This document shows positions 1 to 64,000 of a stretch of DNA of 64,000 nt, piece by piece; the stretch's first letter is position 1, and every line of letters starts with the position of its first letter. The notes beneath the pieces were generated by a model. The model was given only the letters and a program-made list of their open reading frames with translations. It searched no databases and was not told the origin of the DNA. Both the position numbers and the translations under genes were made by a program. The DNA comes from Denitromonas iodatirespirans. GTDB taxonomy: Bacteria > Pseudomonadota > Gammaproteobacteria > Burkholderiales > Rhodocyclaceae. Location: assembly GCF_018524365.1 (NCBI RefSeq), contig NZ_JAEKFT010000002.1:186001-250000 (forward strand), given 5' to 3'.

Positions 1-2206
1 CTTCGCCCCAGTGCTGCACCGTGTTGTGGCAGACGATGCCGAACTGCTCGCGGATCGGGCCGCGCGGGTCGGCGGCGGTGCCGCCGATGGTCAGGCCGAG
101 GTAGATCTTCTCTTCCATGTCGGACGGATCGTGCGGGTTGGTGAGCAAGGTGCCGTGCAGCTCGGCGGCGACGCCGGCGAACTCGGACAGCACCAGCACG
201 CCATGGCCCTGGGTCAGGCCCTGGGTGGCCACATATTCCTTGGCCACCAGGTTGAGGCCGTCACGCAGCGGGGTGATCCACATCACGTCGGCCATGGCGT
301 AGTAGCTCACCACCTCGTCGAAGGGCAGCGGGCGGAAGAAGAACTGCAGCGGCGTCCAGCCCACGGTGGAGAAGCGCCCGTTGATGCGCCCGACGGCCTG
401 CTCGATCTGCGACTGCAGGTCGCGGTAGATGGTCATCTCGCGCGCTGCCGGCACGCACACCGTGACCAGCGTGACCTTGCCGTGGAATTCCGGATGGTTG
501 TCGAGCAGGCGTTCGAAGGCTTCGAGCTTCTGCAGCGTGCCCTTGGTGTAGTCGAGCCGCTCGACCGACAGCACCATGCGCTTGCCGGCCAGTTCCTCGC
601 GCAGCCGGGCCATGCGCTCGTGGGTCGCTTTCTCGGCGAGGATCTTTTCGATGCGGCCCACGTCGAGCCCGACCGGATGGGCGCCGAGGCCGATGCGGCG
701 GTGGTGTACTTCGATCTCGGTGGCGTAGTCTTCCACCCCCACCGCGCAGCCATAGGTGCGAAAGCGCGGTGCGCTGGCCTGGCGCTTGAGCACCTTGACC
801 GGGGCCACGCCCTGCGCGGCATCGAGGAAGTTCTCCACCTGGCGCGGGATGTGGAAGCCGATGTAGTCGCACTGCATCAGGCTGCCGATGATCTCGCGCC
901 GCCACGGCAGCACGTTGAACACGTCGGCGGACGGGAAGTAGGTGTGATGGAAGAAGGCGATGCGCAGATCCGGGCGCAACTCGCGCAGGAAGCCCGGCAC
1001 CATCCACAGGTTGTAGTCATGCAGCCATACCAGCGCGCCCTCGGCGGCCTCGGCGGCGGTGCGCTCGGCAAACAGGCGGTTGACCTTGAGATAGACCTCC
1101 CAGTCGTCCTCGCGGAACTCGGCGCGTTCCCAGAAGGTGTGCAGGGTCGGCCAGAAGGCTTCCTTGGAGAAGCGCTTGTAGAACACGTCCACATCGTTCT
1201 TGGTCAGCGCCACGCGGGCCGCCACCAGGCCGGGATAGGCCTTGCGGTCGACCACCGTGTGGGTCTCGAAGGGGCGGCCGTTCTCGGGGTCATGAATCGC
1301 CCAGGCGACCCAGGCGCCGCGCTGCCCGCCTTTGAAGAAGGACATCAGCGTGGGCATGATGCCGTTGGGCGAGGTCGGTCGGCGGCGCACCAGCTCACCG
1401 TCCTCCCAGCTCTCTTCATAGGGCAGGCGGTGATACACCATGACCAGCTCGGAGCGGCCGGGCTTGGCCATCGCCGCCACCTCGGCATCGACCGCGCCCG
1501 GGCCGAGAAAGCCGAAGTGCGACAGTGCTTCGAGAATGCCGCCGCAGCCGGTGTACTTGGCATGCAGCACCTTGGAGCGATCGCGCGTGGCCTGGATCAG
1601 CCCATGCTCCGACTCGCCCACCGCCACGCCGAAGAACCCCGCTTCGAACATCGACAGGTCGTTGAGCGTGTCGCCGGCCACCAGCACCTCGTCATGCGGC
1701 ACCTCGAGCAGGTCGACCAGACGGGTCAGGGTGCTGCCCTTGTTGATGCCGCGCGGCAGCACGTCGAGATACTTGTCGGCCGAGAACAGCAGGTCGCAGC
1801 CGAGCGACTCGACCCGCGCCACCAGGTCGGAGGTGACCGCGTCGGCATCGCAGAAGTAAGAGCAGCGGCGCTGCTGCGGCACGGTCTGGCGATGGATGCC
1901 GGGGATGTCGCCGATGCGGTCGCGCACCACATGCTCGCCCGGCCAGAGCGCGTCGATCGACGACTGGATGGGCTCGACCGGCCGCAGATCGGTGCCTTCG
2001 ACCACGGTGGCGCCGACGTCGCAGATGACGAAGTCCGGCTGCGGAATGGTCGGGTCGTCGAGCAGCGGCATCACCACCTCCAGCCCGCGCCCGGTGACGA
2101 ACACCAGCGTGATTTCGGGGTGGGCGGCGATCAGTTGGTAGAGGCGGCTGCGGTTGTCCGGGTTGCCGCCCAGAAAGGTGCCGTCGAGATCGGTGGCGAG
2201 AATCAT
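1..2206 (-). CDS. ggpPS: Glucosylglycerol-phosphate synthase/phosphatase fusion (partial, 3' end outside window)
   Basis: Makes the compatible solute glucosylglycerol from ADP-glucose and glycerol-3-phosphate and removes the phosphate. About 735 residues are visible. Residues 1-245 form a HAD-type phosphatase domain (DLDGT at 6-10, VTGRG near 47, GDTLND near 177). Residues from about 250 form a GT20 glycosyltransferase with VYHRLPYEE and SPNGIMPTLMSFF, which resemble the start of cyanobacterial GgpS, not OtsA. It also has HDYNLW near 395, SVERLDYTKG near 545 and RDGLNLVAKE near 640. Phosphatase-first order matches the GgpPS fusions described in Stenotrophomonas and pseudomonads; trehalose fusions normally have the synthase first. 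ATG 2206 is preceded by AAGGA. The C-terminus runs off the left edge. Osmotic stress protection is the likely role. The alternative is a trehalose-phosphate enzyme. Confidence 0.85.
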   Translation of the reverse strand, partial: MILATDLDGTFLGGNPDNRSRLYQLIAAHPEITLVFVTGRGLEVVMPLLDDPTIPQPDFVICDVGATVVEGTDLRPVEPIQSSIDALWPGEHVVRDRIGDIPGIHRQTVPQQRRCSYFCDADAVTSDLVARVESLGCDLLFSADKYLDVLPRGINKGSTLTRLVDLLEVPHDEVLVAGDTLNDLSMFEAGFFGVAVGESEHGLIQATRDRSKVLHAKYTGCGGILEALSHFGFLGPGAVDAEVAAMAKPGRSELVMVYHRLPYEESWEDGELVRRRPTSPNGIMPTLMSFFKGGQRGAWVAWAIHDPENGRPFETHTVVDRKAYPGLVAARVALTKNDVDVFYKRFSKEAFWPTLHTFWERAEFREDDWEVYLKVNRLFAERTAAEAAEGALVWLHDYNLWMVPGFLRELRPDLRIAFFHHTYFPSADVFNVLPWRREIIGSLMQCDYIGFHIPRQVENFLDAAQGVAPVKVLKRQASAPRFRTYGCAVGVEDYATEIEVHHRRIGLGAHPVGLDVGRIEKILAEKATHERMARLREELAGKRMVLSVERLDYTKGTLQKLEAFERLLDNHPEFHGKVTLVTVCVPAAREMTIYRDLQSQIEQAVGRINGRFSTVGWTPLQFFFRPLPFDEVVSYYAMADVMWITPLRDGLNLVAKEYVATQGLTQGHGVLVLSEFAGVAAELHGTLLTNPHDPSDMEEKIYLGLTIGGTAADPRGPIREQFGIVCHNTVQHWGE

Positions 2207-2216
2207 GGGATTGTCC

Positions 2217-3473
2217 TTATGAGGTGTGGGGATGGGGTGTGGGTGCGTGGGCGGCCTGTTCGGCCGACATCATGTCCATCGCCCCCGGCGAGGTGCGCAC
2301 CATCGGGACGAAGATGGCCGGGGCATCGACGATCACGTCGTCGCGACGGCGGGTGTGCCAGAAGGCGAGGGCCGAGAGCAGCAGCGTCATCAGCATGAAG
2401 TGGAGGGGCAGGGCTGCCGGCCCGAACCGGGCCATGGCGGCGCCGGCCAGCATCGGGCCGATGGCGGCCCCTGCCCCGTGAAACAGCAGCAAGGCGGCAT
2501 TGCCGCCGAGAATCTCGTCCGTATGCAGGTGGTCCACCAGGTGGGCCACCGCGATCGGGTAGAGCGAAAAGGCCACGCCGCCGAAGGCGAAGGCCGCGCC
2601 CATCAGCGGCCAGTAGCGCGCACCGGCCACGAGCAGCGCCAGCGCCGCCAGGGCGGTGAGCAGGGCCACCACCATCAGCGTGCGCCGCCGGTCGTTGCCG
2701 TCGGAGAAATGGCCGATTGGCCATTGCAGTGCCACCCCGCCGAGGATGGTGGCGGTCATGAAATCGGCAGCCACCGTCGCGTCGGCGCCGAGCCGGCCCA
2801 CCCAGACGGCGCCCAGGCTCCAGAAGGCGCCCATCGCCAGGCCCGACAGCACGCCGGCCAGCACCGCCACCGGCGCCGTGCGAAAGCAGCCACGCAAGGC
2901 CATGCGTGTGCCGTCCGCTGGTGTCGGCGGCGTCAGCCGGGTGGCCGACACCGGCATCGCCGCCAGGCACACGAAGGCCGCCGAAATCGCGAACAGCAGG
3001 TAGCCGGCCGGCGAATCGATGGCCAGCAACTGCTGTGCGGCGGCCAGCGCGCCCAGGTTGCACACCATGTAGACGGCGAACACCCGGCCGCGCAGGGCCG
3101 CGCCGGCATGGGTGCTCAGCCAGCTTTCGATGACGATGTACAAGCCCACCACCGCCGCGCCGGCGATCACCCGCAGCACGATCCAGGCGATGGGGTCGAT
3201 CCATATCAGGTGTGCCAGCACGCTGACCGTGACGGCCGCGGTGAAGAAGGCGAAGGCGCGGATATGCCCCATGCGCCGGATCAGCCCCGGGCCGAGCAGC
3301 GTGCCGAGCAGGAAGCCGACGAAGTAGCTCGAGCCCATCAGGCCGAGCACGCCGTCGGAAAAGCCCTCGTGCGCGCCGCGCAGCACGAGGAGGGTATTGA
3401 GCAGTCCGACACCGAGCAGCAAGAGCACGGTGCCCGAGAGCAGCGCAAAAATCCGCGCGACAACTGGAAACAT
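2217..3473 (-). CDS. MFS transporter, YcaD-like
   Basis: A 418-residue inner-membrane permease with about 12 hydrophobic segments and an MFS-type loop between helices 2 and 3 (LIRRMGHIRAF). The arrangement and the start (ALLSGTVLLLLGVGLLNTLL) resemble the YcaD/sugar-efflux branch of the major facilitator superfamily; the substrate is unknown. The gene lies 10 bp upstream of ggpPS on the same strand and probably shares its transcript, so an osmolyte-related role is possible but not shown. No good ribosome binding site precedes the ATG at 3473, so the exact start is uncertain. The tail after the last helix is long and rich in His, Pro and Ala. Confidence 0.8.
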   Translation of the reverse strand: MFPVVARIFALLSGTVLLLLGVGLLNTLLVLRGAHEGFSDGVLGLMGSSYFVGFLLGTLLGPGLIRRMGHIRAFAFFTAAVTVSVLAHLIWIDPIAWIVLRVIAGAAVVGLYIVIESWLSTHAGAALRGRVFAVYMVCNLGALAAAQQLLAIDSPAGYLLFAISAAFVCLAAMPVSATRLTPPTPADGTRMALRGCFRTAPVAVLAGVLSGLAMGAFWSLGAVWVGRLGADATVAADFMTATILGGVALQWPIGHFSDGNDRRRTLMVVALLTALAALALLVAGARYWPLMGAAFAFGGVAFSLYPIAVAHLVDHLHTDEILGGNAALLLFHGAGAAIGPMLAGAAMARFGPAALPLHFMLMTLLLSALAFWHTRRRDDVIVDAPAIFVPMVRTSPGAMDMMSAEQAAHAPTPHPHTS

Positions 3474-3811
3474 GGCGTCGGTACGCCAGCGCCGGCCGGC
3501 GGGAATCTACCGCCGTGAATCGACCGAAGGGCACGCAAGGGCTTGCGGCACGGTCCGGCACCTGCGGTGCCGACCCATCAAGGCCCCCGAGGGTCGGGGG
3601 CGGGCGCGCGTTCCGTTCCGGTCGAATCGGGGTGCCGGGGTCACCGGCAGGCACTGGAACGCAAATTATTATCGTACAAACATTTTACCGACATTGATGC
3701 AATGCACAACCCGAGCGGCCGAACGGCCGGCCGGGCGCCGCCAGGTGAGGACAGGACGGGTCGACGCGGTGTCGAGGCCGCGCAAAACGCAGGCCCTCGG
3801 CACCTGGGGCG
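3474..3811. other. Intergenic region between the MFS and EamA genes
   Basis: These 338 bp lie upstream of the MFS gene and downstream of the EamA gene, both on the minus strand. An AT-rich patch at 3664-3695 contains GATAAT on the minus strand that could act as a -10 element; no matching -35 is evident. I see no open frame with protein-like composition and no terminator with a T-run. The rest looks like ordinary GC-rich spacer. Confidence 0.4.
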
Positions 3812-4720
3812 CTATCGGGCGCGGCGCTTCAGGTCGCGTGGCGGCCGGTTGGCCAGGAAGATGCCGGTACCGACCGTCGCCATGGCGCCCATCACCGCCG
3901 GGGTGAGCGGCTCGTCGAGGAGGATCACGCCGGCGAGCACGCCCATGACCGGCGTGAGAAAAGAGAAAGCCGACAGCCGCGTGGCCGGGTAGTGGCGGAC
4001 GAGCCAGAACCAGCAGGCATAGCTGAAGGCGGCGACCACCACGATCTGGAAGGCGAGGCTGCCGACCAGTGTCGGCGTGATCGCACCGACACGCGTCTCG
4101 CCCATCAGGACGGCAACCAGGGACAACACCAGCGCCGAGACGGCGATCTGGTAGAGCAAGGTCTTCTCCGGCGCGGCGGCGGCCAGGCGCGAAAACTTGA
4201 CGGTCAGCGTGGTGGCGGCCCACATCACTGCCGCGCCGAGCATCATCATGTCGCCGATCCAGGCGGTGCCGGCGGGCTTGAGCAGGCCCTCGCCGAACAA
4301 GGCCACCACTCCGGCGAAGGCCAGCGCCAGCCCTGCCCACTGGATCGGCTGCATGTGTTCGCCCGGCAGGCGCCACACCACCCCCAGCGACACCATGAAT
4401 GGCGCGGTGTAGACGAAGATCACGGCGCGCGAGGCGGAGGTGAACTGCAGCCCCCAGTACAGCAGCGCGAATTCGCCGGCAAACAGCAGGCCGGCCAGCA
4501 GCCCCGGCGCCAATGTGCCGTCGTCCAGGCGCAGGTCGACACGCCGGTGCCGCGCCCACAGCCACACCAGCCCCATCGCCCCGAGCGAGCGCAGCGCCGA
4601 CTGCAGCAGCGGCGCCATGTCCGGCGCGGCAAGCTTGATGGCCACCTGCTGCAGGCCCCAGATGGCGCACAGAAACACCATCAGCAGGGCGGCGCGGGGG
4701 TCGAGATGGGTATGGGTCAT
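3812..4720 (-). CDS. EamA/DMT-superfamily permease
   Basis: A 302-residue drug/metabolite transporter with about ten transmembrane helices in two EamA repeats (residues ~10-140 and ~155-290). Characteristic pieces are FLCAIWGLQQVAIKLA in helix 1 and the helix 9-10 stretch LTPVMGVLAGVILLDEPL. Family members export amino acids or metabolites; the substrate cannot be told from sequence. I chose the ATG at 4720 because the family's conserved helix 1 begins a few residues later; an upstream in-frame ATG at 4846 would add a proline- and arginine-rich extension unlike the family. It is divergent from the CHRD gene at 4953. Confidence 0.82.
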   Translation of the reverse strand: MTHTHLDPRAALLMVFLCAIWGLQQVAIKLAAPDMAPLLQSALRSLGAMGLVWLWARHRRVDLRLDDGTLAPGLLAGLLFAGEFALLYWGLQFTSASRAVIFVYTAPFMVSLGVVWRLPGEHMQPIQWAGLALAFAGVVALFGEGLLKPAGTAWIGDMMMLGAAVMWAATTLTVKFSRLAAAAPEKTLLYQIAVSALVLSLVAVLMGETRVGAITPTLVGSLAFQIVVVAAFSYACWFWLVRHYPATRLSAFSFLTPVMGVLAGVILLDEPLTPAVMGAMATVGTGIFLANRPPRDLKRRAR

Positions 4721-4952
4721 GGTGTCCGGTCCGGAGCGGAGGGAGGATTCAATCGGAGGCCGGGTCGGCGCGCAAGTTGACGCTGCGGCAGGGCGCGTGT
4801 CGAAGGGCTTTACAGTGGCCAGCCCGGCGGGCCAGATGCCGCGCATGAAACGTCAATAAATCAATACGATGCGCTATCTGGCGCCGCATATGCTTGCCTG
4901 TGCACGAGACCCGCCTGCGCCGCAGGCGGCGGATGTCGACGAGGTGGCCGCG

Positions 4953-5567
4953 ATGAAGCGCTTTGCCCGGCAACTGATGTGGCTCTTGGGGTTGTGCGTC
5001 AGCACGGCCTGGGCCGACCCGGTGATGTATTCGACCAGCCTGAGCGGCGCCAACGAGGTCCCGGCCAACCTGTCGCCGGCCACCGGCACGCTCAGCGTCG
5101 GCTTCGATGCCGCCGCCAATACCCTGTCGGTGGACCTTAATTTCGCCGATCTGACCGGCTCCACCGTGGTCGCCCATCTGCATTGCTGCGCCGGCCCCGG
5201 CGTCAATGCCGGCGTGGCGGTCGGGCTCACCGGCTTTGTCAGCGGCGTGACGGCGGCGACCTACAACCGGCTGTTCGATCTCACCGATTCGAGCATCTAC
5301 GCGGCGGCTTTTCTCGCCAGCGCCGGCGGAAACGCCACGGATGCCGCCTCGGCCCTGGGCGCTGCGCTGGCCGCCGGGCAGGTCTACGTCAACATCCACA
5401 CCACCACGTTTGCCGGCGGCGAGATCCGCGGCAACCTGCTGGCCGTGCCGGAGCCGGGCGCGCTGGCGCTGGTGGCCGTGGCCCTGCTGGCCTTCGGGCT
5501 GACGCGCGCGCATGGCCATCGCTGGGTGACGCGCCGCCTGGCCGCCGCCACCGCCGCCCGGCGCTGA
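4953..5567 (+). CDS. CHRD-domain PEP-CTERM exported protein
   Basis: A 204-residue secreted protein. It has a signal peptide (residues 1-21, cleaved near STAWA-DP), a CHRD domain over about 25-165 (SGANEVPANLSPATG at the start and VYVNIHTTTFAGGEIRG at the end), and a C-terminal PEP-CTERM sorting signal (VPEPGALALVAVALLAFGL then a basic tail). PEP-CTERM proteins are anchored and processed by exosortase in bacteria that make extracellular polysaccharide, so this is probably a surface or biofilm protein. ATG 4953 follows GAGGTGG; the longer in-frame start at 4869 would bury the signal peptide. No exosortase gene is in the window. Confidence 0.85.
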   Translation: MKRFARQLMWLLGLCVSTAWADPVMYSTSLSGANEVPANLSPATGTLSVGFDAAANTLSVDLNFADLTGSTVVAHLHCCAGPGVNAGVAVGLTGFVSGVTAATYNRLFDLTDSSIYAAAFLASAGGNATDAASALGAALAAGQVYVNIHTTTFAGGEIRGNLLAVPEPGALALVAVALLAFGLTRAHGHRWVTRRLAAATAARR

Positions 5568-5579
5568 CCACGCGGCCGG

Positions 5580-6774
5580 ATGCGCCCGCCAGCCCCCTGC
5601 GCCATCGCAATCCACGGCGGTGCCGGCACACTCACGCGCGGCCTGCTGACGGCTGCCCAGGAAGACGAGATCCATGCCGCGCTGCAGGCCGCGGCCCGCG
5701 CCGGCGCGCGCCTCCTGTGGCAGGGGGGCGACAGCCTCGACGCGGTCGAGGCGGCGGTGCGCGTGCTGGAGGATTGCGTCTGGTTGAACCTAGAAACCGC
5801 AGTTGACCGCTTGTGCGCATGAGCAAGGTATTGAACATGCGGACCTTTTCGGCTTCGCGGCCGATCACCCGGTGGGTAACAGCGCTACGCACCCGATTGC
5901 ACGTCTAGTGGGCCGCCTGGCCGCGTTGCTCCTCCTTACAGCGTGCAGGCTGTGCGTCGTCGCGCCTTGCCAGACAGCCCACCAGACGCACACTCGGGCG
6001 CGTCCAACTACGGTTTCTAGGTTGAACGCCGGCAAGGGGGCGGTGTTCGACGCCGACGGCGGCCATGAGCTCGACGCCGCCATCATGGACGGCGCCACGC
6101 TGCGGGCCGGGGCGGTGGCCGGCCTGCGGCACAGCCCGAATCCGGTCACGGTGGCGCGTGCCGTCATGACGCATTCGCCGCATGTCCTGCTGGCCGGCCG
6201 CGGGGCCGACCGCTTTGCGCGCGAGCAGGGCCTGCCGCAGGTGGACAATGCGTGGTTCGACACGCCGCTGCGGCGCCAACAATTCGAGCAGGCCCGCGGT
6301 GGCGGCCTGGCGCCCGGCGCCGACGACTTCAAGTTCGGCACCGTCGGCGCCGTGGCCATCGACAGCGCCGGCCATCTGGCCGCGGCCACCTCGACTGGGG
6401 GGCTCACCCTCAAGGCCATCGGCCGCGTCGGTGACTCGCCCTTGATCGGTGCCGGCACCTATGCCGACGACCGCAGCTGCGCGGTGTCGGCAACCGGCCA
6501 TGGTGAGGTTTTCATTCGCCATGCCGCGGCCCATGCGGTGTGCGCCCGCTACCGCTACCTGCAGCCGCCGTTGGCCGACTGCGTGCACCACGTGCTGTTC
6601 GACGAGCTCAAACCGGCCGGTGGCGCGGGCGGCATGATCGCCGTCGACCGGCTCGGCCAGCTGGTGCTCGATTTCAACACCGACGGCATGTACCGCGCCT
6701 GGTGCCAGGGCGAGGGCGCGGTGTTCAGCGCCATCTACGGCGACGAGTCGGCGCAGCAGGGGCGCATGGGCTGA
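5580..6774 (+). pseudogene. Isoaspartyl peptidase/L-asparaginase, interrupted by a 233-bp element
   Basis: An Ntn-hydrolase of the plant-type asparaginase family, split in two. The first part (5580-5788) encodes the N-terminus with AIHGGAGTL and GGDSLDAVEAAVRVLED; the second (from 6022) resumes at LNAGKGAVFDADGGHELDAAIMDG and contains the autoprocessing region DFKFGTVGAVA, whose Thr would be the nucleophile, and the ATSTGG loop. Removing the element plus one copy of the 5-bp repeat (238 bp) leaves 957 bp, an intact 318-residue frame of normal family length. As it stands, translation stops at 5820, about 80 residues in. An open frame from inside the element (5803) reads into the second part but lacks the N-terminal strands, so activity is unlikely. 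Confidence 0.9.
5789..6021. mobile_element. Miniature inverted-repeat transposable element (MITE), 233 bp
   Basis: The element has 17-bp terminal inverted repeats with one mismatch: CCTAGAAACCGCAGTTG at 5789-5805 and the reverse complement of CCTAGAAACCGTAGTTG at 6005-6021. It is flanked by the 5-bp direct repeat TTGAA (5784-5788 and 6022-6026); by chance the match can be read as 7 bp, GTTGAAC. It is too short to encode a transposase. Ends beginning CCTAG with 4-5 bp duplications resemble IS1380-family elements, so it was probably moved by a transposase encoded elsewhere; that family assignment is inference. It sits inside the asparaginase gene. Confidence 0.88.
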
Positions 6775-6864
6775 ACCCGGCCGGGCATCGCTCGGCAACG
6801 CCTTTTGCACAATCTTGCCGTGCGCCCGCCGGCGCGTGGCCGTCTCGGCAGCCTTGGCCCGGGC

Positions 6865-6894
6865 AAAAAAGAACCCGGCGCGCAGGCCGGGTTC
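6865..6894 (-). terminator. Intrinsic terminator of argC
   Basis: Read on the minus strand, a 9-bp perfect stem (GAACCCGGC/GCCGGGTTC, 6871-6879 and 6886-6894) with a 6-base loop is followed by six T residues (6865-6870). It lies 20 bp beyond the argC stop codon. Confidence 0.88.
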
Positions 6895-6914
6895 GTCGGG
6901 GGGCGGTATGCGGC

Positions 6915-7874
6915 TTACACCGCCAGACCGGTCGCCTCGTCCACCCCGAGCATCAGGTTCATGCACTGGATGGCGGCGCCCGAGGCGCCCTTGCCGAGGT
7001 TGTCGAAGCGCGCCGCCAGCAGGATCTGCTCGCCATGGCCGAAGACGAAGATCTCGGCGCGGTTGGTGTCGTTGCAGGCGGTGGCCGGCAAAAAGCCGTT
7101 GTCGAGCAGCGGCGTGGCGTCGGCCGGCATGACCTTGATGAAGGTCTCGCCCGCGTAGTACTCGGCGAAGAAATGCTGCAGGTCGGCGGCGGCCACCGGC
7201 TTGGTGAGCAGGCGCGGCAGCAGCGGCACGGCCACCACCATGCCCTGTGCGAAGTTGCCGACGATGGGGGTGAACAGCGGTTTGGCGGCCAGGCCGGTGA
7301 GTGCCTGCATCTCGGGCAGGTGCTTGTGCGCCAGGCCGAGTGCGTAGAAGCGCGGGCTCTTCATGGCGTCGCCCAGCTCGCCGGCGTCTTCGTAGCTGGC
7401 GATCATTTCCTTGCCGCCGCCGCTGTAGCCGGTGATCGAGTAGGTGGTGGCCGGGTAGTCGGCGGGCACGATGCCGGCGGCGACCAGCGGGTGCATGAGC
7501 ATGATGAAGCCGCTGGCATGGCAGCCCGGCACGGCCACTTTCTGCGCGGTGCGCACGCGCTCGCGATGGCCGGGGTTGAGTTCGGGCAGGCCGTAGACCC
7601 AGTCGGGGTTCGTGCGGTGGGCGGTGCTGGCGTCGAGGAAGCGGGTGCGGGTGTTGCCCGGTGCGAGCAGCGACACCGATTCTTTCGAGGCGGCGTCGGG
7701 CAGGCACAGGAAGACCACGTCGGCGGTGTTGATGTACTCGGCCTTGACGCTGGCGTCCTTGCGCTGGGCATCGGGGATGGTGAGGATCTCGACGTCGTCG
7801 CGCAGGGCGAGGCGTTCGTCGATCTTGAGTCCGGTCGTGCCGTGACGGCCGTCGATGAAGACTTTGTAGGTCAT
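6915..7874 (-). CDS. argC: N-acetyl-gamma-glutamyl-phosphate reductase (short type)
   Basis: Catalyses the NADPH-dependent reduction of N-acetylglutamyl phosphate in arginine synthesis, in the cytoplasm. The 319-residue length and the start FIDGRHGTTGLKIDERL match the shorter, second ArgC type, not the ~345-residue E. coli type. The catalytic cysteine is in VPGCHASGF (Cys near 118), and STAHRTNPDWVYGLPEL is a family motif. It stands alone, with its own terminator; no other arg gene is in the window. TAAAAT on the minus strand at about 7911-7916 could be its -10 element. Confidence 0.93.
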   Translation of the reverse strand: MTYKVFIDGRHGTTGLKIDERLALRDDVEILTIPDAQRKDASVKAEYINTADVVFLCLPDAASKESVSLLAPGNTRTRFLDASTAHRTNPDWVYGLPELNPGHRERVRTAQKVAVPGCHASGFIMLMHPLVAAGIVPADYPATTYSITGYSGGGKEMIASYEDAGELGDAMKSPRFYALGLAHKHLPEMQALTGLAAKPLFTPIVGNFAQGMVVAVPLLPRLLTKPVAAADLQHFFAEYYAGETFIKVMPADATPLLDNGFLPATACNDTNRAEIFVFGHGEQILLAARFDNLGKGASGAAIQCMNLMLGVDEATGLAV

Positions 7875-8179
7875 GGTGTATTCCGTAAGTGGACCTGTCG
7901 TAAGCCGTATTTTAGTCTGCTTTGGCGCTGTGACGCCGCGCGATCGCCCCGCGACCCGCCCGGCATGCGCTGCGCGGTGTTGCCCGCCACCATTCGTCCC
8001 GTGGCCGCTATGCAGCGGCCGGCACTGGGCCTATACCGAAGTGTCGGGCCCCCACAAAGGCGGGCGAGTGTGCGCTGTGCCAATCACGCCACGCGTCGAT
8101 CGTCACGCCTGCGTCCGAGCATGAGCGACGCGCCGTCTGTGCGTCGGACTCGGCCCCCCGGCCCGGCGAGGAGACTGTC
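7875..8179. other. Divergent intergenic region argC / small secreted protein
   Basis: These 305 bp separate argC from the divergent small exported-protein gene. The argC-proximal 50 bp are AT-richer and hold a possible minus-strand -10 (TAAAAT near 7911-7916). A short hairpin, GGCCGCT/AGCGGCC with an ATGC loop, lies at 8003-8020. The remainder is GC-rich with no convincing gene. Confidence 0.4.
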
Positions 8180-8542
8180 ATGACGATTCGGAAGATCCCA
8201 TTCGCGCTGGCGCCCGCCGCGCTATGCGCCGCGCTGCTGTTGCCTGTGGGCGCGCAGGCGGCCGGCTCCGACGAGGCTTTCAACGAGATGCTCGGCACCA
8301 TGGAATCCCGCGATACCGGCTCGGGCTGGTTCGATTACTACGTCGAAGTCCTCAACCAGGAAATTGCCTACATGCAGGACACCGAGGCCTACGGCGCCGC
8401 CGGACCCAGTGGCCCGCTCGATGGCTTCAACGGCTATGTGGCCGGCTTCAGGGCGCCCGACACCGGCTCACGGTGGATGAACGGCTATGTGGATTCGGTG
8501 AACCGGGTGATCCGCGAGAAGCAGCAATACGACGCATTCTGA
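8180..8542 (+). CDS. Small secreted protein with a duplicated DTGS motif
   Basis: Not recognised. The 120-residue product has a clear signal peptide (residues 1-27, cleaved near GAQAA-GS). The mature ~93 residues contain two related segments: RDTGSGWFDYYVEVLNQEI (near 43-61) and PDTGSRWMNGYVDSVNRVI (near 94-112), sharing D-T-G-S-x-W-x3-Y-V-x3-N-x2-I. The segments are separated by a Gly/Pro-rich linker, which suggests two small helical repeats. A periplasmic or extracellular location is inferred. GAGGAGAC upstream gives a good ribosome binding site for ATG 8180. It has no partner gene; the next gene is convergent. Confidence 0.7.
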   Translation: MTIRKIPFALAPAALCAALLLPVGAQAAGSDEAFNEMLGTMESRDTGSGWFDYYVEVLNQEIAYMQDTEAYGAAGPSGPLDGFNGYVAGFRAPDTGSRWMNGYVDSVNRVIREKQQYDAF

Positions 8543-8573
8543 GGCAGGCGCTGCGCCGTCTGGGCGCTGCCGC

Positions 8574-9563
8574 TCAGTCCCCGTCCGGGCCGAGCACGCC
8601 GGAGCCTTCGGCCGGCGAGTCGGCGGCCCGGCGCTGCGCGATTCGGGCGTTCGCCGCGTCCGCCGCCCGGTGCGCCGGGTCGAGGCCGAAACGGGCCATG
8701 ACTTCGGCGGGGAAGGCTTTGTCCGGCGCTGCCTCGTACCAGGCGGCGAGGTAGTCGGCGAAGGAGGTCGTGGCGCCGGCCGTGACCGGATTGAGGTAGG
8801 CGATGGCCTGCCAGTAGTCGGGATGTTGTTCGAACAGCGGGAGCAACTGGCTGGCCACGACCTCGTTCTTCTGCCGGAGGTAGGGATCGTCGCGCAGCGA
8901 CGCGGCATGCTCGGCATACCAGTCGCGCAGCGAGCGGTGGGTCAGCTGGCGGTGCGGCTCGCGCGCCAGGGCGTCGGCGTAGGCGGCAAAGGTGGCGCCG
9001 TAGCCGACCCAGTTGCGGGTGGGCGGCGAGGTTTCCCAGGTCGCGGCGAGCCGTTTCAGGGTGTAGAGCGCGGCGGTCTCGCACAGGGCTTCTTCAAACC
9101 ACTGGTGGGCATGTGCGCCGTCGGCGCCGACGCGCATGCCGCGATCGAAGTTCGATGCGACATGGCAGAGTTCGTGCGCGAACTGGTAGGCGTACTGAAA
9201 CCATCGCTCGTCACGCGCGGTGAGCTGGATCCGGTACTCGCCGTGGAGGCCGCGATCGTAGAGCACGCGGGGCGCGCCGCTGCGCGGAATGACGCGCACC
9301 GACAGGTCCTGGCGCAGGCCGACGCTGCGGTCGAGGAATTCGTGCGCCACCGATTCGAGCACCCGCTGCAGGTCGCGCCGGTCGACCTGCCCCCAATCGC
9401 CCGGCGCCACGTCGATCGACACCGTGTGGGCGTTCTTGCGCAGGGTGCCCAGCGGATCGAGCGGATCGAATCCGGCGTGGGCGAACTTCGGCATCGGCAT
9501 CGACGCCGCCAGCACCAGCAACATCCACTTGGCGCGGTGACGCGAGCCCCGGCGATGGGTCAT
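8574..9563 (-). CDS. Exported protein with gluzincin-like HExxH motif
   Basis: A 329-residue exported protein of unknown substrate. A signal peptide spans residues 1-30 (WMLLVLAASMPMPKFAHA). FAHELCHVASN (near 148-158) carries an HExxH zinc-binding motif, and HQWFEEALCETAALY about 20 residues later supplies a glutamate in the position of the third zinc ligand of gluzincin peptidases. This suggests a metallopeptidase-like fold in the periplasm, though activity is unproven and one spacer residue is Cys. ATG 9563, preceded by GGGAGCC, puts the signal peptide at the N-terminus; an in-frame start 30 codons upstream does not. No operon partner. Confidence 0.65.
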   Translation of the reverse strand: MTHRRGSRHRAKWMLLVLAASMPMPKFAHAGFDPLDPLGTLRKNAHTVSIDVAPGDWGQVDRRDLQRVLESVAHEFLDRSVGLRQDLSVRVIPRSGAPRVLYDRGLHGEYRIQLTARDERWFQYAYQFAHELCHVASNFDRGMRVGADGAHAHQWFEEALCETAALYTLKRLAATWETSPPTRNWVGYGATFAAYADALAREPHRQLTHRSLRDWYAEHAASLRDDPYLRQKNEVVASQLLPLFEQHPDYWQAIAYLNPVTAGATTSFADYLAAWYEAAPDKAFPAEVMARFGLDPAHRAADAANARIAQRRAADSPAEGSGVLGPDGD

Positions 9564-9742
9564 GACGGCTCCCGGGTGAGCGGCGCGGAAAACGCCGTCC
9601 CGGCGCACAGCGCTGCGACGGATTCCGGCCGGGCTTCGGTGCGCGACGCGCACCGGTTTCTTTTGGTGTAGTCCCCGCGCGGCACGGTCGCAAGCTCACG
9701 GCCGCGGTCGGGCGGTGATGCGACCCCGCCGGGCACGGTGGC

Positions 9743-10249
9743 TCAGGGCAGCACGAAGAGGCGGTAGCGGTGCGGCAGGCCGGGGCGCAGGGTGATGTCG
9801 CCGTCCGCGCTCTTGACGGCCAGCGCCGGGTCGCGGGTGAAGACTTGCACGGTGGCCGAGGGGCGGGCCAGCAGGCGGTCGGCATCGCAGCGGGCGACAC
9901 CGCCGGCGACCTGCACTGCAGCGCATTGGGCCAGCCAGGCTGGGCCTGCGATCTTGGCGACCGGCGCGGCCGGTGCGGGCGCAGGTGCCGGTGGCGGGGC
10001 GCTGGGGGCCGGCGGCGGGGCGACCGCCTTGCGGACGGGCTTCGGCGCCGGTCGCGCCGGTTCGGTGCGCGGTGTGTCGGGGGTGTCCGCATCGACCTCC
10101 GCGGCCGGTGCTGCGGGCGCCGGCAGCTTGGCCTTGACGGTGTCCACCGCGTTCTGGATCGAGGCGCAACCGCCCAGGCCCAGCGCGGCGAGCAGGGTCA
10201 GGATGAGGCGGATGCGCGGGGCGTCGGGGTGGTGGCGGCGAAGGGGCAT
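9743..10249 (-). CDS. Proline/alanine-rich lipoprotein
   Basis: A 168-residue predicted lipoprotein: a basic start, a hydrophobic stretch and the lipobox LGGC near residue 28. A long Pro/Ala/Lys-rich linker (about 45-98) would span part of the periplasm. The C-terminal ~65 residues (WLAQCAAVQVAGGVARCDADRLL onward) form a small domain with two cysteines and no family I recognise. The linker resembles those of envelope-tethered proteins. Function unknown. The upstream PLP enzyme gene is on the same strand 72 bp away. Confidence 0.6.
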   Translation of the reverse strand: MPLRRHHPDAPRIRLILTLLAALGLGGCASIQNAVDTVKAKLPAPAAPAAEVDADTPDTPRTEPARPAPKPVRKAVAPPPAPSAPPPAPAPAPAAPVAKIAGPAWLAQCAAVQVAGGVARCDADRLLARPSATVQVFTRDPALAVKSADGDITLRPGLPHRYRLFVLP

Positions 10250-10321
10250 GACAGCAATCTACGGCCGGTGGAATCGGGATTTTAGCGGTGGCTTGCCTTC
10301 CTTGGGGGCGGGCGGTGGCCG

Positions 10322-11377
10322 TCAGGTCAGCTCGCCGGTGGCCATGAAGTGCTCGAGCCGAGCCCGCCAGGGCGCCAGGTCCAGCCCCTGGCGGGCGATC
10401 CACTCGGGGTTGTAGTAGGTGTCGAGGTAGCGTTCGCCGCCATCGCACAGCATGGTGACGACGCTGCCGGTCTGGCCCTTGGCCTTCATGCGCGCGCACA
10501 ACTGGAAGGCGGCATACAGGTTGGTGCCGGTCGATCCGCCGGCCTTGCGCTGGAGCAGGGTCTCGAGCAGGTGGATGGCGGCCAGGCTGGCGGCGTCGGG
10601 CACCTTGATCATCAGGTCGATCACCGAGGGGATGAAGGAGGGCTCGACCCGCGGCCGGCCGATGCCTTCGATGCGCGAGCTGGCATCGAGCGTGGGCGAG
10701 GTGGCCGGGTCGAGGAAGTGGTCGTAGAACACCGAGTTTTCGGGGTCGGCCACGCACAGCCCGGTGGCGAAGCGCTTGTAGCGCAGGAAGCGGCCGATGG
10801 TGGCCGAGGTGCCGCCGGTGCCGGCGCTGACCACGACCCAGCGCGGAATCGGGTCGGGCTCGGCGGCCATCTGGGCAAAGATCGATTCGGCGATGTTGTT
10901 GTTGCCGCGCCAGTCGGTGACGCGCTCGGCATAGGTGAACTGGTCCATGTAGTGCCCGCCCTTGGCCGCCGCCAGCTGCGCCGCTTCGGCGTAGATGTCG
11001 CGGGTCGTGACCAGGTGGCACTGGCCGCCGTAGAAGCTGATCTGGTCGATCTTTTTCTGCGAGGTGGTGGCCGGCATCACCGCGATGAAGGGCAGGCCGA
11101 GCAGGCGCGCGAAATAAGCTTCGGACACCGCGGTGCTGCCCGAGGAGGCCTCGACGATGGGGGTGCCCTCGCGGATCCAGCCGTTGCACAGGCCGTAGAG
11201 AAACAGCGAGCGCGCCAGGCGGTGCTTGAGGCTGCCGGTGGGATGGGTCGATTCGTCCTTGAGATAGAGCTGGATGGGGGCGATGGCCGGCAGCGCCAGC
11301 GGGATCAGGTGGGTGTCGGCCGAGCGGTGGTAGTCGGCGTCGATCTTGCGCAGGGCGTCATGGATCCAGGCAGTCAT
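10322..11377 (-). CDS. PLP-dependent cysteine synthase-like enzyme (possible cysteine desulfhydrase)
   Basis: A fold-type II PLP enzyme of the cysteine synthase/cystathionine beta-synthase family, 351 residues. The PLP lysine is in [11 protein letters not shown] (near 50), a phosphate-binding SAGTGGT loop is near 190, and EASSGSTA is near 77. Canonical CysK has SxKDR around the lysine; here it is SLKHR, which fits the side branch that includes Cds1-type cysteine desulfhydrases, so assignment to cysteine breakdown rather than synthesis is plausible but inferred. ATG 11377 sits six bases after AAGG; the ATG at 11383 is too close to it. The DUF922 gene is 20 bp upstream. Confidence 0.75.
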
Positions 11378-11397
11378 GGGCATACCTTGTGGGTGGG

Positions 11398-11964
11398 TCA
11401 GTCGAGATGGGCGCCCTGGGTCCGGCCGTGGCCGGTGGTGGCGTCGTAGGTGCGCTCGCGGGCGCGGGTGTGGTCGAGGATCGCATGGCCGCGCCGGTTG
11501 GCGGTCTCGGACAGCGTGTCGCAGTCCGGCTGGGGCGGGACGGCCATCAGGGCCGCTTCGATCCGTTCGGCGGCCTGCACGGCCAGATCGGCATGGCCTT
11601 GTTCATGCACTTGCAGGGCGGTCAGGTAGTCGGCATAGCGCTGGCGCAGCTCGGCCCGGCGCGGCAGGCGGGTGGCCTGCGGAAAGGTGTAGGCGATGTC
11701 GACCTCGGTGCTCACCCGCTGCATGGCGCACTGGCCGCCCGCGCTGCGCCAGAAGGTGTGCCAGCGCACGGTCCAGCGGGTATCGCTGTGGAAGGTCCGG
11801 CCGCCTTCGCGCACCGTCGAGGCCGCGGACAATGCACGGCGCAGGTCCGGCGTGTCGGCCAGGTCGACCGGATAGCTCAGCTGCGTGATGCGCACCGTCG
11901 CCTGGGCGCCGGCCGGCAGGGCAAGCATCAGGCCCAGCATGGCTGCGATGCTGCGTGCGCTCAC
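11398..11964 (-). CDS. DUF922 exported protein with HEQGH motif
   Basis: A 188-residue exported protein with a signal peptide (1-22, GAQA-TV) and a DUF922-type domain. [12 protein letters not shown] near 138-149 carries HExxH, and DUF922 proteins are regarded as predicted zinc peptidases. RWTVRW and TVREGG-like strands precede it as in the family. Its ATG overlaps the stop of the upstream LysR gene by four bases (11961-11964), so the two are co-transcribed. Confidence 0.75.
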
Positions 11965-12896
11965 GCCCGGCGCGCCTCGGGCAGGGTGTCGGTGACGGTG
12001 CTACGCGCCGCGGCGGCGCGCACCCACTGCGCGAACACCTCGACCTCGGGGCGCATCGGCCCCGGCGCCGGCACCAGCCAGATGCCGCGCCCGGTGATGG
12101 CGCGGTGGTTGATGCCGACCGGCACCAGCCGGCCTTCGCGCAGCAGCGGCGCCATCATCTCGAGCCGGCCGATGGCCAGGCCCTGACCGGCCAGCGCGGC
12201 CTGGATGAGCTGGTCGTAGTGGCTGAAGCGCAGGCAGCTGCGCGGCTGCACATCGGCCAGCCCCTCGGCGGCGAGCCAGGGCGTCCAGCTCAGCCAGCCG
12301 TTGCCGGCGCCGTCGAAGTCGAGCAGCACCTGCTCGGGCAGGGTGCTGGCGTCGAGCACCAAGTCGCTGCCGACCGACGGATGGGCCACCGGCAGCAGGG
12401 TGTCGCCGAACAGGCGCCAGCTGCCCTCGGGCGCGTCGCGGTCGGGGCAATAGCGCAGAGCCAGGTCGATGTCGTCATGCGCCAGGTCGATGATGCGGTT
12501 GGTGGTGGAGATGCGCACATCGATCTCGGGGTGGGCGGACTGGAAGTCGCGCAGCTGCGGCACCAGCCACAGCGCCGAGATGCCGACGCTGGCGGTGATG
12601 GTCACGGTCGGGCGCACCGGCATCTTGAGGCGCGCGGCCAGCCGGCCGTATTCGTTGAGCCAGCCCTCGGCGGCGGCGGCCAGGCGGGTGCCGGCCTCGG
12701 TCAGGCTCAGGCTGCGCGTGGCGCGTACGAAGAGCTTGACGCCGAGGGCCTGCTCCAGGGTCTGCACCTGGCGCGAGATGGCCGACTGGCTCAGGCACAG
12801 CTCCTCGCCCGCCAGGGTGAAGGACAAATGCCGCGCGGCCGCCACGAAGGCGCGCAGCGGATCGAGCGGGGGCAGGCGGAGCAGCGGACTATCCAT
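11961..12896 (-). CDS. LysR-family regulator, GcvA-like
   Basis: A 311-residue LysR regulator. The helix-turn-helix covers about residues 12-70 (LSFTLAGEELCLSQSAISRQVQTLE), followed by the effector-binding domain (TITASVGISALWLVPQL onward). The PLDPLRAFVAAARHLSFT start and the LVP.L..F pattern are typical of the GcvA branch. ATG 12896 is chosen because the family motif starts about 10 residues later; the longer start at 12968 would overlap the divergent promoter. It is divergent to the DUF2917 gene, a pairing common in betaproteobacteria, and overlaps the DUF922 gene downstream. Confidence 0.85.
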   Translation of the reverse strand: MDSPLLRLPPLDPLRAFVAAARHLSFTLAGEELCLSQSAISRQVQTLEQALGVKLFVRATRSLSLTEAGTRLAAAAEGWLNEYGRLAARLKMPVRPTVTITASVGISALWLVPQLRDFQSAHPEIDVRISTTNRIIDLAHDDIDLALRYCPDRDAPEGSWRLFGDTLLPVAHPSVGSDLVLDASTLPEQVLLDFDGAGNGWLSWTPWLAAEGLADVQPRSCLRFSHYDQLIQAALAGQGLAIGRLEMMAPLLREGRLVPVGINHRAITGRGIWLVPAPGPMRPEVEVFAQWVRAAAARSTVTDTLPEARRA

Positions 12897-12903
12897 GCGA
12901 TTT

Positions 12904-12917
12904 TTGCATCCATGCAA
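12904..12917. promoter_or_regulatory. Palindrome between lysR and the DUF2917 gene
   Basis: A perfect 6-bp inverted repeat TTGCAT-CC-ATGCAA lies just upstream of the lysR ATG, in the shared divergent promoter region. It is a candidate operator for the LysR protein or another repressor. It does not have the usual T-N11-A spacing, so the regulator is uncertain. Confidence 0.45.
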
Positions 12918-13012
12918 TGCAAATTGACCGTTTGTCGACAGCCTAGACGCTGACGATACTTCGATCAACCCGCCGTCGATGGAGACGGCCGGGGGTTCAG
13001 GAGGACCTCATC

Positions 13013-13363
13013 ATGGCTGACATAATCGCATCCGAATCGATCACGCTGACGCCGCGCACCACCTTGGTGCTGGCCCAGATGGCCCATGCCGAAATCCGTA
13101 GTCGCCGCGGCAGCGTGTGGATCACCCAATACGGCGATCCGCGCGACCTGGTGCTCGCGCCGGGCGAATCGGTGGTGCTCAAGCTGCCGACCGCCACGGT
13201 GATGACCGCCAGCGACGGCGCCGAGGTGTTGATCACCCGTCGGGCGACGGCACCGGCCAGAGCGTCGATCGGCCGCTGGCTGGCCGGGTTGTTCGATCCG
13301 CGCTGGAGCAGCCGTGCCAGCTGCGCGCTGCGTCGCCCCGGGCGGCAGCTGCGTCATGGCTGA
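13013..13363 (+). CDS. DUF2917 protein
   Basis: A 116-residue cytosolic protein with the DUF2917 pattern: LTPRTTLVLAQM, then RRGSVWITQYGDPRDLVLAPGESVVL (residues ~28-55), a small beta-rich domain of unknown function. The C-terminal 25 residues are Arg-rich and outside the domain. AGGAGG upstream of ATG 13013 is a strong ribosome binding site. It is divergent to the GcvA-like LysR gene, which probably controls it. Confidence 0.8.
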   Translation: MADIIASESITLTPRTTLVLAQMAHAEIRSRRGSVWITQYGDPRDLVLAPGESVVLKLPTATVMTASDGAEVLITRRATAPARASIGRWLAGLFDPRWSSRASCALRRPGRQLRHG

Positions 13364-13410
13364 GCGGCCGCACAGGCCTGTGCCATACTGAACCGGACGG
13401 AGGGCAAAGC

Positions 13411-14298
13411 ATGTTCGGACCGGCATTCGAGGCGCGCACCGTGGACACCACCGGGGCGCGCATCCATTTCACACACGGCGGCGAAGGGCCGCCGTTGTTG
13501 CTGCTGCACGGCTACCCGCAAACCCATGCGATGTGGCATGCGGTGGCGCCTGCGCTGGCGGCGGACTTCCACGTGATCTGCCCCGACCTGCGCGGCTATG
13601 GCGACAGCAGCAAGCCGGCCGGCGGGCCCGATCATGCCAACTATGCCAAGCGCGCGATGGCGCAGGACATGGTCGAGCTGATGGCGGCGCTGGGCCACAC
13701 CCGCTTCGACATGGCCGGCCATGACCGCGGCGCGCGCGTTACCCATCGCCTGGCGCTCGACCACCCGCAGGCGGTGCGCCGGGCCTGCGTGATGGACATC
13801 GCGCCGACACACTACATGTTCGGCCACACCGACCAGGCCTTCGCCACCGGCTACTACCACTGGTTCTTCCTGATCCAGCCCGACGGCCTGCCCGAACGCA
13901 TGATCGGTGCCGATCCCGACTACTACCTGCACGAAAAGCTGCACCGCTGGGCCGCGCCCGGCGCCCGCTTCGATGCGGCCGCACTGGCCGAGTACCGGCG
14001 CTGCTTCGCCTGGCCCGAGACCATCCATGCCAGCTGCGAGGACTACCGTGCCGCCGCCGGCATCGATCTGGCGCATGACGCGGCCGACCGCGCGCGGCGC
14101 ATCGCGTGCCCGCTGCTGGTGCTGTGGGGTGACCAGGGCTTTGTCCAGCGCAGCTACGATGTGCTGGCGGTGTGGCGTGAATACGCCCGTGATGTGCGCG
14201 GCCATGCCGTGCACAGCGGCCACTTTCTGCCCGAGGAGGCGCCCGGCGAGGTGATTGCCGCGCTGCGCGACTTCTTCAAGGAGCCCGACAGCCGATGA
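13411..14298 (+). CDS. Alpha/beta hydrolase, haloacetate (fluoroacetate) dehalogenase-like
   Basis: A 295-residue alpha/beta hydrolase. LLLLHGYPQTHAMW is the oxyanion-hole strand; MAGHDRGARVTHRLALDHP carries the nucleophile Asp with the following Arg and a second Arg three residues on, as in fluoroacetate dehalogenases; YYHWFFLIQPDGLPERMIGADPD matches the cap segment with the halide-binding His-Trp pair; and SGHFLPEE provides the catalytic His. These features support hydrolysis of 2-haloacids, though related epoxide hydrolases share much of this. The next gene overlaps the stop codon by four bases, so they form an operon. Confidence 0.8.
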   Translation: MFGPAFEARTVDTTGARIHFTHGGEGPPLLLLHGYPQTHAMWHAVAPALAADFHVICPDLRGYGDSSKPAGGPDHANYAKRAMAQDMVELMAALGHTRFDMAGHDRGARVTHRLALDHPQAVRRACVMDIAPTHYMFGHTDQAFATGYYHWFFLIQPDGLPERMIGADPDYYLHEKLHRWAAPGARFDAAALAEYRRCFAWPETIHASCEDYRAAAGIDLAHDAADRARRIACPLLVLWGDQGFVQRSYDVLAVWREYARDVRGHAVHSGHFLPEEAPGEVIAALRDFFKEPDSR

Positions 14299-14900
14299 GC
14301 AGCCCGCAACCCGTCGAGGTCTGGTTCGAGTTCGCCAGCTCCTATTCCTACCTGGCGGTGATGCGCGTCGAGGCCGCCGCGCGCGCCGCCGGGGTGCCGC
14401 TGCAGTGGCGCCCCTTCCTGCTCGGCCCGGTGTTCCTCAGCCTGGGCTGGAACGACTCACCCTTCAACATCTACCCGCCCAAGGGGCGCTACATGTGGCG
14501 CGACATGGCGCGCCTGGCGGCCAAGTACGACATCCCCTTCCGCCTGCCCAGCCAGTTCCCGCGCAACGCCCTGCTGGCAGCGCAGGTCGCCTGCCTGGGC
14601 CAGACCCAGCCGTGGATCGCCGCCTTCGCCCGCGCCGCGATGCGGGCCAACTTCGGCGAGGACCGCGACATCGGCCAGCCCGAGGTGATCGCCGACATCC
14701 TCACCGCGCTCGCGCTGCCGGCCGACACCCTGATCGCCGAGGCGCAGGCCGACGACAACGCGCAGGCGCTGCAGCGACAGACCGAACAGGCCACCGCGCT
14801 CGGCATCTTCGGCGCGCCCACCTTCCTGGTCGGCGGCGAGATGTTCTGGGGCAACGACCGGCTCGAAGACACCCTGGCCTGGGCATGCCGCCCGGCGTGA
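14295..14900 (+). CDS. DsbA-family 2-hydroxychromene-2-carboxylate isomerase-like protein
   Basis: A 201-residue thioredoxin-fold protein of the NahD/kappa-GST type. VWFEFASSYSYLAVMRVE at the start replaces the CxxC of DsbA with the Ser used in this branch, and LGIFGAPTFLVGGEMFWGNDRL near the C-terminus is characteristic. Such enzymes use glutathione to isomerise ring-cleavage products of aromatic degradation. It overlaps the dehalogenase-like gene by ATGA. Both genes together suggest a small catabolic or detoxification unit; the substrate is unknown. Glutathione synthesis genes follow 600 bp later but are a separate unit. Confidence 0.82.
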   Translation: MSSPQPVEVWFEFASSYSYLAVMRVEAAARAAGVPLQWRPFLLGPVFLSLGWNDSPFNIYPPKGRYMWRDMARLAAKYDIPFRLPSQFPRNALLAAQVACLGQTQPWIAAFARAAMRANFGEDRDIGQPEVIADILTALALPADTLIAEAQADDNAQALQRQTEQATALGIFGAPTFLVGGEMFWGNDRLEDTLAWACRPA

Positions 14901-14912
14901 GCCATGCCGGGT

Positions 14913-15263
14913 TCAGGCGCCCTTGCTGCGGAACATGAAATACACCGCGCCCAGCAGGCACAGGCCGGCCCACAGGTAGTCCTGCTTGAGCGGCTCCTTG
15001 AGATAGAACACCGAAAAGGGCACGAACACCGACAGCGTGATCACCTCCTGGACGATCTTCAGCTGACCGACGCTCATCACCGTGTAGCCGGCCCGGTTGG
15101 CGGGCACCTGCAGCAGGTATTCGAACAGCGCGATGCCCCAGCTCACCAGCGCCGCGATCAGCCAGGGCTTGCCGTTGAGTTCCTTGAGGTGGGCATACCA
15201 GGCGAAGGTCATGAAGACATTGCTGCACAGGAGCAGACCGATGCTGGTGACGACGGGGTTCAT
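14913..15263 (-). CDS. DUF486 (DMT-family) small membrane protein
   Basis: A 116-residue protein with four hydrophobic segments, matching DUF486: TFAWYAHLKEL, SWGIALFEYLLQVPANR and QLKIVQEVITLSVFVPFSVFYL are family signatures. DUF486 proteins resemble half of a drug/metabolite transporter and probably dimerise; the substrate is unknown. ATG 15263 is chosen since the conserved first helix starts immediately; the upstream in-frame start adds a basic low-complexity tail. Convergent with the isomerase gene. Confidence 0.82.
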   Translation of the reverse strand: MNPVVTSIGLLLCSNVFMTFAWYAHLKELNGKPWLIAALVSWGIALFEYLLQVPANRAGYTVMSVGQLKIVQEVITLSVFVPFSVFYLKEPLKQDYLWAGLCLLGAVYFMFRSKGA

Positions 15264-15493
15264 GAGCTCACGAAATCGCGCGAATGCCGGGGGCGGGCGC
15301 CGATTATGCGCCTGACCGGGGCGGCCGTGGCGGACGTCGCGCGCCACCACGCGCCAGTGTCAGGGCGCGGGGTGTCGAGGCGTCCAATGTGGGTTCGGTG
15401 TGCCCGCGGCGGTCTCTTCGGCCTTGGGTGTAAGATGCGCCGAAAACCCATTTGAAGCCGCCCGCCACGCGCGGGCGTACGGAGTAGAACAGT

Positions 15494-16792
15494 ATGGTCC
15501 CTCATCTGACCACCGCCCTCACCGGCCCGCTGCTGGAACTGGAGCGGCAGTTTCTCGACAACCAGACCAAGATCGAACAGTGGTTCCGCAGCCAGTGGCT
15601 GGAGACCACGCCGCTGTTCTATGGCTCGACCGACCTGCGCAATTCCGGCTTCAAGCTGGCGCCGGTGGATCTGAACCTGTTTCCCGGCGGCTTCAACAAC
15701 CTCAACGACGTGTTCCTGCCGCTGTGCGTGCAGGCGGCGCAGGCAGCCATCGAGCGCATCTGCCCGGATGCGCGCAACGTGCTCTTGATCCCCGAGAACC
15801 ACACCCGCAACCAGTTCTACCTGCAGAACGTGGCCAAGCTGGTGAGCATCCTGCGCCTCACCGGGCTCAACGTGCGCATCGGCTCCCTGCTGCCCGAGAT
15901 CACCGAGCCGACCGTGCTTGAGCTGGCCAACGGCGCCACGCTCACGCTGGAGCCGCTCGAGCGGCGCGGCACCCGCCTCGGCGTGAAGAACTTCGACCCC
16001 TGCGCGGTGCTGCTCAACAACGATCTGTCGGCCGGTATCCCGGCCCCCTTGCAGGGGCTGGAGGGCCAGTGGCTGATCCCGCCGCTGCATGCCGGCTGGC
16101 ACACCCGCCGCAAGTCCAACCATGCGCGTGCCTACGACCGCGTGGCCAAGGACTTCGCCGCGCACATCGGCATCGACGCGTGGCGCATCAACCCCGAGTT
16201 CGGCGTGTGCGGCCAGATCGACTTCAAGGAGCGCACCGGCGAGGAATGCCTGGCCGCTCAGGTCGATTCGCTGCTGACACGCATCCGCAGCAAATACCAG
16301 GAATACGGCGTCACCGACGAGCCCTTCGTGGTGGTCAAGGCCGACGCCGGCACCTACGGCATGGGCATCATGATGGTCAAGGATGCGGCCGAGGTGAAAG
16401 GCCTCAACCGCAAGCAGCGCAACAAGATGAGTGTCATCAAGGAAGGCCTGCAGGTGCACGAGGTGATCATCCAGGAAGGCGTGCACACCTTCGAGACCGT
16501 GGATGACGCCGTCGCCGAACCGGTGGTGTACATGATGGATCACTACGTGGTGGGCGGCTTCTACCGGGTGCACACCGAGCGCGGCCGCAACGAAAACCTG
16601 AATGCGCCGGGCGCCCACTTCAAGCCGCTGGCCTTCGAGACCTGCTGCACCCTGCCCGACACCCGGCAGGGGCCGGACGCGCCGCCCAACCGCTTCTACG
16701 CCTATGGCGTGGTGGCGCGACTGGCGCTGCTGGCGGCGGCGGTCGAGATCGAGGAAACCGCCCCGGCGGTGCTGGAAGTCGCCGCGGCATGA
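15494..16792 (+). CDS. gshA: Glutamate-cysteine ligase (TIGR02049 type)
   Basis: ATP-dependent ligase for the first step of glutathione synthesis. The 432-residue protein belongs to the GshA type first noted in Acidithiobacillus ferrooxidans and common in Rhodocyclales and Burkholderiales, unrelated in length and motifs to E. coli GshA. Visible family features are FYGSTDLRNSGFKLAPVDLNLFPGGFNNL (41-69 region), LLIPENHTRNQFY and VKADAGTYGMGIMMV. It begins an operon with a small membrane protein and gshB, each overlapping the next by four bases. TAAGAT at 15431-15436 may be its -10 box. Confidence 0.93.
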   Translation: MVPHLTTALTGPLLELERQFLDNQTKIEQWFRSQWLETTPLFYGSTDLRNSGFKLAPVDLNLFPGGFNNLNDVFLPLCVQAAQAAIERICPDARNVLLIPENHTRNQFYLQNVAKLVSILRLTGLNVRIGSLLPEITEPTVLELANGATLTLEPLERRGTRLGVKNFDPCAVLLNNDLSAGIPAPLQGLEGQWLIPPLHAGWHTRRKSNHARAYDRVAKDFAAHIGIDAWRINPEFGVCGQIDFKERTGEECLAAQVDSLLTRIRSKYQEYGVTDEPFVVVKADAGTYGMGIMMVKDAAEVKGLNRKQRNKMSVIKEGLQVHEVIIQEGVHTFETVDDAVAEPVVYMMDHYVVGGFYRVHTERGRNENLNAPGAHFKPLAFETCCTLPDTRQGPDAPPNRFYAYGVVARLALLAAAVEIEETAPAVLEVAAA

Positions 16793-17046
16793 GGCGTGTC
16801 CCGGCACCGGTCGCCGGCCTGATCGCCGCGATCGGCGGGGCGGTGACCGGGGTGGTGCTGCTGATCGGCGTGCTGTCGATCACCTCGGCCACCACCGAGC
16901 AGCACATGCTCTCGGTGGCCAGCGCCATCGTGGTGTTGCCGGTCGGGCTGATCATCCTGGCCGCCAGTGTGTATGTGGCGCGGCGGGTGTATCACACCGT
17001 CCGCCCGCCGCTTTTCGAAGACCCCCCCGACGACGGAAACGCATGA
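16789..17046 (+). CDS. Small two-helix membrane protein between gshA and gshB
   Basis: An 85-residue protein with two transmembrane helices (residues ~8-31 and ~42-65) joined by a short loop and ending in an acidic tail (FEDPPDDGNA). No family recognised. It starts inside the gshA stop (ATGA) and ends inside the gshB start (ATGA), so translation of all three genes is coupled. The conserved position between two glutathione genes suggests a related role, but nothing in the sequence proves it. Confidence 0.7.
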   Translation: MRRVPAPVAGLIAAIGGAVTGVVLLIGVLSITSATTEQHMLSVASAIVVLPVGLIILAASVYVARRVYHTVRPPLFEDPPDDGNA

Positions 17047-17984
17047 TGCGCCTGGCCTTCATCCTCGACCCCATCGAACACCTCAAAGCCTACAAGGATT
17101 CGAGCGTCGCCATGATGCGCGCCGCCGCGGCGCGCGGGCACCAGGTGTTCAGCATCCAGCGGCCCGACCTGTCCTGGCGCGAAGACCGGGTGATGGCGCG
17201 CGCGCAGCACCTCACGCCGACTGCCGACAACGCCGCCTGGTATGTGCCGGGCGAGGTCACCACCGTGGCGCTGACCGAGTTCGACGCCGTGCTGATGCGC
17301 CAGGACCCGCCCTTCGACTTCGAATACCTCACCGCCACCTGGCTGCTCGAACGCGCGGTGCAGGCCGGCGCGCGGGTGTACAACGATCCGCGCGCGGTGC
17401 GCGACCACTCCGAAAAGCTGGCCATCACCGAGTTCGCCGAATTCACCGCGCCGACCTGGGTCGCGCGCGATGCCGGCGATCTCAACGCCTTCATTGATGA
17501 AATGGGCGACACCATCCTCAAGCCGCTCGACGGCATGGGCGGGGCCGGCATCTTCCGCGTGCGCGCCGACGACCCCAACCGCAACGCCATCATCGAGACG
17601 CTCACCGAGCTGGGCCGCCACACCATCATGGCGCAGCGCTACCTGCCGCAGATCGCCGAGGGCGACAAGCGCGTGCTGATCATCGGCGGCGAGGTGGTGC
17701 CCTACAGCCTGGCGCGCATCCCCAAGGCCGGCGAGACACGCGGCAACCTGGCTGCCGGCGGGCGCGGCGTGGCCATGCCGCTGACCGAGCGCGAGCGCGA
17801 GATCGCCGAGGCGCTGGCACCGACGCTGTGGGCGCGCGGGCTGCTGATCGTCGGCCTCGACGTGATCGGTGGCCACCTCACCGAAGTGAACGTCACCAGC
17901 CCCACCTGCATGGTCGAGATCCACGACCAGCAAGGCTTCGACGTCGCCACCCGGGTCATCGAGACGCTCGAAGCGGCCGCCTGA
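17043..17984 (+). CDS. gshB: Glutathione synthetase
   Basis: ATP-grasp enzyme that adds glycine to gamma-glutamylcysteine in the cytoplasm. The 313 residues match E. coli GshB in length. Signatures are FILDPIEHLKAYKDSSVAMM at the N-terminus, MRQDPPFDFEYLTATWLLE, KPLDGMGGAGIFRV (ATP-binding loop near 165), and GLLIVGLDVIGGHLTEVNVTSPTC at the metal/substrate site. The ATG at 17043 overlaps the previous stop; a longer frame upstream is only an overlap with gshA. Confidence 0.95.
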   Translation: MMRLAFILDPIEHLKAYKDSSVAMMRAAAARGHQVFSIQRPDLSWREDRVMARAQHLTPTADNAAWYVPGEVTTVALTEFDAVLMRQDPPFDFEYLTATWLLERAVQAGARVYNDPRAVRDHSEKLAITEFAEFTAPTWVARDAGDLNAFIDEMGDTILKPLDGMGGAGIFRVRADDPNRNAIIETLTELGRHTIMAQRYLPQIAEGDKRVLIIGGEVVPYSLARIPKAGETRGNLAAGGRGVAMPLTEREREIAEALAPTLWARGLLIVGLDVIGGHLTEVNVTSPTCMVEIHDQQGFDVATRVIETLEAAA

Positions 17985-18068
17985 GCGCCGGTGTGACATG
18001 CTGGGCTGTGCCGGGCCCGGCGTGCATGCTACTGTCACGTCTCCCTTGTTCGAAATGATGCGATAAGC

Positions 18069-19163
18069 ATGAATGCACCCGCGACCCTACCGGCCTTCGC
18101 CTCGCCGGCCGACAACCCCGACGAGCTACGCCTCGAGTTCAGCGGCAGCGGCGGCGCCTACTTCAAGATCTGGATCGTCAACCTGCTGCTGAGCATTCTC
18201 ACCCTGGGCATCTACTCGGCCTGGGCCAAGGTGCGGCGCGAGCGCTACTTCCTCGGCAACACCCTGCTCGACGGCTCGGCCTTCGACTACCATGCCGACC
18301 CGGTCAAGATCCTCAAGGGCCGCCTGCTGGTGATGGCGGCCATCGTGGTGGCCAACATCGCCGTCGAGTTCAACCCGCTGCTCAACCTCGTGGTGATGCT
18401 GGTCTTCGCCGTGCTGCTGCCGTGGATGATCTCGCGCGCGCTGCGCTTTCGCGCCCACAACACCAGTTGGCGCGGCCTGCGCTTCGGTTTCGACGGCCTC
18501 GCCTGGGGCGCCGCCAAGGCCTGGGTGCTGTGGCCGATCGCCGGCGTGCTCACCGCCGGGCTGTTGTTGCCCGTGGCCCTGGCCAAGCAACGGCGCTACC
18601 TGATGAACCACCTGCGCTTCGGTCAGGCGCCGTTCGAGATCGACCTGCCAGTCGGCGCGGTGTATCGCGTCTTCGGCCGGGTGCTGCTGCTGTCGATTGC
18701 GGTGTTCGGGCTGCTCGGCCTGGTCGCCGCGCTGCTGATCGGCTCGGTCGATTTCTTCGCTGCGAGCGGGCTTGACCCGTCCTCCCGCGGCGCCGCCATC
18801 GGCCTGACGATCTTCACCGCGGTGGTGGTGTTCTACCTCGGCCTGGCGCTGATCGCGCCCTATGTCAGTGCCCACCTGTCCAACCTCACCTTCAACCACA
18901 GCAACCTGGGCGAGCACGGCTTTCTCGCCGATCTGGCGCCCGGGCGCTATGTGTTCATCGTACTCACCAACTGGCTGCTGACCGCGTTGACGCTCGGTCT
19001 CTACCGCCCCTTCGCGGCGGTGCGCCTGTGGCGCTACCGGGTCGAGCACCTGGCCGTGTTGCCGGCTGCGCCGCTCGACGACTTCGTCGCCGCACAGGAA
19101 GAAGAGGCGCGTGTCATCGGCGAAGAGGCGGCCGACTTGCTCGATGTCGACCTGGGCTTCTGA
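18069..19163 (+). CDS. YjgN family (DUF898) membrane protein
   Basis: A 364-residue inner-membrane protein with about 8 hydrophobic segments. The DUF898 signature LTLGIYSAWAKVRRERYFLGNTLLDG (near 46-71) is clear, and a second related stretch (LTALTLGLYRPFAAVRLWRYR) occurs near 305-325, reflecting the internal repeat of the family. The function is unknown. It is followed after 2 bp by an M48 peptidase, an arrangement often seen, so the two are probably one operon; the peptidase may act on membrane proteins. Confidence 0.85.
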   Translation: MNAPATLPAFASPADNPDELRLEFSGSGGAYFKIWIVNLLLSILTLGIYSAWAKVRRERYFLGNTLLDGSAFDYHADPVKILKGRLLVMAAIVVANIAVEFNPLLNLVVMLVFAVLLPWMISRALRFRAHNTSWRGLRFGFDGLAWGAAKAWVLWPIAGVLTAGLLLPVALAKQRRYLMNHLRFGQAPFEIDLPVGAVYRVFGRVLLLSIAVFGLLGLVAALLIGSVDFFAASGLDPSSRGAAIGLTIFTAVVVFYLGLALIAPYVSAHLSNLTFNHSNLGEHGFLADLAPGRYVFIVLTNWLLTALTLGLYRPFAAVRLWRYRVEHLAVLPAAPLDDFVAAQEEEARVIGEEAADLLDVDLGF

Positions 19164-19165
19164 AC

Positions 19166-20191
19166 ATGGCCCAGATCGATGCTCGCCTCTTCGACGGCCA
19201 GTCCAGCCGGCCGCACGCGGTGCGCCTGTGCGCCGTGGCCGGCGGCATCGATCTGTTGTTCGAGGACGGCAGCGGCCGGCGCGAGCGCCTCGCCCCGGCG
19301 GCGCTGACCTGGCATGAGCCGCTCGGGCACGCCACGCGCCGGGTCGACCTGCCCGGCGGGCGCCATTGCGAGCTGGCCTGCGGCCCGGCGCTGAGCGATT
19401 TCCTGCGCGCACTCAACCACCGCGAGCGGAGCATCACCCATTGGCAAGGCAGCGGCCTGCGCGTGCTGGTGGCCATCGTGCTGATCCTGGCGGTCGGCGC
19501 GGCCGGCTACCGCTGGGGTTTGCCGCTGCTGGCACGGGGCGTGGCCCATGCCCTGCCGACGGCGGCGGTGCAAACCCTCGACGCGCAGCTGCTCAAGACC
19601 CTCGACGACGGCGGCCTGCTCGAACCCACGGCGCTGGCACCGGCGCGTATCGCCGCGCTGAACGCCGAAGTTGCTCCGCTGCTGGCCGCGCGCCGCAGTA
19701 CCGACCCGGTGCGCCTGCATTTTCGCCAGGCGCCGGCTTTCGGCGCCAATGCCTTCGCGCTGCCCGGCGGCGACATCGTCGTCACCGACGCGCTGGTGGC
19801 GCTGGCGCCCAGCGATGCCCATGTGGCCGCGGTGGTGGCGCACGAGCTGGGCCATGTGGCGCATCGCCACGGGCTGCGCAATCTGATCCAGGCCTCGGTG
19901 CTGGCCGCGGTGATCGGGGTATGGACCGGCGATGTCAGCTCGCTGGCGACCGTTGGCGCGACGATGGTCGCCAGCGCCGCTTATTCGCGCGATTTCGAAC
20001 GCGAGGCCGATGCCTGGGGCGCCGATCTGCTGCACCGCAGCGGCCGCTCGCCGGCCCTGCTCGCCGACATGCTCGAACGCCTCGAGCAGGCACACCGGCC
20101 GGGCGGGAGAGGTGGCGGCCTGAGCGACTATCTGTCCAGCCATCCGGCCACCGCCGAGCGCATCGAGCGCCTGAACCGCCCGACACAGTGA
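19166..20191 (+). CDS. M48-family membrane metallopeptidase
   Basis: A 341-residue peptidase. Residues 1-90 form a small cytoplasmic beta domain, one transmembrane helix follows (GLRVLVAIVLILAVGAAGYRW, near 94-113), then an M48 peptidase domain with AAVVAHELGHVAHRHG (HExxH near 225) and the downstream FEREADAWGADLL with the third zinc-ligand Glu. The active site would face the periplasm if the N-terminus is inside. The gene starts just after yjgN. Related to YfgC/BepA and LoiP-type quality-control peptidases, but with its own N-terminal domain. Confidence 0.85.
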   Translation: MAQIDARLFDGQSSRPHAVRLCAVAGGIDLLFEDGSGRRERLAPAALTWHEPLGHATRRVDLPGGRHCELACGPALSDFLRALNHRERSITHWQGSGLRVLVAIVLILAVGAAGYRWGLPLLARGVAHALPTAAVQTLDAQLLKTLDDGGLLEPTALAPARIAALNAEVAPLLAARRSTDPVRLHFRQAPAFGANAFALPGGDIVVTDALVALAPSDAHVAAVVAHELGHVAHRHGLRNLIQASVLAAVIGVWTGDVSSLATVGATMVASAAYSRDFEREADAWGADLLHRSGRSPALLADMLERLEQAHRPGGRGGGLSDYLSSHPATAERIERLNRPTQ

Positions 20192-20243
20192 GCGGTAGCG
20201 CCGGTACAATCGCCGGCTTGTTCGCCAACTGCATGGCCCGACG

Positions 20244-21272
20244 ATGTTCCTGAGGATTCTCCTGCTCTGCCTGGCCGTGGCGCTGACCGGCTGCAGCCGC
20301 AGCAGCGTGCACCAGCAAGAAGCCTTCGTTTTCGGCACCCGGGTCGAAGTGCTGGTGTGGGGGAACGACGACGCGGCCGCGCAGCATGCGATGGGCGCCG
20401 TGCTGCGCGAGTTCGACCGCCTGCACACCGCCTACCACGCCTGGTCGCCGTCCGAGCTGACCGCCCTGAATGCGGCGCTGGCGAACGGCGAGCGCGCCCC
20501 GGTGTCGGCCGAGCTGGCCACGATGCTGGCTGACGCCCAGCGGCTGGCGGCGATCGGCGACCAGTTGTTCAACCCGGCGCTGGGCAAGCTGGTGGCCTTG
20601 TGGGGCTTTCACAGCGACCAGTTCAGCCCGCAGCAACCGGCGCCGACGGCCCTCCGCGCGCTGGTGGACAGCGCGCCCAGCATGGCCGACCTGCACATCG
20701 ACGGCGGCGAGGTGTGGAGCGACAACCCCGATGTGCAGCTGGATCTGGGCGGTTATGCCAAGGGCTACGCGCTCGACCGCGCGGCGGCGATCCTGCGTGC
20801 CGAAGGCATCGAGAACGCGCTGATCAACATCGGCGGCAATGTGATGGCGCTGGGGCGCAAGGGCGACCACCCCTGGCAGGTCGGCATCCAGCATCCACGC
20901 GCGCCGCAGCCGATCGCCGTGCTGGCGCTCTACGACGGCGAGGCGATCGGCACCTCGGGCGACTACCAGCGTTACTTCGAACTCGACGGCCGGCGCTTTT
21001 CCCACCTGATCGACCCGCGCACCGGCGAGCCGGCCTCTGGCACCCAGGCGGTGACGGTGCTGGTGCCGCCGCGCGTAGGCGCCGGGGTGCTGTCCGACGT
21101 GGCCAGCAAGCCGGTCTTCCTGGCCGGCGATGGCTGGCGCGAAATGGCGCAGCGCTACGGGGTGGAGATGGCGCTGCGGGTCGATGCCGACGGGCGCATC
21201 GCGGTGACCCGCGACTTGCGCGCCCGCATGAAGCCGCTCGGCGGCATCGAGATCGACCGGGTGGTGGACTGA
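20244..21272 (+). CDS. apbE: FAD:protein FMN transferase
   Basis: Periplasmic enzyme that attaches FMN to a Thr/Ser of target proteins such as NqrB/C or RnfG/D. The 342-residue product has a lipobox (LTGC near residue 15), so it is a lipoprotein. ApbE motifs: LDLGGYAKGYALDRAA, ALINIGGNVMALG, GTSGDYQRYFELDGRRFSHLIDPRTG. TACAAT at about 20205 is a possible -10 element. No Nqr or Rnf genes lie in the window, so the flavinylated partner is elsewhere. Confidence 0.92.
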   Translation: MFLRILLLCLAVALTGCSRSSVHQQEAFVFGTRVEVLVWGNDDAAAQHAMGAVLREFDRLHTAYHAWSPSELTALNAALANGERAPVSAELATMLADAQRLAAIGDQLFNPALGKLVALWGFHSDQFSPQQPAPTALRALVDSAPSMADLHIDGGEVWSDNPDVQLDLGGYAKGYALDRAAAILRAEGIENALINIGGNVMALGRKGDHPWQVGIQHPRAPQPIAVLALYDGEAIGTSGDYQRYFELDGRRFSHLIDPRTGEPASGTQAVTVLVPPRVGAGVLSDVASKPVFLAGDGWREMAQRYGVEMALRVDADGRIAVTRDLRARMKPLGGIEIDRVVD

Positions 21273-21333
21273 GCCCTGCCCGCCATGCTCGGGGCTCGGC
21301 TACAATGGCCTGTCCCCCGGCCGTGGGTTGCAC

Positions 21334-21747
21334 ATGATCGGATTGCTCCTCATCACGCACGCGAATCTTGGTGACGCCATGATCCAGTGCGCCTGTCATG
21401 TGCTCAACCGGCAGCCGCCGCTGCTGCTGCAGATCGGCGTGACGGCGCAGGACGACCCGCGCGACCTGTTGCCGGTGGCGCAGGAGATGCTCCAGCAGCT
21501 GGACCAGGGCGAGGGCGTGTTGATCCTCACCGACCTGTACGGCGCCACGCCGGCCAACCTGACCCTGTCGCTGCTGCGCCCGGGGCATGTCGAGGCCGTC
21601 GCCGGGGTCAATCTGCCGATGCTGCTGCGCGTCTTGAACTATCGGGAGTACCCGCTCGATGTCGTGGTCAAGCGGGCCGTGGCCGGCGCCTGCGACGGTG
21701 TGCTCCAGATGAAACCGATCCGGCCCGAGAACACAGAGAAAAGATAA
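21334..21747 (+). CDS. PTS EIIA component, mannose-type
   Basis: A 137-residue EIIA-Man domain protein. The phosphorylated His is in LLITHANLGDAM (His near 10), and LTDLYGATPANL is the second signature. Such stand-alone IIA proteins in betaproteobacteria receive phosphate from HPr without a sugar-specific IIC, so they act in regulation rather than sugar import. The ATG at 21334 is preferred; a TTG two codons earlier is also open. TACAAT at 21302-21307 may be the -10 element. ptsH follows after 4 bp. Confidence 0.88.
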   Translation: MIGLLLITHANLGDAMIQCACHVLNRQPPLLLQIGVTAQDDPRDLLPVAQEMLQQLDQGEGVLILTDLYGATPANLTLSLLRPGHVEAVAGVNLPMLLRVLNYREYPLDVVVKRAVAGACDGVLQMKPIRPENTEKR

Positions 21748-21751
21748 CGCG

Positions 21752-22021
21752 ATGCCCCGAACCGATGTCGAAATCATTAACCGGCTGGGCCTGCACGCCC
21801 GTGCCTCGGCCAAGCTGACGCAGACCGCCAGCAGTTTCCCCTGCGAGGTATCGCTGGAACGCAACGGCCGCCGCGTCAACGCCAAAAGCATCATGGGCGT
21901 GATGATGCTGGCGGCCGCCCGCGGCGCGACCATCACCATCGACACCGAGGGCGAGCAGGCCGACGAGGCCATGCAGGCGCTGCTCGATCTGATCAAGGAC
22001 CGCTTCGGCGAAGACGAATAA
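21752..22021 (+). CDS. ptsH: HPr phosphocarrier
   Basis: An 89-residue HPr. GLHARAS carries the phosphorylated His (near 15), and NAKSIMGVMML contains the Ser of the regulatory site (near 46) used by HPr kinase in organisms that have it. It carries phosphate from EI to the EIIA encoded upstream. Central gene of the EIIA-HPr-EI operon. Confidence 0.93.
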   Translation: MPRTDVEIINRLGLHARASAKLTQTASSFPCEVSLERNGRRVNAKSIMGVMMLAAARGATITIDTEGEQADEAMQALLDLIKDRFGEDE

Positions 22022-22099
22022 CACGATGCGGCGGCCCATGCGCGGGCTGCCGGTCGAACGGGCGCAAGGGCCCACGGTGGCCCGCCCGAAAGGGGGAGT

Positions 22100-23833
22100 A
22101 TGCCTTTTACCCTGCACGGCCTCGCGGTGTCCCAGGGCATCGCCATCGGCCATGTCCATCTGGTTTCCCACGCCCTGCTGGAGGTCAACCACTACCAGGT
22201 GCCGCCGCGCCGGCAGGCCGCCGAAGTGGCGCGTCTGGATGCGGCCGTCGACACGGTGCGCAGCGAACTGGGTGAGCTGAAAGCCACCGCCGATCAGCAG
22301 CAGGGGCATGGCGAGGTCGGCGCGCTGGTCGATCTGCACCTGATGTTTCTCGACGATCCGATGCTGATCGACGCGGCCCGTGCGTTGATCGAGGCGCGGC
22401 GCTGCAACGCCGAATGGGCGTTGGTGCAGCAGATGGAGCTGCTGATCGAACAGTTCGACCAGATCGAGGATGCCTATCTGCGCGAGCGCAAGGCCGACGT
22501 GATCCAGGTGGTCGAGCGGGTGGTCAAGGTGCTGCTCGGCCATCCCGGGCGCCTGCCCAAGCGGCGCAAGAGCGATCTGGGCACCATCGTGGTGGCACAC
22601 GACCTGTCGCCGGCCGACACCATCGGCTTTCGCGACCATGACATCGCCGGCTTCGTCACCGATGTGGGCGGGCCCACCAGCCACACCGCCATCGTCGCCC
22701 GCAGCCAGGCCATTCCGGCCGTGGTGGCGCTGCACAACGTGCGCCATCTGGTGCACGACAACGAGCTGATCATCATCGACGGCACGCGCGGCGTGGTGAT
22801 CATCGAGCCCGACGAGCACATCGTCGAGGAGTACACGCTGCGCCAGTCCGAGCTGGCGCTGGCGCAATCGCGGCTGCAGCGCCTCAAGGACACCCGCGCC
22901 ACCACGCTCGACGGCGAGGAGGTCAAGCTGCTGGCCAACATCGAGCTGCCCAAGGACGCCATTGCTGCGAGGGCGGTGGGGGCCGACGGCATCGGCCTGT
23001 TCCGCACCGAGTTCCTGTTTCTCAGCCGCGACGGCCTGCCCGACGAGGACGAGCAGTTCGAGGCCTATCGCCGGGTGCTCAAGAAGATGGACGATGCGCC
23101 GGTGACCATCCGCACCCTCGATGTCGGCGCCGACAAGGCACTCGACAGCATCGGCAAGCGTAGCACCGAGGCCAACCCGGCGCTGGGCATGCGCGCGATC
23201 CGCTACTCGCTGTCCGAGCCCAAGGTCTTCCTCACCCAGTTGCGCGCGCTGCTGCGCGCCTCGCACTACGGCAAGCTCAAGATCCTGCTGCCGATGCTGG
23301 CCCATGCCCACGAAATGGACCACGCGCTGGCGCTCATCGCCCAGGCCAAGGCGCAGCTGACCGAGCGCAAGCAGAAGTTCGATCCGCGTGTCGAGGTCGG
23401 CGGCATGGTCGAGGTGCCGGCGGCGGCGCTGGCGCTGGGCATGTTCGTGCGCCGGCTGCAGTTCCTGTCGATCGGCACCAATGACCTGATCCAGTACACC
23501 CTGGCCATCGACCGCACCGACGAGGCGGTGGCGCACCTCTATGACCCGCTCCATCCGGCGGTGCTCAAGCTGATCGCCGGCACCATCCAGACCGGCGTGC
23601 GCTACGGCCTGCCGGTGTCGGTGTGCGGCGAGATGGCCGGCGACACGGCCTACACCCGGCTGCTGCTGGGCATGGGGCTGCGCCAGTTCTCGATGCAGTC
23701 GACCCAGATGCTCAGCGTCAAGCAGGAAATCCTGCGCGCCGACCTGGTGGATCTGGCCCCCAAGGTGCAGCGCATCCTCAAGATGGACGAGCAGGAGCGG
23801 GTGCACGAAGCGGTCGAGCGTCTGTACGGCTGA
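22100..23833 (+). CDS. ptsI: PTS enzyme I
   Basis: PEP-protein phosphotransferase, 577 residues, normal for EI. The phosphorylated His is in GGPTSHTAIVAR (near 193-204), the catalytic C-terminal PEP-binding barrel has GIGLFRTEFLFL, LDVGADK, EVPAAAL and the Cys in VCGEMAGD. It autophosphorylates with PEP and passes phosphate to HPr. GGGGGAG upstream is a good ribosome binding site. No sugar-specific permease is present, so this is the phosphorelay of a regulatory PTS. Confidence 0.95.
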   Translation: MPFTLHGLAVSQGIAIGHVHLVSHALLEVNHYQVPPRRQAAEVARLDAAVDTVRSELGELKATADQQQGHGEVGALVDLHLMFLDDPMLIDAARALIEARRCNAEWALVQQMELLIEQFDQIEDAYLRERKADVIQVVERVVKVLLGHPGRLPKRRKSDLGTIVVAHDLSPADTIGFRDHDIAGFVTDVGGPTSHTAIVARSQAIPAVVALHNVRHLVHDNELIIIDGTRGVVIIEPDEHIVEEYTLRQSELALAQSRLQRLKDTRATTLDGEEVKLLANIELPKDAIAARAVGADGIGLFRTEFLFLSRDGLPDEDEQFEAYRRVLKKMDDAPVTIRTLDVGADKALDSIGKRSTEANPALGMRAIRYSLSEPKVFLTQLRALLRASHYGKLKILLPMLAHAHEMDHALALIAQAKAQLTERKQKFDPRVEVGGMVEVPAAALALGMFVRRLQFLSIGTNDLIQYTLAIDRTDEAVAHLYDPLHPAVLKLIAGTIQTGVRYGLPVSVCGEMAGDTAYTRLLLGMGLRQFSMQSTQMLSVKQEILRADLVDLAPKVQRILKMDEQERVHEAVERLYG

Positions 23834-23884
23834 CATGACCCGATGGTTTGACTTTTGCCGGACGGGACGCTAACTTTCGGGCTC

Positions 23885-23940
23885 ATAGCGCCGATTTGAC
23901 AATCAGCTTGCGGGCGCTCAATAAGTTCGGCTAAAGCGAG
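23885..23940 (+). promoter_or_regulatory. SAM-II riboswitch upstream of metX
   Basis: The aptamer core matches the known SAM-II pattern: stem AGCGCC (23887-23892) pairs with GGCGCT (23913-23918); between them lie GATTTGA and CTTGC, and after them AATAAGT and GCTAAAG (23930-23936), in the order and spacing of metX/metA SAM-II aptamers. The 3' conserved segment pairs back into the loop to make the pseudoknot in the family. It is followed directly by a terminator hairpin, so SAM binding probably switches metX transcription off. Lies 60 bp before the metX start. Confidence 0.88.
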
Positions 23941-23943
23941 GGC

Positions 23944-23979
23944 AACCCGGTTTGCGCCTCACGGCCGACCGGGTTTTTT
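23944..23979 (+). terminator. Intrinsic terminator between SAM-II aptamer and metX
   Basis: AACCCGGT (23944-23951) and ACCGGGTT (23968-23975) form an 8-bp stem with a 16-base loop, followed by a run of six T (23974-23979). It ends 15 bases before the metX ATG. It is well placed to be the expression platform of the riboswitch and also stops read-through from ptsI. Confidence 0.85.
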
Positions 23980-23994
23980 GCTTTCGGGATCACC

Positions 23995-25134
23995 ATGACG
24001 CAGCCTCAATCCGTCGGTGTCGTCACACCGCGCACCCAGCGCTTCACCGAGCCGCTGCCGCTCAAGAGCGGCGGTTGTCTCGACGAATACGAACTGGTCT
24101 ATGAAACCTATGGCACGCTCAATGCCGACCGCTCCAACGCGGTGCTGGTGTGCCATGCCCTGTCCGGCTCCCATCATGTGGCCGGCTACTATGCCGATGC
24201 GCCGGAGCGGGCCGGCTGGTGGGACAACCTGGTCGGCCCCGGCAAGCCGCTCGACACGCGCAAGTTCTTCGTCATCGGCGTCAACAACCTGGGTGGCTGC
24301 TACGGCAGCACCGGCCCGACTTCGATCAACCCGGCCACCGGCCAGCCCTGGGGCGCGGCTTTTCCCTTCGTGACGGTGGAAGACTGGGTCACCTCGCAGG
24401 CGCGCCTCGCCGATGCGCTGGGCATCAAACGCTTCGCCGCGGTGGTCGGCGGCTCGCTCGGTGGCATGCAGGCGCTGTCGTGGACGCTGCAGTACCCGGA
24501 CCGCGTGGCGCATGCCGCGGTGATCGCCGCCGCGCCGCGACTGTCGGCCGAGAACATCGCCTTCAACGAGGTGGCGCGCCAGGCGATTCTCACCGATCCG
24601 GAATTTCATGGCGGCGACTACATCGCCCATGGCGTGGTGCCCGAGCGCGGCCTGCGTCTGGCGCGCATGGTCGGACACATCACCTATCTGTCGGACGACG
24701 CCATGGCCGAGAAATTCGGCCGCAGCCTGCGCCACGGCAAGCAGGTGTTCAGCTACGACGCCGAGTTCGAGATCGAGTCCTACCTGCGCTACCAGGGCAA
24801 GAAGTTCGCCGGCTACTTCGACGCCAACACCTATCTGCTGACCACCAAGGCGCTCGACTACTTCGACCCCGCCTTCGAGCATGGCGGCAACCTGCCCGCG
24901 GCGCTGTCGCGGGCGCAGGCAAATTTCCTGGTGGTGTCTTTCTCCACCGACTGGCGCTTCCCGCCCGAGCGCAGCCACGAGATCGTCGAGGCGCTGCTGC
25001 ACAACCGGCGCAACGTCAGCTATGCCGAGATCGACTCGGCTGCCGGCCACGACTCCTTCCTGCTCAGCGACGCCATCTACCACGGCGTGCTGTCGGCCTA
25101 TTTCGACCGCATCGAGGTGAGCGGCCATGACTGA
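23995..25134 (+). CDS. metX: Homoserine O-acyltransferase
   Basis: Alpha/beta-hydrolase-fold enzyme that activates homoserine (with acetyl- or succinyl-CoA) for methionine synthesis. The 379 residues show [12 protein letters not shown], the nucleophile elbow [10 protein letters not shown] (Ser near 160), the Asp in STDWRFPP and the His in AGHDSF. Betaproteobacterial MetX proteins are often succinyltransferases; acyl choice is not decided here. Expression is under the SAM-II switch just upstream. metW overlaps its 3' end by 8 bp. Confidence 0.94.
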
Positions 25135-25717
25135 ACTGCGCTACGACTTCCAGGCCATCGCCGAATGGATCGGCGAGGGCGAGACGGTGCTCGACCTGGG
25201 CTGCGGCGACGGCAGCCTGCTGCGCCATCTGCAGGACACCCGCGGCGTGCTGGGCTATGGCGTGGAGGCCGATCCGGAGAATGTGCGCGCCTGCATCCGC
25301 AACGGCATCAACGTGCTGCAGATCGACCTCGAACGCGGCCTGGCCGGCTTCGAAGACGGCTTCTTCGACCATGTGGTGATGAGCTTCTCGCTGCAGGCCA
25401 TCCACAACACCGTCGGCATCCTCACCGAGATGCTGCGGGTCGGCCACGAGGCGGTGGTGAGCTTCCCCAACTTCGCCTACTGGCGCCACCGCCAGGCGAT
25501 TCTCAACGGCCACATGCCGGTCTCCGAGAACCTGCCCTACCAGTGGTACAACACGCCCAACGTGCGCTTCTTCACCATCGCCGATTTCGAGAGCCTGTGC
25601 GAGATGAACGGCATCGTGATCCGCGATGCGATCGGTTTCGACGAGGGCGAGCGGGTCAAGGAAGAGCCCAACTTCCTGGCCAGCGTCGGGCTGTTCCGGC
25701 TCGGTCGCGACCACTGA
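25127..25717 (+). CDS. metW: MetW methyltransferase-like protein
   Basis: A 196-residue class I SAM-dependent methyltransferase fold, with [15 protein letters not shown] as the SAM-binding motif I and the family stretch [22 protein letters not shown]. MetW always accompanies MetX in many proteobacteria and is reported to be needed for its activity; a methylation target is not established. It starts 8 bp before the metX stop, so translation is coupled. Confidence 0.92.
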
Positions 25718-25720
25718 GCG

Positions 25721-25873
25721 CCTGAGCGTCTTTCGTTCATGCCCGCTCGTCCCCCCAGAGACGCCCTGCTCGTCGTTGCAAATGCTCGCCATCGCCCGAG
25801 CTATGGCTGTGCTTTGCGCCTGGATCAGGCCGTCTCTGGGGCGCCGCTCGGGCTCGCCCGTAAAACGCTCAGG
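25721..25873. repeat. Long imperfect palindromic repeat (about 153 bp)
   Basis: Almost the whole stretch folds back on itself around 25797. Matching arms are CCTGAGCG (25721-25728) with CGCTCAGG (25866-25873), CCCCAGAGACG (25753-25763) with CGTCTCTGGGG (25831-25841), and inner GCAAA...GCCAT with ATGGC...TTTGC and CGAGC blocks. It has no gene. It lies directly after metW. The size and symmetry suggest a dispersed palindromic element or transcribed hairpin, not a simple terminator. Confidence 0.75.
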
Positions 25874-25900
25874 CTCTGAGGCCGGCGACGGCCACAATAA

Positions 25901-25928
25901 AAAGGCCCGCGCATCGCGCGGGCCTTTT
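25901..25928. terminator. Bidirectional terminator between metW and a convergent gene
   Basis: A 12-bp stem AAAGGCCCGCGC/GCGCGGGCCTTT with the 3-base loop ATC, with T-run on the plus side (CTTTTG) and TTTTTAT on the minus side. It serves metW from the left and the small convergent gene from the right. Confidence 0.88.
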
Positions 25929-25945
25929 GCTTCTGGCGGACGGGT

Positions 25946-26263
25946 TCAGCCGACGGCGAAGGCCTTGACGTCCACCTTCATCACCGGGCGGCCCAGCGCC
26001 ACGGCGGTGGCCGCGGCAAACCGCTTGGCCCAGTCGCCGCCTTGTTTGAAGCGGGCCTCGCCGCCGTACTTGGCCACGTTGAGGATCATGTCCAGCACCA
26101 GCACCTTGCCCATCGGGTTGCTCGGCGTGCACTCCAGGTCTTCGAACTCCTGCGCGAACCAGGCGCGCGCGGCGCTCTTGTCCATCCCCTCCAGATCGGA
26201 GTCATGGACGACGAATTCGTACTCCTGCGACGGGCCGAACGAGACGAGCACTTGCTGTGACAT
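25946..26263 (-). CDS. Conserved-looking small protein of unknown function
   Basis: Not recognised. The 105-residue product starts QVLVSFGPSQEYEFVVHDSD, is acidic in the first half and mixed alpha/beta in appearance, has no signal peptide or membrane segment, and contains MGKVLVLDMILNVAKYGGEARF in the middle. ATG 26263 follows AGAGGAGAA, a strong ribosome binding site; the longer frame upstream is rejected. Divergent to thrH and ended by the shared terminator. Confidence 0.65.
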   Translation of the reverse strand: MSQQVLVSFGPSQEYEFVVHDSDLEGMDKSAARAWFAQEFEDLECTPSNPMGKVLVLDMILNVAKYGGEARFKQGGDWAKRFAAATAVALGRPVMKVDVKAFAVG

Positions 26264-26448
26264 GGCGGTTCTCCTCTGAGTGTTTTGTTCTAGGTTGTCT
26301 GCATTGTGGCCGCTCGCCCCGGCCGGATCAAGCGACCGTACGATGCCGTATGCCGACGACCCGGTCGGGGCGGGGAAAAACACCACACTTGGCGCAGGGT
26401 CGGCCTGCTAAAATGCGCCGGTTCCCGACCAACGACAAGGGTTTGACC

Positions 26449-27063
26449 GTGCAGATCGTCTGTCTTGACCTCGAAGGTGTGCTGATTCCCGAAATCTGGG
26501 TCGAGTTCGCCGCCCGTACCGGTATCGATGCCCTGCGTCGCACCACTCGCGACGAGCCGGACTACGACGTGTTGATGCGCTACCGGCTCGATATCCTGCG
26601 CGAGCACAAGCTCGGGTTGCCCGACATCCAGGCGGTGATCGCCGACATGGGGCCGCTGCCCGGCGCCGAGGCCTTCCTCGACGCGCTGCGCGACCGCTTC
26701 CAGGTGGTGATCCTGTCCGATACCTTCTACGAATTCGCCAAGCCGATGATGGACCAGCTCGGCCGGCCGACGTTGTTCTGCCATCGGCTCGAAGCCGACG
26801 TCAGCGGCTTCCTGGTGAACTACCACCTGCGCATGCCCAACCAGAAGCAGGAGGCGGTGCGCCGCTTCAAGGAACTGAACTTCAAGACCATCGCCGCCGG
26901 TGACTCGTACAACGACACCACCATGCTCGGCGAGGCCGACGCCGGCATCCTGTTCTGCCCGCCGGACAACGTGATCCGCGAGTTCCCGCAGTACCCGGTG
27001 GTGCGTGACTATGATGCGCTGATGCGCGAGATCCTCGACGCCAGCGCGCGCATCGGCAGCTGA
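26449..27063 (+). CDS. thrH: ThrH phosphoserine phosphatase / homoserine phosphotransferase
   Basis: HAD-superfamily enzyme that dephosphorylates phosphoserine and can move the phosphate to homoserine, linking serine and threonine synthesis. The 204-residue length equals Pseudomonas ThrH when the GTG at 26449 is the start. It shows VCLDLEGVLIPEIWVEFA (nucleophile Asp), ILSDTFYEF, and AAGDSYNDTTML (metal site). AAGGG lies 7 bases before the GTG; the upstream ATG at 26412 would add residues not seen in the family. TAAAAT at 26409-26414 is a possible -10 box. purU follows after 8 bp. Confidence 0.92.
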   Translation: MQIVCLDLEGVLIPEIWVEFAARTGIDALRRTTRDEPDYDVLMRYRLDILREHKLGLPDIQAVIADMGPLPGAEAFLDALRDRFQVVILSDTFYEFAKPMMDQLGRPTLFCHRLEADVSGFLVNYHLRMPNQKQEAVRRFKELNFKTIAAGDSYNDTTMLGEADAGILFCPPDNVIREFPQYPVVRDYDALMREILDASARIGS

Positions 27064-27071
27064 TCCGCCGT

Positions 27072-27947
27072 ATGCACCGAGAACGCTTCTACACCCTCTC
27101 CGCCTCCTGCCCCGACCGTGTCGGCATCGTCGCTCGCGTGTCGAGCTTCATTGCCGAGCACCAGGGCTGGATCCTCGAAACCGCGCTGCATGCCGAGCCA
27201 CCACGCGCCGGCGAGGCCGTGGGGCGCTACTTCATGCGCATCGAGATCCGCGCCGACTCGCTGCCCTTCATGCTCAGCGAGTTCCGCGAGCGCTTCGCGC
27301 CGCTCGCCGACGAGCTGGAGATGAACTGGAAGATCACCGACTCGGCGGTCAAGAAGCGCCTGGTGCTGCTGGTGTCGCGCCAGGAGCATTGCCTCTACGA
27401 CCTGCTGGCGCGCTGGCAGAGCCAGGAGCTGGATGTCGAGATCCCCTGCGTCATCTCCAACCACGACCACCTGCGCGGCTTCGTCGAGTGGCACGGCATC
27501 CGCTTCCACCATGTGCCGGTCACGCCCGACAACAAGGCCGCGGCCTATGCCGAGGTGCAGCGCCTGTTCGAGGAGGTGCATGGCGACACCATGGTGCTGG
27601 CGCGCTACATGCAGGTCCTCTCGCCCGAGCTGTGTGCCGCCTACCCGGGGCGGATCATCAACATCCACCACAGCTTCCTGCCCAGCTTCGTCGGCGCCAA
27701 GCCCTATCACCAGGCCTACGACAAAGGCGTCAAGCTGATCGGCGCCACCTGCCACTACGTGACCGCTGATCTCGACCAGGGCCCGATCATCGAGCAGGAC
27801 GTGATCCGCATCGATCACTCCGACGCGGTCGAGGACATGGTCCGCTACGGTCGGGACATCGAGAAGACCGTGCTGGCGCGCGGCCTGCGCTACCACCTCG
27901 AAGACCGGGTGCTGATGCACGGCCACAAGACGGTGGTGTTCCGCTAA
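27072..27947 (+). CDS. purU: Formyltetrahydrofolate deformylase
   Basis: Hydrolyses 10-formyl-THF to formate and THF, balancing one-carbon pools and supplying formate for purine synthesis. The 291 residues contain an N-terminal ACT domain (about 7-90) and a formyltransferase-fold domain (95-285) with NIHHSFLPSFVGA (catalytic Asn-His region) and TADLDQGPIIEQDV with the catalytic Asp. It follows thrH closely and ends at a strong terminator. Confidence 0.94.
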   Translation: MHRERFYTLSASCPDRVGIVARVSSFIAEHQGWILETALHAEPPRAGEAVGRYFMRIEIRADSLPFMLSEFRERFAPLADELEMNWKITDSAVKKRLVLLVSRQEHCLYDLLARWQSQELDVEIPCVISNHDHLRGFVEWHGIRFHHVPVTPDNKAAAYAEVQRLFEEVHGDTMVLARYMQVLSPELCAAYPGRIINIHHSFLPSFVGAKPYHQAYDKGVKLIGATCHYVTADLDQGPIIEQDVIRIDHSDAVEDMVRYGRDIEKTVLARGLRYHLEDRVLMHGHKTVVFR

Positions 27948-27969
27948 ACGCTGCGGCGGCGCCCAAAAG

Positions 27970-28005
27970 AAAACCGGCAGACCCCGAAGGGCTGCCGGTT
28001 TTTTG
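27970..28005. terminator. Bidirectional terminator purU / amtB
   Basis: An 11-bp stem AAAACCGGCAG/CTGCCGGTTTT with an 11-base loop, with a T-run on the plus strand (TTTTTTG) and TTTTCTTTT on the minus strand. It sits between convergent purU and amtB. Confidence 0.9.
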
Positions 28006-28042
28006 TTGCCCGGCGCCGCGGTGGCGCCGGTCGTTCAGACGA

Positions 28043-29350
28043 TCAGAACTTGTAGGCCGATTCGCCGTGGGCGGCGATGTCGAGACCTTCGCGCTCTTCT
28101 TCTTCCGGCACCCGCAGACCGACCAGCACATCGACGATCTTGAAGGCGACCAGCGACACCACACCGGACCAGCCGATGGTGATCAGCACGCTGTAGGTCT
28201 GGATCCAGGTCTGGCTGGCGATCGAGAAGTCCTCGGCACCCGTGCCGCCCAGCGACGGCGCGGTGAACACGCCGGTCAGGATGGCACCCAGGATGCCGCC
28301 CACGCCATGCACGCCGAACACGTCGAGCGAGTCGTCGGCGCCGAGCATGCGCTTGAGGCCATTGACGCCCCACAGGCAGATCACGCCAGCCAGCAGGCCG
28401 ATGACGATGGCGCCCATCGGGCCGACCGAACCGCAAGCCGGGGTGATCGCCACCAGGCCGGCGACGGCACCGGAAGCAGCACCGAGCATCGAGGGCTTGC
28501 CCTTGAACACGGCTTCGCCGGCGATCCAGGACAGGGTGGCGGCAGCGGTGGCGGCCAGCGTGTTGATGAAGGCCAGGGCCGCGCCCGAGGTGGCTTCCAG
28601 GTTGGAACCGGCGTTGAAGCCGAACCAGCCCACCCACAACATCGAGGCGCCGATCATGGTCATCGCCAGCGAATGCGGAGCCATGGCTTCACGGCCGTAG
28701 CCGATGCGCTTGCCCACCAGGTAGGCACCCACCAGACCGGCCACACCGGCGTTGATGTGCACCACGGTGCCGCCGGCGAAGTCCAGCGCGCCGTCGCCCA
28801 GCAGGTAGCCGCCCGGGCCCCACACCATGTGGCAGATCGGCAGGTAGCTGAAGGTGAACCAGATCACCGTGAACAGCAGCACGGCGGAGAACTTGATGCG
28901 CTCGGCGAAGGAGCCCACCACCAGCGCGCAGGTGATGCCGGCGAAGGTGGCCTGGAAGGCGACGAACACCAGCTCCGGCAGCTTGACGGTTTCGGTGAAG
29001 GTGTCGGCCAGCGAGTCGACCGTCACGCCCGACAGGAAGACCTTGCTGAAACCGCCGACGAAGGGGCTGGCTTCGGTGAAGGCCATGCTGTAGCCGTAGA
29101 GGGCCCACAGCACGATGCCGAGGCAGAACACCACCATCACCTGCATCAACACGGAGAGCATGTTCTTGGCGCGCACCATGCCGCCGTAGAACAAGGCCAG
29201 GCCGGGCACGGCCATGAAGGTCACCAGCAGGGTGGCGGTCATCAGCCAGGCGACGTCGCCCTTTTCAACGACCACGGCGGCGTCCTGAGCGTGGGCGGGG
29301 GCTGCCAGGCCGACCAGGGCGGCCAGCATGAGCGATAGGATGGCTTTCAT
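28043..29350 (-). CDS. amtB: Ammonium transporter
   Basis: Trimeric inner-membrane ammonium channel, 435 residues with a cleavable leader (LAAPAHA near 21) and 11 helices. The conserved Asp is in GALDFAGGTVVHINAG, where the first of the twin His also sits, and the second is in FGVHGVGGILGA. The acidic C-terminal tail is where GlnK docks to close the channel. glnK lies 12 bp upstream on the same strand; both are under the sigma-54 promoter before the TorF gene. Note an N-terminal extension of about 20 residues compared with AmtB's ammonium core, as usual. Confidence 0.95.
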   Translation of the reverse strand: MKAILSLMLAALVGLAAPAHAQDAAVVVEKGDVAWLMTATLLVTFMAVPGLALFYGGMVRAKNMLSVLMQVMVVFCLGIVLWALYGYSMAFTEASPFVGGFSKVFLSGVTVDSLADTFTETVKLPELVFVAFQATFAGITCALVVGSFAERIKFSAVLLFTVIWFTFSYLPICHMVWGPGGYLLGDGALDFAGGTVVHINAGVAGLVGAYLVGKRIGYGREAMAPHSLAMTMIGASMLWVGWFGFNAGSNLEATSGAALAFINTLAATAAATLSWIAGEAVFKGKPSMLGAASGAVAGLVAITPACGSVGPMGAIVIGLLAGVICLWGVNGLKRMLGADDSLDVFGVHGVGGILGAILTGVFTAPSLGGTGAEDFSIASQTWIQTYSVLITIGWSGVVSLVAFKIVDVLVGLRVPEEEEREGLDIAAHGESAYKF

Positions 29351-29362
29351 GTGCGAGTCTCC

Positions 29363-29758
<396 letters not shown>

Positions 29759-30433
29759 TTAGAAGGACTTGGAGACCGACACGATCACGCGGGCATCTGC
29801 GTTGTCGTCGTTGTCCACATCGGTGTCGACATAGTCCAGACCGAAGGTGAAGCCGGCGTAGTCTTTGCTTACGCCGACTTTCCAGTCGTTGTAGCTGGTG
29901 CCGCCGACGATTTTCTGGCGACCCACATGGGCGCCAAGGGTGAAGCCGCCACCGACCTCGTGGCTGGCAGACAGGTCGTAGTACTCGCTGCCGTCCGAAT
30001 CCGCGGCGCCGAACAGATCGGTGAAGGCATAGGAGTACTTGAACGACAGGAACTTCCAGCTCACACCGACATAGGCTTCGGTGGTGTCGGCGCTTTCGCC
30101 ACCGATCTCGCCACCCGGATAGAAGTACTGCAGCACGCCGACGTCGTAGCCGAAATCGCCGATGGTGTTCGCGAAGCCACCATAGACGTCGACCTCCAGG
30201 CCGCCCTTGTCGAGCCAGTCGATGCTCGAGCCCCACACGCCGACATAGAAGCCGCTGTCGTGCGCATAGTCGAAGCCGCCCTGCAGCGCCATGTTCTCGC
30301 TCGTCTGGGAGTAGCCGCGGTACTGGTAGTCGGAGACGAACCCGACGTTGGCTGAGATCGGGCTGTCTTCGGCGAAGGCAGCGCCGGACAAACACGCCAC
30401 AACAGTGGCAGCACACAAAGTACGTTTAAGCAT
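29759..30433 (-). CDS. TorF-family putative outer-membrane porin (TIGR02001)
   Basis: A 224-residue outer-membrane beta-barrel protein with a signal peptide (1-21, GAAFA-ED). NVGFVSDYQYRGYSQT near the mature N-terminus is the TorF/TIGR02001 signature, alternating amphipathic strands follow, and the chain ends in aromatic SVSKSF, as outer-membrane barrels do. It is the first gene of an operon with glnK and amtB, so it may let ammonium, amines or other nitrogen compounds cross the outer membrane when nitrogen is scarce; this is inferred from context. ATG 30433 is preceded by GGAGT. Confidence 0.85.
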   Translation of the reverse strand: MLKRTLCAATVVACLSGAAFAEDSPISANVGFVSDYQYRGYSQTSENMALQGGFDYAHDSGFYVGVWGSSIDWLDKGGLEVDVYGGFANTIGDFGYDVGVLQYFYPGGEIGGESADTTEAYVGVSWKFLSFKYSYAFTDLFGAADSDGSEYYDLSASHEVGGGFTLGAHVGRQKIVGGTSYNDWKVGVSKDYAGFTFGLDYVDTDVDNDDNADARVIVSVSKSF

Positions 30434-30470
30434 GGTCGGGGACTCCGGTCGGTTGAGTGGAGTCCCACTG

Positions 30471-30485
30471 GCAGGAACTGTGCCA
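30471..30485 (-). promoter_or_regulatory. Sigma-54 (RpoN) promoter of the TorF-glnK-amtB operon
   Basis: Read on the minus strand the sequence is TGGCACAGTTCCTGC: GG at -24 (30483-30484) and GC at -12 (30471-30472) are exactly 10 bases apart as RpoN requires, and TGGCAC matches the consensus -24 box fully. The start of transcription would be near 30459, about 26 bases before the TorF ATG. Confidence 0.85.
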
Positions 30486-30565
30486 GTTTTTTTGTAACGA
30501 ATAATCAGTCTGTTATCGGCGCCGGCGGGAAAATGCTGCGGTGCAGCGCACCGATAAAATCCGAT

Positions 30566-30593
30566 GCACCAATTTGATGCACCAACATGGTGC
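30566..30593 (-). promoter_or_regulatory. Two overlapping NtrC-type enhancer sites
   Basis: GCACCAACATGGTGC at 30579-30593 is a perfect inverted repeat of the NtrC type (GCAC-N7-GTGC). GCACCAATTTGATGC at 30566-30580 is a second copy with one arm mismatch, sharing two bases. They lie 107-134 bases upstream of the predicted start site, the usual distance for NtrC enhancers. Confidence 0.82.
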
Positions 30594-30705
30594 GCGCAGC
30601 CCCGTCCGGTGCGTGCTGCGCACGAAGCACCGCGACCGGTAGGCATCGTGGCGGGATTCGCGCGACAATAGGCCCTGTTTTCGCCTTTGACACCAGGATG
30701 CCACC

Positions 30706-30969
30706 ATGAACCCTCCCCAGCTGCTCGACCAACTCGCCGGCAAGTTTGCCGAGGCCGCCGCGAACTCCCCGGTCAAGGACATCGAGAAGAACGTCCGCGC
30801 CCTGGCCGCCAGTGCCTTTGCCCGCCTGGACCTGGTGACGCGCGAGGAGTTCGACGTGCAGTGCGCCTTGCTCGAACGCACCGCGGCCCAGCTGGCCGTG
30901 CTCGAAGCGCGGGTCGCGGCGCTCGAAGCGGAGCTGGCGGCCCGCAAGGCGGGCCCCACGGCCGGCTGA
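30706..30969 (+). CDS. ubiK: Ubiquinone biosynthesis accessory factor UbiK (BMFP family)
   Basis: An 87-residue helical protein. The N-terminal half (LLDQLAGKFAEAAANSPVKDIEKNVRAL) can fold as an amphipathic helix, and the C-terminal half is a coiled coil (LLERTAAQLAVLEARVAALEAEL) mediating trimerisation. It binds UbiJ and assists ubiquinone synthesis at the membrane in E. coli. TorF-glnK-amtB diverges from it. Confidence 0.88.
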   Translation: MNPPQLLDQLAGKFAEAAANSPVKDIEKNVRALAASAFARLDLVTREEFDVQCALLERTAAQLAVLEARVAALEAELAARKAGPTAG

Positions 30970-30983
30970 ACACACGCCGCACC

Positions 30984-31020
30984 AAAACAGAACGGCCCGC
31001 ATTGCGGGCCGTTCTGTTTT
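30984..31020. terminator. Bidirectional terminator with a 17-bp perfect stem
   Basis: AAAACAGAACGGCCCGC (30984-31000) pairs with its exact reverse complement (31004-31020) around the loop ATT. It ends in T-runs on both strands and lies between convergent ubiK and the first YceI gene. Confidence 0.92.
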
Positions 31021-31037
31021 GGTCGCGCTCGGCAGCC

Positions 31038-31607
31038 TTACATCTGGATGGCTTCGATGGCGATGTCGAGGGTCACCTCGTCACCCACGTTCGGGGCGTA
31101 CTTGCCGGCGTTGAAGTCGCTGCGCTTGATGACGGTGGTGGCGTTGGCGCCGAGGGCCGGCTTCTTGACCATCGGATGCGGCATGGCCTTGAACGAGGTG
31201 ACCGTCAGGGTCACCGGGCGGGTGATGCCCTTGAGCGTCAGGTTGCCCTCGATGGTGGCCGGCATGTCACCGTTGAAGGTCACCTTGGTGGACTTGAAGG
31301 TGGCGGTCGGGTGATTGGCGGTGTCCAGGAAGTCGGCGCCCTGGATGTGGCCGTCGAACAGCTCGGAGCCGGTATCGACCGAGGTGGTGTCGATGGTCAC
31401 GTCCACCTCGCCGGTGCGGTTGGCGGCATCCAGGGTCACGGTGCCGGTGGTCTTGTTGAAACGCGACAGCTGCGTCGAGAAACCGAAGTGGCTGTATGAG
31501 AAACGCGGGAAGGTGTGCTTGTCGTCCACCGTGTAGACCGCCGGCGCGGCGAAGGCGGGGGCGGCGACGACAGCGGCCAGCAGGGCGGTGAGGAAGGTTT
31601 TTTTCAT
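31038..31607 (-). CDS. YceI-family periplasmic protein (1)
   Basis: A 189-residue exported protein with a signal peptide (1-20, AAPAFA-AP) and a YceI lipocalin-like barrel (KHTFPRFSYSHFGFSTQLSRF at the start and GDEVTLDIAIEAIQM at the end). YceI proteins bind polyprenoid lipids in a hydrophobic pocket. It lies directly after a second YceI gene and a cytochrome b561 gene on the same strand, a common combination that points to a quinone-linked envelope role. Confidence 0.9.
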   Translation of the reverse strand: MKKTFLTALLAAVVAAPAFAAPAVYTVDDKHTFPRFSYSHFGFSTQLSRFNKTTGTVTLDAANRTGEVDVTIDTTSVDTGSELFDGHIQGADFLDTANHPTATFKSTKVTFNGDMPATIEGNLTLKGITRPVTLTVTSFKAMPHPMVKKPALGANATTVIKRSDFNAGKYAPNVGDEVTLDIAIEAIQM

Positions 31608-31649
31608 GGAAAGCTCCTTGGGAATGTTGCGAGGGGTTGGGGGAACGGA

Positions 31650-32228
31650 TCAGGGCGCCAAGGGTTTGGCGACGAGGTGGAACACGACTTCGACCTTGTG
31701 CGCGACGATTTCGGCACTCGACCATTCGCCTTCGCCGATGCCGAAATCGGTACGGTTGAGCGTCAGCGAGCCATCGAAGCTGGCTGCCGACGGGCCCGGC
31801 GTGTAGGTCACCGGGAAGCTCACGGCGCGGCGATTGCCTTTGATCGTCAGTTCGCCGGCGACTTCGTAGCGGTTGGCGCCGAGCGGCTTCACACCGCTGG
31901 AGACGAAGCGGGCCACCGGATGCGCGGCGGTGTCGAACCAGGTCTTGGCCTTGGCTTCGTCATTGCCCTCGGCCGTGCCGGTGTCGATGCCGGAGAGCGG
32001 GACTTCGACGGTGGTCGAGGCCGCCTCCGGTTTGGCCGGGTCGAAGCGCAGCTGGCCCGAGAAGCGCTTGAACTGGCCGTCCAGCGTGACGCCCATCTGG
32101 CTGAAGCGGAAGCCGACGGTGCTGGCCGCACTGTCCAGCGTGCCGTATTCGACGGCCCAGGCGCCGCCGGCGGTGCCGAAAGCCAGCGCACCGGCGAGGG
32201 CCAGGCGGGTGAGGGGGGGACGATGCAT
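31650..32228 (-). CDS. YceI-family periplasmic protein (2)
   Basis: A 192-residue exported paralogue of the neighbouring YceI protein: signal peptide 1-25 (GGAWA-VE), then the YceI barrel (STVGFRFSQMGVTLDGQFKRFSG; ELTIKGNRRAVSFPVTYTPG). The two YceI proteins share fold but differ clearly, so the duplication is old. ATG 32228 was chosen because the leader begins there; the longer upstream frame is in the cytochrome gene. 26 bp separate it from the cytochrome b gene. Confidence 0.9.
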   Translation of the reverse strand: MHRPPLTRLALAGALAFGTAGGAWAVEYGTLDSAASTVGFRFSQMGVTLDGQFKRFSGQLRFDPAKPEAASTTVEVPLSGIDTGTAEGNDEAKAKTWFDTAAHPVARFVSSGVKPLGANRYEVAGELTIKGNRRAVSFPVTYTPGPSAASFDGSLTLNRTDFGIGEGEWSSAEIVAHKVEVVFHLVAKPLAP

Positions 32229-32254
32229 TGACAGACTCCTTCGGGGATACCGGA

Positions 32255-32794
32255 TCAGGACTTCTGGAACCGCGGCAACATGCGGCTGAGCACGGTGTCG
32301 CGGTCGATGAAATGATGTTTGAGTGCTGCGGCCGTGTGCAGAACGACCAGCGCGAGCAGGGTGTAGTTCAAAAATTCGTGGACTTCCTTGAGCTGATCGC
32401 CCAGCGCGGCGTCCTTGGCCAGCAGGTCGGGCAGCGGCAGCACGCCGAACCACACGGTCTGGAAGCCCTTGGCCGAACTCATCAGCCAGCCGGACAGCGG
32501 AATCGCCAGCATCAGCGCATACAGCAGCCAGTGCGACACGTTGGCCGCCAGGCGCAGGAGGGTCGGCATGCTGTCGGGCAGGGCCGGGGCGGGGTGGGTC
32601 AGGCGCCAGCCGAGGCGCACGAGAATCAACACGAACAGGCTCACACCGGCCCATTTGTGCCAGGAATACAGCTTGAGCTTGGTCGGCGAGAGGTTCAGTT
32701 CGGTCATGTACAGCCCGAGGCTGAAGGCGGCCAGGATGCCCAGGGCGATGAGCCAGTGCAGGGCGATGGCGGTCGAGGTGTAGCGTGGATTCAT
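32255..32794 (-). CDS. Cytochrome b561 (CybB type)
   Basis: A 179-residue inner-membrane diheme cytochrome with four helices. His residues in IALHWLIALGILAAF, KWAGVSLFVL (WHKW), VSHWLLYALM and LHTAAALKHHFID are positioned as the four axial heme ligands of the family. CybB-type proteins oxidise ubiquinol and pass electrons to the periplasm. It is the first gene of the operon with the two YceI genes. Confidence 0.92.
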   Translation of the reverse strand: MNPRYTSTAIALHWLIALGILAAFSLGLYMTELNLSPTKLKLYSWHKWAGVSLFVLILVRLGWRLTHPAPALPDSMPTLLRLAANVSHWLLYALMLAIPLSGWLMSSAKGFQTVWFGVLPLPDLLAKDAALGDQLKEVHEFLNYTLLALVVLHTAAALKHHFIDRDTVLSRMLPRFQKS

Positions 32795-32810
32795 GATGGC
32801 TCCGCGAAAG

Positions 32811-33614
32811 TCAGGCCGCCTGCGCGCGCTCGGCGGCGGGGTCGGCGAAGAGGAAGCTGTCCATGCTCAATGCGCCGTCGGTGATGCCGCCGTCGAGCCG
32901 GCGCACCCTGAACCAGTCGCAGCCGGCTGCGCCGAGGGCAAAGAACAAGGGCAGGAAGTGTTCGTCGGTCGGGTGCGCGCGCACCGCTTCCGGGGCCTGG
33001 CGACGGTAGTCGAGCAGGGCGTCGAGGTCGCCCGCCTGGAGGCGATCCCACACCCAGTCGGCGAACGCGACGACATAGGGCGCGACCTGGCTGTCTCTGC
33101 CCCGGTCGCCCAGATTGTGGGTGAGGCTGCCCGAGCCGATCAGCAGCACACCGGTCTCGCGCAGCGGTGCCAGCGCCTGGCCCAGTTCCAGCAAGGCCAG
33201 GGGCGAGGGGGCCGAGGGCTGCGAGACCTGGATCACCGGCACGTCGGCGGCCGGATAGAGATGCATCAACGGCACCCAGGCGCCATGGTCGCGGGCGCGG
33301 GCCTCGTTCACCTGCGCGCTCAAGCCGTGCCGGGCCAGCTCGGTGACCACCGTCTCGGCCACGGCGGGGGCGCCCGGTGCCGGGTAGTCGAGCGCATACA
33401 GGACGCGCGGAAAGCCACCGAAGTCGTGCATCGTCTCGCCACTGGCGGCCGTCGACACTTCCAGCGTCGGGCGCATCCAGTGTGGCGACACCACCACCAC
33501 CGCCCGCGGCCGCGGGAGCGTCTGGCCGAGCCTGGCCAGCGCCGGGCCGAGCCGGCCGGGTCGCAGCGCGAAAAACGGCGAGCCGTGCGAGATGAACAGG
33601 GTGGGCAGGGACAT
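32811..33614 (-). CDS. DODA-type extradiol dioxygenase (YgiD-like)
   Basis: A 267-residue class III (LigB-fold) extradiol dioxygenase. Metal-binding and catalytic His occur in LFISHGSPF, VSPHWMRP, SLTHNL and TDEHFLPLFF. E. coli YgiD of the same size cleaves L-DOPA; plant homologues make betalamic acid, so aromatic diol cleavage is likely with unknown natural substrate. Transcribed divergently from a LysR gene, which probably regulates it. The ORF ends 16 bp before cytochrome b561. Confidence 0.88.
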   Translation of the reverse strand: MSLPTLFISHGSPFFALRPGRLGPALARLGQTLPRPRAVVVVSPHWMRPTLEVSTAASGETMHDFGGFPRVLYALDYPAPGAPAVAETVVTELARHGLSAQVNEARARDHGAWVPLMHLYPAADVPVIQVSQPSAPSPLALLELGQALAPLRETGVLLIGSGSLTHNLGDRGRDSQVAPYVVAFADWVWDRLQAGDLDALLDYRRQAPEAVRAHPTDEHFLPLFFALGAAGCDWFRVRRLDGGITDGALSMDSFLFADPAAERAQAA

Positions 33615-33666
33615 ACAACACTCCAGAGGCGCCGTGCTTGGGACGACGGTGATGGGTTCATAGTAT

Positions 33667-33687
33667 TTATCTTGTTGGTTCAGATAA
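33667..33687. promoter_or_regulatory. Inverted repeat before the dioxygenase gene
   Basis: TTATCT (33667-33672) and AGATAA (33682-33687) form an inverted repeat with a 9-base spacer, 53 bp upstream of the dioxygenase start and within the AT-rich divergent promoter region. A candidate operator or part of the minus-strand promoter. Confidence 0.4.
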
Positions 33688-33706
33688 ACCGCGCTTCGCT
33701 TGATTG

Positions 33707-33729
33707 ATTGTCAATGACTGAAAGACAAT
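33707..33729. promoter_or_regulatory. LysR-type binding site (ATTGTC-N11-GACAAT)
   Basis: ATTGTC (33707-33712) and GACAAT (33724-33729) are perfect inverted repeats with an 11-base gap, the classic T-N11-A LysR box. The site ends 6 bases before the lysR ATG, so the regulator probably represses its own gene and controls the dioxygenase gene on the other strand. Confidence 0.75.
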
Positions 33730-33735
33730 GTGCCC

Positions 33736-34668
33736 ATGGATCGATTCCGTGAAATGAGTTGCTTCGTCGCCGTGGTCGAAGCCGGCAGCTTTGTCGCTGC
33801 GGCTGAACAGTTGCGCCTGTCGAAAGCCGCGGTGTCGCGCAGCGTGATCGACCTCGAAGCCCGCCTCGGCGCGCGCCTGCTCCAGCGCACCACGCGCCGC
33901 CTGTCGATCACCGAGGCCGGTCGCGCCTATTACGGGCGCTGCAAGCAGATCCTCGACGAGCTCGAAGAGGCCGAGAGCGCGGTGGGCGAAGTCACCGGCC
34001 ACCCGGTCGGTGCGCTGCGCATCAATGCGCCGCTGTCCTTCGGCGTGCTGCACCTGGCGCCGCTGTGGGGGCCGTTCATGGCGCGCTATCCGGATGTGTC
34101 GCTGGAGGTGGATCTGGCCGACCGCCTCATCGACGTGGTCGAGGAGGGCTACGACGCGGTGATCCGCATCAGCCGCATGCAGGATTCCACCTTGGTGTAC
34201 CGGCGCCTGGCGGCGACGCGTGTCATCGCCACCGCCACCCCCGAGTATCTGGTGAGGCACGGCACGCCGCGGCAGGTGGCCGAATTGGCCGAGCATTCGG
34301 TGATCGCCTATAGCTACTCGTCGGTCGGCGACACCTGGCGCTTCGAGACCCCCGACGGCCCGCAGGAGGTGCAGACCCGGCCGCGCATGCGCACCAACAA
34401 CGGCGACACCTGTCGGGCGGTGGCGCTGGCGCACCAGGGCATCGTGCTGCAGCCCGACTTCCTGGTCGGCGACGACCTGGCCGCGGGGCGTCTGGTCGAG
34501 GTGCTGCCCGACTGCCGCCTGCCCGAGATCGGCGTCTATGTGGTCTATCCCTCGCGCCGCCACTTGTCGGTCAAAGTGCGGGTGCTGGTCGATTTCCTGG
34601 TCGAGGCCTTCGCCGAGCCGCCCTGGCACCGACCGACCGGAGGCGGCGTGCCGGCGCAGGGCCGGTGA
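33736..34668 (+). CDS. LysR-family transcriptional regulator
   Basis: A 310-residue LysR regulator. The helix-turn-helix is at about 3-62 (AVVEAGSFVAAAEQLRLSKAAVSRSVIDLE), and the effector domain starts near 90 (LRINAPLSFGVLHLAPL). The LSITEAGRAYYGRC segment follows the wing, as in the DsdC/AaeR-like branch. ATG 33736 is used; a GTG 6 bases upstream is also possible. It is divergent from the DODA dioxygenase and very probably controls it. dusA follows. Confidence 0.88.
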   Translation: MDRFREMSCFVAVVEAGSFVAAAEQLRLSKAAVSRSVIDLEARLGARLLQRTTRRLSITEAGRAYYGRCKQILDELEEAESAVGEVTGHPVGALRINAPLSFGVLHLAPLWGPFMARYPDVSLEVDLADRLIDVVEEGYDAVIRISRMQDSTLVYRRLAATRVIATATPEYLVRHGTPRQVAELAEHSVIAYSYSSVGDTWRFETPDGPQEVQTRPRMRTNNGDTCRAVALAHQGIVLQPDFLVGDDLAAGRLVEVLPDCRLPEIGVYVVYPSRRHLSVKVRVLVDFLVEAFAEPPWHRPTGGGVPAQGR

Positions 34669-34700
34669 TAGAATTGGCGCCCCGCACCGCCGCCCCGTCC

Positions 34701-35708
34701 ATGTCCGTGTCGTCGTCACCCGCCGCCCTGCCTCCGCGCCGTCTGGCCGTCGCGCCCATGCTCGACTGGACCGATCGCTTCTACCGCTATTTCGCGCGGC
34801 AGATCTCGCGCCACACCTGGCTGTACACCGAGATGGTGACCACCGGCGCGCTGATCCATGGCGACGCGGCCCGCTTCCTGCGCTTCGACGACTGCGAACA
34901 CCCGCTGGCCCTGCAACTGGGCGGCAGCGATCCGGCCGACCTGGCGCGCTGCGCGCGGCTGGCCACCGAGTGGGGCTACGACGAGATCAACCTGAATGTC
35001 GGCTGCCCCTCCGAGCGGGTGCAGTCCGGCGCCTTCGGCGCCTGCCTGATGGCCGAGCCGCAACTGGTGGCCGATTGCCTCAAGGCCATGCAGGACGTCA
35101 CCGACCGCGCCGTTACGGTCAAGCATCGCATCGGCATCGACAGCATCGCGGACTACGCCTACCTGCGCGACTTCGTCGGCCAGGTGCACGCCGCCAGCGG
35201 CTGCACGGTGTTCATCGTGCATGCCCGCAATGCCATTCTCAAAGGCCTCTCGCCCAAGGAAAACCGCGAGATCCCGCCGCTCAAGTACGACTATGTGCAC
35301 CAGCTCAAGCGCGATTTCCCGGCGCTGGAGATCCTCATCAACGGCGGTTTCACCGACTGGGACGCGATTGCCGCGCAGTGGCCGGCGGTGGACGGCGTGA
35401 TGGTCGGCCGCGAGGCCTATCACAACCCCTGGCTGCTGGCCGAGGCCGACGCGCGCGGCTGGGGCGACACCCATGCCCTGCCGACGCGGCGCGAGGTGGT
35501 CGAGGCGATGGTCGATTTCGTCGCTGCGCAGATTGCCGAGGGCGTGCCGCTCAAGACCATGACCCGTCACATTCTCGGCCTCTATCACGGCATGCCCGGC
35601 GCGCGTCAGTGGCGGCGCATGCTCTCCGACCCGGCGCTGCTGCGCGCCAACGACCCGCGCCTGCTGATCGATGCGGCCAAGGCCGTGGAGCTGCGCCGCG
35701 CCGCCTGA
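34701..35708 (+). CDS. dusA: tRNA-dihydrouridine synthase A
   Basis: FMN enzyme that reduces uridines (positions 20/20a) in tRNA D-loops, 335 residues. It carries LAVAPMLDWTDRFYRYFARQ, the catalytic-Cys region NLNVGCPSERVQSGAFGACLM, VTVKHRIGID and the DusA-type HARNAILKGLSPKENREIPPL. ATG 34701 is chosen over a GTG at 34665 because it begins closer to the family start. TAGAAT near 34675 may be its -10 box. comM/yifB follows 56 bp later. Confidence 0.93.
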   Translation: MSVSSSPAALPPRRLAVAPMLDWTDRFYRYFARQISRHTWLYTEMVTTGALIHGDAARFLRFDDCEHPLALQLGGSDPADLARCARLATEWGYDEINLNVGCPSERVQSGAFGACLMAEPQLVADCLKAMQDVTDRAVTVKHRIGIDSIADYAYLRDFVGQVHAASGCTVFIVHARNAILKGLSPKENREIPPLKYDYVHQLKRDFPALEILINGGFTDWDAIAAQWPAVDGVMVGREAYHNPWLLAEADARGWGDTHALPTRREVVEAMVDFVAAQIAEGVPLKTMTRHILGLYHGMPGARQWRRMLSDPALLRANDPRLLIDAAKAVELRRAA

Positions 35709-35764
35709 ACGGCAGCGCTGCGGCATATTCCAATCGCATCGTTGGCCCGCTACACTCGGGCCCC

Positions 35765-37270
35765 ATGTCACTCGCCCTCGTTCATACCCGTGCCCTCGAT
35801 GGCATGGACGCCCCGCCGGTCGTCGTCGAAGTCCATCTCGCCAACGGTCTGCCGGCCTTCAACCTGGTCGGCCTGCCCGACACCGAAGTGCGCGAAGCGC
35901 GCGAGCGGGTACGCGCCGCGCTGCAGACCGGCAACTTCGAATTTCCGCAGCGGCGCATCACCGTCAACCTCGCCCCGGCCGACCTGCCCAAGGAAGGCGG
36001 TCGTTTCGACCTGCCGATCGCCGTCGGCATCCTCGCCGCCTCGGGCCAACTCAAGGCCGAGGTGCTGGCCGGCTATGAGTTTGCCGGCGAGCTGTCGCTG
36101 TCCGGCGAACTGCGGCCGATCCGCGGGGCGCTGGCCATGGCGCTGCAGACCCGCGCCGCCGGCCGCTGCCTGATCCTGCCGGCCGCCAATGCCCAGGAGG
36201 CGGCCCGCGTGCGCGATGCGCAGATCCGGCCGGCCGACAGCCTGCTCGCCGTCTGCGCCCACCTCAACGGCCAGGCCTTGCTGCCCGACACGGTGGCCGC
36301 CCCGACCCCGACCGAGCGGGCACCGCTGCCCGATCTGGCCGACGTCAAAGGCCAGCACGAGGCGCGCCGCGCCCTGGAAGTGGCCGCCGCCGGCAACCAC
36401 TCGCTGCTGATGTTCGGCCCGCCGGGCACCGGCAAATCGATGCTGGCCCAGCGTCTGGCCGGCATCCTGCCGCCACTCGAGGAAGCGGCCGCGCTCGAGG
36501 CCGCCGCGGTGCAGTCGCTGGCCGGTTGCTTCAACCCGGCCGACTGGGGGCGCCGCGCCTTCCGCGCGCCGCACCACTCCGCCTCGGCCCCGGCCATCGT
36601 CGGTGGCGGAGCGATCCCCGGACCGGGTGAAATCAGCCTGGCCCACCACGGCGTGTTGTTCCTCGACGAGCTGCCCGAATTCGACCGCCGCGTGCTCGAA
36701 GCGCTGCGCGAGCCGCTCGAAAGCGGTCATGTCGACGTGGCCCGGGCCCGCCGCCGCGCCCGCTTCCCGGCGCGCTTCCAGCTCGTCGCGGCGATGAATC
36801 CGTGCCCCTGCGGCTATCTGGGCGATGCCCGCGGCCGCTGCCGCTGTACGCCCGACCAGGTGTCGCGCTACCGCGGCAAGCTCTCCGGCCCCTTGCTCGA
36901 TCGTATCGACCTAACCCTCGAAGTGGCCGCCCTGAGCGCCGACGCGCTGCAGACCACCACGCCGGGCGAGGACAGCGCCGCGGTGCGCGGCCGGGTGCAG
37001 GCGGCCCGGCAGCGTCAACAGAGCCGACAGGGGCGCGACAATGCTGCCCTCGATGCGGCCGGGGTGGTGCGCCATTGCCAGCCCGATGCGCGCGGCCGGC
37101 AGATGCTGGCGCGCGCGATCGAATCGCTCGGCCTGTCGGCGCGCAGCCATGACCGCATCCTGCGCGTGGCGCGCACCGTCGCCGATCTGGCCGGGGCCGA
37201 GGGCGTGGCCGCCGCGCATGTGGCCGAGGCCATTCAATACCGCCGCGGGCTCGGCGGCGCCGCGCGATAA
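35765..37270 (+). CDS. ComM/YifB Mg-chelatase-like AAA ATPase
   Basis: A 501-residue hexameric helicase of the YifB/ComM family that extends branch migration during DNA uptake in Vibrio. Domains: Lon-protease-like N-domain (about 1-160), AAA+ domain with Walker A GPPGTGKSML (near 223) and Walker B LFLDELPEF, then the C-terminal Mg-chelatase winged segment (YRGKLSGPLLDRIDLTLEV). A zinc-binding CPCGYLGDARGRCRC pattern is present. A hairpin GGCCCG/CGGGCC sits just before its ATG with no ribosome binding site. Confidence 0.92.
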   Translation: MSLALVHTRALDGMDAPPVVVEVHLANGLPAFNLVGLPDTEVREARERVRAALQTGNFEFPQRRITVNLAPADLPKEGGRFDLPIAVGILAASGQLKAEVLAGYEFAGELSLSGELRPIRGALAMALQTRAAGRCLILPAANAQEAARVRDAQIRPADSLLAVCAHLNGQALLPDTVAAPTPTERAPLPDLADVKGQHEARRALEVAAAGNHSLLMFGPPGTGKSMLAQRLAGILPPLEEAAALEAAAVQSLAGCFNPADWGRRAFRAPHHSASAPAIVGGGAIPGPGEISLAHHGVLFLDELPEFDRRVLEALREPLESGHVDVARARRRARFPARFQLVAAMNPCPCGYLGDARGRCRCTPDQVSRYRGKLSGPLLDRIDLTLEVAALSADALQTTTPGEDSAAVRGRVQAARQRQQSRQGRDNAALDAAGVVRHCQPDARGRQMLARAIESLGLSARSHDRILRVARTVADLAGAEGVAAAHVAEAIQYRRGLGGAAR

Positions 37271-37336
37271 CCAGTACACTGGGGCGTTCGCGACCGCGCC
37301 GCAGGTGCCGGTCGCCCACTTTTTCAGCGACCCCGC

Positions 37337-38524
37337 ATGCATCCTACGTACACCCGCCTGGCCATCATCCTGGCATCGCTGGCGGCGATCGGCCCGTTTT
37401 CGATCGACACCTACCTGCCGGCCTTCCACGCCATGGAGGCCGATCTGGGCACCTCGCGCTACGCCGTCCAGCAATCGCTGACGGTGTACATGCTGACCTT
37501 CGCCGTGATGGTGCTGTGGCATGGCGCGCTGTCCGACGGCTTTGGCCGGCGCCGGGTGCTGGTGGTGGCGATGGGTTTGTTCACCCTGGCCTCGGTGGTG
37601 TGTGCGCTGGCGCCGAGCATCGAGTGGGTGTGGATCGGGCGGGCCTTGCAGGGGGTGAGCGGGGGGGCGGGCATGGTGATCGGCCGCGCCATCGTGCGCG
37701 ACGTGCTCGACGGCCCCGATGCTCAGCGCATGATGTCCCAAGTGGTGATGATGTTCGCCCTGGCGCCGGCGGTGGCGCCGGTGATCGGCGGCTGGATCCT
37801 GCTGTTCGCCGACTGGCGCGCCATCTTCGCCTTCCTGGCCCTCTACGGCGGGGTGGTGACCGTGGTCTGCCGCCAGGTGTTGCCCGAGACGCTGCCGCCG
37901 GAAAAGCGCCAGCCCCTGCACCCGCTGCCGCTGGCCCGGGCCTACGGCGCGGTGCTGCGCAAGCCCGCCTTCCTGCTGCTGACCGGTGCGCAAGCGCTCA
38001 ACTTCAACGGCTTCTTCGTTTATGTGCTGTCGGCGCCCACCTTCCTGGTCGACCATCTCGGCCGCTCGCCACAAGCCTTTGCCTGGCTGTTCGTGCCGGC
38101 CATGGGTGGCTTGCTGGCAGGCTCCTGGCTGTCCGGTCGGGTCGCCGGGCACTGGTCGCCGCACCGCAGCGTGGCCGTCGGCTATGCGGTGATGGGCGTG
38201 GCCGCGCTGGCCAACCTGCTGATCTCGGCCCTCATGGCGCCGGGGCTGCCGCACTCCGTGGCGCCGCTGGCGCTGTATACCCTGGGCATGTCGCTGACCA
38301 TGCCGGCCCTGACCCTGATGGCGCTGGAGCTGTTTCCGCTGCGGCGGGGGCTGGCCTCAAGTTGCCAGAGTTTCATGCAGATGGCGCTCAATGCGGTCAC
38401 CGCCGCACTGACCGCGCCCTTGCTGTGGGGCAGCGTGCAGACGCTCAGCCTGGGCATGGCGGCCTATCTCTCGCTGGGCGCCCTGGCCGCCGCCGCCGTG
38501 CTGCGGGGGGCGGCGGCGCACTGA
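37337..38524 (+). CDS. Bcr/CflA-family multidrug efflux MFS transporter
   Basis: A 395-residue permease with 12 helices. GPFSIDTYLPAFHAMEADL, QQSLTVYMLTFAVMVLWHGALSDGFGRRRVLV (MFS loop 2-3) and QGVSGGAGMVIGRAIVRDVLDG are Bcr/CflA signatures. These proteins export drugs such as bicyclomycin and some amino acids. Substrate not determined. Confidence 0.9.
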   Translation: MHPTYTRLAIILASLAAIGPFSIDTYLPAFHAMEADLGTSRYAVQQSLTVYMLTFAVMVLWHGALSDGFGRRRVLVVAMGLFTLASVVCALAPSIEWVWIGRALQGVSGGAGMVIGRAIVRDVLDGPDAQRMMSQVVMMFALAPAVAPVIGGWILLFADWRAIFAFLALYGGVVTVVCRQVLPETLPPEKRQPLHPLPLARAYGAVLRKPAFLLLTGAQALNFNGFFVYVLSAPTFLVDHLGRSPQAFAWLFVPAMGGLLAGSWLSGRVAGHWSPHRSVAVGYAVMGVAALANLLISALMAPGLPHSVAPLALYTLGMSLTMPALTLMALELFPLRRGLASSCQSFMQMALNAVTAALTAPLLWGSVQTLSLGMAAYLSLGALAAAAVLRGAAAH

Positions 38525-38661
38525 GCCCGGCCCGGCGGAGACAGCGATGCACCGCATTCCCTTGTGGCCGCGCTTCGCCTAGAATCGGGAAAAATTTTCT
38601 CGCACAGCCTGTGTGAAGAAATGTCTTTCCAATTTTATGGCCAAGCCACACCGATGCTCGC

Positions 38662-39120
38662 ATGAAGATCGATCGTATCCAGCGCCAGATTCTTGCCGAA
38701 CTGCAGAAGAACTCCCGCATCAGCAACCAGGAGCTGGCTGACCGGGTCGGCCTGTCCGTGTCGCCGTGCTGGCGCCGGGTGCGCGAGCTGGAAGAGGGCG
38801 GCCTGATTCGCTCGTATGTCGCCCTGCTCGATCGCAAGAAGCTCGGCCTCGACGCCTGCCTGTGGTGCCAGGTGCGGCTCAAGAAACACAGCGCGGCGAT
38901 CGCCGAGCAGTTCGAGGCCATGGTGTCCGGTCGGCCGGAGGTGGTCGAGTGCTACGAGCTGACCGGCGAGAGCGACTACCTGATGAAGGTCTATCTGCCC
39001 GACATGGACGCCTACACCGCCTTCATGCACAGCTTTCTGCTCAAGATGCAGGATGTCGACGTGGTGCGCACCAGCGTCACGCTGCGCGAAATCAAGAACG
39101 AGACCGCGCTGCCGCTGTGA
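38662..39120 (+). CDS. Lrp/AsnC-family regulator
   Basis: A 152-residue regulator with an N-terminal helix-turn-helix (RISNQELADRVGLSVSPCWRRVRELEE, residues ~14-40) and a C-terminal RAM effector domain (about 65-145, VVECYELTGESDYLMKVYLPDM). Lrp-type proteins sense amino acids and form octamers. The upstream 137 bp are AT-rich, with TAGAAT near 38580 as a possible -10. The regulated target is not apparent. Confidence 0.9.
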   Translation: MKIDRIQRQILAELQKNSRISNQELADRVGLSVSPCWRRVRELEEGGLIRSYVALLDRKKLGLDACLWCQVRLKKHSAAIAEQFEAMVSGRPEVVECYELTGESDYLMKVYLPDMDAYTAFMHSFLLKMQDVDVVRTSVTLREIKNETALPL

Positions 39121-39143
39121 GCGCGGCCGCGCCGGACGAAAAA

Positions 39144-39167
39144 AACGCCCCGTCGTGACGGGGCGTT
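39144..39167 (-). terminator. Terminator of the cytochrome c gene (bidirectional stem)
   Basis: An 11-bp stem AACGCCCCGTC/GACGGGGCGTT with a 2-base loop, followed on the minus strand by a T-run (read from AAAAAAA at 39139-39145). It lies between convergent Lrp and cytochrome c genes. Confidence 0.85.
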
Positions 39168-39184
39168 CTTGCGACAGACCGGGC

Positions 39185-39613
39185 TTACTGGCCGTCGACC
39201 GGCGGTTCGGTGAAGCTGGCGCCGGCCTGGTTGGCCAGGTAGGCCACCGAACGGGCCAGTTCCTTGTCGGTCAGATCGCTGGCGCCGCCCTTGGCCGGCA
39301 TGTTGCCGATGCCATTGGCGGCAGATGTCACCAGCGCGTCGAAGCCCTTGGCGATACGCGGTGCCCAGGCGGCGTTGTCGCCGGTCTTGGGCGCTTCGAG
39401 CACGCCGGAGCTGTGGCAGGCGGCACAGACGCTGGTGTAGATCTGCTCGCCGGTGCGGCTGCCCGGCGCCACCTTGGCCACTTCGAGCTCGACGCGGGCG
39501 ACGGGCTGGGTCAGCGTGGCGGACAACTCGCCGTCGATGCTTTTCTGATCACCACAGCCGGCCAGCGGCAGGGCAAGGACGGCAAGAAGGCTCAGGAGGC
39601 GCGTTTGGGTCAT
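39185..39613 (-). CDS. Cytochrome c5-like lipoprotein
   Basis: A 142-residue exported c-type cytochrome with a lipobox (LAGC near 20) and one heme site, CAACH (near 63-67), plus the distal Met in GNMPAKGG. The pattern is that of the cytochrome c5 family, a periplasmic electron carrier. The N-terminal 25 residues after the lipobox are a linker. Stand-alone gene ending in a terminator. Confidence 0.88.
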   Translation of the reverse strand: MTQTRLLSLLAVLALPLAGCGDQKSIDGELSATLTQPVARVELEVAKVAPGSRTGEQIYTSVCAACHSSGVLEAPKTGDNAAWAPRIAKGFDALVTSAANGIGNMPAKGGASDLTDKELARSVAYLANQAGASFTEPPVDGQ

Positions 39614-39734
39614 GCTCTTTTCCTCTGTGCGGGTGCAACAATCATAAAGCCGCGATTATAGCGGCGGCGGGCGCCGTTTGGAAAACACAGCCGTGGACGC
39701 GCCCGGTAAAAACCGCTATTCTCACGCCCTCTGC

Positions 39735-39810
39735 GCGCCTGTAGCTCAGTGGATAGAGTACTGGCCTCCGAAGCCAGGGGCCGCTGGTTCGATTCCAGCC
39801 AGGCGCGCCA
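39735..39810 (+). tRNA. tRNA-Arg (anticodon CCG)
   Basis: The acceptor stem GCGCCTG/CAGGCGC closes a cloverleaf with D-arm GTAGCTCAGTGGATAGAG, anticodon stem CTGGC/GCCAG with loop CTCCGAA (anticodon CCG), and T-arm GCTGGTTCGATTCCAGC. The discriminator base G and CCA are encoded. It reads CGG codons. Confidence 0.96.
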
Positions 39811-39853
39811 CGCCCCATCGATCGGTTTCAGGGGTCATGCAAGTCAGGTGACC

Positions 39854-40495
39854 ATGCTCGATTACCGCATCATCCCCGTCACACCGTTTGCCCAGAACTG
39901 TTCCCTGCTGTGGTGTTCCGACACCCGCCAGGCGGCCGTGGTCGACCCCGGCGGCGACATTCCGCGCATCCAGGCAGCCATTGCCGAGGCCGATGTGGCA
40001 GTGGACAAGATCCTGCTGACCCATGGCCATATCGATCATGCCGGCGCCACCGCCGAGCTTGCGCGCCTGCTCGGCGTGCCGGTCATCGGCCCGCAGCGCG
40101 AAGAGCGTTTCTGGCTCGACGCGCTGACGCAGCAGAGCAAGATGTTCGGCTTCCCGCCGGTCGAAGCCTTCGAGCCGGACCGCTGGCTCGAAGAGGGCGA
40201 CACGGTCGAGGTCGGGCTGAGCCGGCTGCAGGTCATTCACACGCCGGGGCATACGCCGGGCCATGTGGTGTTCTTCGATCCCGAGTCGCGCCTGGCCGTG
40301 GTCGGCGACGTGCTGTTCGCCGGCTCGATCGGCCGCACCGATTTTCCGCGCGGCGACCATGCCACGCTGGTCGGCGCCATCCGCAACAAGCTGTGGCCGC
40401 TCGGCGACGATGTCACCTTCATCCCCGGCCATGGCCCGCAATCCACCTTTGGCGTCGAGCGCGCGACCAACCCTTATGTGGGTGACGGTTGCTGA
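39854..40495 (+). CDS. MBL-fold metallo-hydrolase (YcbL-like)
   Basis: A 213-residue metallo-beta-lactamase-fold hydrolase. LLTHGHIDHAG (HxHxDH near 59), HTPGHTPGHV, VGDVLFAGSIGRTD and PGHGPQST supply the metal ligands. The size and motifs match E. coli YcbL, a glyoxalase II-like type I enzyme acting on thioesters; the substrate is not certain. The gene lies 43 bp after tRNA-Arg. Confidence 0.88.
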   Translation: MLDYRIIPVTPFAQNCSLLWCSDTRQAAVVDPGGDIPRIQAAIAEADVAVDKILLTHGHIDHAGATAELARLLGVPVIGPQREERFWLDALTQQSKMFGFPPVEAFEPDRWLEEGDTVEVGLSRLQVIHTPGHTPGHVVFFDPESRLAVVGDVLFAGSIGRTDFPRGDHATLVGAIRNKLWPLGDDVTFIPGHGPQSTFGVERATNPYVGDGC

Positions 40496-40576
40496 ATGCG
40501 TCACCGGCGGCCGGGAGAATTTGCGGTAGCATGTCCGGCCACTACTGATCGAGCGTGATTGAGCGAGGATACTGTC

Positions 40577-41284
40577 GTGCGATTGGCCATTCTTGAAGAC
40601 GATACGCTGCAGAGCGAAAAGCTGGCCGAGTGGCTGGGCCATGCCGGGCACGACGTGCATGCGTTTTCCCAGCCGCGCGACTTCATCCGGGTGGCCGGGC
40701 GAGAGAGCTTCGATCTGTGCCTGATCGACTGGATGCTGCCCGAGATGACCGGCACCGAGGTGCTGCACTGGTTGCGCGAAGACCGCGCCAACGACACGCC
40801 GGTGATCTTCATCACCGCCCGCGATGCCGAAGAAGACATCGTTACCGCGCTGGGCGCCGGTGCCGACGACTATCTGGTCAAACCGCTGCGCCGCTTCGAG
40901 TTGCTGTCGCGCATCGATGCGGTGCTGCGTCGCGCCCGCCCGCTGGCCGGCGACAACATCGTCGACGTGCCGCCCTACCGCTTCGACACGCAGGGCAAGC
41001 GCGCCACCATCGACGGTGAGCCGGTCGAGCTGACCGACAAGGAATTCGACCTCGCCGTCTTCCTGTTCAAGAACCTCGGCCGCCTGCTCTCGCGCGGCCA
41101 CATGCTCGAAGCAGTGTGGGGGCGCAACCCCAACCTCGCCACGCGCACGGTCGACACCCACATCAGCCGGGTGCGCAGCAAGCTTGGCCTGCGCCCCGAA
41201 AGCGGCTTCCGCCTGACGCCGACCTACAACTACGGCTACCGCCTCGAGCAGATCGAGGCGGTCGAGGACGGCGTCGCCGACTGA
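40577..41284 (+). CDS. OmpR-family response regulator
   Basis: A 235-residue response regulator. The receiver domain (1-120) has acidic EDD near 7-9, phosphoacceptor Asp in LIDWMLPEM, the Thr switch in FITARD and Lys in VKPL. The C-terminal winged helix (about 130-230) has LTDKEFDLAVFLFKNLGRLLSR and the recognition helix TRTVDTHISRVRSKLGL. GTG 40577, 7 bases after GAGGAT, is the start; an upstream TTG is less likely. The CHASE2 histidine kinase gene 2.3 kb downstream is its likely partner; only mscL and the FecR gene lie between. Confidence 0.9.
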   Translation: MRLAILEDDTLQSEKLAEWLGHAGHDVHAFSQPRDFIRVAGRESFDLCLIDWMLPEMTGTEVLHWLREDRANDTPVIFITARDAEEDIVTALGAGADDYLVKPLRRFELLSRIDAVLRRARPLAGDNIVDVPPYRFDTQGKRATIDGEPVELTDKEFDLAVFLFKNLGRLLSRGHMLEAVWGRNPNLATRTVDTHISRVRSKLGLRPESGFRLTPTYNYGYRLEQIEAVEDGVAD

Positions 41285-41305
41285 GCGGCGCCCGTCCGGC
41301 CCCGC

Positions 41306-41728
41306 TCAGGGGCGCTTGAGCGAATCGCGGATCTCGCGCAGCAGCACGATCTCTTCCGGGTCGGCCTTGGGCGCTTCGGGCTCGGGCGGCGCCTCGCGCT
41401 TGAGCTTGTTGATCGCCTTGATGGCCATGAAGATGGCGAAGGCGACGATCACGAAATCCAGCGCCGTATTGATGAACAACCCGTACTTGATCAGCGGCGC
41501 GCCGGCCTTTTCGGCCTCGGCCAGCGAGGCGAAGCTGCCTTCGCCCAGGTTGATGTAGAGGTTGGAGAAATCCACCCCGCCCACCAGTCGCCCGACCACC
41601 GGCATGACGATGTCGTTCACCGCCGAATTGACGATCTTGCCGAAGGCGGCACCGATGATCACGCCGACGGCCATGTCCATCACGTTGCCCTTGACGGCGA
41701 ATTCCTTGAACTCTGAAATGAAGCTCAT
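41306..41728 (-). CDS. mscL: Large-conductance mechanosensitive channel
   Basis: A 140-residue MscL. The N-terminal helix and TM1 are [27 protein letters not shown] with [15 protein letters not shown] next, TM2 is [18 protein letters not shown], and the charged C-terminal helix follows. It releases solutes during hypo-osmotic shock, which complements the osmolyte synthesis gene at the left edge. ATG 41728 is fixed by homology; a longer upstream frame reaches into the next promoter region. Oriented against the flanking signalling genes. Confidence 0.95.
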
Positions 41729-41882
41729 CTGACGATCTCCTGGGTTGGCTGCCTGAAAAACGTGGGTGGGCGAGCGTCCATGCGCGCGGCCTATGCCGCC
41801 CAACTGGCAAGATAGACGAATCCGTTCGCCGTGCGAATAATTATCAAGGTTTATCACGGTCGGGACGAGGGCGGCACGTATC

Positions 41883-43532
41883 ATGAAACGCATGCTAACC
41901 AAGAGACAAGCCATGCCACGAAACCTCACAGTCGGGCGCCTGCTGGCGTGGGCCCTGGTCGCCTGCGCGCTGTTCGTCGCCAGCGCCGGCCGTGCCGCCG
42001 AAGAGACGGTCAACTATGTGGTGCAGCCGGGCGACACCCTCATCGGTCTCGGCGAAACCCTGCTCGAAGATCCTGACCGCTGGCCGGTGTTGCAACGGCT
42101 CAACGCCGTGGCCGACCCCTACCGCATTCCCATCGGCCGCCAGCTGCGCATCCCCGTGCGCCTGCTGCGCAAGGTGCCGCGCGAGGCGCGCGTGGTGCAT
42201 GTGAGCGGCGGCGCCAGCGCCGACGGCCAGCCGCTGCGGGCCGACCAGACCGTGAGCGAGGGCGCGCGCTTGCTGACCCCGGCCAATGGTTTCATGACGC
42301 TCGAGCTGCCCGACGGCTCGCGTCTCACGCTGCAGCCGCAGACCGATGTGCGCATCGACGCGCTGCACGGTCTCAAGGGCGCCGACGACATCCAGCGCGC
42401 CACCTTCGAGGTGCAGCAGGGGCGTATCGAGACCGATGTCGAGCCGCAGGCCGGGCCGGCTGCGCGCTACCGCATCCACACCCCGACCGCCATCATCGGC
42501 GTGCGCGGCACCAGCTTCCGGGTCGCCGCCGACAGCGCCGAAACCCGCACCGAAATGCGCCAGGGCACGGTCGGCGTGTCGGGCGCCGGCGTGCGGCGCG
42601 AAGTCGCGCTGCGCGAAGGCTTCGGGCTGGTGGCGCGAGCCGACCAGCCGGCGAGTGCGCCGGTGCCGCTGCTGGCCGCACCCGACCTGAGCGCGGTCGC
42701 CACCTTGTACGAGCGCCCGGTGATGCGCGTGCAGCTGGCGCCGGTGGCCGGCGCCATCGGCTATCGCGGCCAGGTGGCGCGCGACGCCGGCTTCACCCAG
42801 ATCGTCGCCGAGAGCCGGGCCACGGTGCCCGATCTGAAGATCGCCGGGTTGGCCGATGGCGACTACTTCCTGCGTGTGCGCGGGGTCGATTCGCATGGCC
42901 TCGAAGGGCGCGACGCCGACCTCGCGGTGCGCCTCAAGGCGCGCCCCGAGCCGCCCTTCATCAATGCCCCGCGTCCCGACGGCAAGGCCAAGGCCGGCAC
43001 CGTCGAATTCGCCTGGGCGCAGGCCGAAGGCGCCGCCAGCTACCGCTTTGCACTGGCACGCGATGCCGCTTTCGCCGACCTGGTGACGCACCAAGACGCC
43101 CTGGCCGCCAACCGCCTCGACCTCCCGCTGGAGGCCGGTGAGTACCACTGGCGCCTGGCCAGCACCCGCGCCGACGGCGACCGCGGCCCCTGGGGCGACG
43201 CAGTGCGCCTGACCGTGCGCCCGCCCATGGCCGCCGTGCCGCCGCCGACCTTCGACGAAAATCACATGCTCATCGCCTGGGGCGGCGAGCCCGGTCAGCG
43301 CTTCGACTACCAGCTGGCCGACGACGACCGCTTTACCCGGATGGTGGCCGAAGGCAGCGTCACCGAGCCCGAGCTGGTGCTGCCCAAACCCCGCGCCGGC
43401 GCCTACTACCTGCGGGTGCGCGCGATCGACCCGGACGGCTTCGTCGGCAGCTACTCCGCGCCTCAGCGCATCGTCGTGCCGGCCGAGTTCCCGGGCTGGA
43501 TGTTGCTGGCGCCGCTCTTGATCCTGCTGTGA
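41883..43532 (+). CDS. LysM and FecR domain exported protein
   Basis: A 549-residue envelope protein. A signal-like leader ([16 protein letters not shown] near 20-38), a LysM domain ([19 protein letters not shown], about 40-90), a FecR domain ([20 protein letters not shown] to [17 protein letters not shown], about 110-220), then several fibronectin-like repeats (about 270-530) and a C-terminal hydrophobic segment ([14 protein letters not shown]). It would bind peptidoglycan and could relay envelope state. An alternative start at 41913 fits a shorter leader. The CHASE2 kinase gene starts 19 bp after. Confidence 0.85.
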
Positions 43533-43551
43533 GCGCGCACGGGTCCGCGTC

Positions 43552-45852
43552 GTGACCGAGCGCGTCTCTTTCGAATGGGCGCTGGTGACGCTGCTGTGCG
43601 CCGCGCTGGCGATGGCCGCCACCTGGGCCGGCTGGCTGTGGCGCATCGACCAGGTGGCCTACGACGCCGCCATGTCGGTGTCGCGCCCGGCGGCCGACCC
43701 ACAGGTGGTGATCGTCGCCATCGATGACCCCAGCCTGGCCGAGATCGGCCGCTGGCCGTGGCGCCGCTCGGTGCACGCCGCGCTCATCGAGCGGCTCACC
43801 CGTGCCGGTGCGCGCAGCATCGTGATGGACATCATCCTCAGCGAGCCCAACGATGCCGACCCGGCGGCCGACGCCGCCCTGGCGACGGCCATCGCCGACA
43901 GCGGCCGGGTCGTCCTGCCGCTGGTCCAGGCCACGCGAGGTAACGCCATCGTCGGCGAAGCGCCGCCGGCCCCGCTCTTTGCCGCGGCGTCGGCCGGCGT
44001 CGGCCACATCCATGTCGAGTTCGACCCCGACGGCATCGCCCGCAGCATCTACCTGTGGGAGGGCGCCGGCGCGGCACGCCATCCGCAGCTCGGTCTGGCT
44101 GCCCTGCAACAGGCCGAGCCGGCGCGCGCCACCGCCTATCCCGCGCCCGAGCCGGGCGCCGGTGCCGGCTGGCATCGCGCCGAGTGGCTGCGCATCCCCT
44201 TTGCCGGTCCGCCGGGCAGCTTCCGCTATGTGTCCTACGCCGACGTGCTGCGCGGCGATGTGGACGACGCCGTGTTGCGCGACAAGGTGGTCTTCGTCGG
44301 CGCCACCGCCGCCGGCATGGCCGACAGCGTGCCCACGCCCACCTCGGGCTTCAACCGGCCGATGCCCGGTGTCGAGGTCAACGCCAACGTCTATGCCGCC
44401 CTCAAGCGCGGCGAGGCGGTGCACCTCATGCCGCCGCCGATCGCCGCCGCGCTGGCCGGTGCCATCGTCGTGTTGCTGATGGGCCTCATGCTGCGCGCCG
44501 CGCCGCGCAACGCGCTGCTGATCGCCTTTGCCGGCTCGGCCGCCACGCTGGGGCTCGGCTGGGCGGTGCTGCAGGATGCCCTGTGGTGGTTTCCGCCGGC
44601 CGGCGCGGTGCTCGGCTGCACCCTGTGCTACCCGCTGTGGAGCTGGCGCCGGCTCGAAGCGGCGCAGCGCCATCTCGACGACCAGCTCGAAGTGCTCGAC
44701 CGCGACGCCGCCGCACTCTTCCCCGCCATGCAGATCCACCTGCCGCGCATCAAGGGCGTCGACCCCTTGCAGGCGCGCATCCGTCGGGTGGACCAGGCCG
44801 TGCAGCGCCAGCGCGACCTCCACCGCTTCGTGGTCGACACCCTCGACCACCTGCCGGTCGGCGCGGTGGTCACCAACCCCGCGCACCAGGTGATGCTGTG
44901 CAACCAGGAGGCCACGCGCCTGCTCGGCGCCGCCGCACCGCAGGCCGTGGCACAGGCCATCGCCTCGCTCGAATGGCCGCCCGGCATGCCCATCGAAGAC
45001 GGCATGCCGGTGCACGGCGGCGACACCGTGCGCACCGTCGAGCTCGATACGGCCAACGGCGCGCGCCTGCTGGTGTCGGTGGCCGGGCTGGCGGATTCGG
45101 CCGGCCGGCCCATCGGCTCGGTGTTCGGCCTGGCCGACATCACCCGCATCCACGACGCCCAGCGCAGCCGCGAAGAGACCATGCACTACCTGTCGCACGA
45201 CATGCGCTCGCCGATCGCCTCCATCCTCACCCTGATCGAGACCGAGCAACTGCTCGACGACAGCGACGCGCGCGACCCGGCCCTGCTCGGCCAGCTCGCC
45301 CGCTACGCGCGCTCGGCACTCAATCTGGCCGACGACCTATTCCGCCTGGTGCGCGCCGACGCCATCGACGCCAGCCAGTTCAAGGAAATCAGTCTGGCCG
45401 CCGTGATGCAGGACGCCGCCGACGAAATCTGGGCGCTGGCCAAGGCCCGCGGCACCACCGTGGCGCTGGAGATCGACGCCCACGGGCATGACGAAGGCTA
45501 TGTGCGCGGCGACCGCGACCTGCTGCGCCGGGCGCTGGTCAACCTGCTCGGCAATGCCGTCAAATACGGCGCCGCCGACAGCACCATCGAGTTGGCGCTG
45601 CGCCGCGATGCCGCCTTCTGGGTGGTGTCGGTGCGCGACCATGGCGAGGGCATCCGGCAAGACCTGCTGCCGCGCCTGTTTCACCGCTTCGGCCGCCTGC
45701 CCACCGCCGCCAGCCGGCGCGAAGCCGGCATCGGCCTCGGGCTGATGATCGTCAAGACGGTGGCCGAACGCCACGGCGGGCGCGCCTCGGTGCACAGCCA
45801 GCCCGGCCAGGGCACCACTTTCAGCCTGCACCTGCCGGTGCTGGCGGCATGA
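43552..45852 (+). CDS. CHASE2-domain sensor histidine kinase
   Basis: A 766-residue sensor kinase: one N-terminal helix (8-28), a periplasmic CHASE2 domain (about 35-290; VVIVAIDDPSLAEIGRWPWRRSVHAALIERL, FNRPMPGVEVNANVYAALKRGE), three more helices (about 295-365), a PAS-like region (about 440-530), then a HisKA domain (H-box YLSHDMRSPIAS) and HATPase (NLLGNAVKYG, VRDHGEGI, GIGLGLMIVKT). It probably phosphorylates the response regulator at 40577. GTG start 43552. CHASE2 ligands are unknown. Confidence 0.9.
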   Translation: MTERVSFEWALVTLLCAALAMAATWAGWLWRIDQVAYDAAMSVSRPAADPQVVIVAIDDPSLAEIGRWPWRRSVHAALIERLTRAGARSIVMDIILSEPNDADPAADAALATAIADSGRVVLPLVQATRGNAIVGEAPPAPLFAAASAGVGHIHVEFDPDGIARSIYLWEGAGAARHPQLGLAALQQAEPARATAYPAPEPGAGAGWHRAEWLRIPFAGPPGSFRYVSYADVLRGDVDDAVLRDKVVFVGATAAGMADSVPTPTSGFNRPMPGVEVNANVYAALKRGEAVHLMPPPIAAALAGAIVVLLMGLMLRAAPRNALLIAFAGSAATLGLGWAVLQDALWWFPPAGAVLGCTLCYPLWSWRRLEAAQRHLDDQLEVLDRDAAALFPAMQIHLPRIKGVDPLQARIRRVDQAVQRQRDLHRFVVDTLDHLPVGAVVTNPAHQVMLCNQEATRLLGAAAPQAVAQAIASLEWPPGMPIEDGMPVHGGDTVRTVELDTANGARLLVSVAGLADSAGRPIGSVFGLADITRIHDAQRSREETMHYLSHDMRSPIASILTLIETEQLLDDSDARDPALLGQLARYARSALNLADDLFRLVRADAIDASQFKEISLAAVMQDAADEIWALAKARGTTVALEIDAHGHDEGYVRGDRDLLRRALVNLLGNAVKYGAADSTIELALRRDAAFWVVSVRDHGEGIRQDLLPRLFHRFGRLPTAASRREAGIGLGLMIVKTVAERHGGRASVHSQPGQGTTFSLHLPVLAA

Positions 45853-45867
45853 GGGCTCCCAGCGTAG

Positions 45868-45885
45868 GGCGGGTTTCAACCCGCC
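45868..45885. repeat. Short REP-like hairpin
   Basis: GGCGGGTT-TC-AACCCGCC, preceded by GTAG, in the 85-bp gap between the kinase gene and the AsmA-like gene. Related stems occur at 47366-47390 and 52126-52143. Confidence 0.6.
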
Positions 45886-45937
45886 ACCCCATGCCCGCGC
45901 CGAATGGTCGTCCCATCGCGCTGCCACGGTTGTCGCC

Positions 45938-47368
45938 ATGACCGTACCCAAGCGTCCCCGCCGTCGCAGTCTGCGCATCCTGCTGCTGGTGGCGGGCGTG
46001 CTGCTAGTCTGTGTCGTGACGCTCTGGCAATTCGCTGATCGTTGGCTGGCCCAGACGCTGGCCGTACAGGTCAACGCCCATGTCGCCGGTCATCTGCGCA
46101 TCGACGGGCCGGTGTCGCTGCAAGTCTTCCCGCCGCGGCTGGCCCTCGCCGACGTCTCCTGGCGGGGGCCGGGCGAGACCCCCAGCCGGCTGCAGATCGA
46201 CCATCTCGCCATGGCCAGCGACTGGACCGGCAAGGACGGCACCCGGCCGCTCTCCGTGGACCTCGACGGCGTGCGCGGCCAGTTGCGCCAGCAGGCCGAC
46301 GGCCGGTGGCAGGTGCCGGCGCCCGCCGGCGAAACGGCCGGCTCCGGCATGCCGCTGCGCCTCGCCCGCCTCGACCTGTCGGACATGCGCATGGCGCTGC
46401 TCGGCCACGGCACGCCGCCTGCGACGCTGCGTGTCGAGCGCGCCCAAGTCACCGAATCCCCTGGCAGCTGGCAAGCCACGGTCGACGGCGGCGCCGCGCA
46501 GGCCGACACCCAGCTCGACGGCCGCCTGACCGCCACCCTGCAAACGACGCCCACCGGCCCGCAATTGGCCGATGTCACCGCCCACCTCGCCGGCGCAGTC
46601 GGCGCCACCCGCATCGACCGGCTCACTCTCACGCTCGCCAGCGCGCGGCAAACGCCGGACGGCGCCTTCCGCGCCGATGGCCTCGCTGCCGAGTTGCAGG
46701 CCCAGCAAGGCACGCAGCAGCTGCGCCTCAGCACCCGCGCCGCCACCGCAGCCCATGCCGACGCGCGTAGCGAACTCCTCGGCACCCACATCCAGGCCAC
46801 GCTGACCCCCGCCGGCCCGGCCGAGTCGGCCACCGCCACGCTCGACGGCGCCGACCTGCAACTCGCCGCCGGCCACCTCACCGCCACCGGCACCCTGCAG
46901 TTGGCCACCACGCTGCCCGCCGGCCCGGTCGACCTCGCGGCCGACGCCATGCAATTGACCGCCGATCTGGCCGCCCGCCGCGTCGAGGCCCGGTCGCCGA
47001 GCCTGCACGTCCACCTGCCCGACCCCGCCAAGCCGGGCGCCCAGCTCAGGCTCGATGCCGAGATGGCCGGCCATTGGGACATGGACGCACGGCGCGGCGC
47101 CGGCACAGTGAGCGCGCAGGTCGAGCGCAGCCGCCTCGACGGTCAATGGCATGTGGATCTGGACAATGCGCGCTGGCTGGCCGTGCAGGCCCGGGTGGAC
47201 CGGCTCAACCTGGATCGCTGGCGGCCGCCAAGCCGCCCGTCGAGCGAGCCGCTGCCGCTCGACGCTTGGCGCGACTGGCCGGTGCAACTCGACCTGCAGG
47301 TCGGCCGCCTGCGCATGGAAGGCATCGACGCGCGCGACACCCGCCTGCGGATCAACACCTCGCCGTAG
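45938..47368 (+). CDS. AsmA-family protein, apparently truncated
   Basis: An N-terminal anchor helix (about 12-30) is followed by an AsmA-type beta-rich region (NAHVAGHLRIDGPVSLQVFPPRLALADVSW, 476 residues in all). AsmA-like proteins shape the outer membrane and lipid transport, and usually end with a conserved C-terminal AsmA domain. Here the protein stops at LRMEGIDARDTRLRINTSP, where that final domain normally begins its repeats, and the stop codon TAG is part of a REP-like motif (GTAGGGCC). It therefore looks cut by a repeat insertion or deletion; a functional shorter form is not excluded. Confidence 0.7.
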   Translation: MTVPKRPRRRSLRILLLVAGVLLVCVVTLWQFADRWLAQTLAVQVNAHVAGHLRIDGPVSLQVFPPRLALADVSWRGPGETPSRLQIDHLAMASDWTGKDGTRPLSVDLDGVRGQLRQQADGRWQVPAPAGETAGSGMPLRLARLDLSDMRMALLGHGTPPATLRVERAQVTESPGSWQATVDGGAAQADTQLDGRLTATLQTTPTGPQLADVTAHLAGAVGATRIDRLTLTLASARQTPDGAFRADGLAAELQAQQGTQQLRLSTRAATAAHADARSELLGTHIQATLTPAGPAESATATLDGADLQLAAGHLTATGTLQLATTLPAGPVDLAADAMQLTADLAARRVEARSPSLHVHLPDPAKPGAQLRLDAEMAGHWDMDARRGAGTVSAQVERSRLDGQWHVDLDNARWLAVQARVDRLNLDRWRPPSRPSSEPLPLDAWRDWPVQLDLQVGRLRMEGIDARDTRLRINTSP

Positions 47369-47390
47369 GGCCAATTTCAACCGGCCAAAA
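47364..47390. repeat. Degenerate REP-like motif at the AsmA stop
   Basis: GTAGGGCC then TTTCAACC and GGCC resembles the hairpin at 45868 (GTAGGGCGGGTTTCAACCCGCC), with several mismatches. It overlaps the AsmA stop codon. Confidence 0.5.
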
Positions 47391-47395
47391 AACCG

Positions 47396-48016
47396 CTAGC
47401 GCCGCACCGAATAGATCGGCAGATGCCACTTGAAGCGGATCGACAACAGCCGGATCGTGCAGATCACCCCGCCGGCCGCCAGTGCCGCCACATCATGACC
47501 CACCCCCGCCTCGGGCAGCGCGATCAGCACCAGCGCCCCCAGCCACGCCGCACTGCCATACAAGGTGCCGCCAAACACCACCGGCGCCTCGTTGCACAAC
47601 ACATCGCGCAGGATCCCGCCGAACACCCCGGTCACCACCCCCATCAGGCTCGCCACCAGCCACGGCGCCCCATGCGCCAGCGCCACCGACGTGCCCACCA
47701 CGGTAAACAGCGACAGTCCGATCGCATCCGGCAGCAAAAACAACTGCGCCGGCAAGCGCACCCGCCGCGCCAGCAGGAAGGTGACCACCCCCGCCACCAG
47801 CGCCGTGATCAGGTAGGCCTGATCGGCAATCCAGAACACCGTGCGGTCGAGCAGCATGTCGCGCAACGACCCGCCGCCCAGCGCCGCCGCCAGCGCGACG
47901 ACCACCATGCCGAACAGATCGAAGGGTTTGCGCCCCGCCTCCAGCACGCCCGAGGCCGCATTGACCGCCGCCCCGGCGAGACCGAGGCCATAGATGAGAG
48001 GTTCGATGCCTTGCAT
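47396..48016 (-). CDS. TRIC-family (UPF0126) cation channel
   Basis: A 206-residue membrane protein with seven helices in two repeats. Repeat one has GLALAGAAVNAASGVLEAGRKPFDLFGMV and GGGSLRDMLLDR; repeat two has GVVTGVFGGILRDVLCNE. These match bacterial TRIC/YicG proteins, potassium-permeable trimeric channels. ATG 48016 is used. Convergent with the AsmA gene. Confidence 0.88.
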   Translation of the reverse strand: MQGIEPLIYGLGLAGAAVNAASGVLEAGRKPFDLFGMVVVALAAALGGGSLRDMLLDRTVFWIADQAYLITALVAGVVTFLLARRVRLPAQLFLLPDAIGLSLFTVVGTSVALAHGAPWLVASLMGVVTGVFGGILRDVLCNEAPVVFGGTLYGSAAWLGALVLIALPEAGVGHDVAALAAGGVICTIRLLSIRFKWHLPIYSVRR

Positions 48017-48207
48017 GGGGCGGAGGATAGCAGGGGGTGGCGGGGTGCGGTTTGCGTGTTTGAGCTGAACCATGGCCGAAGCGCGCCGGGTCCGCTGATG
48101 CGCGATGCGTTCGTCGTAGGATGGGCAACTCGTTCCCCATCATCGTGTCGCGCGACCGTTGATCGAAACTGGAACGGCGACCGTCCGGGAGCTGATGGCC
48201 TTTTATG

Positions 48208-48286
48208 TAGGGCGGATCAGCGAAGCGTCATCCGCCGAATTCCACCACTTCAATCACCGCATGTGGCGGAAGGCGCTCCGCTTTTT
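48208..48286. repeat. REP/BIME pair
   Basis: GGCGGAT (48211-48217) pairs with ATCCGCC (48230-48236) around AGCGAAGCG, the typical proteobacterial REP motif; a second, inverted and truncated unit (GGCGGAAGGCGCTCCGC) follows. Confidence 0.75.
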
Positions 48287-48288
48287 CT

Positions 48289-48329
48289 TCGTACACGGGG
48301 CGCCGCGTCTTCCGATGCCCCGTGTACGA
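48289..48329. repeat. 13-bp inverted repeat with 15-base loop
   Basis: TCGTACACGGGGC (48289-48301) and its exact reverse complement (48317-48329). No T-run follows, so it is not a clear terminator; its role is unknown. Confidence 0.7.
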
Positions 48330-48557
48330 CTTTACCCACAAGAGGTATTCTCACAACGCGAGAGGGTGGTCCCGATAGCAAGCTTGTTTGACGGATAATC
48401 CGACAGGCATCGCGAATGGACATTCGAAGATTCTGACTCTCGCTTGCTGCCCGAGATATCAGTGGATATCCGCACTCCGGTGTCTGGGTAAATGCTGTTG
48501 GGCGGCACAGAACTCGCATCCGAGCAAACCCGCCCACGCCAATCTACTTCCGTCGTC

Positions 48558-48953
48558 ATGCCCAGCACTCTCATCGAAGTTCGCCGCAGCTACACGTTGG
48601 AGCAAGAAGCCCGCATCATCGAAGCCGTTCATTCGGCGTTGATCGAGGGCTTCAAGATTCCTCAGGGCGACCGGTGCATTCGGCTCGTCACACATGAGCC
48701 ACATCGCTTCGTTGTGCCTGAGGACAAGCGCCAGCCCGAGTTGTACACACTTGTCACGATCAGTGCCTTCTCTGGACGTTCGCTTGAGGCGAAACGCCGT
48801 CTTTACCAGTCGCTGATTCGTCATCTGGCAGGGGTAGGAATTCCGGCGGACCACATCAAGATCATGCTCAATGAAATCCCCGGCGAAAACTGGGGTCTAG
48901 CCGGCGGAAAGCCCGGTTCGGAAATTGACCTTGGCTATAACGTCGAGATCTGA
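48558..48953 (+). CDS. Tautomerase-superfamily protein
   Basis: A 131-residue tautomerase-like protein with Pro directly after the initiator Met (PSTLIEVRR), the catalytic base of the 4-oxalocrotonate tautomerase superfamily, and two related halves: EARIIEAVHSALIEGFKIP and LTVT-like YTLVTISAFSGRSLEAKRRLYQSLI. The pattern MLNEIPGENWGLAGGKPGSEIDLGY fits the longer (about 130-residue) subgroup. Its base composition is AT-richer than neighbours and it lies between REP repeats, suggesting horizontal gain. ATG 48558 is required for the N-terminal Pro. Confidence 0.82.
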   Translation: MPSTLIEVRRSYTLEQEARIIEAVHSALIEGFKIPQGDRCIRLVTHEPHRFVVPEDKRQPELYTLVTISAFSGRSLEAKRRLYQSLIRHLAGVGIPADHIKIMLNEIPGENWGLAGGKPGSEIDLGYNVEI

Positions 48954-49026
48954 GAGCCACCGGCCTCCATGATCGAGCGGATACGCCGTCGGGGGGCCGG
49001 CTGCTTCGAGCGTTGACGTTGTAGCA

Positions 49027-49125
49027 AGCGTAGCCCGGACAAGGCCCGAAGGGCCGCCTCCGGGATCGGTCGGCGGATCGGGCTCTGATCTCGGATTGCG
49101 CCTCGCTTCATCCGGCCGACGACTC
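49027..49125. repeat. REP/BIME-like repeats after the tautomerase gene
   Basis: GTAGCCCGGA...CCGGG (about 49029-49066) is a classic REP stem, and CGGATTGCGCCTCGC with TCATCCGG (about 49098-49123) is the inverse-orientation partner. The 252 bp before the nitronate monooxygenase contain nothing else recognisable. Confidence 0.6.
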
Positions 49126-49205
49126 ATCGGAGCACATCAGGTTTCCGGCACACCGAAAACGGCCGACAATCCGCCTGTCACCGTTCGCTGCCGAAGGAGC
49201 CCGCC

Positions 49206-50153
49206 ATGTCTCTCCCCGCCGCTTTCCAATCCACGCTCCGCCTGCCGGCCATTGCCGCGCCGATGTTCCTGGTCTCCGGCCCCGAGCTGGTGATCGCGGC
49301 CTGCCGGGCCGGGGTGGCTGGGTCCTTCCCGGCGCTGAATGCGCGTACCAGCGAGTTGCTGGACGAATGGCTGGGCGAGATCAACGCGGCGCTGGCGGTG
49401 ACGCCGTGTGCGCCCTACGGGGTGAATCTGATCCTGCATGCCAGTAACCCGCGGGTGCGGCCGGATCTGGATTTGCTGGTCAAGCACAAGGTGCCCTTCG
49501 TCATCACCAGCCTGGGGCATCCGGGCGAGGTGGTGGAGGCGGTGAAGAGTTACGGTGGGGTGGTGTTTTCGGATGTGATCCATGCCTACCATGCGCGCAA
49601 GGCGATGGGGGCGGGGGTGGATGGCATCATCGCGGTGGCGGCGGGGGCCGGCGGGCATGCGGGGTCGCAAAGCCCGTTCAGCCTGGTGCGCGAGATCCGC
49701 GAGTTCTGGCATGGCACGCTGGTGCTGGCCGGCGCGATGTCGGACGGCGCAGGGGTGCGCGCGGCGGAGGTGATGGGGGCGGACCTCGCTTACCTGGGCA
49801 CGCGCTTCATCGCCACGCAGGAGGCGATGGCGCAGGTGGCGTACAAGCAGATGCTGGTCGACTGCGGGGCGGACGACATCGTCTATACCGATGCGGTGTC
49901 GGGCACCAATGCCAACTTCCTGTGGCCGAGCCTGGCGGCGGCGGGCTTCTCGCGCGAGCAGCTCACGCTCAGCCTGGGCAAGGGCAAGATCAAGGACATG
50001 CAGGACGAGGCCAAGGCCTGGCGCGATGTGTGGAGCGCCGGCCACGGGGTGGCGACGATCCACGACATCCCGACCGTGGCCGAATTGGTGGCGCGCCTCG
50101 GTGCGGAATACGACGCCGCCTGCGCGCTGGGCCGGAGCGCTGCCTGCCGGTGA
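49206..50153 (+). CDS. Nitronate monooxygenase
   Basis: A 315-residue FMN TIM-barrel of the 2-nitropropane dioxygenase family. IAAPMFLVSGPELVIAACRAG, AAGAGGHAGSQSPF (catalytic His near 158) and AGAMSDGAGVRAAEVMGADLAYLGTRF are family motifs. It oxidises alkyl nitronates and protects from compounds such as propionate-3-nitronate. AAGGAG upstream of ATG 49206 is strong. Liv permease genes follow on the same strand 49 bp on. Confidence 0.9.
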   Translation: MSLPAAFQSTLRLPAIAAPMFLVSGPELVIAACRAGVAGSFPALNARTSELLDEWLGEINAALAVTPCAPYGVNLILHASNPRVRPDLDLLVKHKVPFVITSLGHPGEVVEAVKSYGGVVFSDVIHAYHARKAMGAGVDGIIAVAAGAGGHAGSQSPFSLVREIREFWHGTLVLAGAMSDGAGVRAAEVMGADLAYLGTRFIATQEAMAQVAYKQMLVDCGADDIVYTDAVSGTNANFLWPSLAAAGFSREQLTLSLGKGKIKDMQDEAKAWRDVWSAGHGVATIHDIPTVAELVARLGAEYDAACALGRSAACR

Positions 50154-50202
50154 GGCGGCGACCGGGCCGGCGCCGCGGCCCGGAGCGGGTATCCTGCGCC
50201 CC

Positions 50203-51066
50203 ATGATCGGGCAGATTCTTCTCAGCGGACTGGCCACCGGCTGCATCTACGGGCTGGTGGCGCTGTCCTTCGTGCTGGTTTACAAGGCCACCGAGGCGGT
50301 CAGTTTCATGCAGGGCGAGCTGCTGATGGTCGGCGCCTTTGCCGCGGTGCTGCTGTCGGCCGCCGCCGGCTGGCCGGCCTGGGTGGCGGTGCTGGCCAGC
50401 GTGCTGCTGCTGGCGCTGGCCGGGGCGCTGATCGAGCGGCTGGCGCTGCGCCGGGCGATGGGCCAGCCGCATCTGACCGCGGTGCTGCTCACCTTCGGCC
50501 TGGGGCTGGTGCTGCGCGGTGCGGTCACCACCGTGCCCGAGGCCACGCACCGCGCCCATCTGCTGAGCCTGCCGGGGCTGGGCGGGCAGGTGGCCTGGGG
50601 TGACATGGTGGCGAGCGGCGCCCAGCTCGGGGTGATCGCCGCCACGCTGCTGAGCTGTGCGGCGTTGGCGGCCTTTTTTCGCTACACCCGGGTCGGCCTC
50701 GCCTTGCGCGCCTGTTCGGAGAACCCGCGTATCGCATCGATGATGGGGGTCTCGGTGCCGGCCATGCACACCCTGGCCTGGGCGCTCGGTGCGGCGTTGG
50801 CGGCGCTGGCCGGCAGCCTGATGGCGCCGGTCACCTTCGTGCATCCGGGCATGGGGGTGGTGGCGCTCAAGGCGTTTCCGGCGGCGGTGATCGGCGGCAT
50901 GCACAGCCTGCCCGGCGCGCTGGCCGGCGGGGTGTTCATCGGCGTGCTCGAAGCGCTGGCCGGGCGCTACCTGCCCGAGGGCGTCAATCATGTGGCGGCC
51001 TATGCGCTGATGCTGGTCGCGCTGCTGTGTTTTCCGCGCGGGCTGTTCGGCGGGCGGGCCGCATGA
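50203..51066 (+). CDS. livH: Branched-chain amino acid-type ABC permease (LivH)
   Basis: A 287-residue permease with eight or so helices; GLATGCIYGLVALSFVLVYKATE is the typical LivH start, and RYTRVGLALRACSENPRIASMMGVSVPAMHTLAWALGAALAALAGSL is the coupling region. It pairs with LivM, whose start overlaps the stop by four bases. No LivG or LivF ATPase gene lies beside it, so the ATPases must be encoded elsewhere. The substrate is a guess. Confidence 0.88.
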   Translation: MIGQILLSGLATGCIYGLVALSFVLVYKATEAVSFMQGELLMVGAFAAVLLSAAAGWPAWVAVLASVLLLALAGALIERLALRRAMGQPHLTAVLLTFGLGLVLRGAVTTVPEATHRAHLLSLPGLGGQVAWGDMVASGAQLGVIAATLLSCAALAAFFRYTRVGLALRACSENPRIASMMGVSVPAMHTLAWALGAALAALAGSLMAPVTFVHPGMGVVALKAFPAAVIGGMHSLPGALAGGVFIGVLEALAGRYLPEGVNHVAAYALMLVALLCFPRGLFGGRAA

Positions 51067-51980
51067 GGCCGGCGCTCGCGCTGCTGGCCCTGGCCGCCGT
51101 GGCGTTGGCCGTGCTCGGGGTGGACTACGGCCTGAGCCAGCTGGCCTTTGTCGCCACCTGGGCGGTGGCCGGGTTGGGGCTGGTGATCATCCTCGGCCAG
51201 AGCGGGCAGATCTCGCTCGGCCACGGGGCCTTTCTGGCGGTGGGCGCCTATGTGCAGGCGGGCTGGGTGGCGCTGGGCGCGCCGCCGCTGCTGGGGCTGG
51301 GCCTGGCGCTGGCGGCCGGCGCTCTGCTGGGCGGGCTGGCCAGCTTGCCGGGGCGGCGTCTTGGCGGCCTGGCCTTCGGCATGAGTACGCTGGCGGTGGC
51401 CTTGATCGTGGAGGAGGCGTTGGTACGCTTCGACGGCCTCACCGGCGGCGCGTCGGGCCTGAGCGTGCCGCCGCTGGTGGTGGCGGGCTGGACGGCGAGC
51501 GATCCGCTGGCGCAGTGCGCGGTGAGCGCGGCGGTGCTGGCATTGGCGCTGCTGGCCTGCCGACGGCTGCGGGATTCGCGCCTCGGGCGGGCGTGGCGTG
51601 CGGTGCGCGACGATGAAGTCGCGGCGGCGGCCAGCGGCATCGACACCGGCGCGGTCAAGCTGCGCGCATTCGCGGTGGGCGGGGCGCTGGGGGCCCTGGC
51701 CGGCGCTTTGTATGCGCACTGGCTGGGCTATCTGAGCCCCGAGCAGTTCGGCCTGCCGCTGTCTTTCGAGTTGCTGATGCTGGCCTTCGTCGGCGGTGCG
51801 AGCCGGCTGATGGGCGCGGTGTGGGGGGCGGTGGTGATCGTCGCGCTGCCGCAGGCGATTGCCCTGGTGCGCGAGGCGCTGCCGGCCGGCGTGGCCAATC
51901 TGGCGGGGCTGGAACTGCTCGGCTTCGGACTGGTGCTGGTGGCGGTGGTGCTGTGGCGCCCGGCCGGGCTGGCACGCTGA
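51063..51980 (+). CDS. livM: Branched-chain amino acid-type ABC permease (LivM)
   Basis: A 305-residue partner permease. QISLGHGAFLAVGAY, LGRAWRAVRDDEVAAAASGIDTGAVKLRAFAVGGALGALAGALYAHWLGYLSPEQF are LivM motifs. It starts inside the livH stop codon (ATGA). A substrate-binding protein of the matching type is encoded at 53795, beyond a DUF945 gene on the opposite strand. Confidence 0.9.
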   Translation: MRPALALLALAAVALAVLGVDYGLSQLAFVATWAVAGLGLVIILGQSGQISLGHGAFLAVGAYVQAGWVALGAPPLLGLGLALAAGALLGGLASLPGRRLGGLAFGMSTLAVALIVEEALVRFDGLTGGASGLSVPPLVVAGWTASDPLAQCAVSAAVLALALLACRRLRDSRLGRAWRAVRDDEVAAAASGIDTGAVKLRAFAVGGALGALAGALYAHWLGYLSPEQFGLPLSFELLMLAFVGGASRLMGAVWGAVVIVALPQAIALVREALPAGVANLAGLELLGFGLVLVAVVLWRPAGLAR

Positions 51981-52081
51981 GGCCACGGAGAAGCGCCGCT
52001 GACGGCGTTGCGCGCCCTTGCCGTGCTATTCGCACTGTCTGCGGGCGCGCGCCTTGTCAGCGGCGCTTCTGCGCCGTGGCC
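51981..52081. repeat. Long palindromic repeat after livM (about 101 bp)
   Basis: Matching arms GGCCACGG (51981-51988)/CCGTGGCC (52074-52081), AAGCGCCGCTGAC (51991-52003)/GTCAGCGGCGCTT (52056-52068), GCGCGCCC (52010-52017)/GGGCGCGC (52043-52050) and GTGC/GCAC inside form one long hairpin. Composition resembles the element at 25721 in architecture but not sequence. It lacks a T-run. Confidence 0.75.
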
Positions 52082-52125
52082 GGGGCGGGCTTGAAACGGT
52101 TTCCTGCGGTGTTCAAAGTGACGTT

Positions 52126-52143
52126 GGCGGGGTGAAACCCGCC
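52126..52143. repeat. Short GGCGGG/CCCGCC hairpin
   Basis: GGCGGG-GTGAAA-CCCGCC lies in the livM-DUF945 gap and resembles the hairpin at 45868. Confidence 0.5.
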
Positions 52144-52152
52144 CCACGGGGT

Positions 52153-52182
52153 GGCGGGCCGGGCGTGTTGCGCCGGCCCGCC
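52153..52182 (-). terminator. Hairpin after the DUF945 gene
   Basis: A 10-bp stem GGCGGGCCGG/CCGGCCCGCC with a 10-base loop, 8 bp beyond the DUF945 stop on the minus strand. There is no T-run, so it may be a weak terminator or a 3'-end protecting structure. Confidence 0.5.
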
Positions 52183-52189
52183 AGTCGGC

Positions 52190-53632
52190 TTATTGCATGG
52201 CCATCGGGTTGAAGGGCTGGCCGTTGACGGTGAGCTGGCCGGCCTTGAAGGCGACGGTGGATTTCACCACGCCGCCGTCGCGGGTGATGTAGCCCTGGCC
52301 GCTCAGTTGCTGGAGCTTGTCTTCGAGTTGGGCGACGACCATCTGCAGGTCGTCGTCGGAGACCGTGCCGGTCTCGCTCATGGCGCTCATCTGGGCATGG
52401 GCGCGATCCTTGACCATGCCGAGCAGCATGGCTTCGGGCAAGGCGATGTTGCCGCCGGCATCGAGCACGGCCATGATCAGACCGGGGTTGGCCATGGCCT
52501 CGGGGGTGATACCGGGGACGCTGGCGCGCAGGTCGAGGTGCGCATCGCCATGCGGGGTGGTGAAGCTCAGGCGGTCGAGCGAGAAGCTGGGGTTGTGGCC
52601 GAGCAGCTCCATGGCCGGCTCGGCGAGCGGGGCCAGTGCCAGCTGCGGATCGGCGTCGGGGCCGACCATGCGGGGGTTGGAATAGGCCTGGAGCAGCGTG
52701 CGGTACAGCTTGGCAACGGTGCGCGCATGCAGGTGCTTGAACGACAGGTCGTAGTGCGCCGGGCCGTAGTTGGTGCCGCCGATGTCGACCACTTGGGCGC
52801 CCATCTTGGCGACCATGTCGACGAAGTCGCCCTCGGCGGGCATGTCGACATCGTAGGTGATCTGCTTGAGGGCGATCGGGGCGGCCTCGTCGCCGGCAAC
52901 GCGCATCTGAATGTCGTCGATGCTGAAGCGTTGGCTGCCGGCGAGCAGCAGCGGCTCGTCGTCGAAAATGCGTTGCTGCTCACCGGTGAAGCGCATGCCG
53001 GTCATCACCATGTGGGTGCCGGTGGCGTCCTTGACTTCGAGCTTGGGTGCTTCGCCGCGCATGGTGTAGCGGGTCATGTTGGGGGCGAAGTCCACCTCGG
53101 CGCTGATGCCTTGCCAGGCGACGTCGACCGGTTCGCCGGTCTCCGGGTTGGGGATCTGCGCGTTGACGGCGGGGCTCAGCACCTTGGAGGTGCCGCTGCC
53201 GTCGAGCTTGAACACGGTGTGGCCGGTGAGCGGCTTGTTGTCGCCGAACAGCTTGGCGACCTCGGCCTGGGTGTCGGCGTCGAACACCAGTTCGCTGTCG
53301 ACCACCGCGGCCGCCAGTGCGCCGCCGGCGAAGGGGCCGTGCTGGATCTGCGACTGGAAGCGGATGCGCAGCGGCTGCGCGGGGGTGTCCGGCGCATCGG
53401 CGGAGGCTTGCAGGGCGCGCATCATGTCGCCGAACAGCTCGATGGTGACCGACTCGCTGGCGCTGAACACACCGCGTTCGTAGGTGCGCTCGACGATCTT
53501 GGCGTAGGGCAGGGTCTCGGCCTGCTTGTATTGGGCGTCGAGGGTGGATTCGACACGTGCGCCGAGATACCAGGCGGCCGCCGGGTAGGCGATGACGGGG
53601 GCGGCAATCAGGGCGAGCCAGGATTTCTTCAT
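52190..53632 (-). CDS. DUF945 (YdgA-family) exported protein
   Basis: A 480-residue protein with one N-terminal hydrophobic helix (WLALIAAPVIAYPAAAWYLGA) followed by a periplasmic region. The VESTLDAQYKQAE start and the repeated beta strands ending with GGVVKSTVAFKAGQLTVNGQPF match DUF945, a bacterial family of unknown function related to AsmA-like beta-rich proteins. ATG 53632 begins the anchor; a much longer upstream frame is antisense to the next gene and rejected. It is divergent to the Liv-type binding protein. Confidence 0.85.
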   Translation of the reverse strand: MKKSWLALIAAPVIAYPAAAWYLGARVESTLDAQYKQAETLPYAKIVERTYERGVFSASESVTIELFGDMMRALQASADAPDTPAQPLRIRFQSQIQHGPFAGGALAAAVVDSELVFDADTQAEVAKLFGDNKPLTGHTVFKLDGSGTSKVLSPAVNAQIPNPETGEPVDVAWQGISAEVDFAPNMTRYTMRGEAPKLEVKDATGTHMVMTGMRFTGEQQRIFDDEPLLLAGSQRFSIDDIQMRVAGDEAAPIALKQITYDVDMPAEGDFVDMVAKMGAQVVDIGGTNYGPAHYDLSFKHLHARTVAKLYRTLLQAYSNPRMVGPDADPQLALAPLAEPAMELLGHNPSFSLDRLSFTTPHGDAHLDLRASVPGITPEAMANPGLIMAVLDAGGNIALPEAMLLGMVKDRAHAQMSAMSETGTVSDDDLQMVVAQLEDKLQQLSGQGYITRDGGVVKSTVAFKAGQLTVNGQPFNPMAMQ

Positions 53633-53794
53633 TGCGGGGGATCCTATGATGAGAGTGTTCGGGCACGGCGGGCGTGCCGCAGGCGGCAAGTATAACGACA
53701 TCATAAGCGCGCCGTGAGCGGTTCCGCCCGCTTGAATGCCGGTTGCGGTTTGGCGTGATAATGGCCGTTCGGACAACACGCACGGAGGGGCAGC

Positions 53795-54952
53795 ATGCTG
53801 CGACGATTCTTGATGGCATGGCTGGTGGGCGTGCTGACCTGCGGCGGGGCGCAGGCCGAGCCGGGGGTGACGCCGGAGCGCGTCCGCGTGGGGACGGTGC
53901 AGGATCTGTCCGGCCCCATCGCCATGCTCGGCGCGCCGATCCGCGACGGCATGCGGATGCGCTTCGAGGAGGCCAACGCACGCGGCGGCGTGCATGGCCG
54001 GCAGCTGGTGCTGGCGGTCGAGGACAGCGGCTACGACCCGAAGCGCGCAGTGCTGGCCACGCGCAAACTGCTGACGCGCGACCCGGTGTTCGCCTTCGTC
54101 GGCACGCTGGGCACGCCGGTGGTGATGGCCTCGATGCCGCTGGTGCTCGAGGCCGGGCGGCCGCACCTGTTCCCCTTCTCGCCGCATCAGGCCACGTATG
54201 CGCCGCTGCATCCGCTCAAGTTCCAGCTGTTTGCGCCTTACCAGGACTACATGAACGCCGCGGTGCGGGCGATGGTGGCGCGCGGCGGCTACCGTCGCGT
54301 GGGCCTGCTGTTCCAGGACGACGACTACGGCCACGAGGTGAAAAAGGGCGTCGAGGCCGGCCTGGCCGCGCGCGGGTTGGCGCTGGTCGAGTCGGTCGGC
54401 TACAAGCGCGGCGCCACCGACTTTGCCAGCCAGGTCGCGCGCTTGCGCGCGGCCGAGTGCGACCTGGTGGTGCTGGCCACCGTGGTGCGCGAGACGGTGG
54501 GCGCCGTCACCGAGGCGCGCAAGACCGGCTGGGCGGTCGACATGCTGGTCACCGCCTCGGGCTATTCGGCGCAGACCCACGCGTTGGGCGGCGCGGCGAT
54601 GGAGGGGCTGTATGGCGTGAGCGTGATGCCGCTGCCCTATGCCGAGGGCGCCAATCGTGCGCTGGCTGACTGGATCGACCGCTATCGCAGCCGCTTCGGC
54701 ACGGCGCCCAACATCTGGAGCGCCATGGGCTACAACGTGGCCGACGTGTTCATCCAGGGCCTGGAGGCGACGGGGCGCGATCTGACCGCTGCGCGCTTCG
54801 CCCGCGCCATGGAAGGCCTGCACACCACGCGCGATTTCTTCGGCAGCCCGGAGTATCGCTTTTCGGCCGACGATCACCTGGGCAACCGCCACGGGCGGCT
54901 GGCGCGCATCGAGAATGGGCGCTGGGTGCTGATCAGCGATTATCTGCAGTGA
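53795..54952 (+). CDS. Liv-type ABC substrate-binding protein
   Basis: A 385-residue periplasmic binding protein with a signal peptide (1-22, GGAQA-EP) and a type I periplasmic fold (VGTVQDLSGPIAMLGAPIRDGMRMRFEEANARGGVHGR). FQDDDYGHEVKKGVEAGL and MGYNVADVFIQGLEA are family patterns. It probably serves the LivHM permease at 50203-51980 though separated by an opposite-strand gene. ubiX follows 10 bp on. Confidence 0.88.
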   Translation: MLRRFLMAWLVGVLTCGGAQAEPGVTPERVRVGTVQDLSGPIAMLGAPIRDGMRMRFEEANARGGVHGRQLVLAVEDSGYDPKRAVLATRKLLTRDPVFAFVGTLGTPVVMASMPLVLEAGRPHLFPFSPHQATYAPLHPLKFQLFAPYQDYMNAAVRAMVARGGYRRVGLLFQDDDYGHEVKKGVEAGLAARGLALVESVGYKRGATDFASQVARLRAAECDLVVLATVVRETVGAVTEARKTGWAVDMLVTASGYSAQTHALGGAAMEGLYGVSVMPLPYAEGANRALADWIDRYRSRFGTAPNIWSAMGYNVADVFIQGLEATGRDLTAARFARAMEGLHTTRDFFGSPEYRFSADDHLGNRHGRLARIENGRWVLISDYLQ

Positions 54953-54962
54953 GGGACGACGC

Positions 54963-55577
54963 ATGACGACATCCAAGACCATCACCGTGGCGCTGACCGG
55001 CGCCTCGGGCATGGCCTACGGTCTGCGGCTGATCGAGTGCCTGCTCGGCGCCGGGCATAAAGTCTGGCTGCTCTACAGCCAGGTGGCGCAGATCGTGGCC
55101 AGGCAGGAGATGGACTGGCAGCTGCCCTCGCGACCGGCGGAGGTGGAGGCCGAGCTGTCGGCCCGTTTCGGGGCGGCGCCGGGGCAGTTGCAGGTGTTCG
55201 GCCGCGAGGCCTGGTTCGCCCCGCCGGCCTCGGGCTCCAACCCGCCGGATGCCATGGTGGTGTGCCCGTGCACCATGGGCCGGTTGGCATCGATCGCCAA
55301 CGGCATGAGCCAGGACCTGATCGAACGGGCGGCCGACGTGGTCATCAAGGAGGGGCGCAAGCTCGTGCTGGTGCCGCGCGAAACACCGTTTTCGGCCATC
55401 CATCTCGAGAACATGCTCAAGCTGGCGCGGCTCGGCGTGTGCATCCTTCCGGCGAATCCGGGCTTTTACACGCGCCCCGCGACGGTGCAGGAACTGATCG
55501 ACTTCATTGTTGCACGCATCCTTGACCAGCTCGGAATCGCACACGAATTGGTCGCTAGATGGGGAGAAAGTGACTGA
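54963..55577 (+). CDS. ubiX: Flavin prenyltransferase UbiX
   Basis: A 204-residue enzyme that makes prenylated FMN, the cofactor of UbiD decarboxylases. It shows TGASGMAYGLRLIE (FMN/phosphate loop), CPCTMGRLASIANGMSQDLIERAADVVIKEGRKLVLVPRETPF, and the C-terminal NPGFYTRPATVQELIDF. No ubiD is in the window. Linked to the Liv binding protein gene by only 10 bp. Confidence 0.94.
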   Translation: MTTSKTITVALTGASGMAYGLRLIECLLGAGHKVWLLYSQVAQIVARQEMDWQLPSRPAEVEAELSARFGAAPGQLQVFGREAWFAPPASGSNPPDAMVVCPCTMGRLASIANGMSQDLIERAADVVIKEGRKLVLVPRETPFSAIHLENMLKLARLGVCILPANPGFYTRPATVQELIDFIVARILDQLGIAHELVARWGESD

Positions 55578-55905
55578 AAATGCAGCGGTTTTGTGTGCTG
55601 CAGCATCCCGGTGAGATGGTGGTGCGTATAACTGGCATCAAAAATGCTCCGGTCTGTTTTGTGCAACGCAGTGCACGGCCAAAAGCATGGAGCACAGCAT
55701 TGCTGCATATGCACATTTCGTCGCCTTTTCACCGTGAGTGATTGTTCTATCAGGGTTTTCCACAGGGTAACTTTCGTTGTACTCGGGCTCATACAGTTGT
55801 TTAAATAGGAAGGAGTTCGTGTTTACCCGAAGAATTCGGACAACGCGGGCCCGGTGCCGATGGGGCACCCAACTCACAAAAAATGATTTCGGAGGAGTAG
55901 TTCCC
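55578..55905. promoter_or_regulatory. AT-rich control region upstream of the aap operon
   Basis: These 328 bp are AT-richer than the surroundings. A sigma-54-like element lies at 55633-55648. From 55660 to 55715 there is a cluster of GTGC/GCAC half-sites (for example GTGCAACGCAGTGCAC). Near the start AGGAAGG (55807-55813) precedes a GTG at 55819 that is in frame with the binding protein, giving a possible 29-residue upstream extension. The GGAGGAG before ATG 55906 is the better start. Confidence 0.5.
55633..55648 (+). promoter_or_regulatory. Possible sigma-54 promoter of aapJQMP
   Basis: TGGCATCAAAAATGCT has GG (55634-55635) and GC (55646-55647) 10 bases apart and TGGCA at -24, but the -12 box is ATGCT rather than TTGCT. 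A start near 55659 would leave a 247-base leader. Confidence 0.5.
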
Positions 55906-56931
55906 ATGAAGATTCTACGAATTTCCGTTCTGACCGCCGTGGCTACCGCCGGCATGGCACTGGTGGGTTCTGCCCATGCCGGGACCACGTTCGATGCCGT
56001 CAAGAAAAAGGGTTTCGTCCAGTGCGGCGTCAGTACCGGTCTGCCCGGATTCTCGGCCACCGACGACAAGGGCGCCTGGAAGGGCATCGACGTCGATGCC
56101 TGCCGTGCGGTGGCGGCGGCCCTGTTCGGCGATGCCAACAAGGTGAAATACACCCCGCTCAACGCCAAGGAGCGCTTCACCGCGCTGCAGTCGGGCGAAG
56201 TGGACATGCTCCCGCGCAACACCACCTGGACCTACACCCGCGACACCAGCCTGGGCCTCAACTTCGCCGGTGTGAACTACTACGACGGCCAGGGCTTCAT
56301 GGTGACCAAGAAGCTGGGCGTGAAGAGCGCCAAGGAATTGTCGGGTGCCCAGGTGTGCATCCAGGCCGGGACCACCACCGAGCTGAACCTGGCCGACTAC
56401 TTCCGTGCCAACAAGATGGAATACAAGGCCATCACCTACGACAGCTCGGATGAAACCGTGAAGGCCTTCGAATCCGGCCGCTGCGACATGCTGACCTCCG
56501 ACCAGTCCCAGCTCTACGCGCTGCGCATCAAGCTGGCCGACCCGTCCAGCGCCATCGTGCTGCCCGAGATCATTTCCAAGGAGCCGCTGGGCCCGGTGGT
56601 GCGTCAGGGTGACGACGAGTGGTTCAACCTGGTGCGCTGGTCGCTGTTCGCGCAGCTCAACGCCGAAGAGGCGGGCATCACCATGAAGAACGTCGACGAG
56701 ATGATGAAGAGCGCCGACCCCAACGTGCGCCGCATCCTGGGCGTCGAGGGCGTCAAGGGCGAGTTCCTCGGCGTCGATGACAAGTGGGCCTACAACATCA
56801 TCAAGCAGGTGGGTAACTACGGCGAGATGTTCGAGCGCAACGTCGGTCAGGGCAGCGCGCTGAAGATCTCCCGCGGCCAGAACGCGCTGTGGAACAAGGG
56901 CGGTATCCAGTACGCACCGCCGATTCGCTAA
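55906..56931 (+). CDS. aapJ: Amino acid ABC substrate-binding protein
   Basis: A 341-residue periplasmic binding protein with a signal peptide (1-24, GSAHA-GT). The family 3 fold (GFVQCGVSTGLPGFSATDDKGAWKGIDVDACRAVAAALFG) and the very conserved LPRNTTWTYTRDTSLGLNFAGVNYYDGQGFMV identify the AapJ/BztA family for general L-amino acids, including glutamate and aspartate. ATG 55906 after GGAGGAG is the start. A stable hairpin follows the gene before the permeases. Confidence 0.92.
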   Translation: MKILRISVLTAVATAGMALVGSAHAGTTFDAVKKKGFVQCGVSTGLPGFSATDDKGAWKGIDVDACRAVAAALFGDANKVKYTPLNAKERFTALQSGEVDMLPRNTTWTYTRDTSLGLNFAGVNYYDGQGFMVTKKLGVKSAKELSGAQVCIQAGTTTELNLADYFRANKMEYKAITYDSSDETVKAFESGRCDMLTSDQSQLYALRIKLADPSSAIVLPEIISKEPLGPVVRQGDDEWFNLVRWSLFAQLNAEEAGITMKNVDEMMKSADPNVRRILGVEGVKGEFLGVDDKWAYNIIKQVGNYGEMFERNVGQGSALKISRGQNALWNKGGIQYAPPIR

Positions 56932-56942
56932 GGCGGTTTCCT

Positions 56943-56971
56943 GCCCGGCGTGCCCGTGAGGGCCGCCGGGC
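56943..56971 (+). promoter_or_regulatory. Stable hairpin between aapJ and aapQ
   Basis: GCCCGGCG (56943-56950), bulged T, GCCC, loop GTGA, then GGGC and CGCCGGGC (56964-56971) form a 12-bp stem with a GNRA-type tetraloop. No T-run follows, so it probably stabilises aapJ mRNA or partly attenuates transcription, which explains higher binding-protein levels in such operons. Confidence 0.75.
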
Positions 56972-57003
56972 GGCCCTTCACCTAAAACCGTCCGAGGCTT
57001 TCC

Positions 57004-58194
57004 ATGGCTGATGAGACTTCCGAGCGGGACATCCCCGCCAAGCCACGGCGCCTGACCGATCCCAAGTTCAGGGCGCTGGTCTTTCAGATCCTTGCCAGCA
57101 TTACCGTTGCTGCATTTCTGTTTTTCATCGTGCGCAATACGCTCCACAACATGGAGTTGCGCGGCATCTCGACCGGTTTCGGTTTTCTCGATCGTGTTTC
57201 CGGTTTCGGCATCCTGCAGTCGTTGATCGAATACGACGAAAGCTCGACCTACGGGCGCACCTTCCTGGTCGGTCTGCTCAACACCCTCCTGGTGTCGGCG
57301 CTGGGGGTCTTCTTCGCCACCCTGATCGGTTTCGTCATGGGGGTGCTGCGACTGTCGTCGAACTGGCTGATCAACAAGCTGGCCACGGTTTACATCGAAA
57401 CCTTCCGCAACATTCCCTTGTTGCTGCAGATCTTCTTCTGGTATTTCGCCATCGGCTTCAACCTGCCGAGTCCGCGCCAGAGCATCACGGTGGGTGAATC
57501 GCTGTTCCTCAACAACCGGGGGCTCTACCTGCCGGCGCCGGTCTTCGAGGACGGTTTCATGGCCACCGGGCTGGCGATCGTCGGGTCGATCATTGCGGTC
57601 ATCTTCCTGGCTCGCTGGGCGCGCAAGCGCTTCGAGGCGACCGGGCAGCTGTTCCACACCGTCTATGCCTCGCTGGCCATCCTGATCGGTGTGCCGACGC
57701 TGGTCTATGTGGCCACCGGCATGCCGATGCACCTGGACTATCCGACGCTGCAAGGATTCAACTTCAAGGGCGGGCTCACGGTCATCCCCGAGTTGTTCGC
57801 CCTGACGCTGGCGCTGTCGATCTACACCGGTGCGTTCATCGCCGAAACGGTGCGCAGCGGCATCCAGTCCGTCTCGCACGGGCAGACCGAAGCGGCCAGC
57901 GCGTTGGGGCTGCGGCCGAGCTGGACCTTGCGTCTGGTGGTGATTCCGCAGGCCATGCGGGTGATCATCCCGCCGCTGACCAGCCAGTATCTCAATCTCA
58001 CCAAGAACTCGTCCCTGGCGGCGGCCATCGGCTACCCCGACCTGGTGGCGGTGTTCGCCGGCACGACGCTCAACCAGACCGGCCAGGCGGTGGAGGTCAT
58101 CGCCATCACCATGAGCGTGTACCTCGTCCTCAGCCTGGTGATCTCGGTCTTCATGAACTGGTACAACGCCAAGATGGCGTTGAGGGAGCGCTGA
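57004..58194 (+). CDS. aapQ: Amino acid ABC permease AapQ/BztB-like
   Basis: A 396-residue inner-membrane permease. TFLVGLLNTLLVSALGVFFATLIGFVMG begins the His/Glu-type permease domain, and the coupling EAA motif is SVSHGQTEAASALGLRPSWTLRLVVIPQAM. The long N-terminal region and the length are characteristic of AapQ. The operon order is J-Q-M-P. Confidence 0.92.
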   Translation: MADETSERDIPAKPRRLTDPKFRALVFQILASITVAAFLFFIVRNTLHNMELRGISTGFGFLDRVSGFGILQSLIEYDESSTYGRTFLVGLLNTLLVSALGVFFATLIGFVMGVLRLSSNWLINKLATVYIETFRNIPLLLQIFFWYFAIGFNLPSPRQSITVGESLFLNNRGLYLPAPVFEDGFMATGLAIVGSIIAVIFLARWARKRFEATGQLFHTVYASLAILIGVPTLVYVATGMPMHLDYPTLQGFNFKGGLTVIPELFALTLALSIYTGAFIAETVRSGIQSVSHGQTEAASALGLRPSWTLRLVVIPQAMRVIIPPLTSQYLNLTKNSSLAAAIGYPDLVAVFAGTTLNQTGQAVEVIAITMSVYLVLSLVISVFMNWYNAKMALRER

Positions 58195-58195
58195 G

Positions 58196-59299
58196 ATGAG
58201 CCACAACTTTGTTCCGTTGCCCGACCAGCCGCCACCGACGGCCTCCGTCGGCGCCATCGGCTGGCTGCGCCGCAATCTGTTCTCCAGCATCGGCAACACG
58301 CTGCTCACGCTGCTGTCGATCTATGTGCTGGCGGTCAGCCTGCCGCCGGTGATCAACTGGGCGTTCATCGACGCCGACTGGGTCGGTGTCAGCCGTGACG
58401 CCTGCACCTCGGGCGGCGCCTGCTGGGTGTTTGTCAGCGCCCGGTTCGAGACCTTCATGTACGGCTTCTTCCCGGCCGAGGAAACCTGGCGGATCAACCT
58501 GATCTACGGTTCCCTGTTCCTGTGCATGGCGCCGCTGTTCTTCGACAAGTTCCCCTACAAGGTGCAGCTGGGCGCATTCGTCATCTTCGTCTTCCCGATC
58601 TTCGGCTTCATCCTGATGTTCGGTGGTGTGTTCGGCCTGACGCCGGTGGAAACCAGCCAGTGGGGCGGCATGACGCTGACCCTGTTGCTGGCCTCGGTCG
58701 GCTGCGTGGCGGCGCTGCCGCTGGGCATCTTGCTGGCGCTCGGGCGGCAGGCGACGAACATGCCGGCGGTCAAGTCGATGTGCGTGCTGTTCATCGAGTT
58801 CTGGCGCGGCGTGCCGCTGATCACCGTGCTGTTCATGTCCTCGGTGATGCTGCCGCTGTTTCTGCCCGAGGGGGTGAGCTTCGACAAGCTGCTGCGGGCG
58901 CTGATCGGCATCACGCTGTTCCAGTCGGCCTACATGGCCGAGGTGGTGCGCGGTGGCCTGCAGGCGATTCCCAAGGGGCAATACGAGGCGGCCGATGCGC
59001 TGGGTCTGTCCTACTGGAAGAAGATGGGGCTGATCGTGCTGCCGCAGGCGATGAAGATCGTCATCCCCGGCATCGTCAACACCTTCATCGCCCTGTTCAA
59101 GGACACCACGCTGGTCATCATCGTCGGCCTGCTGGAGATCCTGGGCATGGTGCAGAACGCGCTGAACGATCCGAACTGGCTGGGCTACTCCACCGAGGGC
59201 TATGTGTTCACCGCCTTCATGTTCTGGATCTTCTGCTTCAGCATGTCGCGCTACAGCCAGGCGCTGGAACGCAAACTGCACACCGGACACAAGCGCTGA
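58196..59299 (+). CDS. aapM: Amino acid ABC permease AapM/BztC-like
   Basis: A 367-residue second permease, starting one base after aapQ stops. [39 protein letters not shown] and the EAA loop [35 protein letters not shown] match AapM. It forms a heterodimer channel with AapQ. Confidence 0.92.
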
Positions 59300-59343
59300 C
59301 CCGAGCGGTCGCGCCCGTTATCGAATCAACACTGGAGATGGCC

Positions 59344-60114
59344 ATGACAGCTGCCGTTCCGAATGCCGCCGCGAGTTCCGATGTGATGATCGAACTGCGC
59401 GGGGTAAACAAGTGGTATGACAAATTCCATGTCCTGAAGGACATCAACCTGCAGGTCGCCAAGGGCGAGCGCATCGTGGTGTGCGGGCCGTCGGGCTCGG
59501 GTAAGTCGACCATGATCCGCTGCATCAATCGCCTCGAAGAGCACCAGAAAGGGCAGATCATCGTCGACGGCACCGAGCTGACCTCCGACCTGCGCCAGGT
59601 CGAGACCATCCGCAAGGAAGTCGGCATGGTGTTTCAGCACTTCAACCTGTTTCCGCATCTGACCGTGCTCGAGAACCTCGCGCTGGCACCGATGTGGGTG
59701 CGCAAGACGCCGCGCAAGGAAGCCGAGGCGCTCGGTATGCAATACCTGGAACGGGTGAAGATCCCCGACCAGGCCAAGAAATACCCCGGCCAGCTCTCCG
59801 GCGGCCAGCAGCAGCGCGTGGCGATCGCCCGCAGCCTGTGCATGAACCCGCGCATCATGCTGTTCGACGAGCCGACCTCCGCGCTCGACCCCGAGATGAT
59901 CAAGGAAGTGCTGGACGTGATGATCGAGCTGGCCGAGTCCGGCATGACCATGATGTGCGTGACGCACGAGATGGGCTTCGCCAAGACGGTGGCCGACAAG
60001 GTCATCTTCATGGACCGCGGTCAGATCGTCGAGAGCAACCCGCCCGAGGAGTTCTTCACCAACCCGCAGAACGAGCGCACCAAGCTCTTCCTCAGCCAGA
60101 TCCTCAATCACTGA
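59344..60114 (+). CDS. aapP: Amino acid ABC ATPase AapP/BztD
   Basis: A 256-residue ABC ATPase: Walker [11 protein letters not shown] (near 49), Q-loop [17 protein letters not shown], signature [15 protein letters not shown], Walker [14 protein letters not shown]-loop CVTHEMGFA. It energises the AapQM permeases. ATG 59344 is 6 bases after GGAG; an ATG at 59338 overlaps the ribosome binding site. Confidence 0.93.
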
Positions 60115-60273
60115 CCGCCCCCAGGGTCGAGTTTCGCCCGGCCGGCGCAGCCTGCGCCGGGCATTGCTAGAATGCAGGCATCCCCAGGCGGGCGCCCCGG
60201 GCCATCCGAGGCGCCCGCCGTCATTCATGGTCCGGCAGGGACGTTGTCGGTCCCGACACCGTTGGCTGTTCCC

Positions 60274-60879
60274 ATGAGTCAAATCGCCTTGCTGCCCCTG
60301 TTTCCCCTCAACGCCGTGCTGTTTCCCGGTGGCCTCCTGCCGCTGCGAATCTTCGAGCCGCGCTACATGGACATGATTGCCGAATGTCTGCGCCTCAAGA
60401 CCACCTTCGGCGTCTGCCTGATCGTGGCCGGCAGCGAAACCGGCGAGGCCGCCGTGCCGCACACGGTGGGCACCGAGGCGCGGGTGCTGGCGGCCGATGC
60501 CGATTCGATCGACGAGGTGAATATCGTGGTGGTCGGCGAGCGGCGCTTCCGGCTGCGCGACCACAGCGTCGACGGCCTGCAACTGTTGTCCGGCGAGGTG
60601 GACTGGCTGCCGCCGATCGCGCCCAGGCCGGTGCCCGCCGCGCAGGCCAATCTGATCCCGCTGCTCGAGCGCATCGTTCGCGACCTGGGCGAGCGCATCC
60701 CGGCGCCGCACCGCTTCGACGACGCCGAGTGGGTGGGCGCGCGCTATGCCGAAGTGCTGCCCATCTCGCTGCTGGCGCGCCAGAAGCTGCTGGAGCTGGA
60801 CGACGTGATCAGCCGCCTGGAAATCATCCAGCAATACCTCGATCAGCGCGACCTGCTGACGCCGCCCGGCGTGGCATAG
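60274..60879 (+). CDS. Lon N-terminal (LAN) domain protein
   Basis: A 201-residue protein consisting of the Lon substrate-binding domain alone (LPLFPLNAVLFPGGLLPLRIFEPRYMDMIAECL at the start), without the ATPase or protease parts, like YcgB/LonN-type proteins of unknown function. TAGAAT at 60168-60173 is a possible -10. Its last 37 bases overlap the 3' end of mutY on the other strand. Confidence 0.88.
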   Translation: MSQIALLPLFPLNAVLFPGGLLPLRIFEPRYMDMIAECLRLKTTFGVCLIVAGSETGEAAVPHTVGTEARVLAADADSIDEVNIVVVGERRFRLRDHSVDGLQLLSGEVDWLPPIAPRPVPAAQANLIPLLERIVRDLGERIPAPHRFDDAEWVGARYAEVLPISLLARQKLLELDDVISRLEIIQQYLDQRDLLTPPGVA

Positions 60880-61910
60880 CGCGACAGCAGCGTGCGCACT
60901 GGGGCGGGCAGGGCTTGATCGGCCAGGGTGCCGACCGGCACCCACTGCTGGGCGGCGCCAAGCTGTGCCGCGGTATCGACCGGCAGGTCGACCAACTGCG
61001 GATGGATGTCCAGCACGAAGTGGGTGAAGGTATGACGCAGCGGCTCGGCCGCGATGATGTCGGCACACACCCCGAAACGCGTCATCAACCAGTCGGCGAC
61101 GCTCTCGCCCTCCACCTCCGGCAGCCCCAGCAAGCCGCCCCAGATGCCTTTGGGCGGCCGCTGTTCGAGCAGCACATGGGCGCCGCGCCGGATGATCGCC
61201 AGCCGCGCCTGGCGCAGTGGCGGGCGTTTGCGCGGGCGCGCAGCGGGCAGCTCGCGTTCGCGGCCGGTGCGCTGGGCCACGCAGTCGTCGGACAGCGGGC
61301 AGGCCGCGCAGCGCGGCGTGCCGCGCACGCACACCGTGGCACCCAGATCCATCTGCGCCTGAATGTAGTCGCCGATGCGCGCCGCCGGCAGCAGCGACTC
61401 GGCCAATGCCCACAGCTGTTTTTCCACCGGCAGGCTGCCCGGGAAACCCTCGATACCGAAGACCCGGCACAGCACCCGCTTGACGTTGCCGTCGAGGATC
61501 GCTGCGCGCTCGCCCTGCGAGAAGGCGGCGATGGCCGCCGCCGTGGAGCGGCCGATGCCCGGCAGCGTGGCGATCTCGGCGGCGGTGGCCGGAAAGCGCC
61601 CGCCATGCTCCGCCATGATCGTGCGCGCACAGGCGTGCAGGTTGCGCGCCCGGGCGTAGTAGCCCAGCCCGCTCCACAGCGCCATCACCGCCTCCATCGG
61701 CGCCGCGGCGAGCGCCGCCAGGTCGGGAAAGGCGGCCAGGAAGCGCGCGTAATAGGGAATCACCGTGTCCACCTGGGTCTGCTGCAGCATGATCTCCGAC
61801 AGCCAGATGCGGTAGGGGTCGCGGGTATTCTGCCAGGGCAGGTCGTGGCGGCCGCTGTGGCGGTGCCAGTCGAGCAGACGGGGGGCGAAAGTGGCGATCG
61901 GATCGGTCAT
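60843..61910 (-). CDS. mutY: A/G-specific adenine glycosylase
   Basis: Removes adenine mispaired with 8-oxoguanine. The 355 residues show LSEIMLQQTQV (catalytic Glu), the HhH motif LPGIGRSTAAAIAAFSQGERAAILDGNVKRVLCR (catalytic Asp), and the iron-sulfur cluster cysteines C-x6-C-x2-C-x5-C in CVRGTPRCAACPLSDDC. The C-terminal NUDIX-like domain recognises 8-oxoguanine. ATG 61910 is chosen; a longer frame overlaps the flavin reductase. Its 3' end overlaps the LAN-domain gene. Confidence 0.94.
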   Translation of the reverse strand: MTDPIATFAPRLLDWHRHSGRHDLPWQNTRDPYRIWLSEIMLQQTQVDTVIPYYARFLAAFPDLAALAAAPMEAVMALWSGLGYYARARNLHACARTIMAEHGGRFPATAAEIATLPGIGRSTAAAIAAFSQGERAAILDGNVKRVLCRVFGIEGFPGSLPVEKQLWALAESLLPAARIGDYIQAQMDLGATVCVRGTPRCAACPLSDDCVAQRTGRERELPAARPRKRPPLRQARLAIIRRGAHVLLEQRPPKGIWGGLLGLPEVEGESVADWLMTRFGVCADIIAAEPLRHTFTHFVLDIHPQLVDLPVDTAAQLGAAQQWVPVGTLADQALPAPVRTLLSRYATPGGVSRSR

Positions 61911-62018
61911 GGTGGGGTTCAAGGTCGACGGCGGCGAACCGGCGGGCGATAATCGGCGGCTTCGAACAAGAAAACGGCCGGCATTTTCCGGCAAGCCCCG
62001 ACCTCTGGTGACCTGAGA

Positions 62019-62510
62019 ATGAGTCAACACAACAACACGCCGGACGCCCGCGCCCTGCGTGATTCCCTGGCCATGTTCGCCACCGGCATCACGGTGGTGA
62101 CGGCGCGCGCACCCGATGGTACGCCGATCGGCCTGACCGTCAATTCCTTCAACTCGGTCTCGCTCGAACCGCCGCTGATTGTCTGGTCGCTGGCCAATCA
62201 CCTGCCGAGCATCGATGTGTTCGTCGGCTGCGAATACTACGCGATCAACGTGCTGGCGCATGATCAGCAGCACCTGTCGCAACGCTTCGCCACGCGCGAC
62301 ATCGACAAGTTCGCCGGCCTCAACTGTCGCGACGGCCTGGGCGGCGCGCCGCTGCTCGACGGCTGCAGTGCCTGGTTCGAATGCCGCAACACCGTTCGCC
62401 ATGCCGGCGGCGACCATGTCATCTTCGTGAGCGAAGTGGTGCGCCACGATCGCAATCCGCACGAGCCGCTGATCTACTTCGGTGGCCGTTACCGCCATCT
62501 CGCGCCGTAG
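62019..62510 (+). CDS. Flavin reductase-domain protein
   Basis: A 163-residue flavin reductase-like protein. LRDSLAMFATGITVVTARAPDG and PIGLTVNSFNSVSLEPPLIVWSLA are the FMN-binding signatures, and the C-terminal FGGRYRHLAP is typical. It supplies reduced flavin to a monooxygenase, which is not identified here; the nitronate monooxygenase uses its own FMN. Confidence 0.88.
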   Translation: MSQHNNTPDARALRDSLAMFATGITVVTARAPDGTPIGLTVNSFNSVSLEPPLIVWSLANHLPSIDVFVGCEYYAINVLAHDQQHLSQRFATRDIDKFAGLNCRDGLGGAPLLDGCSAWFECRNTVRHAGGDHVIFVSEVVRHDRNPHEPLIYFGGRYRHLAP

Positions 62511-62539
62511 ACACCGGCCAGCAGGGCGGGCCTCCGGGT

Positions 62540-63475
62540 TCAACGGCCGACGGCGGGCAGGCGCTGTTCGCGTCGCCGCGCTTCGCCCGGCCCGTAACCC
62601 ATCACGCGTTTGAACGCCCGTGCAAAGGCGGCCTCCGAGCGGTAGCCGCAGCGCTCGGCCACTTCCGGCGTGCCGACGTTCTCTTCATTGAGCAGGTGAT
62701 GGGCGTGCAGCATGCGCCACTCGGTGAGCAGATCGATCGGCCCGCGGCCGAGCGCCTCGCGAAAGCGCTGGGCAAAGCCGGAGCGTGACAGATGGGCCTT
62801 TTGCGCCAGCTCGGCGACCGTCCACGGCCGCTCCGGCTCGGCCAGCATGGCGGTCAGCGCCGGATGCAGGCGCGGATGCGAGAGCGCCGCCGACAGGCCG
62901 GTGGCCGGTGTCGGGGTGCGCGTCATGCCCTCGCGCAGCACATACAGCAACAAGGTTTCGGCCAGGCGCAGCAGCAGCGGATCGGTGTCCGGTGTCGGAC
63001 GCGCGGCCTCCTGGAACAGCAACCGGGTCAGGCAGGCCAGGGGTTCGGTGTCGGCCGAGACCACCAGCGCCCCCGGCAGCGTTCCGCGCAGCAGCCGACG
63101 GGTGGCCGGGTCGACATCCAGATACCCGCAGATCAGCGCCGTGCCGCCATCCGCATCGTCCAGCGGCGCGGTCGCGAGCACCTCGGTCTGGCCGAAGCGC
63201 GGCCTGATGTCGGCCCGCTCGGCGAGCACATGGGCGCTGTCCCAAGGCAGGATCAGCACATCGCCCGGATCGAGCCGCCGCGGGGCGGCATCGGGCAGAT
63301 GCAGCCAGCTGTGGCCCGCGCCGACGATATGAAAGCTCATTCGGCCGCGGCCCGAGGTGTCGATGTTCCAGCGCCCGCAGACCTGGCTGCGAAAGCTCAC
63401 CTCGACACGCGGCACCAGGCGGCGCAGCAGGGCGTCGATCGGGGTGTCGCGCGGCCGGGTCGGCAGTTCGTCCAT
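62540..63475 (-). CDS. AraC-family regulator with cupin domain
   Basis: A 311-residue regulator: an N-terminal cupin-type domain (about 10-195; GRMSFHIVGAGHSWLHLPDAAPRRLDPGDVLILP) and a C-terminal AraC double helix-turn-helix (about 210-305; TVAELAQKAHLSRSGFAQRFREALGRGPIDLLTEWRM and CGYRSEAAFARAFKRVMGYGPGEAR). ATG 63475 gives the normal family start. The target gene is unknown; the PEP-CTERM gene on the same strand lies upstream. Confidence 0.88.
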   Translation of the reverse strand: MDELPTRPRDTPIDALLRRLVPRVEVSFRSQVCGRWNIDTSGRGRMSFHIVGAGHSWLHLPDAAPRRLDPGDVLILPWDSAHVLAERADIRPRFGQTEVLATAPLDDADGGTALICGYLDVDPATRRLLRGTLPGALVVSADTEPLACLTRLLFQEAARPTPDTDPLLLRLAETLLLYVLREGMTRTPTPATGLSAALSHPRLHPALTAMLAEPERPWTVAELAQKAHLSRSGFAQRFREALGRGPIDLLTEWRMLHAHHLLNEENVGTPEVAERCGYRSEAAFARAFKRVMGYGPGEARRREQRLPAVGR

Positions 63476-63547
63476 ACCGGGTCTCCTTGGTGGCACGCCA
63501 TCGGCATGACGCACTCACCGCAGCAGACCCGACGAGGCCGCGCAGGC

Positions 63548-64000
63548 TTACATCGGCGCGCCCCCTTTTCTGCGCCGGCGCATCCAGCCCGCCATGCCGA
63601 GACCGCCGGCGAGCAAGGCCAGCGTGGTCGGCTCGGGCACTTCGGTGATGGTGATGCGCGCCACCTGATAGCCGTCGGCGGTGAAATCGGCATTGGTGAA
63701 GGCGGTGAGGATCGGCCCGCCCGGGATGAAGCCGCCGTGCAGCGCGACCACGCCATTTTCCGGCGTGCCGGTATCGGCGACCGTCTGGCCGAGCAGGGCA
63801 GTGCTCGAGCTGGCTTCGTCGTTGACCTCCGTGCCGGCGTCCCACACCTGCGAGCCGAGGATGACGATGCTCTGCCCGATCACGCCGCCGCTGCCGCGTA
63901 CCTGGTAGGCCAGCGGGTTGCCGTTGCCGATGAAGGCATCGTTGCTGGGCACCACCATCGAGGCGAAGCTCAGGTACAGATCGGTGGCGCCGACCCCCAG
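63548..64000 (-). CDS. Spondin-like PEP-CTERM exported protein (partial, 5' end outside window)
   Basis: The C-terminal 150 residues are visible. DLYLSFASMVVPSNDAFIGNGNPLAY matches the Spondin_N domain, and the C-terminus VPEPTTLALLAGGLGMAGWMRRRRKGG is a PEP-CTERM sorting signal with a basic tail. It is the second PEP-CTERM protein in the window, supporting an exosortase system elsewhere in the genome. The frame is open to the window edge. Confidence 0.82.
   Translation of the reverse strand: MGVGATDLYLSFASMVVPSNDAFIGNGNPLAYQVRGSGGVIGQSIVILGSQVWDAGTEVNDEASSSTALLGQTVADTGTPENGVVALHGGFIPGGPILTAFTNADFTADGYQVARITITEVPEPTTLALLAGGLGMAGWMRRRRKGGAPM

Follow-up and report, generated by a model that had tools for sequence, protein, structure and literature searches.

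What is a small gene doing between the two genes of glutathione synthesis in Denitromonas iodatirespirans? The question is raised by the window analysed here, a stretch of 64,000 nucleotides from contig NZ_JAEKFT010000002.1 of a 5.18 Mb genome (201 contigs), in which gshA and gshB flank a short open reading frame, hereafter orfX. The first-pass annotation had described its product as a two-helix membrane protein embedded in the glutathione operon, with no assigned role.

Organisation of the gshA-orfX-gshB segment

An uninterrupted reading frame is indeed found between gshA and gshB at exactly the positions first annotated. The features of the segment are as follows, all on the forward (+) strand.

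15494 to 16792 (+): gshA, glutamate-cysteine ligase (PF08886, 4.6e-199, Pfam; TIGR02049, 1.7e-184, NCBIfam)
16789 to 17046 (+): orfX, 85 codons from ATG to TGA, two predicted transmembrane helices, no known family
16789 to 16792 (+): ATGA junction, orfX start on the gshA stop (ATGA in 11/12 homologues, GTGA in 1/12)
17035 to 17039 (+): GGAAA, likely Shine-Dalgarno sequence of gshB within the last orfX codons, a role suggested by the sequence and the junctions
17044 to 17048 (+): TGATG junction, orfX stop and conserved gshB start (12/12 homologues)
17046 to 17984 (+): gshB, glutathione synthetase (PF02951/PF02955, Pfam; NF003573, 1e-129, NCBIfam; family scans run from 17043, the 17046 start being picked by homologue comparison)

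The junctions were compared in a set of 12 homologues, comprising ten from Denitromonas, with the protein of the window (P0001) among them, and two from a second genus of the same family, g55. The overlap of orfX with gshA is four bases in all 12, and the single GTGA belongs to a g55 genome. At the 3' end of orfX the window reads ATGATG and offers gshB two in-frame ATG codons, at 17043 and 17046, which would produce overlaps of four bases and one base, respectively. The second ATG is kept in 12/12 homologues and the upstream one in 6/12, including the window, and 17046 is probably the true start. Four-base overlaps had been annotated at both ends of orfX; this holds at the start, but at the stop the conserved overlap is the single base of TGATG, the four-base version being available in half of the homologues. 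Ahead of the conserved gshB ATG, the Shine-Dalgarno position reads GGAA in eight homologues, GGAG in two and GAGA in two. The position of orfX thus supports the earlier proposal of translational coupling to both neighbours, a coupling that the junctions suggest. A scan of 15200-18200 on either strand for promoters and terminators found none, against 0.5 and 1.4 in shuffled sequences, a result that says little for this organism.

Occurrence and origin of orfX

A homologue of orfX is present in all ten sampled Denitromonas genomes and in both g55 genomes, always in the order gshA-orfX-gshB. Identity to P0001 ranges from 92% down to 55% in the nine other Denitromonas proteins and is 42-45% in the two from g55. 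The same three-gene order was sought across the family, where gshA was detected in 144 of 150 sampled genomes; 143 of these loci were read, in sets of 30 and 113, leaving out one that is cut short (G076). gshB lies downstream of gshA, within about 1.6 kb, in 30/30 and 86/113 of them, and the reading for other small ORFs covered these 116, the remaining 27 having no gshB at that distance. orfX occurs in 6 of the 143 loci (four from Denitromonas and two from g55), all of them among the 116. In the other 110 loci with gshB downstream, the two genes overlap or are separated by fewer than 100 bases in 101 cases. Gaps of at least 120 bases occur in 5 of the 86 loci, and the ORFs within them, judged by eye, encode no hydrophobic hairpins. 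Four of these 86 (L080, L099, L129 and L161) had apparent gaps of -957 to -993, as a GshA-GshB fusion would give; worked out by hand, the two genes prove to be distinct, 0 to 57 bases apart, and the four loci are included in the 101.

Outside the family, 96 loci with gshA were detected in the order and the 26 with the best scores were read; gshB follows in 20 of these, and no ORF for a two-helix protein lies in any of the 20 gaps. Hydrophobicity peaks there at 1.59 over 19 residues, in the PIN-domain gene of a Phd/YefM antitoxin and PIN-domain pair that separates gshA from gshB in a member of another family of the order (L216, 2821-3467). A HepT-like gene occupies the same junction in one genome of the family itself (L082, 509-937). 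In another genome of the order (G051:C1:2621655-2622455), gshA matches as two pieces, with residues ~162-302 unmatched.

Profile searches gave a concordant picture. Of 249 family genomes, 10 gave strong matches, and each of these belongs to Denitromonas or g55; at most 22 first-look candidates were scored per genome. In 369 genomes of the class and 398 of the phylum, with at most 13-14 such candidates scored per genome, no match was listed at E 0.001 except in the genome of the window. The family, class and phylum samples overlap. Three weak matches were dismissed, one for two internal stops (G055, E 0.006) and two because they fall within larger open frames, 840 and 754 codons long (G185 and G188, E 0.007 and 0.009). 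A scan with P0001 of contigs from 84,980 species returned five loci and missed other carriers, and hence is no test of absence. orfX is absent from most gshA-gshB operons examined, the outcome that the first-pass annotation had itself named as a refutation, and a view of it as a general component of the glutathione operon is not supported; it is not a core part of such operons but is lineage-specific, with convincing homologues in the sampled genomes of Denitromonas and g55 only.

The history of the gene was approached through trees of GshA and GshB (35 rows; G004 was left out, its gshB being cut). The 11 carriers included form one group in the GshB tree (93/88; in 92% of the bootstrap trees), in keeping with orfX having been gained once. 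The GshA tree disagrees: the carriers are not grouped, two changes are needed, and one change suffices in 0% of the bootstrap trees. A single acquisition, in which orfX and gshB may have moved jointly between lineages, would fit, despite this conflict between the trees. No convincing second copy was found in the genome of the window, where the other two matches have E values of 0.3 and above; tblastn at E 1 detected nothing in the records of plasmids or phages, and a scan of viral contigs with two peptide patterns found no relative.

The surroundings of the segment differ between the two genera. ApbE lies downstream of gshB in the compared Denitromonas genomes and in five other relatives (L172-L174, L179, L180), whereas in g55 (L170, L171) it is upstream of gshA, with gshA-orfX-gshB still together. 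In eight of the nine compared Denitromonas genomes, the window included (18069-20191), one gene for a DUF898 protein and one for an M48-like peptidase stand between gshB and ApbE, the M48 label resting on a reading of the sequence rather than on a family search. This pair was not found at that place in G007 (L018, L177).

The predicted protein

The view of OrfX as a two-helix membrane protein is supported as a prediction. Its hydrophobic stretches, residues 11-29 and 43-61, have mean Kyte-Doolittle values of 2.56 and 2.61, and two such stretches (2.15-2.85) recur in all 12 homologues, which are 83-86 aa long. An AlphaFold2 model built on the 12-row alignment places helices at 6-35 and 38-71 (pLDDT 79.3, pTM 0.57), and together with the hydropathy it predicts a two-helix membrane hairpin. 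Ahead of helix 1 there are 1-2 arginine or lysine residues, the loop has 0-1, and 2-4 follow helix 2. By the positive-inside rule, this distribution, with few loop charges and arginines after the second stretch, suggests that both ends face the cytoplasm. Invariant positions include T20, P51, R65-R66-V67 and P73-P74, so that the RRV and PP motifs both fall on the C-terminal side. The DG likeness at the C-terminus of the homologues may stem in part from the ribosome-binding site of gshB rather than from the protein.

OrfX reached the cut-off of no known family, and the earlier annotation without a role stands. Scans of OrfX and its homologues against Pfam, NCBIfam and PHROGs yielded only matches below cut-off or with E above 0.01, and a search of PDB sequences with the orfX profile gave two, the better one being PsaM at E 0.097. 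Foldseek returned 32 matches to the model, none better than E 3.9, the outcome to be expected of a hairpin alone. The top one, ATP synthase subunit c, is likewise a helical hairpin of similar length, but its E value of 3.9 is not significant, and profile comparison gave a probability of 1.18% against 0.54% for the reversed control.

The gene is under purifying selection at the protein level. In seven pairs of homologues dN/dS is 0.13-0.39, and in each of them more than one third of the changes fall at third positions (P between 7.5e-3 and 2.5e-9). The corresponding values are 0.02-0.18 for gshA and 0.07-0.26 for gshB, below that of orfX in all seven pairs, so purifying selection on orfX is the weaker. 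In more distant pairs, where NG86 estimates are poor, dN/dS of orfX rises to as much as 0.86; besides the poor estimates, this may reflect a looser constraint.

Candidate roles of orfX

Based on the above data, we tentatively favour the view that orfX is a gene gained between gshA and gshB, whose product is a co-translated small inner-membrane accessory protein of glutathione metabolism. Ribosomes ending gshA would restart on orfX and those ending orfX would restart on gshB, as the junctions suggest, and OrfX would thereby be made alongside GshA and GshB. It would then insert in the inner membrane with both ends cytoplasmic and the RRV and PP motifs on its C-terminal side. More speculatively, the cytoplasmic tail could touch either of the two enzymes or a glutathione-using partner in the membrane. 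This proposal is based on the position of the gene, which is always gshA-orfX-gshB and is kept in g55 despite the altered surroundings, and on the conservation of both junctions; such placement suggests a link of orfX with glutathione. Purifying selection, the recurrent hydrophobic stretches with their charge distribution, and the grouping of carriers in the GshB tree also count in its favour. Against it stand the lack of orfX in most of the operons examined, its faster evolution relative to gshA and gshB, and the GshA tree. Small inner-membrane regulatory proteins are a recognised functional class in bacteria. Like OrfX, they are shorter than 100 aa and hydrophobic, and their genes adjoin that of a potential partner, but we found no sequence relation between OrfX and any described family of them. 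Our searches produced no homologue of known function and no partner tying OrfX to glutathione, and a literature search for a small membrane protein in a gshA/gshB operon found no paper; PMC10581121 mentions ChrE and glutathione, with gshA absent from its main text.

We consider it almost equally likely that OrfX is a useful but unrelated membrane protein, which occupies the junction of a housekeeping pair and borrows its steady expression. Overlapping junctions make loss or separation costly, and retention of orfX alone is therefore no proof of a shared function. Such an origin is rendered credible by the unrelated modules that occupy the same junction elsewhere, namely the Phd/PIN toxin-antitoxin pair and the HepT-like gene described above. 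It also accords with the limitation of convincing homologues to two genera and with the faster divergence of orfX relative to gshA and gshB. However, both of those insertions split gshA from gshB, with gaps of 880 and 820 bases, whereas orfX overlaps its neighbours on both sides in 12/12 homologues; the lack of a convincing second copy in its own genome and of plasmid or phage matches also speaks against a passenger.

The invariance of the proline pair led us to consider control of the kind exerted by CutF, in which orfX would serve as a cis-acting nascent chain governing the translation of gshB rather than as a finished protein. In this scheme, which we regard as unlikely, membrane insertion of the hairpin and the near-terminal prolines would pace the ribosome moving to gshB. 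The passages of PMC9973294 that describe CutF-like proteins give a filter of PP within the last 15 residues, report that no stalled form was found with a reporter carrying the CutF C-terminus, and state that some CutF-like genes overlap the gene that follows them and might work in another way. All 12 OrfX homologues are shorter than 150 aa and carry the invariant PP within their last 15 residues (by hand count), and orfX, like the short CutF-like genes, is immediately upstream of a co-directional gene, whose likely Shine-Dalgarno sequence sits within its last codons. The two differ in that the metal-binding Cys/His motif of CutF-like proteins was not found in OrfX, which has neither a cysteine nor an invariant histidine in the 12 rows, and in that OrfX has two hydrophobic helices. 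With regard to the N-terminal signal peptide of CutF-like proteins, the first hydrophobic stretch of OrfX, at 11-29, is followed by a second. In R. capsulatus CutF a stem-loop shields the downstream Shine-Dalgarno sequence, and no such stem was found at orfX. A consensus fold of 10 of the 12 sequences does place a five-pair stem over TGATG, four pairs of which are invariant, but pairs that never vary are uninformative, the consensus has an unfavourable covariation term (+0.6), and the Shine-Dalgarno sequence lies outside all its predicted pairs. Moreover, in none of three stretches around the gshB start does the RNA form a better fold than its shuffled versions (z -0.65, 1.53 and -0.08). GshB, finally, is a cytoplasmic enzyme, which also argues against this form of control.

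A relationship to Phage_holin_3_6 (PF07332, Holin-X/YqjE-like), of which OrfX would be a remote member, moved and shortened, is very improbable. The family shares with OrfX two hydrophobic helices, and sub-threshold Pfam matches to it occur in 6/12 homologues (best E 0.011). With the orfX profile and filters off, 2 of the 23 PF07332 sequences searched, out of 30 matches, passed the HMMER inclusion line (E 0.0068 and 0.0084, values that refer to a search of these 23 alone; 7.1 and 6.8 bits). Also in favour is the presence of PF07332 above cut-off in 1/10 sampled Denitromonas genomes versus 23/31 other genomes searched. However, OrfX is far below the family cut-off, P0001 scoring 14.6 bits against a gathering threshold of 28.4. 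In hmmsearch the top scores were 5.6 bits one way and 7.1 bits the other, low enough to come from shared hydrophobicity, and hhalign against the 23 members gave a probability of 0.10%, lower than the 0.55% of the reversed-sequence control. Among the non-Denitromonas genomes of the family, PF07332 is above cut-off in 13 of the 15 searched.

That orfX is a spurious ORF of GC-rich spacer DNA is hardly tenable: it is short, and overlapping ORFs are many in this DNA, but reading frame and junctions alike are conserved in the two genera, the gene is subject to purifying selection, and the two hydrophobic stretches recur in 12/12 homologues, which makes it more than a chance ORF.

orfX is thus a genuine lineage-specific orphan membrane protein gene, for which the role of an accessory protein of glutathione metabolism is, by a narrow margin, the likeliest of those considered. 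A bolder and distinctly improbable extension is that OrfX is a recently gained membrane tether, whose co-translational insertion would draw the gshA-orfX-gshB polysome, or the enzymes, to the inner membrane; if so, glutathione would be delivered where membrane-bound detoxification needs it, and a soluble pathway would have become membrane-associated in one lineage. Should orfX act on glutathione synthesis in any manner, it would represent a membrane component added, in one lineage, to a pathway that is usually considered soluble. In either event, orfX documents the entry of a small membrane protein gene into a tightly packed housekeeping pair, with overlaps on both sides, in a lineage whose relatives keep the pair without it.
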